DNA from: Martelella mediterranea
GTDB lineage: Bacteria; Pseudomonadota; Alphaproteobacteria; Rhizobiales; Rhizobiaceae
Length of the DNA stretch: 36,479 nt
Assembly: GCF_004342225.1 (NCBI RefSeq)
Contig: NZ_SMAR01000037.1
Location: forward strand, 1 to 36,479
Reading direction: 5' to 3'
In this document: piece after piece, positions 1-36,479 of the stretch
Layout of the letters: every line of letters begins with the position of its first letter
Position numbering within the stretch: the stretch's first letter is position 1
Position numbers and translations under genes: made by a program
Notes under the pieces: generated by a model
The model's database searches: none
What the model was told of the DNA's origin: nothing
The model's input: only the letters and a program-made list of their open reading frames with translations

Positions 1-143
1 CATCTGATATCTCCGTATTTGTTGCAGAATACAAAGAATCTGATGGCCGCCCTTCACTCAACCCCGGGCTTCAGCGCCATTCTTGGACAGACACTCAGGC
101 TTCATGATGAGCCAGTGGAAGCATGGTTCCCGATCTCTCATGA

Positions 144-323
144 TATCGCGGTGTCACCTGGCTTCGTTTCCACTGCGGAAAACTGGTCGAGGTCGATGAT
201 GATCACGTTCAAATCATCAACAGACAGAGCACCGAGGTTGCGGGACGTTCCCTGAAACAGTTGGAGGCACTTGTTGCTTTAATACAAACGCCTGTTATCC
301 CGCCTGATGATGCAGGTCGCTAA
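144..323 (+). other. Possible degraded coding remnant at the left edge
   Basis: The first 320 bases hold no convincing complete gene. From 144 to the TAA at 321-323 one frame is open and protein-like in its second half, with charged segments such as KLVEVDDDHVQII and LKQLEALVALIQTP, but it lacks an ATG and begins directly after a stop at 141-143. A different frame is open from base 1 to 255. This could be the frameshifted tail of a gene entering from the left, or chance. I recognise no family. Confidence 0.2.
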
Positions 324-502
324 TCTCGATAGATAACATGCTGGCGGGTCTCTTGTCGGTTTGCAATTTCCCGAGCGACCGCGCGGTAGAATTCGGCCTC
401 ATCCATATTGGCCAGCAAATGCCCGTCGAGATCACGATAAATCCCCTTGCCTTCCTCCCGTTCCTTCAATGTGTGCCGCCCCGACGGATGGCGGTCAAAC
501 AC
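320..502 (-). CDS. Small hypothetical protein
   Basis: A 60-residue frame starting at GTG (502). It is hydrophilic and rich in charged residues (HTLKEREEGKG, NMDEAEFYRAVAREI). The same frame stays open upstream to about 638 with a basic, Arg/Lys-rich stretch, so the true start may lie further up at a non-ATG codon or may have been lost. It lies downstream of the DJ-1/PfpI gene on the same strand and could be the last gene of that operon. I recognise no family. It could also be a fragment, so confidence is modest. Confidence 0.35.
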   Translation of the reverse strand: MFDRHPSGRHTLKEREEGKGIYRDLDGHLLANMDEAEFYRAVAREIANRQETRQHVIYRD

Positions 503-647
503 AAGCTTAATCCGGCGCGGGCGGTTGAAGCTTTCACCGCACTGGCGTCGGGACTTCTTGCCGACTGAGCTCGGCTCTTTTCGGGCCGAAACAGGGCCGT
601 CCGCGCGGGCCGCGTTGCCGCGACCCCGCGCTTTGCTTTCCTACCAC

Positions 648-1241
648 TCAGCTATGGCGGATTTCCGTGCCGAGGACCTTGAGGCATTCCCGCATGAAGG
701 CGGCCAGCCCGGTCCAGCCCTTGGCCGAAACCATCGTGCCATCGACATAGGCCTCTTTCGGCTCGACGTCGATATAGGTGCCGCCGACCGCCGCGACCTC
801 CGGGGCGCAGGCGCCGAGGCCGGCGACCTTGCGGCCCTTGAGCACGCCGGGCACGGCCATCAGGATCTGCACGCCGTGGCAGATCGTGAAGATCGGCTTG
901 CCGGCCTCGTGGAAATGCCGGACCATCGCCTGGATGCGGGGATCGGTCCGGATATATTCCGGCCCGCGGCCGCCCGCGGCATAGACCGCGTCATAGCTGT
1001 CGAGTTCGGCCTCGGCTTCGGAGAAGGTCTTGTTGATCTCGGCGAAATGGCCGGGCTTTTCGGTATAGGTCTGGTCGCCCTCGAAATCGTGGAGCGACGT
1101 CTTGATCAGGTCGCCTTCGTTCTTGTCTGGGCAGACGACATGAACCGTGTGGCCGACGGCTTCCATGCCCTGTTGATAGACGTAGATTTCATATTCTTCG
1201 GTGAATTCGCCGGTGAGCATGAGGATTTTCTTGCCGCTCAT
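648..1241 (-). CDS. DJ-1/PfpI family protein
   Basis: A 197-residue cytosolic protein of the DJ-1/PfpI superfamily (class I glutamine amidotransferase-like fold). Visible landmarks are an N-terminal KKILMLTGEF strand with acidic residues near position 12, the loop YAAGGRGPEYIR (87-98), and the nucleophile elbow TICHG with Cys121 and His122. These are the residues that make up the active site in PfpI and YhbO-like proteins. Family members are reported as proteases, glyoxalases/deglycases or stress proteins, so the exact activity is open. It is the distal gene of the GntR-RbsABC-type operon. An accessory role in detoxifying a reactive carbonyl made by the divergent dehydrogenase genes is possible but inferred. 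Confidence 0.9.
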   Translation of the reverse strand: MSGKKILMLTGEFTEEYEIYVYQQGMEAVGHTVHVVCPDKNEGDLIKTSLHDFEGDQTYTEKPGHFAEINKTFSEAEAELDSYDAVYAAGGRGPEYIRTDPRIQAMVRHFHEAGKPIFTICHGVQILMAVPGVLKGRKVAGLGACAPEVAAVGGTYIDVEPKEAYVDGTMVSAKGWTGLAAFMRECLKVLGTEIRHS

Positions 1242-1269
1242 CTCGATCTCCTGATTTTGGGATTGATCC

Positions 1270-1295
1270 GTCCGGCCGCCGCAAGACGGCCGGAC
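1270..1295 (-). terminator. Intercistronic hairpin after the binding-protein gene
   Basis: A perfect 9-bp inverted repeat, GTCCGGCCG (1270-1278) and CGGCCGGAC (1287-1295), with an 8-nt loop. It lies between the stop of the binding-protein gene and the start of the DJ-1/PfpI gene, both on the minus strand. No T-run follows, so it more likely protects the 3' end of the upstream mRNA segment or acts as a partial terminator than as a full stop. Confidence 0.55.
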
Positions 1296-1308
1296 AGGGT
1301 GTTTCGGT

Positions 1309-2274
1309 TCAGAACGGGGAGTCGGGGAAGTAGAACTGGTCCGCGTTCTCGGGCGTGATCAGCGGGGCGTCCAGCTTGAACGATCCGCGCATCGGCGCCT
1401 GGCCCGCGAACTGCGCCGCGGTCATGTACATGGCCGAGGCGATCATCGACGGCGGGTAGGGGGTGGAGATGGGCGTGCGCTCGTCGCCCGCCTGCACCAT
1501 CTCGATCACCTGTTTCATGCCGTTGCCGCCAAGCGCGTACTGGACGTCTTCCCGTCCGGCCTGATCGACAGCCTCGATCACGCCGAGCAGCATGTCATCA
1601 TCATTGGCCCAGACCGCATCGATATTCGGATAGCGGGCCAGATAGTCCTGCATCAGGGTGAAGGCTTCATCCTGGTTCCAGTTGGCATACTGCATGTCGA
1701 GGATTTCGATGTCGGTCTGGTCGATGACATCCTTGAAGCCCTTGATGCGTTCGTCATCGATCACTGTGGGGATGCCGCGCAGCACGACGATCTCGCCTTC
1801 GCCGCCGAGTTTGTCGACCAGCCATTTCGCCGTGTTCGCGCCAACGGCGATGTTGTCGCCGGCGACATAAAGGTCCTGGATCGACGGGTCGGAAAGACCC
1901 CGGTCGACCACGGTGATGAAGGTGCCGTTCGAGGCGACCTGCTCCACCGGCCCCGTCAGCTCCTCCGACGTAAACGGCAGGATGACAAGCGCGTCGAGCT
2001 CGTTCGTTGCCGACAGGTCCTCGAGGGACGACACCTGCGCGGTTGCCGAAGAGGCCGTCGAGACGATGATGTCGATGTTCGGGAAAGCGGCCTCGATCTG
2101 CTTTTCCGCCTGTTCGGCATGGTAGACCACGCCGCCCGTCCAGCCATGCGTGGCCGCCGGCACGGAAACGGCGATGGTGAATTCCTTGTCCTGGGCAAAA
2201 GCGGCCTGCCCGAGCAGTGTTCCCGCCGCCACTGTGGCCGACAGGAGCGCCAGCCTTCCGGTCTTGATAGTCAT
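1309..2274 (-). CDS. Sugar ABC transporter periplasmic binding protein (RbsB-like)
   Basis: A 321-residue periplasmic binding protein of the LacI/RbsB-like (Peripla_BP_4) type. Residues 1-27 form a signal peptide: a basic start, a hydrophobic core and AFA before the predicted cleavage, followed by QDKEF. The mature part has the family pattern of an initial beta strand (FTIAVSVPAATHGW), a segment on reversible target recognition (DALVILPF), VVDRGLSD, and WANDDDMLLGVIEAV in the second lobe. It should capture a sugar or polyol for the permease and ATPase encoded just upstream. Ligand specificity cannot be read from the sequence. It sits after the permease gene in the operon and is followed by a strong hairpin. 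Confidence 0.92.
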   Translation of the reverse strand: MTIKTGRLALLSATVAAGTLLGQAAFAQDKEFTIAVSVPAATHGWTGGVVYHAEQAEKQIEAAFPNIDIIVSTASSATAQVSSLEDLSATNELDALVILPFTSEELTGPVEQVASNGTFITVVDRGLSDPSIQDLYVAGDNIAVGANTAKWLVDKLGGEGEIVVLRGIPTVIDDERIKGFKDVIDQTDIEILDMQYANWNQDEAFTLMQDYLARYPNIDAVWANDDDMLLGVIEAVDQAGREDVQYALGGNGMKQVIEMVQAGDERTPISTPYPPSMIASAMYMTAAQFAGQAPMRGSFKLDAPLITPENADQFYFPDSPF

Positions 2275-2313
2275 AGTTTCCTCCTCCTCAGTTTAGATAT
2301 GAGCCTCGCCGTT

Positions 2314-3312
2314 TCAGCGAGAGCTGGTGAAGCGGTGAGCCAGCATGGCAATGATGATGATCGCCCCCTGGACCGCGGCCACGAGGTATTCCGACACCAT
2401 GTCCGAAAGAACCATGACGTTGGCGATAACCTCGAGAATGAGCGCGCCGGCAACGGTGCCCCAGATATGGGCCTTGCCGCCGCCGCGCAGAAGCGTGCCG
2501 CCGATGACGACGGCGGTGATGACCTGCAGCTCCCAGAGCTGACCGGTGGTCGGCGTGGCCGCGCCAAGGCGGGGCACGTAGCAGATCGCGGCCACGGCGA
2601 CGCAGAAGCCCTGTATGACGAAGGCCATGGTCCGGATCCGGCCGACATGGACGCCGGAAAACCGCGCGACGTCGGCGTTCGAGCCGACGGCGGTGACGCG
2701 GCGGCCGTATTTCGTCCGGTAGAGGATGAACGCGCCGAGCAGGGCGATCACGATGGTGATCAGCACCGGATAGGGAATGCCCAGGAAATCGCCGAAATAG
2801 ACGGGCCGGTAGGCATTCCTGAGGCTGCGATCGATGGACAGCGAGCCGCCGTCGGTCATGTAGGTGATGAAGGCCCGGAAAATCCCCATCGTGCCGAGGG
2901 TGACAATAAAGGGCTCGATGCGCCCCACCGTGATGATCAGCCCGTTCAGCAGGCCGCAGAGCGAACCCACGACCAGTGCCACCAGCGCGCCCGCCGGGAT
3001 CGCCCAGGGGCCAAGGTAAGGGACGAGCGCGTTCATCGCCATGATCATGATGCCGACGACGAAGGCCAGCATCGAACCGACGGACAGATCCAGCCCGCCG
3101 GTCGCGATCACGAAGGTTGCGCCGACGCCGATAATGGCGATGAAGGCGCTGCGCGTGATGACGTTCAGGATATTGTTCGTCGCCATGAAATTGGAATTGA
3201 TCATCGTGCCCAGCAGCACGATCAATGCCAGGGCGATGAAAGGAGCGAGATCGCTCCAGCGGATCTTGAAGCCTTCTCTTTCCGGAAGCGTTGTTATGTC
3301 TGCGCTGCTCAT
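2314..3312 (-). CDS. Sugar ABC transporter permease (RbsC-like)
   Basis: A 332-residue inner-membrane protein of the BPD_transp_2 family (RbsC/XylH/AraH type), with many hydrophobic segments such as LAPFIALALIVLLGTMI near the N-terminus and YLVAAVQGAIIIIAMLAH near the end. The family signature region is visible as GVGATFVIATGGLDLSVGSML (split here by description: GVGATFVIATGG then LDLSVGS). The start overlaps the end of the ATPase gene by 4 bp (ATGA), a sign of translational coupling. It forms the channel for the substrate delivered by the neighbouring RbsB-like protein. Confidence 0.93.
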   Translation of the reverse strand: MSSADITTLPEREGFKIRWSDLAPFIALALIVLLGTMINSNFMATNNILNVITRSAFIAIIGVGATFVIATGGLDLSVGSMLAFVVGIMIMAMNALVPYLGPWAIPAGALVALVVGSLCGLLNGLIITVGRIEPFIVTLGTMGIFRAFITYMTDGGSLSIDRSLRNAYRPVYFGDFLGIPYPVLITIVIALLGAFILYRTKYGRRVTAVGSNADVARFSGVHVGRIRTMAFVIQGFCVAVAAICYVPRLGAATPTTGQLWELQVITAVVIGGTLLRGGGKAHIWGTVAGALILEVIANVMVLSDMVSEYLVAAVQGAIIIIAMLAHRFTSSR

Positions 3313-4868
3313 GCGCGTTTCCTCCCCTCGGTATCATGTCTGCTGCTCGCGGCGGCATAGACGACGCTCTGCTCGGTGATGTCGTCGCCCGTCAGTTCGG
3401 CGACGAAGCGTCCTCCACGCATCACCAGCACGCGGTCGGACAGGCCGACGAGCTCTGGCAGTTCGGATGAGATCACGACACAGGCCTTGCCGGCCCGGAC
3501 GAGCTCGTCGATGAAGTGGTAGATCTGGCTCTTGTTGCCGATGTCGATGCCCCGTGTCGGCTCGTCTATGATGACGATCGAGGGTTCGGCGAGCATCACC
3601 TTGGCCAGCAGCAGCTTCTGCTGGTTGCCGCCCGAAAGCTGCCCGGCCTCCACCGAGAGCGTGCGAACCCGGATGTCGTAATCCTGCACGGCCGACTGCA
3701 CGGCGCCTGCTTCCTTCCTGCGGTTGAGGCGCAGGCCGGGAAGGATCATGTCGAGCGCCTGGAGCGTCAGGTTCGGGCCCAGTCCCTCGTTGAGAAGGAG
3801 GCCTTTGCCCTTGCGGTCCTCGGTCAGGTAGACGACGCCCGCGGCCATCATCGAGCCGACATCGGGCTTCGCAACGGGCGTGCCGTTGACAGAGATCGCG
3901 CGCGCCTGCGCGGGTCGCAGCCCCATCAGCCCCTCGATCAGTTCCGTGCGACCGGCACCGATCATGCCGCCGATGCCGAGAACTTCGCCCGGTCGGACGC
4001 TGAAGGAACCTGAGAACTTGCCATGATCGACCGAGAGCTCTTCGACGTTCAAAATCGGTTCAGCGGTCGCCGGCTCCCGTTTCGGCGGGTATAGCATCGA
4101 GAGTTCTCGCCCGACCATCAATTCGGCCATCTGGCGCTGATCGAGCTCGCTTGCGAGCCAGGTGCCGATCATCTTGCCGTCACGCAGAACGGTGACGCGA
4201 TCGGCCACCGCCTCGACCTCTTCCAGCCGGTGGGAGATGTAGAGCACCGCGACGCCATGGGCGCGCAGGTTCCGGACAATCTCCAGAAGCGCGTCGACCT
4301 CCTCATTGGCCAGCATCGCCGTCGGTTCATCCAGGATCACGACCTTGCGCTCGTCGAGCAGGGCGCGGGCGATCTGCACGAGCTGGCGCTGCGCGAGCGG
4401 CAGATTGCCCACAAGCGTGGTCGGGCGCGCCGTGGAGCCGACGCGGGCCAGCACCTCCGCCGTGCGGCGGTTCATCAGGCGGTCGTCCACGGCAAACCCG
4501 CGCGACAGTTCGCGCCCAAGAAAAAGGTTCTCGGCCACGGTGAGATCGGGCGCGAGCAGGATTTCCTGATGCACCAGAACCACGCCGGCATCCTCTGCCT
4601 GAACGGCGTTGGCGAAGGCGACCGGCGTTCCCGCCATCGACATCGCGCCGCCCGTCGGCGTGGCGTGACCCGAAAGAAGCTTCATCAGGGTCGACTTGCC
4701 GGCGCCGTTCTCGCCGATGATCGCGTGTACCTCGCCCGCGACTATATCCAGCGTCACATCGCTCAGGACCGTGATCGGGCCATAGGCCTTGGAAAGGTCC
4801 TCGGCGCGCAGCACAGGCGTTTCCTGCGCCGGGCGGTCAACGGCGGTATCGGTCACGGCGAAGGTCAT
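3309..4868 (-). CDS. Sugar ABC transporter ATP-binding protein (RbsA-like, two NBDs)
   Basis: A 519-residue protein with two fused nucleotide-binding domains, as in RbsA, XylG and MglA. The first has a Walker A GENGAGKST near residue 53 and Walker B VVILDEPTA. Its signature loop is degenerate (LPLAQRQ). The second has a relaxed Walker A (GGMIGAGRTE), an intact signature LSGGNQQK and Walker B IVIIDEPTRG. This asymmetry is usual for the family. The gene starts inside the stop of the GntR gene (ATGA overlap) and ends overlapping the permease gene, so regulator, ATPase and permease are translationally coupled. Confidence 0.95.
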   Translation of the reverse strand: MTFAVTDTAVDRPAQETPVLRAEDLSKAYGPITVLSDVTLDIVAGEVHAIIGENGAGKSTLMKLLSGHATPTGGAMSMAGTPVAFANAVQAEDAGVVLVHQEILLAPDLTVAENLFLGRELSRGFAVDDRLMNRRTAEVLARVGSTARPTTLVGNLPLAQRQLVQIARALLDERKVVILDEPTAMLANEEVDALLEIVRNLRAHGVAVLYISHRLEEVEAVADRVTVLRDGKMIGTWLASELDQRQMAELMVGRELSMLYPPKREPATAEPILNVEELSVDHGKFSGSFSVRPGEVLGIGGMIGAGRTELIEGLMGLRPAQARAISVNGTPVAKPDVGSMMAAGVVYLTEDRKGKGLLLNEGLGPNLTLQALDMILPGLRLNRRKEAGAVQSAVQDYDIRVRTLSVEAGQLSGGNQQKLLLAKVMLAEPSIVIIDEPTRGIDIGNKSQIYHFIDELVRAGKACVVISSELPELVGLSDRVLVMRGGRFVAELTGDDITEQSVVYAAASSRHDTEGRKRA

Positions 4869-5551
4869 TCGAAGGCCGCCGCGAGCCGGTCCCGCGACCG
4901 CTCGATGTGATCGTGCATTGCGTGGTAGGCCGCGTCCGCATCGCCGGCGCGGAATGCGGCGAGCAGGCGCTCATGCTCCTCCAGCGCTTCCTGGGTCACG
5001 CGGCTGTGGAACATCAGGCGGAAAATGTGCAGGTGGATGTGCCTGTCGGTCAGCGCCTGGCGGGCGAACTCATTGTCCGCGACCTTCAGGATTTCTTCGT
5101 GAAAATGCGCATCCGCCCGGGCGAAACGGGAATAGCGGCTGTTGCGGCTCACGGGCTGCTCGCCCTTCTCCATGTCGGCCGCCGCCTTTTCCAGCTGCTC
5201 GAGCTTTTCAGGGGTCAGTCTGAGGCAGGCCTGACGGGCGCTCTCCGGCTCCAGCATCAGCCGGAACCTGTAAAGGTCGTCGAATTCCTTGGGCGTGAGC
5301 TGGGGCGCGGCGGAGTAGCCGATCAGGTGGGCCTTGCGCACCAGTCCCTCGCGTTCCAGCCGGGTGAGGGCGTCGCGCACCGGGGTCTGGGAAACATTCA
5401 GTGCTCGCGCCAACTGGTCGATGGGGATTCGCGCACCGGGCAGGATCTCCAGCGACATGATGCGTTGATATATCTGCTCGTGAACGCTTTCGGAAATACT
5501 CAAAGGCCGTGTGAACCCGCCCTCGTGGTCGTGATCCGTCGTTACCGCCAT
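4865..5551 (-). CDS. GntR family regulator (FCD/FadR subfamily)
   Basis: A 228-residue transcription factor. Residues 20-85 form the winged helix-turn-helix (VHEQIYQRIMSLEILPGARI then LARALNVSQTPVRDALTRLE). Residues about 95-225 are the all-helical FCD ligand-binding domain (FRLMLEPESARQACLRL, ARADAHFHEEIL, HERLLAAFRAGDADAA). FCD regulators usually sense small organic acids or sugar acids. The start at 5551 is chosen because GGGGAGG lies 5 nt upstream; the frame stays open to 5629, but upstream ATGs lack a good ribosome site and the first one lies in the operator. It heads the transporter operon and faces the dehydrogenase operon, and likely autoregulates. Confidence 0.92.
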   Translation of the reverse strand: MAVTTDHDHEGGFTRPLSISESVHEQIYQRIMSLEILPGARIPIDQLARALNVSQTPVRDALTRLEREGLVRKAHLIGYSAAPQLTPKEFDDLYRFRLMLEPESARQACLRLTPEKLEQLEKAAADMEKGEQPVSRNSRYSRFARADAHFHEEILKVADNEFARQALTDRHIHLHIFRLMFHSRVTQEALEEHERLLAAFRAGDADAAYHAMHDHIERSRDRLAAAFE

Positions 5552-5574
5552 CTGAACCTCCCCGTCCTGCATTC

Positions 5575-5605
5575 TTGACATGGCTCGTTTTATCCTCGAT
5601 ATGAT
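5575..5605 (+). promoter_or_regulatory. Predicted promoter of the dehydrogenase operon
   Basis: A perfect TTGACA (5575-5580) is followed, after a slightly long 19-bp spacer, by TATGAT (5600-5605). The -10 box lies inside the left operator arm (5599-5607), so a bound GntR repressor would block it. Prediction by eye only. Confidence 0.45.
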
Positions 5606-5617
5606 ATCAAATGTCAA
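5589..5617 (-). promoter_or_regulatory. Predicted promoter of the gntR-transporter operon
   Basis: Read on the minus strand, TTGACA (5617-5612) and GATAAA (5594-5589) are separated by exactly 17 bp. The left operator arm lies within the spacer. This is a good sigma-70 match and gives a leader of about 30-35 nt to the chosen gntR start at 5551. Confidence 0.55.
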
Positions 5618-5631
5618 ATACAATATCATAT
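5599..5631. promoter_or_regulatory. Probable GntR operator (9-bp inverted repeat)
   Basis: ATATGATAT (5599-5607) and ATATCATAT (5623-5631) are exact inverted copies, with centres 24 bp apart. The left copy is itself a near-palindrome (GATAT-G-ATATC). The pair lies between the divergent operons and overlaps both predicted promoters, which is what is expected of an FCD-type regulator controlling itself and the facing catabolic genes. Confidence 0.65.
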
Positions 5632-5652
5632 ACGATTTGGGAGGGTTGGCAT

Positions 5653-6657
5653 TTGTTAGTTTCGGCCGGTTATCTGTGTGAGATTGCGGAAAAGGCGCTT
5701 CTTGCGCAGAAGATCGAGCCCGACAACGCGTCGCTTCAGGCCGACCTTCTGATTGAGGCGGAACTGCGGGGGCTGCCGTCTCATGGCGTACAAAGACTGC
5801 CCCGGCTCATTGCGCGCCTGCGCGCAGGCCTTGCCGATCCGGCTGCTGGAGGAAAGGCGCGCAGAATCGGCGCCGGCGCTTTCACCATCGATGGCGAGTG
5901 CGGGCTCGGCCCGGTCGTCATGATGCGCGCCATGGAGCGGCTTGCGGCGGTGACGCCCGAACAGGGCATCGCGCTGGCATCGATCAGCAACGCCAATCAC
6001 ATCGGGATGCTGGCCTATTATGCGGAGGCGGCGGCCGAGCGGGGATTGATCGGCATCGTGATGACCACCAGCGAGGCGCTGGTGCATCCCTATGGCGGCA
6101 CGGAAGCGATGCTTGGAACCAATCCGATCGCCATCGGCATTCCCACCGGCGCCGAGCCCTTCATCCTCGACATTGCCACCAGCCGCGTTTCCATGGGAAA
6201 AATCCATCACCATGCCCTGACCGACGCGCCGATACCGGATGACTGGGCGGTCGATGCGGACGGTCGCCGCACCACCGATCCCGAAGCGGCGCGGACCGGC
6301 GCGATCGCGCCCTTCGGCGACGCCAAGGGATACGGCCTCGGTCTCGCCGTGGAACTGCTGGTCGCATCGCTTTCAGGCTCGGCCTTCGCGCCCGAGGTCG
6401 GCGGCACGCTGGACGCCACCAGACAAGCGAACAAGGGCGATATCCTCATTCTGATCGATCCCGCGGCAGGGGAGGGGCATCCCTCCGGACTGGCCGCTTA
6501 CCTCAATCGCCTGCGCGCCTCTCGTGCGGCCGACCCTTCGCGGCCGGTGGCTGTTCCAGGCGACGGCATGCGCGCCCGCAGGATGAGGGCGCTCGCCGAG
6601 GGCATCGACCTGCCCGATCCGCTGCATGAAGAAATCCGGGCCCTCTCGGAAGGCTGA
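5653..6657 (+). CDS. Ldh2 family malate/lactate-type dehydrogenase
   Basis: A 334-residue NAD(P)-dependent oxidoreductase of the Ldh2 family (malate, L-lactate, ureidoglycolate and 2,3-diketo-gulonate dehydrogenases). Family landmarks are LRGLPSHGVQRLPRL with the conserved SHG-x-x-R region, GECGLGPVV, SNANHIGMLAYYAE, and LGTNPIAIGIPT; the C-terminal GYGLGLAVELL segment is also typical. The start is probably the TTG at 5653: GGGAGGG lies at 5639-5645 and the product then begins with the family-like LVSAGYLCEIAEKALLA. The in-frame ATG at 5611 lies within the operator without a ribosome site. It is first in a four-gene operon and probably oxidises a 2-hydroxy acid or reduces its keto acid; the substrate is unknown. 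Confidence 0.88.
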   Translation: MLVSAGYLCEIAEKALLAQKIEPDNASLQADLLIEAELRGLPSHGVQRLPRLIARLRAGLADPAAGGKARRIGAGAFTIDGECGLGPVVMMRAMERLAAVTPEQGIALASISNANHIGMLAYYAEAAAERGLIGIVMTTSEALVHPYGGTEAMLGTNPIAIGIPTGAEPFILDIATSRVSMGKIHHHALTDAPIPDDWAVDADGRRTTDPEAARTGAIAPFGDAKGYGLGLAVELLVASLSGSAFAPEVGGTLDATRQANKGDILILIDPAAGEGHPSGLAAYLNRLRASRAADPSRPVAVPGDGMRARRMRALAEGIDLPDPLHEEIRALSEG

Positions 6658-6678
6658 GGAAAAATCAAAGGAGACAGG

Positions 6679-7884
6679 ATGACCCTATTCGGCACGATCA
6701 GAGCCCCGAGAGAATTGATCTTCGGCGCGGGCCAGCGAGAAGCACTGGGGGCGGTGGCCGCGAAACTCGGGCAGCGCGCCCTGTTGGTGACAGACGAGCG
6801 GCTGGCCGGCGACGGCGATTTCAAACGCATGGTGGCGCAACTGGAGGCGGCAGGCCTCGCGGTGCAGGTCGATGGTTCGGCGCTTCCGGATGTGCCCGTC
6901 GAAGCCGCGGCCGCCAGCGCCGCGGCGGCCCGTGACTTCGCGCCCGATCTCATGATCGGCGTCGGCGGAGGGTCCTGCCTCGACATGGCCAAATGCGTGG
7001 CCGTGCTGCTGACCCATGGCGGCCGGCCGCAGGATTATTACGGCGAGTTCAAGGTGCCCGGTCCGGTGATGCCGCTGATCGCTATCCCGACCACCGCAGG
7101 CACCGGCTCCGAGGCGACGCCGGTCGCGGTGCTCTCGGATTCTGAGCGCCAGCTCAAGGTCGGGATCTCCTCGCCCTATATCATCCCGACGGTCTCGATC
7201 TGCGATCCGGACCTGACGCTGACCTGCCCGCCCGCGCTCACTGCCATTGCCGGCGCCGACGCCCTGACCCACGCCATCGAGGCCTTCACGGCGCTCCGCC
7301 GCGATCCGGTGCCGGGTCTGGCGCAGGAACGGGTCTTCGTCGGCAAGAATGCGACTTCCGATCATTTCGCATTGACGGCCATCGGCCTGCTCTGGAACGG
7401 CCTCGAAAAGGCGTGCACGGAGGGGGGCAACGTCGAGGCGCGCGCCAATGTGATGCTGGGCGCGACGACGGCCGGTCTCGCCTTCGGCGTTGCCGGAACC
7501 GCCGCGGCTCATGCGATCCAGTACCCGGTCGGCGCGCTGACCCACACCGCGCACGGGGCGGGGGTTGCCTGTCTCATGCCCTATGTCATGGCGTGGAACG
7601 CCCCCGCGATTGGGCCGGAGCTCGATCAAATCGCGGAGGCCATCGGTTTGCAGGGCAGGGCGGAAGTCATCCCGGCCATCGCCGCGCTGTTCGATCGTAT
7701 CGGCATTCCCCGCACGCTCAGAGATCTCGGCCTTGCCGAGGACCGGCTCGACTGGGTGGCCGAGCAGTCCTGCGGCATCGCAAGGCTGATCCAGAACAAT
7801 CCGCGCCCGCTGCCGCTTCCGGATATGCGGCGGCTGGTCGGCGCGGCCTATCACGGCGAACTGTCCGCACTTTCAACGCATTGA
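6679..7884 (+). CDS. Iron-type (group III) alcohol dehydrogenase
   Basis: A 401-residue Fe-ADH family enzyme. It has the NAD(P)-binding GVGGGSCLDMAK at about 94-105, the PTTAGTGSEAT motif at about 137-147, and four metal-ligand positions Asp194, His198, His278 and His292. The 14-residue spacing of the last two matches the family. Members oxidise simple alcohols, diols or 4-hydroxybutyrate to aldehydes. The next gene encodes an aldehyde dehydrogenase, so a two-step alcohol to aldehyde to acid conversion is the likely role. The ribosome site AAAGGAG precedes the ATG by a normal distance. Confidence 0.92.
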   Translation: MTLFGTIRAPRELIFGAGQREALGAVAAKLGQRALLVTDERLAGDGDFKRMVAQLEAAGLAVQVDGSALPDVPVEAAAASAAAARDFAPDLMIGVGGGSCLDMAKCVAVLLTHGGRPQDYYGEFKVPGPVMPLIAIPTTAGTGSEATPVAVLSDSERQLKVGISSPYIIPTVSICDPDLTLTCPPALTAIAGADALTHAIEAFTALRRDPVPGLAQERVFVGKNATSDHFALTAIGLLWNGLEKACTEGGNVEARANVMLGATTAGLAFGVAGTAAAHAIQYPVGALTHTAHGAGVACLMPYVMAWNAPAIGPELDQIAEAIGLQGRAEVIPAIAALFDRIGIPRTLRDLGLAEDRLDWVAEQSCGIARLIQNNPRPLPLPDMRRLVGAAYHGELSALSTH

Positions 7885-7896
7885 GGGAGAAATCCA

Positions 7897-9363
7897 ATGA
7901 CGCAAAATAACGCCTTTTCCGGCTATGCCGATCCCGCTCTTCACGCCAGGGGCCTGTTCATCGGCGGGAACTGGGAACCCGGCGCGGGAACTATCCCGGT
8001 GCATGACCCCTCGACGGGAAACAGGCTTGCCGATGTCGCCGATGCCGGCGTTGATCACGCCTTGCGAGCCGTGGATGCCGCCGAGGCTGCCGCCGAAGGC
8101 TGGCGCACCACGCCGTCCCGCCAGCGCTCGGAAATCCTGCGCCGCTGGTTCGAGCTGATGCGCGCGCATGCCGAGGAACTTGCCTTTCTGATTTCGCTCG
8201 AAAACGGCAAGGCGCTCCCGGATGCGCGCGGGGAGGTGGCCTATGCCGCCGAGTTCTTCCGCTGGTATGCCGAAGAGGCGACGCGGGTCGGCGGCGAATT
8301 CCGCCACACGCCATCCGGCGCGCACAATATCCTCGTGGATCACGAGCCGATCGGCATTGCCGTTCTCATCACGCCTTGGAATTTCCCGGCCGCGATGGCA
8401 ACGCGCAAGATCGGCCCGGCGCTGGCCGCCGGCTGCACCGTGATCCTGAAGCCCGCCTCCGAAACGCCGCTCACCGCCTATGCCATGGCCCGGCTCGGCG
8501 AGGAGGCCGGCGTTCCGTCCGGCGTGGTGAACGTGCTGACGACCTCGAAGCCCGGCCCCGTGACGGCGGCCGTGCTTGCCGACAAGCGGGTCCGAAAACT
8601 GTCGTTTACGGGGTCGACCGGCGTCGGGCGCGCGCTTCTGGCGGAAGCGGCGAAATCGGTGGTGAGCTGCTCGATGGAGCTCGGCGGCAACGCCCCCTTC
8701 CTGGTGTTCGATGACGCCGATATCGATGCCGCGCTCGACGGCGCAATGGTCGCCAAGATGCGCAATGGCGGCGAGGCCTGCACCGCCGCCAACCGCTTCT
8801 ACGTGCAATCCGGCATTCACGACGCTTTCGTGGAAGGGTTGACCGGGAGGATGGCGGCGCTGAAACTGGGGCGGGGTTATGATCCGGATGTCCAGTGCGG
8901 CCCGATGATCACCACCAAGGCGGTGGAGAAGATCGACCGGCTGGTGTCGGAGGCCAAGGCCCGCGGCGCCAGGGCGACGACCGGCGGTGCGCCGGTGGGC
9001 GAAAGCGGATACTATTATCCGCCGACGGTGCTGGTGGACGTGCCGACCGACGCGGCGCTGGCGCAGGAGGAGATTTTCGGTCCCGTCGCCGCCGTCTACC
9101 GCTTCGAGACCGAGGAAGAGGCGGTGCGTCTGGCAAACGACACCGAATACGGGCTTGCGGCCTATGTATATTCGGGCGATGTCATGCGGGCGATGCGTGT
9201 CGGGCGCGGGATCGATACCGGGATGGTCGGCATCAATCGCGGCTTGATGTCGGACCCGGCGGCGCCGTTCGGCGGCACCAAGCAGAGCGGCCTCGGGCGC
9301 GAAGGCGGCGTTACCGGCATATTGGAGTTCATGGAGCCCAAATATTTCGCCGTCGAGTTTTGA
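7897..9363 (+). CDS. NAD(P)-dependent aldehyde dehydrogenase, succinate-semialdehyde type
   Basis: A 488-residue ALDH superfamily enzyme. Catalytic residues are Asn162 (TPWNFP), Glu261 (MELGGNAPF) and Cys295 (GGEACTAANR); the cofactor loop FTGSTGVG is at about 237-244. The overall pattern (LFIGGNW near the start, LKPASETPLTAYAMA, AGVPSGVVNVL) is that of GabD-like semialdehyde dehydrogenases, though specificity cannot be proved. It starts 12 bp after the alcohol dehydrogenase stop and presumably takes the aldehyde made by that enzyme. Confidence 0.92.
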   Translation: MTQNNAFSGYADPALHARGLFIGGNWEPGAGTIPVHDPSTGNRLADVADAGVDHALRAVDAAEAAAEGWRTTPSRQRSEILRRWFELMRAHAEELAFLISLENGKALPDARGEVAYAAEFFRWYAEEATRVGGEFRHTPSGAHNILVDHEPIGIAVLITPWNFPAAMATRKIGPALAAGCTVILKPASETPLTAYAMARLGEEAGVPSGVVNVLTTSKPGPVTAAVLADKRVRKLSFTGSTGVGRALLAEAAKSVVSCSMELGGNAPFLVFDDADIDAALDGAMVAKMRNGGEACTAANRFYVQSGIHDAFVEGLTGRMAALKLGRGYDPDVQCGPMITTKAVEKIDRLVSEAKARGARATTGGAPVGESGYYYPPTVLVDVPTDAALAQEEIFGPVAAVYRFETEEEAVRLANDTEYGLAAYVYSGDVMRAMRVGRGIDTGMVGINRGLMSDPAAPFGGTKQSGLGREGGVTGILEFMEPKYFAVEF

Positions 9364-9378
9364 AGAGGGGAGACGACC

Positions 9379-10218
9379 ATGGCGGAGCGCGATCTCTATC
9401 GCAACCGGGATTTCATCCCCGATTTCGACGCGATCATGGCTGAGACGGAGGCGCGCAGCCGCGCCTTCGCCGATCGCTCGCGCGTCGAGCGGAATATGCG
9501 TTACGGTGAAACGCCCCGGCAAAGCTTCGACCTCGTCTTTCCGCCGGAGCCCGCTCCCGGCGCGCCGCTGCACATGTTCATTCACGGTGGCTACTGGCGC
9601 GCGGGCAGCAAGGAGACGCATACGCTGGTCGCAGCACCCGTGATCGCGGCGGGCGGGATCGCGGCGCTGGTCGGCTATGATCTGATGCCGCAGACCCGGC
9701 TGGCCGAAATTGTGGCGCAAGTGCGGGCTGCGGCCCGGCACCTCGTCAACCTTGCGCCGGAGATCGGCGCGGACCCGGAGCGCTTCACCGTCAGCGGCCA
9801 TTCCGCCGGCGCGCATCTGGCGTCGCTGCTTGCCTGCAGGGCGCCCGGCGACAACCTGCCGCCGGACGTGCCGACGCTGCGCGGCATGCTTCTGGTCAGC
9901 GGCATCTACGACCTTTCCGACATTCCCGGCTCGTTTCTGAAGGACGAGGCTGGAATGCGCGCGGATGAGGCGCAGGCATGGTCGCCGCTCGCCGCCCGGC
10001 ACATGCCGGGCCCGCTGCGGATCATCACGCGCGGCGAGTACGAAACCGCGCCCTTCCAGGACCAGGCAATCGCCCTTGATGCCCTGCTCGCTCGCGAAGG
10101 GCAGCAAACGAAGCTCAGGACGGAACCCGGCGCCAATCACCTCTCGGTCGTCTTCGACCTTTCCGACCCTCAGGCCGCCCTCGGCCAAAGGCTGTCCGCA
10201 TTGGTGGCGTCATCGTGA
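9379..10218 (+). CDS. Alpha/beta hydrolase (kynurenine formamidase-like)
   Basis: A 279-residue alpha/beta-fold hydrolase. HGGYWR at 69-74 supplies the oxyanion hole, GHSAG at 140-144 the nucleophile Ser142, and GANH near 251-254 the catalytic His254. The HGGYW plus GHSAG combination is typical of arylformamidase/esterase D-like carboxylesterases. It is the last gene of the operon, 15 bp after the aldehyde dehydrogenase. In this setting it may open a lactone or cleave an ester to release the hydroxy acid or alcohol used by the dehydrogenases; that role is inferred. Confidence 0.88.
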   Translation: MAERDLYRNRDFIPDFDAIMAETEARSRAFADRSRVERNMRYGETPRQSFDLVFPPEPAPGAPLHMFIHGGYWRAGSKETHTLVAAPVIAAGGIAALVGYDLMPQTRLAEIVAQVRAAARHLVNLAPEIGADPERFTVSGHSAGAHLASLLACRAPGDNLPPDVPTLRGMLLVSGIYDLSDIPGSFLKDEAGMRADEAQAWSPLAARHMPGPLRIITRGEYETAPFQDQAIALDALLAREGQQTKLRTEPGANHLSVVFDLSDPQAALGQRLSALVASS

Positions 10219-10239
10219 AGTCTTGCAGCATAGCATCGA

Positions 10240-10260
10240 CGGCGGCGCCACATGCCGCCG
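10240..10260. terminator. Hairpin between convergent genes
   Basis: CGGCGGC (10240-10246) and GCCGCCG (10254-10260) form a 7-bp stem with a 7-nt loop in the 132-bp gap between the alpha/beta hydrolase gene and the convergent oligopeptide-type ATPase gene. No T-run follows on either strand, so it is a weak terminator candidate. I see nothing else in the gap. Confidence 0.3.
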
Positions 10261-10350
10261 ACGCAGGAGACAGCAACGTTCGCTGCTACCGCCTGCGTTT
10301 TCCTCCCGCCAACCGCCCGTCGCATTCGGGCGCTTGATCCGATCAATTCA

Positions 10351-11259
10351 CTAGCCTCGCACCAGACGGCCATCGGCTCTTTCCTGCATGGCCCCGCTGC
10401 CGGCACTGGACCAGGCCGCATTCGCGACCGACCGGTCGGCAGGCTCCAGATTGCCGTGTCCGGCATCGTCGATCGGCAGCACAGAGGCCTTCAGGAGCTT
10501 CGAATAGGGATGCTCGGGATTGTCGAGGATCGCGCGGGCCGGCCCCATTTCGACGATATAGCCCTTCTGCATGATCATCAGCCGGTCGGAAATATAATAG
10601 GCGGTCGCCAGATCGTGGGTGATGTAGATGACGCAGACGCCGAGCCTGTCGCGCAGATCGCGCAGAAGGTTGACGATCGACATCCGCAAGGATGCATCCA
10701 CCATGGAAACCGGTTCGTCAGCGATGAGAAGGGATGGCTCGGTGATCAGCGCGCGTGCGATCGCAACGCGCTGCAGCTGGCCGCCCGACAATTCGTGCGC
10801 GAAGCGGCCCTTGATCTCCTTCAGGCTGAGGCCGACCTTCTGCAGCGCTCCGTCGATGGCCTTTTCCTGTTCCGCCTCGGTCTTTGCGCCCAACAGCATG
10901 CGGGCTGACGTGTAGAGGTAACGATCCACCTTTTTCAGCGGGTTGAAGGTCTCGAACGGGTTTTGAAACACCGGCTGAACCTTGCGCATGAAGGCAAGGC
11001 GCTCTGCGCGCGAGCGGACTGTGTCGGTGCTTTGTCCGTCGAACAGGATATCGCCGGCGCTTGGGCGTTCAAGGCCGAGGATCATGCGCGCCAGCGTTGT
11101 CTTGCCGGAGCCGGATTCGCCGATGATGGTGAAGATTTCGGGTGTCTCGCTGTTCAGCGCAAAACCGGCATCGACAACCGCATTGACGGATTTGCGCGAC
11201 AGAAGACCGCCCATATTGAAGCGTTTGGAGACATTGCGGACCTCAAGAAGCCTGGTCAC
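10351..11259 (-). CDS. Peptide-type ABC transporter ATP-binding protein (DppF/OppF-like)
   Basis: A 302-residue ATPase with Walker A GESGSGKTT, Q-loop PVFQNPFETFNP, signature LSGGQLQRVAIARAL and Walker B LLIADEPVS. The C-terminal DNPEHPYSKLLKASVL is the typical end of oligopeptide/dipeptide ATPases. The start is the GTG at 11259, which overlaps the TGA of the preceding ATPase gene (GTGA) with GGAGG upstream; the longer open frame runs through the upstream gene and is not needed. It pairs with the DppD-like ATPase to power a family-5 importer. Confidence 0.92.
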   Translation of the reverse strand: MTRLLEVRNVSKRFNMGGLLSRKSVNAVVDAGFALNSETPEIFTIIGESGSGKTTLARMILGLERPSAGDILFDGQSTDTVRSRAERLAFMRKVQPVFQNPFETFNPLKKVDRYLYTSARMLLGAKTEAEQEKAIDGALQKVGLSLKEIKGRFAHELSGGQLQRVAIARALITEPSLLIADEPVSMVDASLRMSIVNLLRDLRDRLGVCVIYITHDLATAYYISDRLMIMQKGYIVEMGPARAILDNPEHPYSKLLKASVLPIDDAGHGNLEPADRSVANAAWSSAGSGAMQERADGRLVRG

Positions 11260-12296
11260 GATACCGCCTCCTTCTGCTTGCCGCCCGACAGATCGGTGAG
11301 CGGATGAACGTCGTCGGAGCGGAAGCAGGCGGTCCGGTGATCCGGCCCGACGGTTTCCATCGGCGGGTTTTCGCTCCTGCACCGGTCCACGGCCAGCGGG
11401 CAGCGCGGATGGAAACGGCACCCCGATGGCGGGTCCGCAAGACTTGGCGGACGGCCCTCAAGCGCGACCTTTTCGCTGACATCGCCAATGCGCGGCAGCG
11501 AGGCGACCAGATGCGCAGTATAGGGGTGCTTCGGCGCCGTGAACAGCTCGCGCGTCGGTCCTTCCTCCACCAGCCGCCCGGCATAGATGATCCCGATCCG
11601 GTCAGTGATATTGGCATGTACGGACATGTCATGGGTGACAAAAACGACCGAGGAGCCGAGCTGCTGCTGCACGTCGCGGATCATCGCCAGAACGTCCTTC
11701 TGCACCACGACGTCGAGTGCGGTCGTCGGTTCGTCGGCAATGATGAATTCCGGCTGACAGACGGTGGCCACCGCAATCGTCACGCGCTGTCGCATGCCGC
11801 CGGACAATTCGTGCGGATAGGCGGAGAGCACGTCCGGCGACAGGCCGAGGCGCTCAAGATGCGCGCGTACCCGCTTCCAGAATTCAGCCTTCGGCAATCC
11901 CATCGGGCGGAAGGCAAAATCCTCGAAGCTGCGGGCGATGCGTCGCACCGGGTTCATCACGCTCATCGAGCCCTGCATGATATAACTCAGATTCTTCCAG
12001 CGGATCGCGTCGACCTCTTTTCTATCAACGCCGTAGGCATCGATCACCTTGTCGCCGAAGCGATAGACGATCGACCCTCCAACGATCCTGAAAGGCGGTC
12101 GCATCGCAACGGCCAGCGTCTTGATCAACGAGGTTTTGCCGGACGAACTTTCCCCGGCAATACCGTAGATCTCGTTTTTGCGGATGGTCAGCGTGATGTC
12201 GTCAACCGCGCGGACTTCGCGATCGACGCCAAACAGGCTCAGCTGGTAGTAGGCCTTCAGATTGGTGACGGTCAGGACGTCTGTCGGGGCGCTCAT
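11256..12296 (-). CDS. Peptide-type ABC transporter ATP-binding protein (DppD/OppD-like)
   Basis: A 346-residue ATPase with Walker A GESSSGKTS, signature LSGGMRQRVTIAVA and Walker B FIIADEPTTALD. The C-terminal extension HPYTAHLVASLPRIG and the cysteine cluster CRFHPRCPLAVDRC are hallmarks of the oligopeptide ATPase C-terminal domain (in some members this binds an Fe-S cluster). The ATG at 12296 has GGAGG 6 nt upstream; an in-frame TTG at 12302 is too close to that site. Confidence 0.93.
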   Translation of the reverse strand: MSAPTDVLTVTNLKAYYQLSLFGVDREVRAVDDITLTIRKNEIYGIAGESSSGKTSLIKTLAVAMRPPFRIVGGSIVYRFGDKVIDAYGVDRKEVDAIRWKNLSYIMQGSMSVMNPVRRIARSFEDFAFRPMGLPKAEFWKRVRAHLERLGLSPDVLSAYPHELSGGMRQRVTIAVATVCQPEFIIADEPTTALDVVVQKDVLAMIRDVQQQLGSSVVFVTHDMSVHANITDRIGIIYAGRLVEEGPTRELFTAPKHPYTAHLVASLPRIGDVSEKVALEGRPPSLADPPSGCRFHPRCPLAVDRCRSENPPMETVGPDHRTACFRSDDVHPLTDLSGGKQKEAVS

Positions 12297-12298
12297 GA

Positions 12299-13156
12299 TC
12301 AACCTCCGATCCTTCTGAGCCGCGAGCGCGGGTCAATATATTCGTTCAGCGATATCGCCAGAAGAAACAGGCCGATGAAGGTGATGACGATGAGCACCAC
12401 GGGCACCACGATCCACCACCATGTTCCGACCACCATGGCCGAATGGCTGTTGGCCCAGTAGATCATCGTGCCGATGGTCGGCGCGTTGAGGTCGGTAAAG
12501 CCCAGAACGGCCAGCGTCACCTCCATGCCGATCGACCAGATCATGTTGGCCATCGCCGTCGAAAACACGATCGGCATCACGTAAGGCAGATGCTCTTCGA
12601 ACATGATCTGCCGCACGCTCATGCCGGAAAATACCGAATGACGGGTGAATTCACGGTTCCTGAGGCCCAGCGCGACGGAGCGGATCAGCCGCGCGTCATA
12701 GGGCCAGCCGAAACACGCCATGATCAGCGCCAGCGTGATGGTGTTGAGATCGTCGCGCAGCACGAAATAAAACAGCACCAGGATCGGGAAAATCGGCAGA
12801 GCGACAAAGATGTCGTTGAAGAACATCAGGATGCGATCGACGCGACCGCCGATATAGCCGGCGGCAAGCCCGACCGTGATCGAGATGACGCGCGACATCA
12901 AGGCGACGATGAGGCCGAAGGAGAGCGTGTTGCGAATGGCAAAGCTTGCCTGCCAGAACAGGTCCTGACCGCGCGAATTCGTGCCGAACCAGTATTGCGC
13001 CGAGGGCGGCATATCCGGCGGGGCGATGTAGATCAGCGTCGGGTCGACCGGAGAGAGAAAGCTTAACAACGCAAACGCCACGATGATGAATATCAGCACA
13101 ATACCGATGGCGAACTCGATATTGTAGCGCATCAGGTCTTTGAAGGTGGACAACAT
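12299..13156 (-). CDS. Peptide-type ABC transporter permease (DppC/OppC-like)
   Basis: A 285-residue inner-membrane permease. One hydrophobic segment at about residues 14-34 is followed by the periplasmic stretch with WFGTNSRGQDLFWQ, a family landmark, and then the cytoplasmic-loop coupling region and further membrane segments, ending in NEYIDPRSRLRRIGG as in most DppC proteins. It starts 3 bp after the DppB-like gene and ends 2 bp before the DppD-like start, so the genes are tightly packed. Confidence 0.92.
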   Translation of the reverse strand: MLSTFKDLMRYNIEFAIGIVLIFIIVAFALLSFLSPVDPTLIYIAPPDMPPSAQYWFGTNSRGQDLFWQASFAIRNTLSFGLIVALMSRVISITVGLAAGYIGGRVDRILMFFNDIFVALPIFPILVLFYFVLRDDLNTITLALIMACFGWPYDARLIRSVALGLRNREFTRHSVFSGMSVRQIMFEEHLPYVMPIVFSTAMANMIWSIGMEVTLAVLGFTDLNAPTIGTMIYWANSHSAMVVGTWWWIVVPVVLIVITFIGLFLLAISLNEYIDPRSRLRRIGG

Positions 13157-13159
13157 GGC

Positions 13160-14164
13160 TCACTCCGCCTTGACGCGTGGATCGAGGATCGGATGCAGCA
13201 TGTCGACGATAAAGATCGCGACGGCGACTGCACAGATGGCAACCGTCGACACGGCCAGCACCGTGGCATTGTCACCGCCATTGACGGCGGACACCAGAAG
13301 TGTGCCAAGGCCGGGATAGGTAAAGACCTGCTCGGTGATGATCGTGCCGGAAAACACCGCGCCCAGCGTCATCGCCAGTGCCGTGAGCTGCGGTACCATG
13401 GCATTGCGGATGACATAGGAAAACACGATGCGACTGCGTTTTACCCCGGCAAGTTCGGCATAGGTGACATAATCTTCGGTCACGACATTGGAGACCAGCG
13501 CGCGCATACCCAGAAACCATGTTCCGAACCCGACGAGAATGAGCGAACAGGCGGGCAGAATGGCGTGTTTTATCACCGACAGGATGAAGGGCAGGTTCAT
13601 GCCCGGTGTCACATTCATGGCAAAGCCGCCGGAGATCGGCAGCACCGGCCAGACGAAGCCGAACAGGATGAGCAGGACAAAGGCGACAATGTAATAGGGG
13701 ATCGGCTGGACGCTCATGGCGACAAGGCCGAAGGTTTTCAAAAGCCAGTTGTTTTGAAAGTACCCGGCCAGCGCGCCGAGAATATTGCCGAAAAGCCAGG
13801 TGATGACGACCGAACAGGTCAGCAATCCGACGGTCCAGGGCAGCGCGCGGAGCACCAGTGTCATCGCCGGTGTCGGGAAGGCGATCAGCGACGGGCCGAG
13901 ATCGCCGGTGGCGATCCGCCGCCAGAAATTGATGTATTTTTCGAAAAGCGAGCCGTCCACGCCGTAAAGCGCGGTGAGCGCCTCGCGCATCTGCGCGATC
14001 GCTTCGGGGCTGAAATTCGAACGGCTGGTGATGCGGCTCAGCGTCTGCTGGACCGGGTCGATCGGCGACAGGTTGGTGATAAAAAAGGCGACCGAGACGC
14101 CGAAAAACACGACCACAACCAGTTGGATGGCGCGCTTGAGCGCAAACCAGAGATAGGCCTTCAT
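13160..14164 (-). CDS. Peptide-type ABC transporter permease (DppB/OppB-like)
   Basis: A 334-residue inner-membrane permease of the BPD_transp_1 family. It has the DppB-type N-terminal membrane anchor (RAIQLVVVVFFGVSVAFFI), the YAELAGVKRSRIVFSYVIRNA coupling region (seen as YAELAGVKRSRI then VIRNAM), GAVFSGTIITEQVFTYPGLG (family GG-type loop) and a C-terminal DPRVKAE tail. It lies 74 bp after the binding-protein gene and just before the DppC-like gene. Confidence 0.92.
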   Translation of the reverse strand: MKAYLWFALKRAIQLVVVVFFGVSVAFFITNLSPIDPVQQTLSRITSRSNFSPEAIAQMREALTALYGVDGSLFEKYINFWRRIATGDLGPSLIAFPTPAMTLVLRALPWTVGLLTCSVVITWLFGNILGALAGYFQNNWLLKTFGLVAMSVQPIPYYIVAFVLLILFGFVWPVLPISGGFAMNVTPGMNLPFILSVIKHAILPACSLILVGFGTWFLGMRALVSNVVTEDYVTYAELAGVKRSRIVFSYVIRNAMVPQLTALAMTLGAVFSGTIITEQVFTYPGLGTLLVSAVNGGDNATVLAVSTVAICAVAVAIFIVDMLHPILDPRVKAE

Positions 14165-14194
14165 CGGATAATCCTGTTCAGTTTTGACAGGGGG

Positions 14195-14215
14195 GCGCGG
14201 CTAGAAAAGCCGCGC
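14195..14215 (-). terminator. Intercistronic hairpin after the binding-protein gene
   Basis: GCGCGGCT (14195-14202) and AGCCGCGC (14208-14215) form a perfect 8-bp stem with a 5-nt loop between the family-5 binding-protein gene and the first permease gene. As at two other importer loci in this window, it probably stabilises the binding-protein mRNA or lowers read-through into the permeases. Confidence 0.55.
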
Positions 14216-14238
14216 ACAAGCGTTCTCGCGTTTGGGTC

Positions 14239-16146
14239 TTAAGGGTTAACCGGCTCCAGCTGCGTCAGGATGTAGCGAGAGTTCGCCCAGTTGTTGACCG
14301 GGTTGGCATAGGGGTTTTCCGCCGTCGGATAGCCGGTCCAGTAACGCTCGGAGAGCGCGACAAAGACGTTGTAGGACATCAGCGGAATATTGGGCATCTC
14401 CTGCAGGTGCAGGCGCACGAACTCTCTGCCAAGCTCGACATTGGTGTCGAGATCGTTGAAATCGCTCATACGGATTTCTTCGATCAGGGCATCGAGTTCC
14501 GGATCGCTCCAGCGCATCCAGTTGCGGGCCGGCTGCACGCCGCCCGGTTCGGCGATGAACTGCGAATGATAGCTGTCGAGGAAGAAGGACAGGTCCGGAT
14601 GGCCGCCCCATGTCTCGACGGCCCAACTGACGACGGCTTCGAAGTCGCCGGCTTCCGTACGCGGCCAGACATCAGGTGCGACTTCGGTCGATACCTTCAC
14701 GCCGTTCTGGCTCCATGTCTGGGAGAGAATTACGCCGAGGCGATTGATCACACCTTCCGGCGGGACCAGAAGCGTGAATTCGAAGGGCTGGCCATCGGGC
14801 ATCACCCAGTTGCGCCCCTGCTGTGTAAAGCCTGCCGAGCGCAGCAATTCGCCGGCCGCCTCGACATCCTGCTTCCACCAGCCATAGCCGAAGGCGCGGC
14901 GGATTTCTTCCGGATCGGTAGGCACGGCGTCGCCGAACTGCGGGCGCACCATTTCGGCAATCTGCAGGCCGATATCCGGATCATAGGGGTGAATGACACG
15001 TTCGCCGGTATCGAGCTCGAAATTGATCAGCTCTTCCTGCATCGGTACGTGATAGTCTTTCGGATGCGTGCCGGTCGGCGGAACCGAGATGGCCGACAGG
15101 GTTGCCGCGCCGCGGTAGCTTGCCAGCGACATGGTGCGTGCATCGATCATCAGCGCCAGAGCCCAGCGCACCCGCGCGTCCTGGAACATCTCGTTTTGGT
15201 GGTTGAAGACCACCATCGGCAAGGTCGGGTCGGGGTGGGCATAGGGAAAGCCCGGGAACCAGCCGCGCACATCGTCTTCCTGCTCGACGATGGCGAACAT
15301 GCCTTCCGGGCTCAGATCGTGGATCATGTCGAGATTGCCGTTGCGCATCTCGATCAGCCGGTTATCGATCGGCATATTGTTGCGATAGATCACATATTGC
15401 GGCTTCGGCTCGCCATATTCGGCGACTGTCGTACGTTCCCAGTCATCGCGCTTTTCCCAGATATACCAGGTGCCGTTCGGGTCGAAACTGTGCAGCGTGT
15501 AGGGGCCGAGGCCGACCGGCGGGTTGAAGTCATAGGTTGTCGGATCGTCGACCTTTTCGAAAACATGCTTCGGCATGATCCAGGCGGCATTCCAGCGCAC
15601 GGAAAACACCGAATGGAAACGCGAGTTCGGCTTTTTCAGGTTGAACTGCACCGTATGATCATCGAGCGCCTCGACGCTTTCGACCTGTGTCGAGAATGCG
15701 CCGCTCCAAAGCATGTTCGGATGCTCGATCTGGGTTTCAACGGTATAGACAACATCGTCGGCGGTGAATTCGACGCCGTCGCTCCAGTAAATGCCCTCCC
15801 GCAGCGGTACGGTCAGCTGAGTGTAGTCCTCATTATAGGTCGGTTGTTCGGCAGCCAGCGAATTGTAGTTGACGCCGTCGATCCCTTCATCAGGGTCGAT
15901 ATACCAGAGCGTGTCCAGAACCAGTTGCTGAAGGCCGGTCGAGATGCCGCCACCGGCGCCAACCCAGATATTAAACCAGCCGGGATTGTTGATGACGGAT
16001 TCAGGATTCTGGATGATCAGCGTCTGCTCGCGTGGCAGATCCTGAATCGGCGGCGCCTCCGCGCTGCCCTCCTGCGCCTGCGCGACGCCGGCCGTCATGG
16101 CCATGATCGTCCCGGCGATGGCGCTCAGGACCTTTGAACTGTTCAT
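14239..16146 (-). CDS. Family-5 extracellular solute-binding protein (DppA/OppA-like)
   Basis: A 635-residue periplasmic binding protein of the SBP_bac_5 family. Residues 1-24 are a signal peptide ending AQA before QEG. Family landmarks are YNEDYTQLTVPLREGIYWSD followed by VEFTADDVVYT, PVGLGPYTLHSF, and FNHQNEMFQDARVRWALALM. It is longer than DppA (about 535) and has extra Pro/Gly-rich loops, as in rhizobial binding proteins for oligosaccharides or larger peptides, so dipeptide specificity should not be assumed. The ATG at 16146 has GGGAGG upstream; an earlier in-frame start at 16167 would place extra charged residues before the signal peptide. Confidence 0.92.
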   Translation of the reverse strand: MNSSKVLSAIAGTIMAMTAGVAQAQEGSAEAPPIQDLPREQTLIIQNPESVINNPGWFNIWVGAGGGISTGLQQLVLDTLWYIDPDEGIDGVNYNSLAAEQPTYNEDYTQLTVPLREGIYWSDGVEFTADDVVYTVETQIEHPNMLWSGAFSTQVESVEALDDHTVQFNLKKPNSRFHSVFSVRWNAAWIMPKHVFEKVDDPTTYDFNPPVGLGPYTLHSFDPNGTWYIWEKRDDWERTTVAEYGEPKPQYVIYRNNMPIDNRLIEMRNGNLDMIHDLSPEGMFAIVEQEDDVRGWFPGFPYAHPDPTLPMVVFNHQNEMFQDARVRWALALMIDARTMSLASYRGAATLSAISVPPTGTHPKDYHVPMQEELINFELDTGERVIHPYDPDIGLQIAEMVRPQFGDAVPTDPEEIRRAFGYGWWKQDVEAAGELLRSAGFTQQGRNWVMPDGQPFEFTLLVPPEGVINRLGVILSQTWSQNGVKVSTEVAPDVWPRTEAGDFEAVVSWAVETWGGHPDLSFFLDSYHSQFIAEPGGVQPARNWMRWSDPELDALIEEIRMSDFNDLDTNVELGREFVRLHLQEMPNIPLMSYNVFVALSERYWTGYPTAENPYANPVNNWANSRYILTQLEPVNP

Positions 16147-16193
16147 TATAACCTCCCATTCGTGCAAATTGCCTCACCTAAGCACTGCATTCT

Positions 16194-16221
16194 ACGCTAC
16201 CGCCAGTAGATGTATTGTCAA
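16194..16221 (-). promoter_or_regulatory. Predicted promoter of the Dpp/Opp-type operon
   Basis: On the minus strand a perfect TTGACA (16221-16216) is followed after 16 bp by TAGCGT (16199-16194), a weak -10. It lies about 50 bp upstream of the binding-protein start in an AT-rich patch. Confidence 0.4.
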
Positions 16222-16462
16222 CATAATTCTAGATTTAAACCCATTATATGGATGTTTTACGTAACTCAAAAATGCAATTTGCTATTAAAACGAGCCCTTC
16301 ACGGGGTTTGAGCTCAAAATCTATTTTTTTAAATCGAATTTGTTGGTTTAATAGAAAGACACGCAGTGCACTTCCCCGTGGGCTCTCAAAGCAAATGGGA
16401 AACGCATGGGATGCAAGCCAGTGGCTGCACGTGCTGCGACCGACCTTGAAGCCACATTGTAG

Positions 16463-16483
16463 AAAAAAGAGGCGGCGGGCCGC
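16463..16483 (-). terminator. Possible terminator of the ClpP-like gene
   Basis: On the minus strand a short GC-rich hairpin (GCGG-CCCG-CCGC, 16483-16472) is followed by CTCTTTTTT. It lies about 120 bp downstream of the ClpP-like gene's stop. The rest of 16222-16605 is relatively AT-rich with only short, unconvincing open frames on both strands; I see no gene there. Confidence 0.35.
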
Positions 16484-16605
16484 TACCACAACCGAGCATG
16501 TCAGCCATCCTCGGTCTTTTCACACGGCCGTCGTCCCTGCGATGCCCACGCTGTGAAAGGATCATCGCCGAAACCGACAAATCTAAAGTACCAAAGTAGT
16601 GCTAG

Positions 16606-17529
16606 TCATTGATCATTGGTATAAGGCGTGACATCGGTTACGACGTGTGCATCAATCAGTTCAGGCAACTCCGGATACCACATGTCTGAAGGCTGGCTTT
16701 CGAACATCTTGTCCAGGAACCAGGCAGCAACCCCGGACTGAAGAAAAATCGCGCGGTCTCGTTCTTGTTCCCGCAAGGGGTCTGCATTCAGGACGGCATA
16801 GTCGGCGTCAATCCGATACTGGTGGAACCCAAGCTTGCCACCAGACGCCAATTGCCGTTTGATACCGCCGATGAATACAGTCGTGCAAGCCGAGCTGCAT
16901 TCAGACATGACCAATGTGTTCAGGCCATTCTGCCTAATGGTATTTGACAACCCCCTAGCTTGGTAAATATTACCGCCGGTGCTGGCCAGAATAATCTGTT
17001 TTACATCTGGATACGATTTGAGCCGGTGTTTCAGATGGCCCGTAATTCCAAGTTCCAATGAGCCGTTCAAGGTCAGTGACCGTCCATCAGGTGTCGGCTC
17101 GATGCTGTATTTTTCTGCACGTTCAGCTTGAAGTGCAGATTGAATCCCTAGATTATCCGGAACCGGACGCGTCATATGCCAAGCGTCAATCGTGTAGGTC
17201 ATAACCCAGAAAAAGGCCACGACCAAGACCAACTGAGCTCCCCAGACCGGGGCCATATATCCACTGGTGCGGCCATAAAGCTCCGCGGCGCGAATGACCC
17301 CGACGGCCTGCCAGACAAATAAGATCCCATGAAAAAACAAAGCCAACAGCAGGACCAATACCTGATGTTCATGGAAATCCTGCCTTTTTTCAGGGCGGAA
17401 CCATTCCTGCAACACCAACACCAAAATACGAATTAAGACAAGATTGATCCAGAAAGACCATGCAAATCCATGTTCGCCGCGCCAATGCCCGGTCAGATAC
17501 CGCACGACTGTATGGATGTTCCACACCAT
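16606..17529 (-). CDS. Membrane-anchored protein with periplasmic ClpP-like domain
   Basis: A 307-residue protein. Three hydrophobic segments lie at about residues 25-41, 56-79 and 92-113. Residues about 140-300 resemble the predicted ClpP-like/crotonase-fold periplasmic proteins (COG3904 type): a glycine loop STGGNIYQARGLS (183-195), a candidate nucleophile in ECSSACT (Ser212/Ser213 region), and GFHQYR with His236. The presumed role is a membrane-tethered serine peptidase, but activity is unproven and substrates unknown. Base composition is visibly lower in GC than the neighbouring operons and the flanks are AT-rich, so it may have been acquired by transfer. It has no operon partner. Confidence 0.7.
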   Translation of the reverse strand: MVWNIHTVVRYLTGHWRGEHGFAWSFWINLVLIRILVLVLQEWFRPEKRQDFHEHQVLVLLLALFFHGILFVWQAVGVIRAAELYGRTSGYMAPVWGAQLVLVVAFFWVMTYTIDAWHMTRPVPDNLGIQSALQAERAEKYSIEPTPDGRSLTLNGSLELGITGHLKHRLKSYPDVKQIILASTGGNIYQARGLSNTIRQNGLNTLVMSECSSACTTVFIGGIKRQLASGGKLGFHQYRIDADYAVLNADPLREQERDRAIFLQSGVAAWFLDKMFESQPSDMWYPELPELIDAHVVTDVTPYTNDQ

Positions 17530-17675
17530 ATCCGTTCCCCTTCAACCAGAACGATATATCGTGTTGGTTTGCTGCGTCTATCCCGGAGGCAATAAACGAC
17601 GGCCAGCAAATTGGTTCAATGGCATGTCCTTTCGCTGCCTCCCTACTCAGCGCATGATGTCGATTTATGTGAGAC

Positions 17676-17699
17676 TGAAGTGTAACGCTTTACACTTCA
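17676..17699. promoter_or_regulatory. Perfect 10-bp palindrome, possible operator
   Basis: TGAAGTGTAA (17676-17685) and TTACACTTCA (17690-17699) are exact inverted copies with a 4-bp centre. They lie in the 327-bp gap (17530-17856) between the start of the ClpP-like gene and the stop of the MFS gene, about 150 bp upstream of the ClpP-like start. The size and symmetry suit a dimeric repressor site, or a short hairpin. The repeat GAGACT flanks it on both sides. Confidence 0.4.
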
Positions 17700-17739
17700 A
17701 ATGAGACTCCAGTAAGCGTTTTTAGACCTAAACAGGGAT

Positions 17740-17753
17740 TGACCGACCGGTCA
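17740..17753. promoter_or_regulatory. TetR-style operator without a tetR gene
   Basis: TGACCG-AC-CGGTCA (17740-17753) is a perfect palindrome of the GACCGACCGGTC type that is widespread in front of TetR/AcrR genes. No TetR-like gene is present next to it: the region to the right is the 3' end of the MFS gene and a short open frame starting at 17766 that I cannot assign. It may be what remains after loss of a tetR gene. Confidence 0.45.
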
Positions 17754-17856
17754 TAGTGTCGTTGGATGAATTCGTCCCTCGAAGCTCCCCACAGCGGCCG
17801 AAACACCGGCGGTGAAAGTCCGGAGGAATTTCTTCTTGATCTTTTGCGCTTGATGC

Positions 17857-19059
17857 CTATTGGCCGGCTCCTTCGGGCCGGGCCGCAGCGCCTTCGGTCC
17901 CGTTGTCATCAACCGCAACGTTTCCCTGCCGGAAGACAAGCGCAAGCACGAGGCCGGCAGCGGCCGTCGCGGCGCCCGCGAGCGCCACGGCCCGATAGCC
18001 GAGACCGACATCAATCACCGCGCCGCCGAGCGCCGCGCCGATCGCATTGCCGAGATTGAAGGCGCCGATATTCATTGCCGAGGCGAGATTGGGCGCATCG
18101 GATGCCTCCTGAACCACACGGGTTTGCAGCGGCGGCACCAGCGCAAAACTTGCGACGCCCCAAAGAAAGATCAGTGGCGCGGCGCGTATCGCCGACCCCA
18201 TACCGAGCGCAAACAGGACCAGAAAGACCACAACTGCAGCCAGCGAGACGATCAGCGTGCCATCCAGCGAGCGATCGGCAAACCGACCGCCGCCCACATT
18301 GCCAACCGCCAGTCCGAGGCCGTAAACGACCAGCATCGTCGTCACGAAGGTCGCACCGGCGCCGGTTTCGACCTGCAAGATCGGCGCGATATAGGTGAAG
18401 ACCGTGAACATCGCACTCGCGCCAACGACAGTCAGCAACAATGCTGTCAGCACCGGCCGCCGGAACAGGACCCTGAGTTCGGAACGCATGTCGGCCTTCT
18501 GCGCAACCTGCATCGGCGGCAAGGAGGCCGCAAGCGCTGCCATGGTGACGACGCCGATCGCGGCGATGCCGAAAAACGCCATGCGCCAGCCGATGAGCCC
18601 GGCCACCCAGGTGGCGAGCGGCACGCCGCCGATCGTGGCGAGGGTGAGACCGGAGAACATCACTGAAACGGCGCCCGCCCGCCTTTCCGGCGGCACGATG
18701 CTGGCGGCGACCACCGCGCCGACGCCGAAGAATGCCCCGTGATTGAACGATGTGACGATGCGCCCGATAAGCAGCATGGCATAGCTGTCCGCCATCGCGG
18801 ACATGAGGTTGCCGACCGTGAAGATCAGCGCCGCCAGCAGAAGAAGGCGCTTTCGCGCCATGCCGGCGAAGGCCAGCGTCATGATCGGCGCACCGATCAG
18901 AACACCGAAAGCATATGCGCTGATCAGAAGACCGGCTGCCGGGATCGAAACACCGAGATCGGAAGCGATCAGCGGCAGCATGCCCATCGGCGAAAACTCG
19001 GTGACGCCGATGCCGAATGCGCCGATTGCTAAGGCCAGCAAGGGAGGATTGATTTTCAT
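17857..19059 (-). CDS. MFS transporter (AraJ/DHA1-like exporter)
   Basis: A 400-residue inner-membrane protein with about 12 hydrophobic segments. The start LLALAIGAFGIGVTEFSPMG then GMLPLIASDLGVSIP is the classic opening of the AraJ/YdhP/sugar-efflux group of DHA1-type major facilitator proteins. LIGRIVTSFNHGAFFGVGAV and VPPERRAGAVSVMFSGLT match the motif between helices 4 and 6. It probably exports a small organic compound by proton antiport. It follows the aldo/keto reductase gene by 55 bp on the same strand and is probably cotranscribed with it under the divergent LysR regulator. Confidence 0.9.
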   Translation of the reverse strand: MKINPPLLALAIGAFGIGVTEFSPMGMLPLIASDLGVSIPAAGLLISAYAFGVLIGAPIMTLAFAGMARKRLLLLAALIFTVGNLMSAMADSYAMLLIGRIVTSFNHGAFFGVGAVVAASIVPPERRAGAVSVMFSGLTLATIGGVPLATWVAGLIGWRMAFFGIAAIGVVTMAALAASLPPMQVAQKADMRSELRVLFRRPVLTALLLTVVGASAMFTVFTYIAPILQVETGAGATFVTTMLVVYGLGLAVGNVGGGRFADRSLDGTLIVSLAAVVVFLVLFALGMGSAIRAAPLIFLWGVASFALVPPLQTRVVQEASDAPNLASAMNIGAFNLGNAIGAALGGAVIDVGLGYRAVALAGAATAAAGLVLALVFRQGNVAVDDNGTEGAAARPEGAGQ

Positions 19060-19114
19060 ATTGCATTGCCTTCGACGGCTTGGGAGGAATCGCTACTGTG
19101 AAGAATGCCGTTCA

Positions 19115-20152
19115 TCAGCCCGCCAGCGTCGGATTGAGGCCGGCAAAGGCGGCCTGCCGCCGATAGGGGAAATGAGGGTAGGGGGGCGAGACGGTGCTTG
19201 CGGCATCAAGCCGATCGACCTCAGCATCCGTCAGCGACCAGCCGATGGCGCCGAGATTGTCGCGAAGCTGCGCCTCGTTTCGCGCGCCGATGATGATAGA
19301 CGAGACCGTCGGACGCTTGAGGAGCCAGTTGAGCGCCACCTGCGGCACGCTCTTGCCGGTTTCCCCGGCGATCACCTCCAGCACGTCGACGATCCGGTAG
19401 AGATGTTCGTCGTCGACCGGCGGCCCGAAACTTGCAGTCTCGTGCAGGCGGCTGCCTTCAGGGATCGGGCTGCCGCGCCGGATCCTGCCAGTGAGCCGGC
19501 CCCAGCCAAGCGGACTCCAGACGATGGCGCCAAGCCCCTGGTCCGCGCCGAGCGGCATCAGATCCCACTCATAATCCCGTCCGACCAGCGAATAATATAC
19601 CTGATTGGCCACGTAGCGCGGCCAGCCATGACGGTCGGCAACGGCTAATGACTTCATGATCTGCCAGCCGGCAAAATTGGAAACGCCGAGATAGCGCACC
19701 TTTCCATCCCGAACGAGCTGATCAAGCGTCGACAGCACCTCCTCGACCGGTGTGAAGGCATCGAAGGCATGAAGCTGCAGGAGATCAATGTAATCCGTAT
19801 CAAGGCGCATGAGCGCGTCTTCAACGCCCCTGAGCAGCCGCGCACGCGACGAGCCACCATCATTCGGGCCGTTGCCCATCGGCAATGTCATCTTGGTGGA
19901 GATCAATGCCTTGTCGCGGCGCCCTTTCAGGGCGGCGCCGAGCACCGTTTCCGAAGCGCCGTCCGAATAGACATCCGCAGTGTCGAACAGGTTGACGCCC
20001 GCTTCCAGACAGATATCGACCAGACGCCGCGCCTCGTCGACGCCGGAGGTTCCCCAATGACTGAAAAGCGGTCCCGCGCCGCCGAATGTGCCCGCGCCGA
20101 AGCTCAAGGCCGGGACCTTGAGTCCCGAACGACCCAAAAATCGATAGTCCAT
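19115..20152 (-). CDS. Aldo/keto reductase
   Basis: A 345-residue NADPH-dependent oxidoreductase of the AKR superfamily (YajO/Tas-like group, single TIM barrel). The catalytic tetrad is visible: Asp57 (FDTADVYSDG), Tyr62, Lys87 (STKMTLP) and His128 (LLQLHAFD). The C-terminal SSIIIGARNEAQLRDNLGA binds the cofactor. It reduces aldehydes or ketones; the natural substrate is unknown. It is first in a two-gene operon with an MFS exporter and lies divergent to a LysR gene, a layout seen for inducible detoxification. Confidence 0.92.
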   Translation of the reverse strand: MDYRFLGRSGLKVPALSFGAGTFGGAGPLFSHWGTSGVDEARRLVDICLEAGVNLFDTADVYSDGASETVLGAALKGRRDKALISTKMTLPMGNGPNDGGSSRARLLRGVEDALMRLDTDYIDLLQLHAFDAFTPVEEVLSTLDQLVRDGKVRYLGVSNFAGWQIMKSLAVADRHGWPRYVANQVYYSLVGRDYEWDLMPLGADQGLGAIVWSPLGWGRLTGRIRRGSPIPEGSRLHETASFGPPVDDEHLYRIVDVLEVIAGETGKSVPQVALNWLLKRPTVSSIIIGARNEAQLRDNLGAIGWSLTDAEVDRLDAASTVSPPYPHFPYRRQAAFAGLNPTLAG

Positions 20153-20257
20153 TGCGTATTCCCTTTACATGAAATGATCCGGCCTGCATCGAATGCGGTC
20201 TTGGGTTCACGTCACAGACGTATCGATGTCCTGCCGAATGTTACGATTGTTGTCGTG

Positions 20258-20269
20258 AAGTATATACTT
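20258..20269. promoter_or_regulatory. Palindrome in the AKR-LysR intergenic region
   Basis: AAGTATATACTT is a perfect 12-bp palindrome (nearly symmetric out to 18 bp, GTG...GAC) midway in the 176-bp divergent gap. An AT-rich interrupted palindrome here suits a LysR recognition site controlling both directions. Confidence 0.45.
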
Positions 20270-20328
20270 GACTTAAAATGTCTGTGTAGACTGTATGTGG
20301 GACAACCTGTTTTGCATTGGATTCACAA

Positions 20329-21231
20329 ATGGCGCTAAACACGACCGACCGAACGCGTGAGATGAAGACCTTCATCACGGTTGCGCATGCCGGCAGTCTT
20401 TCGGCCGCCGCCCGTGAACTGCGGCTCACGCCGTCCGCGGTCAGCCGCATCATTTCCCGTCTCGAGGATCGTCTCGGGGTGCGGCTTGTCGTGCGCACGA
20501 CCCGTAGCCTGCGGCTTACTGCCGAGGGCGAGACCTATGTGCATGCCGCCTGCCGTATTCTTGCAGATATCGATGAGACTGAAGAAGCGCTCGCCGACCG
20601 TGCGCGGCCGCGCGGCCAGATCCGCGTCAGTGTCGCCACCGCGCACGGCCGCACGACGATCGTGCCGCTTCTCGGAGAATTCACCGCGCGCTATCCCGAC
20701 ATCATCATCGATGTCGATTCGAACGATGAAGTGGCCGATATCATCGGCGGCCGCGCCGATCTGGCGGTTCGTTTCGGCCCGCTTGCCGACAGCCCGCTCA
20801 CCGCGCGGCGGCTTGGCGAGACCGGCCGCGTCGTCGTGGCTTCACCGGCCTATCTCGAACGCTGCGGGCGACCGGAAAGGCCGGCCGACCTTGAACGTCA
20901 CAACTGCCTCGATTTCAGCTTCCGACGCATCGAGCCGGGTTGGCCGTTCCGGGAGGACGGGCGCGACTACATTCTGCCGGTCAGCGGCACGATCAAGGCC
21001 AATAGCGGCGAAACGCTCGTGCAACTGGCGCTTCAGGGCGTCGGCATCACGCGGGTCGGCAACTTCCATGTGGACGACCTGATCAAGAGTGGCGCGTTGA
21101 TCCCGCTCCTCGAAGACTACAATCCGCGCGATCGGGAAAGCATTCACGCCGTTTTCATCGGCGGTGCGGCGATGCCAGCTCGCATCAGGGTTTTCGTCGA
21201 TTTTATGGTCGAACAGCTTAGCGCCAGATAG
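20329..21231 (+). CDS. LysR family transcriptional regulator
   Basis: A 300-residue LysR-type regulator. Residues about 12-70 are the N-terminal helix-turn-helix (TFITVAHAGSLSAAARELRL then TPSAVSRIISRLEDRLG), and residues about 90-295 the substrate-binding effector domain, with the usual GRADLAVRFGPLADSPLTAR pattern of the CrgA/DmlR-like subgroup. The ATG at 20329 is preferred to the TTG at 20317. It is divergent from the AKR-MFS operon and most likely controls it in response to a compound these genes reduce or export. Confidence 0.93.
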   Translation: MALNTTDRTREMKTFITVAHAGSLSAAARELRLTPSAVSRIISRLEDRLGVRLVVRTTRSLRLTAEGETYVHAACRILADIDETEEALADRARPRGQIRVSVATAHGRTTIVPLLGEFTARYPDIIIDVDSNDEVADIIGGRADLAVRFGPLADSPLTARRLGETGRVVVASPAYLERCGRPERPADLERHNCLDFSFRRIEPGWPFREDGRDYILPVSGTIKANSGETLVQLALQGVGITRVGNFHVDDLIKSGALIPLLEDYNPRDRESIHAVFIGGAAMPARIRVFVDFMVEQLSAR

Positions 21232-21398
21232 GCACCGTGGCGTTTTAGGCGATGCGCACAAAGCCTGTTTGGCCTCCCGGATCCAGCCATGGCCCAAACC
21301 GACAAAATGATTGTTTCGCCTGCTAACTATCATTATGTTCAAAAAGAAGAATTTAACGGCATATAGATCGGCAAAATATGTGAAGTGGCTCGGTTTGT

Positions 21399-21680
21399 TT
21401 GAACAGGCAGACGGTCTTTCTTAAGTGGTTTCCGGCCTTGTTTATGCTGCCTCGGGGGTGCGGACGAAAACTTGGACTAACAGACACACAGATCATCGTG
21501 ACGCACGGCTTTACGCTTAGCATGGTCGTCGCGGCGTGGATGAGAATCCCTATCGACGCGGCAGGTTTCGTTGCTTTCCCTGTCAAATCGGGAAGCATAA
21601 CCCAGCTCAGACAGGACGATTTCTTCCAAAACCGAGCTGTCATCTCCATAGGGGACGTGGCCCATTTATTCGGAATTTGA
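21399..21680 (+). pseudogene. C-terminal remnant of a histidine phosphatase (phosphoglycerate mutase-like) gene
   Basis: The open frame contains IIVTHGFTLSMVVAAWMRIP followed by GFVAFPVKSGSITQL, the pattern of the C-terminal half of histidine phosphatases (the second catalytic His in VTHG). The N-terminal RHG motif is absent from the 170 bases upstream, and the first 25 residues of the frame look unrelated. So only about 70 residues remain and an upstream deletion or frameshift is likely. No promoter or ribosome site is evident. Confidence 0.55.
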
Positions 21681-21760
21681 CGGTTGCGATGTGCGGTCCA
21701 TATGCGGTTGGGCGACCAACAAAGTCAGTCGGGCGGCGTTTCATACCGCCCGACCAGCTG

Positions 21761-22213
21761 CTAGCCGATCAAGCGCAGGCGCGCATTTTCGAAAGCGTAG
21801 CCATCATCATCAAGAGGGCGGCGTAACAGCTCTCGAAACCCGAGTCCGATGTAGAAAGCTACTGCCTGCCGGTTGGCGGTGTACACCTCAAGCTCCAGCT
21901 TACCTTTGAGGTTCAGAGCGTGAGCGACAAGCTGGCGTCCGATGCCAAGTCCTTGCCGATCGGGAGCAACAAAAATTCCGCCAATGAAGGTGTCGAGCAG
22001 GCTAATGAAGCCGCAGGGTTGACCACCCACACATGCCACCCAAGTCTCGGCATTAGGCAGATATTGATCTTCGATCAGCGTTCGTTGCACAAACAAGCGC
22101 TGTTCGCCGATAAAAGGATGAGCCAATAGAGATGCATCGAGCCAGATGCGCGACAGCTTTTTCAAATCGCCTTCTGGCGCATAGGGCCGGATTACGACGT
22201 CATGATTCTTCAT
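21761..22213 (-). CDS. GNAT family N-acetyltransferase
   Basis: A 150-residue acetyltransferase. The acetyl-CoA pyrophosphate loop is GIFVAPDRQGLGIGRQLVAH (R/Q-x-x-G-x-G/A), preceded by the beta-4 strand GFISLLD and followed by LELEVYTANRQAVAFYIGLGF, the usual C-terminal part of the fold. It resembles YjaB/PhnO-like members of unknown substrate. It is monocistronic. Sequence downstream of it on the same strand (21681-21760) carries no gene. Confidence 0.88.
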   Translation of the reverse strand: MKNHDVVIRPYAPEGDLKKLSRIWLDASLLAHPFIGEQRLFVQRTLIEDQYLPNAETWVACVGGQPCGFISLLDTFIGGIFVAPDRQGLGIGRQLVAHALNLKGKLELEVYTANRQAVAFYIGLGFRELLRRPLDDDGYAFENARLRLIG

Positions 22214-22480
22214 GAGAACTCCGAAGAAGAGATATGCAAAAAGGTCCGGCAGCCAATTCCTGGTGCCAAGTGAAGCCGCTATTTGCGGTCGGAATCACAA
22301 GCCTCTGCGCATAAATCTCCTACTGCTGTCTGCCCGCTTCTAAGGCGCTGCCGAAACGCGGTCAATAACCGAAATTGGGTCGAAAGCGGTCATGGAGTGT
22401 TTTTTGCGCCCATAAAGACCGATTGCGACACCACACAAAATCGGTCAGTTCGAAATACATAGTGCATTGATGCGGTCATG

Positions 22481-22509
22481 TGTTCGCATTTTTATCAAAT
22501 GTGCGAACA
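22481..22509. repeat. 8-bp inverted repeat next to the IS remnant
   Basis: TGTTCGCA (22481-22488) and TGCGAACA (22502-22509) are exact inverted copies 13 bp apart in the 340-bp gap between the GNAT start and the IS3 fragment. The rest of the gap (22214-22557) shows no gene. It could be an operator for the GNAT gene or a trace of the mobile element. Confidence 0.35.
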
Positions 22510-22557
22510 TGGCTTCATGTCTCAGACCGTATAGATTCTTCTGAACCATGCCGATTC

Positions 22558-22953
22558 ACAGACGTTCACACCAACCAGATTAAGCACTGGAAAGATCAGT
22601 TACTCGAAGGAGCTATTAAAGCCTTCGAAGATGGCGTGCGCAAGGAAGAAGCTGCGCGTGCCGTTGATGTCAAACACATGGATGCGATGTACGACTGGAA
22701 CCACGTCCTATCCATTTCCCGTCAGGCGAGGGTTCTCGGCATCCGCCGTGGCAATGTCTATTATCTGCCACGGTCGACATCAGTGCCTGATTTGGCGCTG
22801 ATGCGCAGGATTGATGAGCTGCATCTGGATTATCCCTTCGCCGGAATCAGTATGCTACAGAGGTTGTTGGCAGCAGAAGGCAACAATGTCGGGCGCCTGC
22901 ATGTCAGAACATTGATGAAGAAGAGGGGGATTGAGACCATCTATTGCCGACGG
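22558..22953 (+). pseudogene. IS3-family transposase remnant, OrfA-OrfB deletion fusion
   Basis: The frame starts in OrfA-like sequence (HTNQIKHWKDQLLEGAIKAF, the part after the helix-turn-helix of IS3-family OrfA), then jumps to OrfB (LSISRQARVLGIRRGNVYYL and ELHLDYPFAGISMLQRLL, HVRTLMKKRGIE). In an intact element these are separated by the leucine-zipper end of OrfA and a frameshift window, so about 40-50 codons are missing and the two parts now lie in one frame. The OrfA helix-turn-helix is missing upstream and the DDE catalytic domain is missing downstream. The product cannot be an active transposase. Confidence 0.8.
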
Positions 22954-23001
22954 TCTTGCGTATGTCTACTGACGGGATTCTGGACGTGATATGGTGGACG
23001 A

Positions 23002-23034
23002 CTGTTCCGTCTCAGAGGCGTTGAGACGGAGCAG
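23002..23034. terminator. Long hairpin downstream of the IclR-regulon operon
   Basis: Arms 23002-23014 and 23022-23034 pair over 13 bp with a single G-T wobble and a 7-nt loop. The hairpin lies about 125 bp past the stop of the UPF0303 gene (minus strand) and about 50 bp past the IS3 fragment. There is no T-run, so it may be a factor-dependent terminator, an mRNA 3' protector, or an element end. I see no gene in 22990-23158. Confidence 0.4.
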
Positions 23035-23158
23035 CAAACAAACCACTTCTCTACTTTTGCGAAGCTAGTCTATTAGGCCTTTGCTAGGGCTTGTGCCGCT
23101 ATGTCGTGCGTCAGATTGCAGCACGATCTTAAGCCGCTATGCATGGGAACGCGAAAAT

Positions 23159-23635
23159 CTATGCCTTCGCCGAGACCAGCGCGCGAAGCGCCTCGACGCC
23201 CAGTTCATGGTCCTGATATTGCGTAAGGCCGGAAACAGTGACGCAGCCGACAAAACCGCTATCTGCGGTTCTGATCGCAACGCCCCCGCCAGAATGCACG
23301 AAATCGGCATCGCTGAGCTTGAATTGCTCCGGTATCTTACGGCCGCGCTCGTCGCATCTGAGCGTGACCAGCAGCGAGCTTTCGAGGAAACGCTCCACGA
23401 CATTGCGCTTGCGGCGGATCCATTCGGCATTGTCTGGGCTTGCGCCCGGCATGGCAGCAAAGAATAGCCTTCCGCCAATGCCGGAGACTTCGATCGCGAT
23501 CGGATGTTTCGCCACCGAGGCGTGCTGCCTGATATGGGTACCGATGGCGAAGGCCACGTCTTCATTGAAGGATGGTAGAACGAGTTGCCCGCGCTCTGCC
23601 TCCAGGCGGGTAATACGGTCCTGAAGCTCGCTCAT
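23159..23635 (-). CDS. UPF0303 / GlcG-HbpS-like (DUF336) protein
   Basis: A 158-residue soluble protein of the UPF0303 group in the GlcG/HbpS-like (DUF336) fold, of unknown molecular function; some members bind haem or cobalamin-like ligands. Visible hallmarks are FNEDVAFAIGTHIRQHA, FFAAMPGASPDNAEWIRRKRN and the C-terminal GGGVAIRTADSGFVGCVTVSGL. DUF336 proteins often accompany carboxylic-acid and diol catabolism. It overlaps the ATPase gene by 4 bp (ATGA) and is last in its operon, so it likely serves the same pathway. Confidence 0.82.
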   Translation of the reverse strand: MSELQDRITRLEAERGQLVLPSFNEDVAFAIGTHIRQHASVAKHPIAIEVSGIGGRLFFAAMPGASPDNAEWIRRKRNVVERFLESSLLVTLRCDERGRKIPEQFKLSDADFVHSGGGVAIRTADSGFVGCVTVSGLTQYQDHELGVEALRALVSAKA

Positions 23636-24702
23636 AGGCGTCTCCCGGACTTTGCGTCGAAGACATGAACCTTTTCCGGTGGAATATACGCCGTGACAGC
23701 CTCATCGATGTCGAACTCGTCGGCCGCATCGACGACAGCGAGAAACGGCTGATCCGCCGGCCCGGTCGAAACCGATACCAGGGTTTGCGCGCCGGTTGGC
23801 TCGACCATGACCACCCGACCCTGAATGCTTCCTTCACCGAGTGCGAAATCCTCTGGTCGGAAGCCAAGAGTTACCGTTTGCCCCGCGTTTTTCGCATAGG
23901 TTGCGGGGAGTACGACATCATTTCCGTCGATGCAATGGCCAATGACGGCATCGTCCTTTTGGACTATTTCTGCATCAATGAAATTCATTGCCGGTGAGCC
24001 GATGAAGCCAGCAACGAACAAATTTGCTGGCTGGCGATAGAGGTCGAGCGGGCGGCCCACCTGTTCGATGATGCCGCCATTGAGCACGACGATGCGGTCG
24101 GCAAGTGTCATGGCCTCGATCTGGTCATGGGTGACATAGACTGAGGTGGTTCGCACCTTCTGGTGCAGGGCCTTGATTTCCGCGCGCATCTGGACACGCA
24201 ACTTGGCGTCAAGGTTCGACAGCGGTTCGTCGAACAGGAAGACCTCGGGGTGGCGCACGACCGCCCGGCCCATAGCAACTCGCTGGCGCTGACCACCGGA
24301 AAGGTTTGCGGGCTTGCGGTCAAGCAGGTTTTCGAGCCCCAGCATTCGCGCTGCCTCGTTTACCCGCTTTTTCTGCTCCACCTTTGGTGTGCGCGAAAGT
24401 CTCAGGTTGAAGCTCATGTTCTGGCGAACGGTCATGTGCGGATAAAGCGCGTAGGACTGGAACACCATTGCGATATTGCGCTCGCGCGGGGAAAGATCGT
24501 TGACCTTGTTTCCTGCAATCATGATGTCGCCGGCAGTTACTGCTTCAAGGCCCGCGAGCATGCGCAGCAGGGTGGATTTGCCGCAACCGGAGGGGCCGAC
24601 AAGGGCAAGGAACTCACCATGCTCGACGTCCAGGCTGACATCGTGAATGACTTCCACCGCGCCAAAGGATTTCTTGACGTTCTTAAGACTGATCGTAGCC
24701 AT
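23632..24702 (-). CDS. Sugar ABC transporter ATP-binding protein (UgpC/MalK-like)
   Basis: A 356-residue carbohydrate-uptake ATPase. It has Walker [10 protein letters not shown], signature [15 protein letters not shown] and Walker [17 protein letters not shown], followed by a C-terminal OB-fold (TOBE) domain from about residue 235 ([23 protein letters not shown]). It is of the UgpC/MsmK type that couples to MalF/MalG permeases. Its own operon has no permeases; the matching binding protein and two permeases are on the other strand at 30501-33478. GGAGG precedes the ATG. Confidence 0.93.
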
Positions 24703-24726
24703 GTTACTCCTCCACGGCGTTTTTGT

Positions 24727-25482
24727 TCAGAGCGGGTTCTTTTCGCGCCAGGCGAAGTACTCGGCTTCGACCTCTTTCGAGATCGGGTAGTATTTCCTGA
24801 GATCGGCACCCTGGCTCAGCCGAAGGCGCGCGAAGTCCTCCCAGTCGGCATGCTTGTTGCCCATATCGAGAATCTGTTCGGCAAGTGCGATGGGAACGAC
24901 AATGGCGCCGTCGTCATCGGCAACGACGATATCGCCCGGCATGACCGTGGTTCCGCCGCAGGCGACGGGCACGTTGACCGCATAGGGCATGAGGCCGGTC
25001 TGGGTGTGGAAATTGGGCGTGCGTCCGCGCGACCAGATGTTGACTCCGAGGCCGGCGATCTTCGGCGTGTCGCGCAGGCAGCCGTCGACCACGAGGCCTG
25101 CTCCCTTGCGGCCCTTGAAATAGGTCATCATCATCTCGCCGAAAATGCCGGAATGCATGTCGCCGCGTGCATCCACGACAACCACATCGCCTTCCTGCAC
25201 CAGGTAAAGTACATGGCGATGGATCTGCTTTTCCGGTTCCTCATATTCCTCGCCGGGCGCCAGATCTTCGCGCTTGGGAAGAAACTGCAGTGTTAGCGCC
25301 GGGCCGGCCATGCACTGACCAAAGGCCATCGGTGTCAGGCCGGTCAGTTGTGGGTTACGGATGCCCAGCCGGCTGAGCTCACCGCTCACGGCAGCCGTGC
25401 CGATCTGCGTCAGACCGTCCACCAGCTTTCTCGGCGGGCGGGTAATGTCGGCGGGTGGTGTGACGGATGGATCGATGATCAT
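24727..25482 (-). CDS. RraA-like aldolase (HMG/CHA aldolase family)
   Basis: A 251-residue protein of the RraA-like superfamily (4-hydroxy-4-methyl-2-oxoglutarate / 4-carboxy-4-hydroxy-2-oxoadipate aldolase group). The catalytic signature is intact: GEMMMTYFKGRKGAGLVVDG with CLRD at 135-138 (Arg137, Asp138), and HSGIFGE near 110-116 for the substrate loop. Intact RraA aldolases split a 2-oxo acid to pyruvate and an aldehyde or keto acid with a divalent metal. The start at 25482 overlaps the Gfo/Idh/MocA stop (ATGA). In this setting it may cleave a 2-keto-3-deoxy acid formed by the dehydratases. Confidence 0.85.
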   Translation of the reverse strand: MIIDPSVTPPADITRPPRKLVDGLTQIGTAAVSGELSRLGIRNPQLTGLTPMAFGQCMAGPALTLQFLPKREDLAPGEEYEEPEKQIHRHVLYLVQEGDVVVVDARGDMHSGIFGEMMMTYFKGRKGAGLVVDGCLRDTPKIAGLGVNIWSRGRTPNFHTQTGLMPYAVNVPVACGGTTVMPGDIVVADDDGAIVVPIALAEQILDMGNKHADWEDFARLRLSQGADLRKYYPISKEVEAEYFAWREKNPL

Positions 25483-26495
25483 ATGGAAGCGACCTTTTCC
25501 CATGTATGGCTCTTGGAAGAGCGGTAAAGCGCGTCGATCGCCGCCATGTTGTTGACGGCGTTTTCGATTGGATATTCGGCGGCGGTCTCGCCAAGGAAGA
25601 TTCGCGCGGCGACGTCTGCCTGCAGCGTGTACTGATCGCATGCAGGGATCACCTCCCGGCGCATCTTGTCCGGTTCATTGGCGCCGTCTGCATCGATGGT
25701 GATCGTGACTTCTCCGCCCTGCGGCGCGTTGAGCGAGATCGGCACCTCGATGCGGCCCTTACGACCCAGAATCTGGACAGTCTGGAAGCGCGCAAGCTGG
25801 GTACCGCAGGCAAAGGAAAGCTGTTTTCCATTACCAAAATCAACAATGCCGCTCATCAGCCGGTCGGTGAGCATCTCAGGGTCAAGATCGCACATGGCGA
25901 CGACCTGCAGCGGCTCGGCGTTGAAGACGAAGCGCGACAGGAAGAGGGCATAGCAGCCAACGTCGTAGAGCGCGCCGCCGCCGACTTCGGGGATGTTGCG
26001 GATATTGTTCGGATCGTCGTTGAAAAAACTCATCGTGGTCTGCATCAGGCAAACATTACCGATCTCGCCGGAGCGGATGACCTCGGCAACACGAAGCCAC
26101 TGGGGATGCTGGCGCACCATGACCGCTTCCAGCACCTGCTTGCCGGTGCGTTCACGTGCGGCAATCAGACGCCGGGCCTCCTGAGCACTCATCGCGATCG
26201 GCTTTTCGCACAGGACGTGCTTGCCGGCTTCCATCGCCTTGATGGACCAGTCGACATGCATGTTGACCGGCAGCGGATTGTAGATCGCGTCGATTTCCGG
26301 ATCAGCCAGAAGAGCCTCATAGTTGCCGTAACTGACAGGAATCTGGAGCTGCTCGGCGGTTGCTTCTGCCTTTGTCGCATCCCGAGAAGCAATTGCCTGG
26401 ACCATGCCCAGTTCGGATTTGTTCATACCGGGGATCACCTTGCGCACACCGATTCCGGCAGTGCTCAGGATGCCCCATTTTAGTTTATCGGACAT
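25479..26495 (-). CDS. Gfo/Idh/MocA family oxidoreductase
   Basis: A 338-residue NAD(P)-dependent sugar dehydrogenase of the Gfo/Idh/MocA family. An N-terminal Rossmann fold (KWGILSTAGIGVRKVIPGM, a variant of the GxGxxG loop) leads to the conserved NPLPVNMHVDWSIKAMEAG then KHVLCEKPIA with the catalytic Lys; the C-terminal alpha/beta domain includes GGGALYDVGCYAL. It probably oxidises a hydroxyl of a sugar, sugar acid or inositol. It leads an operon with the RraA-like aldolase, the UgpC-like ATPase and the UPF0303 protein. Its promoter region faces that of the enolase-superfamily gene. Confidence 0.92.
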   Translation of the reverse strand: MSDKLKWGILSTAGIGVRKVIPGMNKSELGMVQAIASRDATKAEATAEQLQIPVSYGNYEALLADPEIDAIYNPLPVNMHVDWSIKAMEAGKHVLCEKPIAMSAQEARRLIAARERTGKQVLEAVMVRQHPQWLRVAEVIRSGEIGNVCLMQTTMSFFNDDPNNIRNIPEVGGGALYDVGCYALFLSRFVFNAEPLQVVAMCDLDPEMLTDRLMSGIVDFGNGKQLSFACGTQLARFQTVQILGRKGRIEVPISLNAPQGGEVTITIDADGANEPDKMRREVIPACDQYTLQADVAARIFLGETAAEYPIENAVNNMAAIDALYRSSKSHTWEKVASI

Positions 26496-26513
26496 GGATG
26501 CCCTCCCATAGGT

Positions 26514-26546
26514 TTCATATTTGGATAATTAAGTTCCGAATATGGA
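26514..26546. promoter_or_regulatory. Putative IclR operator between divergent operons
   Basis: TTCATATTTGGA (26514-26525) and the inverted TTCCGAATATGGA (26534-26546) form an imperfect palindrome with two mismatches in the arms. It lies in the 132-bp gap between the Gfo/Idh/MocA operon and the enolase-superfamily gene. Similar half-sites occur at the IclR gene and before the UxuA-like gene. Confidence 0.5.
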
Positions 26547-26627
26547 TTGAAAAGAGAGGAAATCTCAGTCAAAGTCAATAGCGAAGAGTCGCGATTACAG
26601 CGACGGGCAGGGAAGCAGGAGCGCCCA

Positions 26628-27824
26628 ATGAAGATCACTGACCTCAAATGCGCAGTCATCGGAAACCATCCGGTTGTCCGCATCACAACCGATGAAGGGA
26701 TTGCGGGGGTCGGTCAGGCCGAGTTCTACAAACCGTTCCTCAAGCCGCAAATCCTGGGGCTTCGCGAGGCGATCCTGGGAGCGGACCCGACCGACGTTGA
26801 GCGCGTCATGCTGCGTATTCGCCAGCGTGGCGGTAACAAGCCCTTCGGCAGCGCCGTCAGCGTTATTGAAATGGCGCTCTGGGATATTGCCGGCAAAGCC
26901 GCGAACCTGCCGGTCCACAAGCTGCTAGGTGGCAAGGTGCGCGACAAGCTCCGTGTCTATAATGGCGGTATCCGCTTTCCGCTGAATGGCTATCGGCCGG
27001 AAGACTATGCCGATGACATGCGCAAGATGATGGCGCTGCCGGAAAGCTTTACCATGGTCAAGCAGCCGATCGCCTTTCACTGCGCGATGAAGGAGATGGT
27101 TCCCGGTTTTCACTATGGCGAGCATGCGGGAGCGGGACCGCACGGCATTCTCGAGCGCGGCAAAATTTCCGAAAAGGGGCTGCGCCACACGATAGATTGC
27201 GTGGAAGCGATGAAGGAGGTGGCCGGCACCTCGGTCGGACTTGCGCTTGACTGCGGTCCGGGCTGGATGTTCTCTGATGCGCTCAGATTTGCCCGCGGGG
27301 TGGAGCATCTCGACCTGCTCTGGCTCGAAGATCTGATCTCCGGTGATTATACGCCCTGGTCCGACTCCGACCTCTACCGCGATCTGACGACTGCGACCTC
27401 TACGCCGATCCATACCGGTGAGCAGATTTATCTCAGAAATAATTACAAGCCATTGATCGAGGCACGCGCCATCGATGTGATCGGGCCGGACCCGGCCGAT
27501 GTCGGTGGTCTTGCGGAACTCAAATGGATTGCCGAATATGCCGATCTTCACGGGATCATGATGGCGCCGCATGGCACAGCCAACGGGTTGATCGGCCTTG
27601 CCGCGCTCATCCAAGTCAGCGCAACGCTTCCGGCGAATTTCATTGCTTTTGAATACCCGATCGCCGTTCCCGAATGGTGGGCCGATATCGTCACCGGGCT
27701 GCCGGAGACGGTCGTCAAGGATGGCTTTGTCGATGTGCTGACAGCGCCGGGTCTCGGCGTCGATCTGATTCCCGAAGCCGCCGAACGCTATTTGAGTGAC
27801 GACGACGCGGATTTCTTCAAATGA
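26628..27824 (+). CDS. Enolase-superfamily sugar-acid dehydratase (MR/MLE)
   Basis: A 398-residue mandelate racemase/muconate lactonizing-type enzyme. N-terminal capping domain at 1-120 and barrel at about 130-380. Metal ligands are Asp208 (LALDCGPGW), Glu234 (LLWLEDLIS) and Glu265 (IHTGEQIYL), and His315 (MMAPHGTANG) is the likely base. This residue pattern suits acid-sugar dehydratases (for example gluconate, galactonate or mannonate type), which give 2-keto-3-deoxy acids. The start at 26628 is preferred to the in-frame ATG at 26547 because AGGAG lies about 8 nt upstream and the family begins with MKITDLKC. It is convergent with the IclR gene, with only 2 bp between their stops. Confidence 0.9.
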   Translation: MKITDLKCAVIGNHPVVRITTDEGIAGVGQAEFYKPFLKPQILGLREAILGADPTDVERVMLRIRQRGGNKPFGSAVSVIEMALWDIAGKAANLPVHKLLGGKVRDKLRVYNGGIRFPLNGYRPEDYADDMRKMMALPESFTMVKQPIAFHCAMKEMVPGFHYGEHAGAGPHGILERGKISEKGLRHTIDCVEAMKEVAGTSVGLALDCGPGWMFSDALRFARGVEHLDLLWLEDLISGDYTPWSDSDLYRDLTTATSTPIHTGEQIYLRNNYKPLIEARAIDVIGPDPADVGGLAELKWIAEYADLHGIMMAPHGTANGLIGLAALIQVSATLPANFIAFEYPIAVPEWWADIVTGLPETVVKDGFVDVLTAPGLGVDLIPEAAERYLSDDDADFFK

Positions 27825-27826
27825 TG

Positions 27827-28669
27827 TCAGCCATTCCAGCCAGTGGCACCCCGTGTCGGCACGGCGGGAAGGTCGGCCGCGATCGCGCCGGCGGCCGAGA
27901 TGGTGGCTGCCCTGAGCATATCAAGGCGCCCGGCATTGGTCTCGTCGGCAAGATAGGGCAGGCTGAGTGCCGCGATCGTCTTGCCGTTACGATCCGGAAC
28001 CGGGGCGGCGAAGGCGTTTACACCGGTGGAGAACTCGCCTTCGTCCCAGGCCCATCCCTGGCGGCGGATGCGAGTCAGCTCACTGCGCAGGTTCTTGACC
28101 GAGGTGATCGTGCGGGGCGTGTAGCGCGCCAGTGCCTCCGGCAGAAGGGCGTCGAGTTCCGATTTCGTCAAGCTGGCGAGCAACACTTTGCTCGCAGCCC
28201 CTGTATGAAGCGGAAAACGCTGGCCGGGCACACCTGCAAGAGCGTGTCCGCGCGAACCCGGACTCGCAGCGATCACGACCACTCCGTCACCGCTGAGAAC
28301 AGAAAGCTTACAGCCTTCGCCGGTCGTTTCGGACAATCGCTCCATATGAGGCGTCGCGAGCAAAACGATATCGATATCGGCGGCGCTTGGCAGAACGCGT
28401 GCAGCAAGCGAGATGAGGCGAGTGCCGAGTACGTAGTTGCCGTCCGGCAGGTGCCGGACAATCCCATAGGCGTGGAGCGAGTTGAGCAGACGGTAAACGG
28501 TCGTGCGCGGCAGATGCAGCACCTCGACCAGTTCCCGCATGGATGCACCGCTCGGTTTCCGCTCCAGATAGGCCAGCACATCCATCATGCGGTCTATCGC
28601 TGGAATCCGGTTTTTTTCCAAAGCCGCGCTGTGCCCCTTGGCCGCCTGTCCCTCACTCTTCATCTTCAT
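27827..28669 (-). CDS. IclR family transcriptional regulator
   Basis: A 280-residue regulator. Residues about 20-80 form the winged helix-turn-helix (RIPAIDRMMDVLAYLERK, SMRELVEVLHLPRTTVYRLLN) and about 95-265 the IclR effector domain with the GAASKVLLASL loop, WAWDEGEFSTGVNAFAAPV and a C-terminal SLPYL segment. IclR proteins typically respond to sugar acids or aromatic acids in such clusters. The ATG at 28669 is the likely start; the longer frame to 28828 runs through the promoter and the facing VOC gene. It is the natural regulator of the surrounding cluster, and a half-site lies just before its start (28678-28690). Confidence 0.92.
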   Translation of the reverse strand: MKMKSEGQAAKGHSAALEKNRIPAIDRMMDVLAYLERKPSGASMRELVEVLHLPRTTVYRLLNSLHAYGIVRHLPDGNYVLGTRLISLAARVLPSAADIDIVLLATPHMERLSETTGEGCKLSVLSGDGVVVIAASPGSRGHALAGVPGQRFPLHTGAASKVLLASLTKSELDALLPEALARYTPRTITSVKNLRSELTRIRRQGWAWDEGEFSTGVNAFAAPVPDRNGKTIAALSLPYLADETNAGRLDMLRAATISAAGAIAADLPAVPTRGATGWNG

Positions 28670-28677
28670 CGAATAAT

Positions 28678-28690
28678 CCCAAATATGAAC
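28678..28690 (-). promoter_or_regulatory. IclR-type half-site in the iclR leader
   Basis: CCCAAATATGAAC (minus-strand reading GTTCATATTTGGG) matches the TTCATATTTGGA half-site of 26514-26525. It lies 8 bp upstream of the chosen IclR start, as for autoregulation. Confidence 0.4.
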
Positions 28691-28745
28691 TTTTCTTCTG
28701 GGTATCGGGATTCCGTGTGCTTGTCCATCCGGTTGGCATACAAAC

Positions 28746-28755
28746 ATTAGTTTCA
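28746..28755 (+). promoter_or_regulatory. ATTAGTTTCA motif upstream of the VOC gene
   Basis: The 10-bp ATTAGTTTCA is identical to the core of the direct repeats at 29277-29311. It lies 26 bp upstream of the VOC gene start, and may be part of a shared regulatory site. Confidence 0.35.
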
Positions 28756-28781
28756 ACCTACATTGCATAGGAGTTATAGCA

Positions 28782-29219
28782 ATGATTTTTACCGGAATCG
28801 GCCATGTTGCCATCCGCTGCACGGACATCGATCGGTCGCTTGCATTTTATACGGATGTGTTCGGCTTTCCAGAAATGTTCCGTCTGAACCAGGACGACGG
28901 CCGAGTCTGGCTGGTCTATCTGCGCGTGACCAACACACTCTATCTCGAGCTTTTTCCGGATGGTGACGGCAACAAAGTCCCGGGTCCAAATGCTACTGGT
29001 TACAATCACTTATGCGTCGAAACAGGTGACATTGACGCCGCTGCAAAGCATATCGAAGCGCTCGGCGTGCCGCTCGTAAAACCTGTCGTGACGGGACGTG
29101 ACGGCAATCGCCAGTGCTGGATTGATGATCCAGACGGTAACCGCATCGAGATCATGCAAATGATGCCGGACTGCATGCAGTTTGCCGCCATCAAGGCCAT
29201 GAAGCCCGAACGTTCATAG
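28782..29219 (+). CDS. VOC family protein (glyoxalase/dioxygenase-like)
   Basis: A 145-residue VOC-fold protein with two paired beta-alpha-beta-beta-beta modules. Metal-ligand positions are visible: His8 (IGHVAIRC), Glu56 (LYLELFPD), His76 (YNHLCVE) and Glu123 (NRIEIMQM). This quartet is typical of lactoylglutathione lyase-like and other VOC isomerases. In this cluster it may isomerise or epimerise a keto-sugar acid rather than detoxify methylglyoxal, but this is inferred. AGGAG lies a normal distance upstream. It has its own short transcription unit between the IclR gene and the UxuA-like operon. Confidence 0.85.
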   Translation: MIFTGIGHVAIRCTDIDRSLAFYTDVFGFPEMFRLNQDDGRVWLVYLRVTNTLYLELFPDGDGNKVPGPNATGYNHLCVETGDIDAAAKHIEALGVPLVKPVVTGRDGNRQCWIDDPDGNRIEIMQMMPDCMQFAAIKAMKPERS

Positions 29220-29276
29220 AAACGAACCAGACATGCCACCGTCAGGATAAATCTCTTGACTCGGCATATGATAACA

Positions 29277-29316
29277 AATTAGTTTCATATAAAGAACAAT
29301 TAGTTTCATATATGGA
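29277..29316. promoter_or_regulatory. Tandem direct repeat, probable operator of the UxuA-like operon
   Basis: The 14-bp AATTAGTTTCATAT occurs exactly twice (29277-29290 and 29298-29311), 21 bp apart, that is two helical turns. The second copy continues as TTTCATATATGGA, close to the TTTCATATTTGGA half-site of 26513-26525. A possible -35 TTGACT is at 29256-29261. The pair lies 70-100 bp upstream of the UxuA-like start. Confidence 0.55.
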
Positions 29317-29382
29317 CTTTTTATGAGTGTTTCGAAACCGGGAGAGGCAGAGGTTTCGGAGATCACGCTCAGGGAGCAGAAG

Positions 29383-30465
29383 ATGCGAGTAGGATTAACA
29401 CTTTTCGGAGAAAGCCTTTCTCCGGCTGGGTCGCGTTTCGCCGCTCAGCTCGGCATCCGTGATGTTGTCATCCATCTGGTCCGTTATGGCCACAATGCCG
29501 ATCCTTCCGGCTGGCTCGCCGGCCAGCCGGGGCCGCCCCTCTCTGAAGATGCTGACGCACCGCTTTGGGACTACGAAACACTTTCGGATGTCGTGAAGAT
29601 GCTGGCTGCGGACGGGATTCGTATCGCTGCGCTGGAGAACTTCTCGCCTTCCTTCTGGTCTGACATCCTTCTGAACGGCCCCCGGCGGGTCGCGCAAATG
29701 GACCGCCTGAAGCGGCTCGTCCGCGATTGTGGGCGAGTCGGCATTCCAGTCATCGGCTACAATTTTTCACTGGCCGGCGTCTGGGGCTGGCAACGCCGGC
29801 CTATCGCCCGCGGCGGCGCGGTGGCCACGACATTTGACATGTCCCGTTTCGATCACGACCGCCCGATGCCTGACGGCGTCGTCTGGAACATGCGTGTGCG
29901 GGAAGATCGGGGGGACGGTCACGTAAGCTGTTCCGATCAGGAGCTTTGGCAGCGTCTCGAATGGTTTTTGAAAGAGCTGGTGCCGGTGGCGGAGGAGTCA
30001 GGCGTAAAACTTGCCGCCCATCCGGACGATCCGCCGGCAGACAACCTTCGTGGAACCCCCCGGCTAGTCAATCGTCATGAGAAATACGACCGGCTGCTGT
30101 CGATAATCGACAGTCCTTCGAATGCTATGCAGTTCTGCATTGGCTCATTGATGGAGATGCCGGGCGACATTTATGAGACGACGCGCCACTACGCCCGGAC
30201 TAGACGGATCGCCTATGTGCATTTCCGTAACGTCAAGGGCAAGGTTCCCCGCTATGCGGAGGCCTTCATTGATGACGGTGATACGAACATGGCAGAAATC
30301 GCCCGGATATTGCATGCCGAAGGTTATGACGGCGTGCTTGTCCCCGATCACATCCCAGAAATTTCCTGCCCTGCCCCGTGGCATGTCGGGATGGCGCATG
30401 CGGTGGGTTACATGAACGCCCTCCTCAAGACGGCGCCGCGGCTCACTAAGCCGCAAATGTCTTGA
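29383..30465 (+). CDS. Mannonate dehydratase-like protein (UxuA family)
   Basis: A 360-residue TIM-barrel enzyme of the UxuA family, which removes water from D-mannonate to give 2-keto-3-deoxygluconate. Landmarks are VIGYNFSLAGVWGW, LAAHPDDPP with the first His ligand, MQFCIGSL with the Cys ligand, YVHFRNVKG and LVPDHIPEI with Asp-His. E. coli UxuA has about 394 residues, and here the N-terminus is shorter and divergent, so a related sugar acid may be the real substrate. The start at 29383 is chosen for AGGGAG 6 nt upstream; the ATG at 29323 lies just after the operator without a ribosome site. It opens the import and reduction operon. Confidence 0.85.
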   Translation: MRVGLTLFGESLSPAGSRFAAQLGIRDVVIHLVRYGHNADPSGWLAGQPGPPLSEDADAPLWDYETLSDVVKMLAADGIRIAALENFSPSFWSDILLNGPRRVAQMDRLKRLVRDCGRVGIPVIGYNFSLAGVWGWQRRPIARGGAVATTFDMSRFDHDRPMPDGVVWNMRVREDRGDGHVSCSDQELWQRLEWFLKELVPVAEESGVKLAAHPDDPPADNLRGTPRLVNRHEKYDRLLSIIDSPSNAMQFCIGSLMEMPGDIYETTRHYARTRRIAYVHFRNVKGKVPRYAEAFIDDGDTNMAEIARILHAEGYDGVLVPDHIPEISCPAPWHVGMAHAVGYMNALLKTAPRLTKPQMS

Positions 30466-30500
30466 ACACAGCAACATTTCTTGATTGGGAGGAAGAAAAC

Positions 30501-31724
30501 ATGAAACTCAAAACCAAACTTGCGTTGACGGCGGCCGTGCCGTTTATCCTGGCGCAGGCCCCGGCCTTTGCTGGTGAAATCACCTGGTGGGCGCCTGAGT
30601 TCGGCGCCGACCGCGCGGAAACGCTTGCACAGAAGTTCGAAGAACAAAACCCCGATATCAAAGTCAATGTCGAAAGGGTTGTGCCGAGCGGTCTGCAAAA
30701 TCGTGTCCTCGTGGCCCTGCAATCGGGCAACACTCCGGACCTCATAGATGTCGCCAATGGCTGGACCGTTCCTTTTGCCATGACCGGCCAATTGCTGCAG
30801 CTCGACGATATCGTGGCAGAGCAGGGTATCGACCTTGATGATTTCCTGCCGGCGGCAGTCAACACGGCAAAGGTGGACGGCAAGCTCTACGGACTTCCCT
30901 TCCGAGCCGAAGCTCATGCTATGATCTACAATAAAGGCATGTTCGAGAAAGCCGGACTCGACCCCGACAAATTTCCGGAAACCTGGAGTGAATTGAACGA
31001 GACGGCAAGCGCCTTGACCTCCGGTTCGCAATACGGAATGGGGATTGCCGGGGGTGGCGAGGTCTCCAACACAGTCTTCCGTTCACTTCCTTTCCTGTGG
31101 ATGAACGGCGGCGGCATACTGTCGGAAGACCTTTCCAGCAGCATTCTCGACGCGCCTGAATCGGCCGAAGCTTTGGAATTCTATACCGATTTTAAGGCTG
31201 ACGGATTGGCTCCACCTTCCACACTTGAAAATGACGGGACCGCGCTTCGTCGCCTGTTTATCGCCGAAACCATTGCGATCTATCAGTCTGGTCAGTTCGA
31301 CCTGGCTTCGATTACACAGGAGAATCCGGACATTGACATCGGGACGGCGCTTATTCCGCATCCGGAGGGCAAGGAGCGGTCTGCCATTCTCGGCGGATGG
31401 AATTTCGTGATTCCGGCCGCGGCCAAGAATAAGGGCGATTCTGCCGCATTTTTGAACTTCCTTGTGCAGCCCGAGAATATGGGATTCTATACCGATACCT
31501 TTCCGGCACGTCAGTCGGCGATGGACATGGAGCGCTTCCAGAACCCGCAGTTCGAGCCTTTCCGCGAAATGCTGCAATATGCCCGCCCTCAACCAGCGGC
31601 AAACAACTGGGTCCAGATCACGCAGATGTATTTTGATACTGTCCAGGAAATCCTTCTGGGTGGTGCGGACGTCAAAGAAGTACTGACGGACACAACTCAA
31701 CAGATCGACAGCCTTCTGCAGTAA
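30501..31724 (+). CDS. Sugar ABC transporter binding protein (family 1)
   Basis: A 407-residue periplasmic binding protein of the SBP_bac_1 (MalE/UgpB) type. Residues 1-24 are a signal peptide ending AFA before GEI. Mature landmarks are ITWWAPEFGADRAETLAQKF at the first lobe, and YGLPFRAEAHAMIYNKGMFE then KAGLDPDKFPETWSEL, the family-typical hinge strand and loop. The start at 30501 follows GGGAGG. It feeds the two permeases encoded next; the gene is followed by a strong hairpin. Confidence 0.93.
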   Translation: MKLKTKLALTAAVPFILAQAPAFAGEITWWAPEFGADRAETLAQKFEEQNPDIKVNVERVVPSGLQNRVLVALQSGNTPDLIDVANGWTVPFAMTGQLLQLDDIVAEQGIDLDDFLPAAVNTAKVDGKLYGLPFRAEAHAMIYNKGMFEKAGLDPDKFPETWSELNETASALTSGSQYGMGIAGGGEVSNTVFRSLPFLWMNGGGILSEDLSSSILDAPESAEALEFYTDFKADGLAPPSTLENDGTALRRLFIAETIAIYQSGQFDLASITQENPDIDIGTALIPHPEGKERSAILGGWNFVIPAAAKNKGDSAAFLNFLVQPENMGFYTDTFPARQSAMDMERFQNPQFEPFREMLQYARPQPAANNWVQITQMYFDTVQEILLGGADVKEVLTDTTQQIDSLLQ

Positions 31725-31733
31725 GAGCAAATA

Positions 31734-31775
31734 GCCGGGTCGCCGCTATGGCGGCCCGGCAGCCCGGCCGTTTTT
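31734..31775 (+). terminator. Hairpin plus T-run after the binding-protein gene
   Basis: GCCGGGTCGCC (31734-31744) and GGCGGCCCGGC (31750-31760) form an 11-bp stem with one G-T wobble and a 5-nt loop, and TTTTT follows at 31771-31775. It lies between the binding-protein and permease genes. It probably lowers expression of the permeases relative to the binding protein. Confidence 0.6.
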
Positions 31776-31788
31776 CAGGAGGAATGCC

Positions 31789-32643
31789 ATGCGTGTCAGT
31801 TCCCGTTTCACCGGACCGCTGTTCGTGTTTCCGGCACTTTTCGTGCTCGCCCTGCTAGTGTTTTATCCACTGGTCTACACAGTCGTCCTTTCCGTCACCG
31901 ACCCTGCGGGCAACTATATTGGCCTGGAGAACTTCAGGACCATGCTCGATCAACGCCTGACCGGCGTCACGCTTCGTAACACCTTCGTTTATGTCGGTTT
32001 TTCGATTGTGTTTCAGATTATTCTGGGAACCGCGGTCGGCTTGCTGCTCAATGCGCCCTTTTGGGGGCGCAGTGCCCTGCGGGCGATGATCGTCGTGCCG
32101 TGGGTCATACCAGGTATTGTCGCGGCAACCACATGGGCGTGGATGTTCCATACCGAGTTCGGCATCATCAACTACATGGCGCAAGGCGCTGGTGTTATTG
32201 ATCAGCCAATTGGCTGGCTCACCAATCCGAACACCGTCATGCCGGCACTTGTCACAGTCAATGTCTGGAAGATGTTTCCATTCGTCGCCATCATGGTACT
32301 GGCAGGTTTGCAGGCCATTCCGAAGGATGTTTACGAGGCAGCGCGCATCGATGGCGCCAAACTGCATCATGAGATCATCTTTGTAACCCTGCCTTATCTG
32401 AAACCGGTTCTGAGTTCGCTATCGCTGCTTCTCGCCATCTGGGGACTGAATGCCATCACCATCATCTACGCGATGACCGGTGGTGGTCCCGCCAACCGCA
32501 GTATCATCCTGCCCATTCAGATATTCCGGCAGGCCTTCCAGTTTTTTCAGTTCAATCAGGCTGCGGCTCTCTCGGTGATGTTTTTGGGAATTACCGGCGT
32601 GCTGATGGTCCTTTACGTAACTGTATTCGCAGAGAAAGAGTAA
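31789..32643 (+). CDS. Sugar ABC transporter permease (MalF/UgpA-like)
   Basis: A 284-residue permease with about six membrane segments, starting FTGPLFVFPALFVLALLVFY. The EAA coupling loop is VYEAARIDGAKLHHEIIFVT. It lacks the large periplasmic insertion of enteric MalF, as is usual for UgpA-type proteins. AGGAGG precedes the ATG. It partners with the MalG-like permease and, presumably, the UgpC-like ATPase encoded on the opposite strand at 23632-24702. Confidence 0.93.
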   Translation: MRVSSRFTGPLFVFPALFVLALLVFYPLVYTVVLSVTDPAGNYIGLENFRTMLDQRLTGVTLRNTFVYVGFSIVFQIILGTAVGLLLNAPFWGRSALRAMIVVPWVIPGIVAATTWAWMFHTEFGIINYMAQGAGVIDQPIGWLTNPNTVMPALVTVNVWKMFPFVAIMVLAGLQAIPKDVYEAARIDGAKLHHEIIFVTLPYLKPVLSSLSLLLAIWGLNAITIIYAMTGGGPANRSIILPIQIFRQAFQFFQFNQAAALSVMFLGITGVLMVLYVTVFAEKE

Positions 32644-32647
32644 GGTT

Positions 32648-33478
32648 ATGGCTTCTCGTACCCGGGCCAAATGGCCGCTTTACCCAGCTGTCGCCGTTGT
32701 CGTCGTAATTACGATGTTCCCGTTTCTGTGGATGCTGATTTCGTCGTTCAAGGGGCTCAGCGAGCTCTATACCGTTCCACCGACATGGATTCCCGAGACG
32801 CCGAGTTGGACGAACTACATGAAGGTCCTGTTCGATTCTAACGTGCCACGCTATTTCCTGAACTCGGTCATCATCTCGGCAGGCTCGACAGCCATTGCGC
32901 TGGCGCTGGCCATTCTCGCTTCTTACGGCTTTGCTCGGTTCAAGTTCAGGGGTAAGTCGCTGGCGATCTCCATGATCATTGTCGGCCAACTTCTGCCGAC
33001 GGCTGCCATCATCGTGCCGCTTTATGTCGTGCTCAACTGGCTTGGTCTACTCAACACCTATCTCGGATTGATCCTCGCCTATCTGATCCTGACACTGCCG
33101 CTTAGCGTGTTCATGCTAATCTCCTATTTCCGCGGTATTCCAGTTGAACTCGAGGAAGCGGCAATTGTCGATGGCGCTTCGAGGCTCGGTGCACTATTGC
33201 GCATCACATTGCCGCTATCGCTGCCAGGTGTTGTCGCGGTGATCGTCTATGCCTTTGTGACGACGTGGAACGAATTCATCTTTGCGCTGTGCTTTGCCAT
33301 CGATTCCTCAACCAAGACGTTGCCGATCGGGCTGTCGGAATTCACCACCGAATTCAACACCGACTGGGGGGCGGTCATGGCCGCCTCGGTCATCATGACG
33401 GTTCCGATCGCCATCCTTTTCCTCGCCATGCAAAAGCTCTTTGTCGGCGGTTTGACGGCCGGCGGAACCAAGGGCTGA
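32648..33478 (+). CDS. Sugar ABC transporter permease (MalG/UgpE-like)
   Basis: A 276-residue permease with about six membrane segments, beginning LYPAVAVVVVITMFPFLWML. The EAA loop is ELEEAAIVDGASRLGALLRI and the C-terminal GLTAGGTKG tail is the standard MalG ending. It starts 4 bp after the MalF-like gene and completes the membrane part of the importer. Confidence 0.94.
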   Translation: MASRTRAKWPLYPAVAVVVVITMFPFLWMLISSFKGLSELYTVPPTWIPETPSWTNYMKVLFDSNVPRYFLNSVIISAGSTAIALALAILASYGFARFKFRGKSLAISMIIVGQLLPTAAIIVPLYVVLNWLGLLNTYLGLILAYLILTLPLSVFMLISYFRGIPVELEEAAIVDGASRLGALLRITLPLSLPGVVAVIVYAFVTTWNEFIFALCFAIDSSTKTLPIGLSEFTTEFNTDWGAVMAASVIMTVPIAILFLAMQKLFVGGLTAGGTKG

Positions 33479-33488
33479 AGGAGATATC

Positions 33489-34295
33489 ATGCCTGACAAA
33501 ATCCCGATGATGGGCCTTGGAACCTACGGCCGCCTTGAAGAAGACGGCATCCGCGCCATCGTGTCCGCGCTTGAAATCGGCTATCGCCACATCGACACGG
33601 CGCAAAGTTACGGCTCAGAGCCATCGGTCGGTGAAGCTGTGCGCAGGAGCGGCCTTGATCGCGATGAAGTCTTCATCACCACCAAGGTCGCCCAGAAGAA
33701 GCTCGACCGCGCCCAGTTCATGCCCTCAGTCGAAAACAGCCTGAAGGACTTGAAGGTCGATGTCATCGATCTCGTGCTGATCCATTGGCCGTCCATCGAT
33801 CCCGATGTGCCGTTCGAAAGCTACATGGAAGTTCTCGGCCGCATCCAGGATCAGGGAAAGACTCGCCATATCGGCGTCTCCAATTTCCCGATCGCACGCC
33901 TGAAACAGGCTGAGGAAATCCTGGGCCAGGGCAGGATCCACACCGACCAGGTCGAAATCCATCCCTTCCTGCAGAACGACAAGCTCGTCGATTTCGCCTT
34001 GTCGAAAGGCATCACGCCGACGGCCTATATGCCGCTGGCACAGGGGCGCGTGGCCGATGATCCGGCGCTGCAGGAGATTGCTGCGAAGCATGATGCATCC
34101 GCGTCGCAGATTTCGCTGGCCTGGTTGATGCAACGGGGTATCGCCGTCATTCCCGCGTCCGCCAGCGCCGAGCGCCAGAAGAGCAATTTCGAGGCGCAGA
34201 AGATTGTTCTGAGCAAATCGGACATGGAGCGGATCACTGCTCTCGATCGGGGCTTCCGCATCGTCGTGCCCGAAGTCGGCCCGGACTGGGACTGA
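33489..34295 (+). CDS. Aldo/keto reductase (2,5-diketo-gluconate reductase-like)
   Basis: A 268-residue AKR5-type enzyme. The tetrad is Asp36 (HIDTAQSYGSE), Tyr41, Lys66 (TTKVAQKK) and His99 (LIHWP). AVIPASASAERQKSNFEAQ near the end is the NADPH site. Such enzymes reduce keto-sugar acids or aldehydes; in this operon it would interconvert a keto-sugar or aldose with its alcohol. AGGAG precedes the ATG. The start lies 10 bp after the permease gene. Confidence 0.92.
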   Translation: MPDKIPMMGLGTYGRLEEDGIRAIVSALEIGYRHIDTAQSYGSEPSVGEAVRRSGLDRDEVFITTKVAQKKLDRAQFMPSVENSLKDLKVDVIDLVLIHWPSIDPDVPFESYMEVLGRIQDQGKTRHIGVSNFPIARLKQAEEILGQGRIHTDQVEIHPFLQNDKLVDFALSKGITPTAYMPLAQGRVADDPALQEIAAKHDASASQISLAWLMQRGIAVIPASASAERQKSNFEAQKIVLSKSDMERITALDRGFRIVVPEVGPDWD

Positions 34296-34379
34296 CGTTT
34301 TAAGTCGGTCTCCTGAGCGACAGAAACAGCAAAGGCACGGGCGGCTGACGCCTGGCCGCAACATACCGGAATTGCGATC

Positions 34380-35513
34380 ATGAAAACCGTTCTCGGCGTC
34401 GGGCTCATCGGCTGCGGCAATATCTCGTCGGCCTATCTTGCGCGTGCCAAAAGTTTTGCAAATATCGCCTTTGCCGGCGTAGCCGACATGAACATGGCGG
34501 CAGCTGAAGAGCGTGGCGCGGAATTCGGACTGCCAGCGATGACGCCAGAAGCGCTTCTGGCGCATCCCGATGTCGATATCGTCTTGAACCTCACGCCCCC
34601 TGCCGCGCATTTTGCCGTTTCGAAGATGGCGCTAGAGGCTGGGAAACACGTCTATTGTGAAAAGCCGTTCGTATTGGATGTCGCGGAAGGCAAGGAACTG
34701 ATAGCACTTGCCGAGACGGGGGGGCTCAGGATCGGTTCTGCACCCGACACGACTCTTGGGGCCTCGCACCAGCTTGCCAGGCATATGATTGATGATGGCG
34801 CGGTGGGGGCCGTGACGTCAGGGACCTGTTTCGTCATGAACCACGGCATGGAGGAATGGCATCCGTCTCCCGATTTCTTCTTCCGCAAGGGTGGCGGTCC
34901 GATCCTCGACCTTGGGCCATACTACGTTGCCAACCTTGTCCAGCTTCTCGGTCCCGTGACGCGTGTTGTGGCTGAAGCCTCGAAGCCGGAGGCATCGCGG
35001 ATCATCGGCACAGGTCCGCGTGCCGGCGAAATAGTGCCTGTTGAGGTCGCGACCACGGTTCAGGCAATCCTCACCTTCGATTCCGGTGCACTGGTGACGT
35101 TAGTGGCAAGCTGGGATGTCTGGCAGCATGATCTGGCACCGATGGCGCTCTATGGCAGCGAAGGCACGGTCCACGTTCCGGATCCAAACTTCTTCGACGG
35201 CCCGGTGGTGGTCACGAAAAGGCGTGAAACTTTCGAGCTACCGCAGTGGAATCATCCGCTCGGACCACCCAATCGCACGGTTTCGCGCGGCAAGGTGGCT
35301 GACTACCGCACTTCCGGTCTCGCCGATATGGCCCAGGCGATTGTCGAAAGACGCCATCATCGCTGCAACGGCGAATTCGCGCTTCATGTCGTGGACGTTC
35401 TGACCGCCATTTTGCGCTCAAGCGAAGAAAAAAGTGGTATCGCTGTATCGACCCGTTGCCTTAGGCCCGAGGCTCTGGGGGCTGATCAGGCAACACGATT
35501 GCTAAAGACATAG
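34380..35513 (+). CDS. Gfo/Idh/MocA family oxidoreductase (second copy)
   Basis: A 377-residue NAD(P)-dependent dehydrogenase. N-terminal Rossmann fold (GVGLIGCGNISSAYL), followed by NLTPPAAHFAVSKMALEAG and KHVYCEKPF with the catalytic Lys; the C-terminal domain includes GGGPILDLGPYYV, usual for sugar dehydrogenases of this family. It differs clearly from the copy at 25479-26495 and is about 40 residues longer, so the two are not recent duplicates. It is the last gene of the UxuA-like operon, 84 bp after the AKR gene. Confidence 0.9.
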   Translation: MKTVLGVGLIGCGNISSAYLARAKSFANIAFAGVADMNMAAAEERGAEFGLPAMTPEALLAHPDVDIVLNLTPPAAHFAVSKMALEAGKHVYCEKPFVLDVAEGKELIALAETGGLRIGSAPDTTLGASHQLARHMIDDGAVGAVTSGTCFVMNHGMEEWHPSPDFFFRKGGGPILDLGPYYVANLVQLLGPVTRVVAEASKPEASRIIGTGPRAGEIVPVEVATTVQAILTFDSGALVTLVASWDVWQHDLAPMALYGSEGTVHVPDPNFFDGPVVVTKRRETFELPQWNHPLGPPNRTVSRGKVADYRTSGLADMAQAIVERRHHRCNGEFALHVVDVLTAILRSSEEKSGIAVSTRCLRPEALGADQATRLLKT

Positions 35514-35770
35514 CAGAAGAGGTAGTGTTGTAATGTCTGGATCGCGCCGGTTTTTGGCCAGTGATGGTTCTGTTCGTGAAGGGGTAATGTCGCCCGGTTC
35601 AGTACCAGCCTTTTTGGTATTTCAGAACCACGCGGGCTGTGAGTTCCGCGGTTTCCGCTATTCGGCTTGTCTGGAATCGCAATGGTCGGGGCTTCAGTAT
35701 CAGTTTTTCTGGGGAGCATGTTCTTCAATGGCCGCAAGGGCGGTATAGGCATTAAGTTCCATCCCCCTAA
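35514..35770. other. Non-coding stretch past the sugar operon, probable mobile DNA flank
   Basis: No convincing gene. Short open frames occur on both strands with no family I recognise. On the minus strand a 20-codon frame (35762 to 35700, MELNAYTALAAIEEHAPQKN) begins right after the intron's 3' domain and looks protein-like, so it could be a piece of the exon that the intron invaded. Confidence 0.3.
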
Positions 35771-35804
35771 GAACCGGACGTGCGAGTCACCTCGCATCCG
35801 GATC
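35771..35804 (-). ncRNA. Group II intron domain V
   Basis: The 34 nt read on the minus strand as GATCCGGATGCGAG, GTGA, CTCGCACGTCCGGTTC. This matches the length and form of group II domain V: a lower stem, the two-nucleotide bulge in CGCACGT, and a GNRA tetraloop (GTGA) on a 4-bp stem. The conserved catalytic AGC near the 5' side reads ATC here, giving a T-T mismatch, so the ribozyme is probably dead. It lies 10 nt after the remnant protein's stop, the normal position. Confidence 0.8.
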
Positions 35805-35814
35805 AAGCCATTCT

Positions 35815-36333
35815 TCAGCACCAGAGTGTGGCACCGAACAACTTGACTGAGTGTTTCGCAATTCGACAATGGGCGAAGTGAGCGGTCCATGCTAGTGTGG
35901 TGAATTTGAAATTCGCCTCATTATTGCAGCAACCTCGATTGCGAATTCCAAATTCGAAAACCACACTAGAAACATAAACTTGCTAGTCACCCTCGTTGAA
36001 TCTGACGCTCGTTCAGAGCAAGCGGAACAATGAGACGAACTTCAGATTCGGGTGACTAGATCAAAAGGATTCGCCGCTCCCCGGATCTTGACGTGCCTCG
36101 CTGTCGGGATCGTCATTGCGCGGAAGAGCCGACGGCCACTGATGTTGGCATCTGCTGAACTCTTCATCGCAAAATCCCAGGACCGCCTTGTCCATCGTGA
36201 CGTGCTCCAGAAGCCATGGATGGCTGAAGTCTAAACAATCTCTGATGTCACCTTCCAGAAACCACTTTGGCGAAGCTCGCTTGGCCAGAGTGATGAAGCA
36301 CTGTAAGCGGTGTTTTCGCCCCACATTGCTCAC
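35815..36333 (-). pseudogene. Group II intron reverse transcriptase/maturase remnant, interrupted
   Basis: Two conserved pieces are visible on the minus strand. The first (about 36318-36175) has RASPKWFLEGDIRDC followed by SHPWLLEHVTMDKAVL, the early reverse transcriptase motif. The second (about 36167-36057, another frame) has TARHVKIRGAANPFD, the conserved end of the maturase part. The YADD-bearing core between them is missing, so there is an internal deletion of several hundred residues. The maturase piece is cut by a palindromic insertion at 35892-36059 and, once this is removed, continues as LAWTAHF to a stop at 35817-35815. Confidence 0.8.
35892..36059. mobile_element. 168-bp paired-palindrome insertion (MITE-like), CTAG-bounded
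   Basis: Two palindromic units. Unit 1 (35892-35969) pairs 35892-35916 with 35941-35969; unit 2 (35983-36059) pairs 35983-36005 with 36042-36059. Both start and end with CTAG. The outer ends are inverted copies of each other (GAATTTGAAATTCGCCTCATT against GAATCTGAAGTTCGTCTCATT, given here as about 20-nt segments), but the terminal stems differ with both strands changed (GTGTGGT/ACCACAC versus GTCACCC/GGGTGAC). Removing the element plus one CTAG restores the maturase frame ANPFD-LAW. The target duplication is CTAG, or TA within it. No coding capacity, so it is non-autonomous. Confidence 0.75.
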
Positions 36334-36470
36334 CTTAGCGTAATCGTTGATTGAGTTTCCATGGAAGAACGAAGAGGAGCTTCTCTGTCTGACGTCAGCG
36401 CCGGTGGGACAGATTTGAGGATTTGAATAAGGGAGGATTTCTGGTTCATCTTATCAATTAGGAGATCGAG

Positions 36471-36479
36471 ATGACGAAG
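36471..36479 (+). CDS. Start of a partial gene at the right edge
   Basis: ATGACGAAG is preceded by AGGAG 6 nt upstream, a good start, but only three codons (MTK) are in the window. The leader (36361-36470) does not resemble the surrounding operons. A MTK start after intron and MITE debris would suit an IS3-family OrfA (often MTKR...), but identity is a guess. The stretch 36334-36470 holds no other gene I can see. Confidence 0.35.

Follow-up and report, generated by a model that had tools for sequence, protein, structure and literature searches.

A CTAG-bounded palindromic doublet in Martelella mediterranea is probably a non-autonomous transposable element with an IS630-type end

Introduction

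Many bacterial palindromic repeats have neither a known mover nor a known reason for their shape. Among those described from alphaproteobacteria, the CcrM-associated intergenic repeats (CIR) of Caulobacter, Brucella and other members of the class are portrayed in a 2007 review as two long inverted-repeat arms with a linker, bearing GANTC and TA at their termini, and the same account calls their mobility unresolved (PMC2229807). The palindromic repeat Bru-RS1 is described as a target of IS711 at YTAR (PMC3163539, PMC10800456), and IS630 is reported to insert at TA with duplication of the target (PMC2170065).

Here we describe a palindromic doublet from Martelella mediterranea, for which a probable type of mover can be named. 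It lies in a window of 36,479 nucleotides (the whole stretch of DNA analysed, positions 1 to 36,479 of contig NZ_SMAR01000037.1, assembly GCF_004342225.1). Its architecture gives testable rules concerning the outer ends, the offset at the inner ends and an IHF-like linker.

Results

The element occupies positions 35892-36059 of the window (plus strand in the orientation of model R1, unit 1 first). Its 168 bp begin and end with C-TA-G, at 35892-35895 and 36056-36059, with 160 bp in between. The plan comprises a 78-bp palindrome (unit 1, 35892-35969), a 13-bp linker, AAACATAAACTTG (35970-35982), and a 77-bp palindrome (unit 2, 35983-36059), all on the plus strand; each palindrome carries CTAG at both ends and forms a covarying hairpin. 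A preliminary description, made from the sequence, had recognised the CTAG-bounded element and halves of 78 and 77 bp, and we confirm its sequence and coordinates and the halves as CTAG-to-CTAG palindromes; its two-unit description also stands, but left the linker between the units unnamed.

In the predicted fold, the outer arm of unit 1 (35892-35916, plus strand; pairs 1-25) constitutes the left terminal repeat, and the inner arms each carry a bulge, GAAA in unit 1 (4 nt, 35956-35959, plus strand) and TCGTT in unit 2 (5 nt in the window copy, 35993-35997, plus strand). Read on the minus strand, the right terminal 34 nt (36026-36059), which comprise the outer arm of unit 2 and beyond, resemble the right ends of IS630 transposons. 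The TA dinucleotides at 35893-35894 and 36057-36058 are the putative left and right copies of a target duplication, by analogy with site L352, where a TA duplication could be read. Folded as RNA, the element strand forms two hairpins at -59.9 kcal/mol (z -6.7; equalled by 0 of 200 shuffles), and as DNA it reaches z -6.4 against shuffles. Rfam yields no match at gathering score inside the element; the sole match in the window, RF00029, lies outside it.

That match, on the minus strand at 35734-35806, scores 40.1 bits (cut-off 40) and marks the group II intron which the element interrupts. Translated separately, the element's flanks give ...ANPFD and WTAHF..., and their frames would fit together across a single CTAG. 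The preliminary description had proposed that removal of the element with one CTAG rejoins the maturase frame, and the frames of the flanks agree with this, but the insertion is not the sole lesion of that frame, since two more in-frame stops, independent of the insertion, lie upstream at 36231-36233 and 36330-36332 (minus strand). Six relatives of the intron were compared, one of which (L367) did not align through the site; the 168 bp are absent from all five that are readable there, and the outcome that would have refuted the preliminary description, relatives carrying the element as part of the intron, thus did not arise. The copy in M. amorphae (L346, on a Mesorhizobium plasmid) reads ANPFDPAWSTYF uninterrupted, with no insert. 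The 4 bp at the insertion point are CCGG in L346 and L347, CTGG in L366 and L368, and TGGG in L369.

The element is multi-copy, both in its own genome and in related ones, contrary to the single-copy outcome that would also have refuted the preliminary description. The M. mediterranea genome has 32 blast places, a figure that includes partial matches, matches to the second strand of the palindrome and matches to the linker only; nine copies, the window's included, span at least 160 nt at 84-100% identity. A second family contributes to the same genome 11 copies that span most of the element, with other stem sequences and the same linker, one base longer in some copies. Blast of 101 genomes (own and relatives) found matches in 14. 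With a covariance model built on 32 copies (alignment A1), the architecture was detected at E <= 0.001 in 80 of 397 genomes and 35 of 142 genera of the order, and in 20 of 385 genomes of a class sample; at E <= 1e-4, a phylum sample gave 16 of 398 genomes, all 16 from the same class (own genome counted throughout). Among 21 named genomes, a subset of 80 loci from a protein search with a neighbouring oxidoreductase that was itself uninformative about the element, six have a match: Brucella pituitosa, Ochrobactrum chromiisoli, Ochrobactrum sp. CM-21-5, Nitratireductor aquimarinus, Ensifer sp. LC11 and Bradyrhizobium sp. Ec3.3. Nine Roseibium/Labrenzia plasmids carry the element, and no empty site was found in Roseibium plasmids: the 9 of 59 records that cover most of the query are all filled, and in the other Roseibium plasmid records listed the match is limited to the gene adjoining the element. 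The phage records searched gave no match. Other orders contain compact, short-looped doublets of 118-133 bp (L400-L407, from G530, G806 and G798); their size is near that of CIR and their linkers are IHF-like, with 0-2 mismatches. As copies of the element are related to one another, counts taken over them are not independent.

For five filled sites, relatives were examined (30 loci read from a genus search over 14 genomes). At two sites, unfilled relatives carry a single CTAG (one genome and two genomes, respectively), so that the empty CTAG sites anticipated by the preliminary description do exist at other copies. At a third (L352), CTAT in the empty state faces C-TA...TA-T in the filled one, and this identifies TA as the duplicated sequence; the other two could not be read cleanly. 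At two further loci, which count against a TA target, relatives carry CCGG where the filled copy has CTAG. One of these, filled in G009, G010 and G011, reads CCGG in the close relative G002 (L302), whose left flank is 98% identical to that of G011 and whose right flank is about 85% identical; the CCGG site of G002 is possibly a recombination breakpoint or an excision scar. At the same locus, a more distant relative has CTAG after the aligned left flank, its right flank being unaligned at the site.

CTAG is present at both ends in 86 of 127 element sites. On 92 of 203 CTAG-bearing element sides the TAG is in frame with an open stretch of 60 codons or more, compared with 119 of 425 control CTAG (p 3e-5 with kinship of the copies ignored), while the other two frames show no difference. 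Tenzen and Ohtsubo are said to have reported in 1991 a preference of IS630 for the TA in CTAG. Other repeats adjoin some of the doublets. On the right flank of L349, a repeat starting CTAGGTCGTGGACTCATAATTG abuts the doublet at CTAG; it matches about two dozen places in G205, occurs in other genomes of that genus as well, and may be another CTAG-targeting family. A short repeat of the M. mediterranea genome, AGCGCCGTGCATCC...GGATGCAC..., adjoins the doublets L090, L091, L102, L104 and L105, and in L105 it lies inside the doublet, at the inner CTAG of unit 2.

The right end of the element matches the right ends of four IS630 transposons in 33/34 (L135), 33/34 (L151), 34/34 (L175) and 29/34 nt (L172), a level of agreement which 10,000 shuffles do not approach (at most 21/34). 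The first two (L135, L151) lie on plasmids of Rhizobium jaguaris and Agrobacterium vitis, the other two in G001 and G002, genomes of the host genus; the R. jaguaris transposase is classified as IS630 (NCBIfam) and DDE_3 (Pfam), and the other three are its relatives. The preliminary description had guessed at a full-length element with the same ends, of IS630 or IS5 type; full-length IS630 transposons do share the right end, which favours the IS630 type. At the left end, the first 34 nt agree with IS630 right ends in 25/34 positions, the first bases after CTAGT being different, and with the IS630 left end of L135 in 19/34. The right end of the second family agrees with two other IS630 right ends in 25/34 and 27/34. 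When the boundaries of IS630 copies were placed by flank divergence (26 copies in four multi-copy sets), the left one was CTAG in 26/26 and the right one exactly CTAG in 23/26, the other three, all of one set, running one base past; L321, an IS630 copy with recognisable ends, has no CTAG there.

Transposases of the partner subgroup are scarce among the hosts. The M. mediterranea genome has none at E <= 1e-60. Of 39 genomes that bear the element, no more than 9 show any match at E <= 1e-20, several of these matches being fragmentary or broken. This scarcity would mean that movement lies in the past, that other IS630s are responsible, or that the genes are missing from draft assemblies. The IS630 copies of the host on C1, C14, C83 and C31 are not the obvious partners, their ends being different from those of the element. 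At the contig ends C14 and C83, the host IS630 genes are followed by CTAG with a different end sequence, CTAGAGCATCGGGCG..., and CTAGGCTCAGGACC... occurs near the host IS630 gene on C31.

The stems of the element have diverged in step. Across the 32 copies of A1, 244 cells are changed on both sides of the stem, compared with 81 in shuffles, and these changes fall in 26 of 49 stem pairs. The share of cells that pair is 97.1%, where shuffles reach 83.4% and slid structures 22.8-43.9%, and covariation scores 0.418 compared with 0.164. In the same copies no excess over the shuffles is seen for further pair types (45 against 49.7). The compensatory changes that the preliminary description had read from one copy are thus real across the 32 aligned copies.

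A larger set of 97 copies, each represented by one strand, provides 94 distinct sequences of each unit; it omits L205, from the same place as L160, and L286, identical in sequence to L228. Their lengths range from 158 to 170 bp. In 81/94 unit-1 and 76/94 unit-2 sequences the inner arm is 4 nt longer than the outer; three of 94 unit-2 sequences have 5 extra nt, and the extra bases are absent in 4/94 and 1/94, respectively. They sit after nt 10 in 82 unit-1 and 63 unit-2 sequences, and after nt 9 in 6 and 24. When the arm cores are typed by hand-chosen motifs, the two units of a copy agree: 39 are A/A, 51 B/B, none mixed and 7 unassigned (n=97), as expected if all arms are recognised by one transposase. 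In L131 (G028:C3), a B-type unit attached through its own linker to a doublet of another type makes a row of three units.

The linker was scored against WATCAANNNNTTR, which we take to be the IHF consensus. In the 97-row set, 84 linkers are 13 nt long (59 distinct, including the few on which the likeness was first noticed), and they deviate from it by a mean of 1.68 mismatches over 9 specified positions, compared with 5.4 for permuted columns (0/5000). An offset scan places the best score at the linker start and the second best on the opposite strand, shifted by 3 (mean 2.12 mismatches). Outside the order, where the linker was placed by stem pairing, 29 copies (26 distinct) give a mean of 2.19 mismatches against 5.39 (1/20,000); they represent 29 of 30 sources, L298 being omitted as from the same place as L416. 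Automatic extraction outside the order, with its mixed strands and mis-picked linkers, gives 3.68 mismatches (2/5000 permutations). The linkers fit the consensus as a family, and that of the window itself has 2 mismatches. That the plan and the linker stay similar although the hairpins differ in sequence points to a function of the linker, and from the linker sequence we infer a putative IHF site through which IHF would act on the element.

Discussion

These comparisons, all of them made at the level of sequence, indicate that the doublet is probably a non-autonomous transposable element (MITE) moved in trans by IS630-type transposases. It is repeated, its 168 bp are too short for a transposase and its TA target is duplicated (3/5 sites); the preliminary description had left the choice at a MITE or a paired palindromic repeat, which the multiple copies, the empty sites and the IS630 right end support. 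In the mechanism that we propose, the transposase would bind the outer arms and cut both outer ends, and the excised element would be pasted into another CTAG with duplication of TA. The inner arms would be kept matched to the outer ones, except for about 4 additional bases that set their terminal CTAGNNNNNN apart from the binding core. This offset may separate the cutting site from the binding core and so leave the inner ends uncut, in which case the two units would travel together; IHF, bound to the 13-bp linker, could bend the DNA and so bring the units together. An element that inserts at a C-TAG stop codon would do little harm, as it starts with G after TA and would thereby restore the stop.

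It is plausible that the element is none other than the described CIR (and perhaps Bru-RS), with only the mover, the target and the linker being new; this is a question of naming and not of mechanism. The plan is shared, in that CIR are described with two arms, a linker and TA at the termini (PMC2229807). GANTC is also frequent here, with 161 occurrences in 96 distinct elements where letter shuffles predict 61, and 28 of the 96 have a site beginning at nt 24 of unit 1, where the stem gives way to the loop. Against this, the review gives CIR about 110 bp, compared with 158-170 bp for the 97 copies here, and its description lists no TIR for them (PMC2229807); moreover, the GANTC sites of the window lie in the unit-2 stem only, and GANTC is found in both arms of unit 2 in 61/96 elements. 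We infer a possible identity from this comparison, which was made through the description of CIR.

The symmetry of the arms might instead be of mutational origin. Template switching in palindromes would copy arm onto arm and thus generate covariation without selection, a process that is compatible with IS630 mobility. The arms of the 97-copy set are indeed 98% and 96% complementary, with no strand bias. Such copying would, however, tend to erase the difference of 4 nt between inner and outer arms, which persists in most copies and across subfamilies, and we consider this origin unlikely.

It is more improbable still that the doublet is a structured RNA, such as a regulator, a terminator or an mRNA stabiliser, that has spread as a repeat and whose stems are kept by folding of the transcript. 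The strong fold and the covariation agree with it, as does the overrepresentation of copies at stop codons, immediately after open frames. Selection on RNA should, however, favour G.U over A.C mismatches, and on the plus strand of the 97 copies the two are equal (45 each). This equality suggests that the property kept is the symmetry of the DNA rather than RNA pairing; of the 'selection for folding' put forward in the preliminary description, the compensatory pairing stands and selection at the RNA level does not. The element has no Rfam match, and the terminal repeats shared with IS630 explain its symmetry without recourse to RNA. That a Y1/HUH transposase (RAYT) moves it as a REP/REPIN (BIME-like) repeat is hardly credible: an inverted pair of palindromes with a spacer, a bulge in each hairpin and a tetranucleotide at the foot resembles REPINs, but the right end is that of IS630, the CTAG sites are found empty and, above all, the TA target is duplicated; HUH elements are not known to make a target duplication.

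If the doublet is an IS630-driven MITE, it could conceivably represent something broader, although we hold this extension to be doubtful: a class-wide superfamily of four-armed, IHF-folded non-autonomous transposons, to which CIR and perhaps Bru-RS would belong. The plan of outer arm, 4-bp-offset inner arm, 13-bp IHF site, offset inner arm and outer arm would be kept, and the arms would adapt to different IS630 transposases through coordinated changes on the two strands, with GANTC in the arms tying movement to CcrM methylation and the cell cycle. Were CIR to belong here, their mobility would receive an explanation, and transposition would be coupled to the cell cycle through CcrM sites within transposon ends.

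In the open-licence literature, searched at the level of titles and the openings of abstracts, we found no IS630/CTAG doublet of such a kind in alphaproteobacteria, nor any report that brings together a doublet, an inner offset, an IHF-like linker and an IS630 end. The IS630 transposons L135 and L151 share the right end of the element and have CTAG at both ends, but they are full-length elements, the transposase of L135 measuring 365 aa, whereas the doublet has no room for a transposase gene. RUP of Streptococcus pneumoniae, described as moved by IS630 and associated with IS630-Spn1, is likewise a short repeat with IS630-like ends inserted at TA, but it measures 107 bp and the accounts consulted describe it without a doublet or a linker motif (PMC2229807, PMC3049150). 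The Correia/NEMIS repeats of Neisseria are, like the element, a MITE with TA termini, and their 155-bp form has an IHF site that binds IHF in vitro; as outlined in the same review, their stem is formed from the two ends, with no arms and linker, and they belong to a different host group (PMC2229807). Bru-RS1 and Bru-RS2 of Brucella are also described as related palindromic repeats, but of 103 and 106 bp (PMC3163539, PMC10800456), and their host genus carries the present element as well, in Brucella pituitosa. As described, CIR have GANTC at a terminal loop of one arm or partly within it (PMC2229807); here it lies mostly in the stem of unit 2 and, in 28 of the 96 elements, at the loop border of unit 1. 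Compared with that description, the IS630 right end and the IHF-like linker are the element's own.
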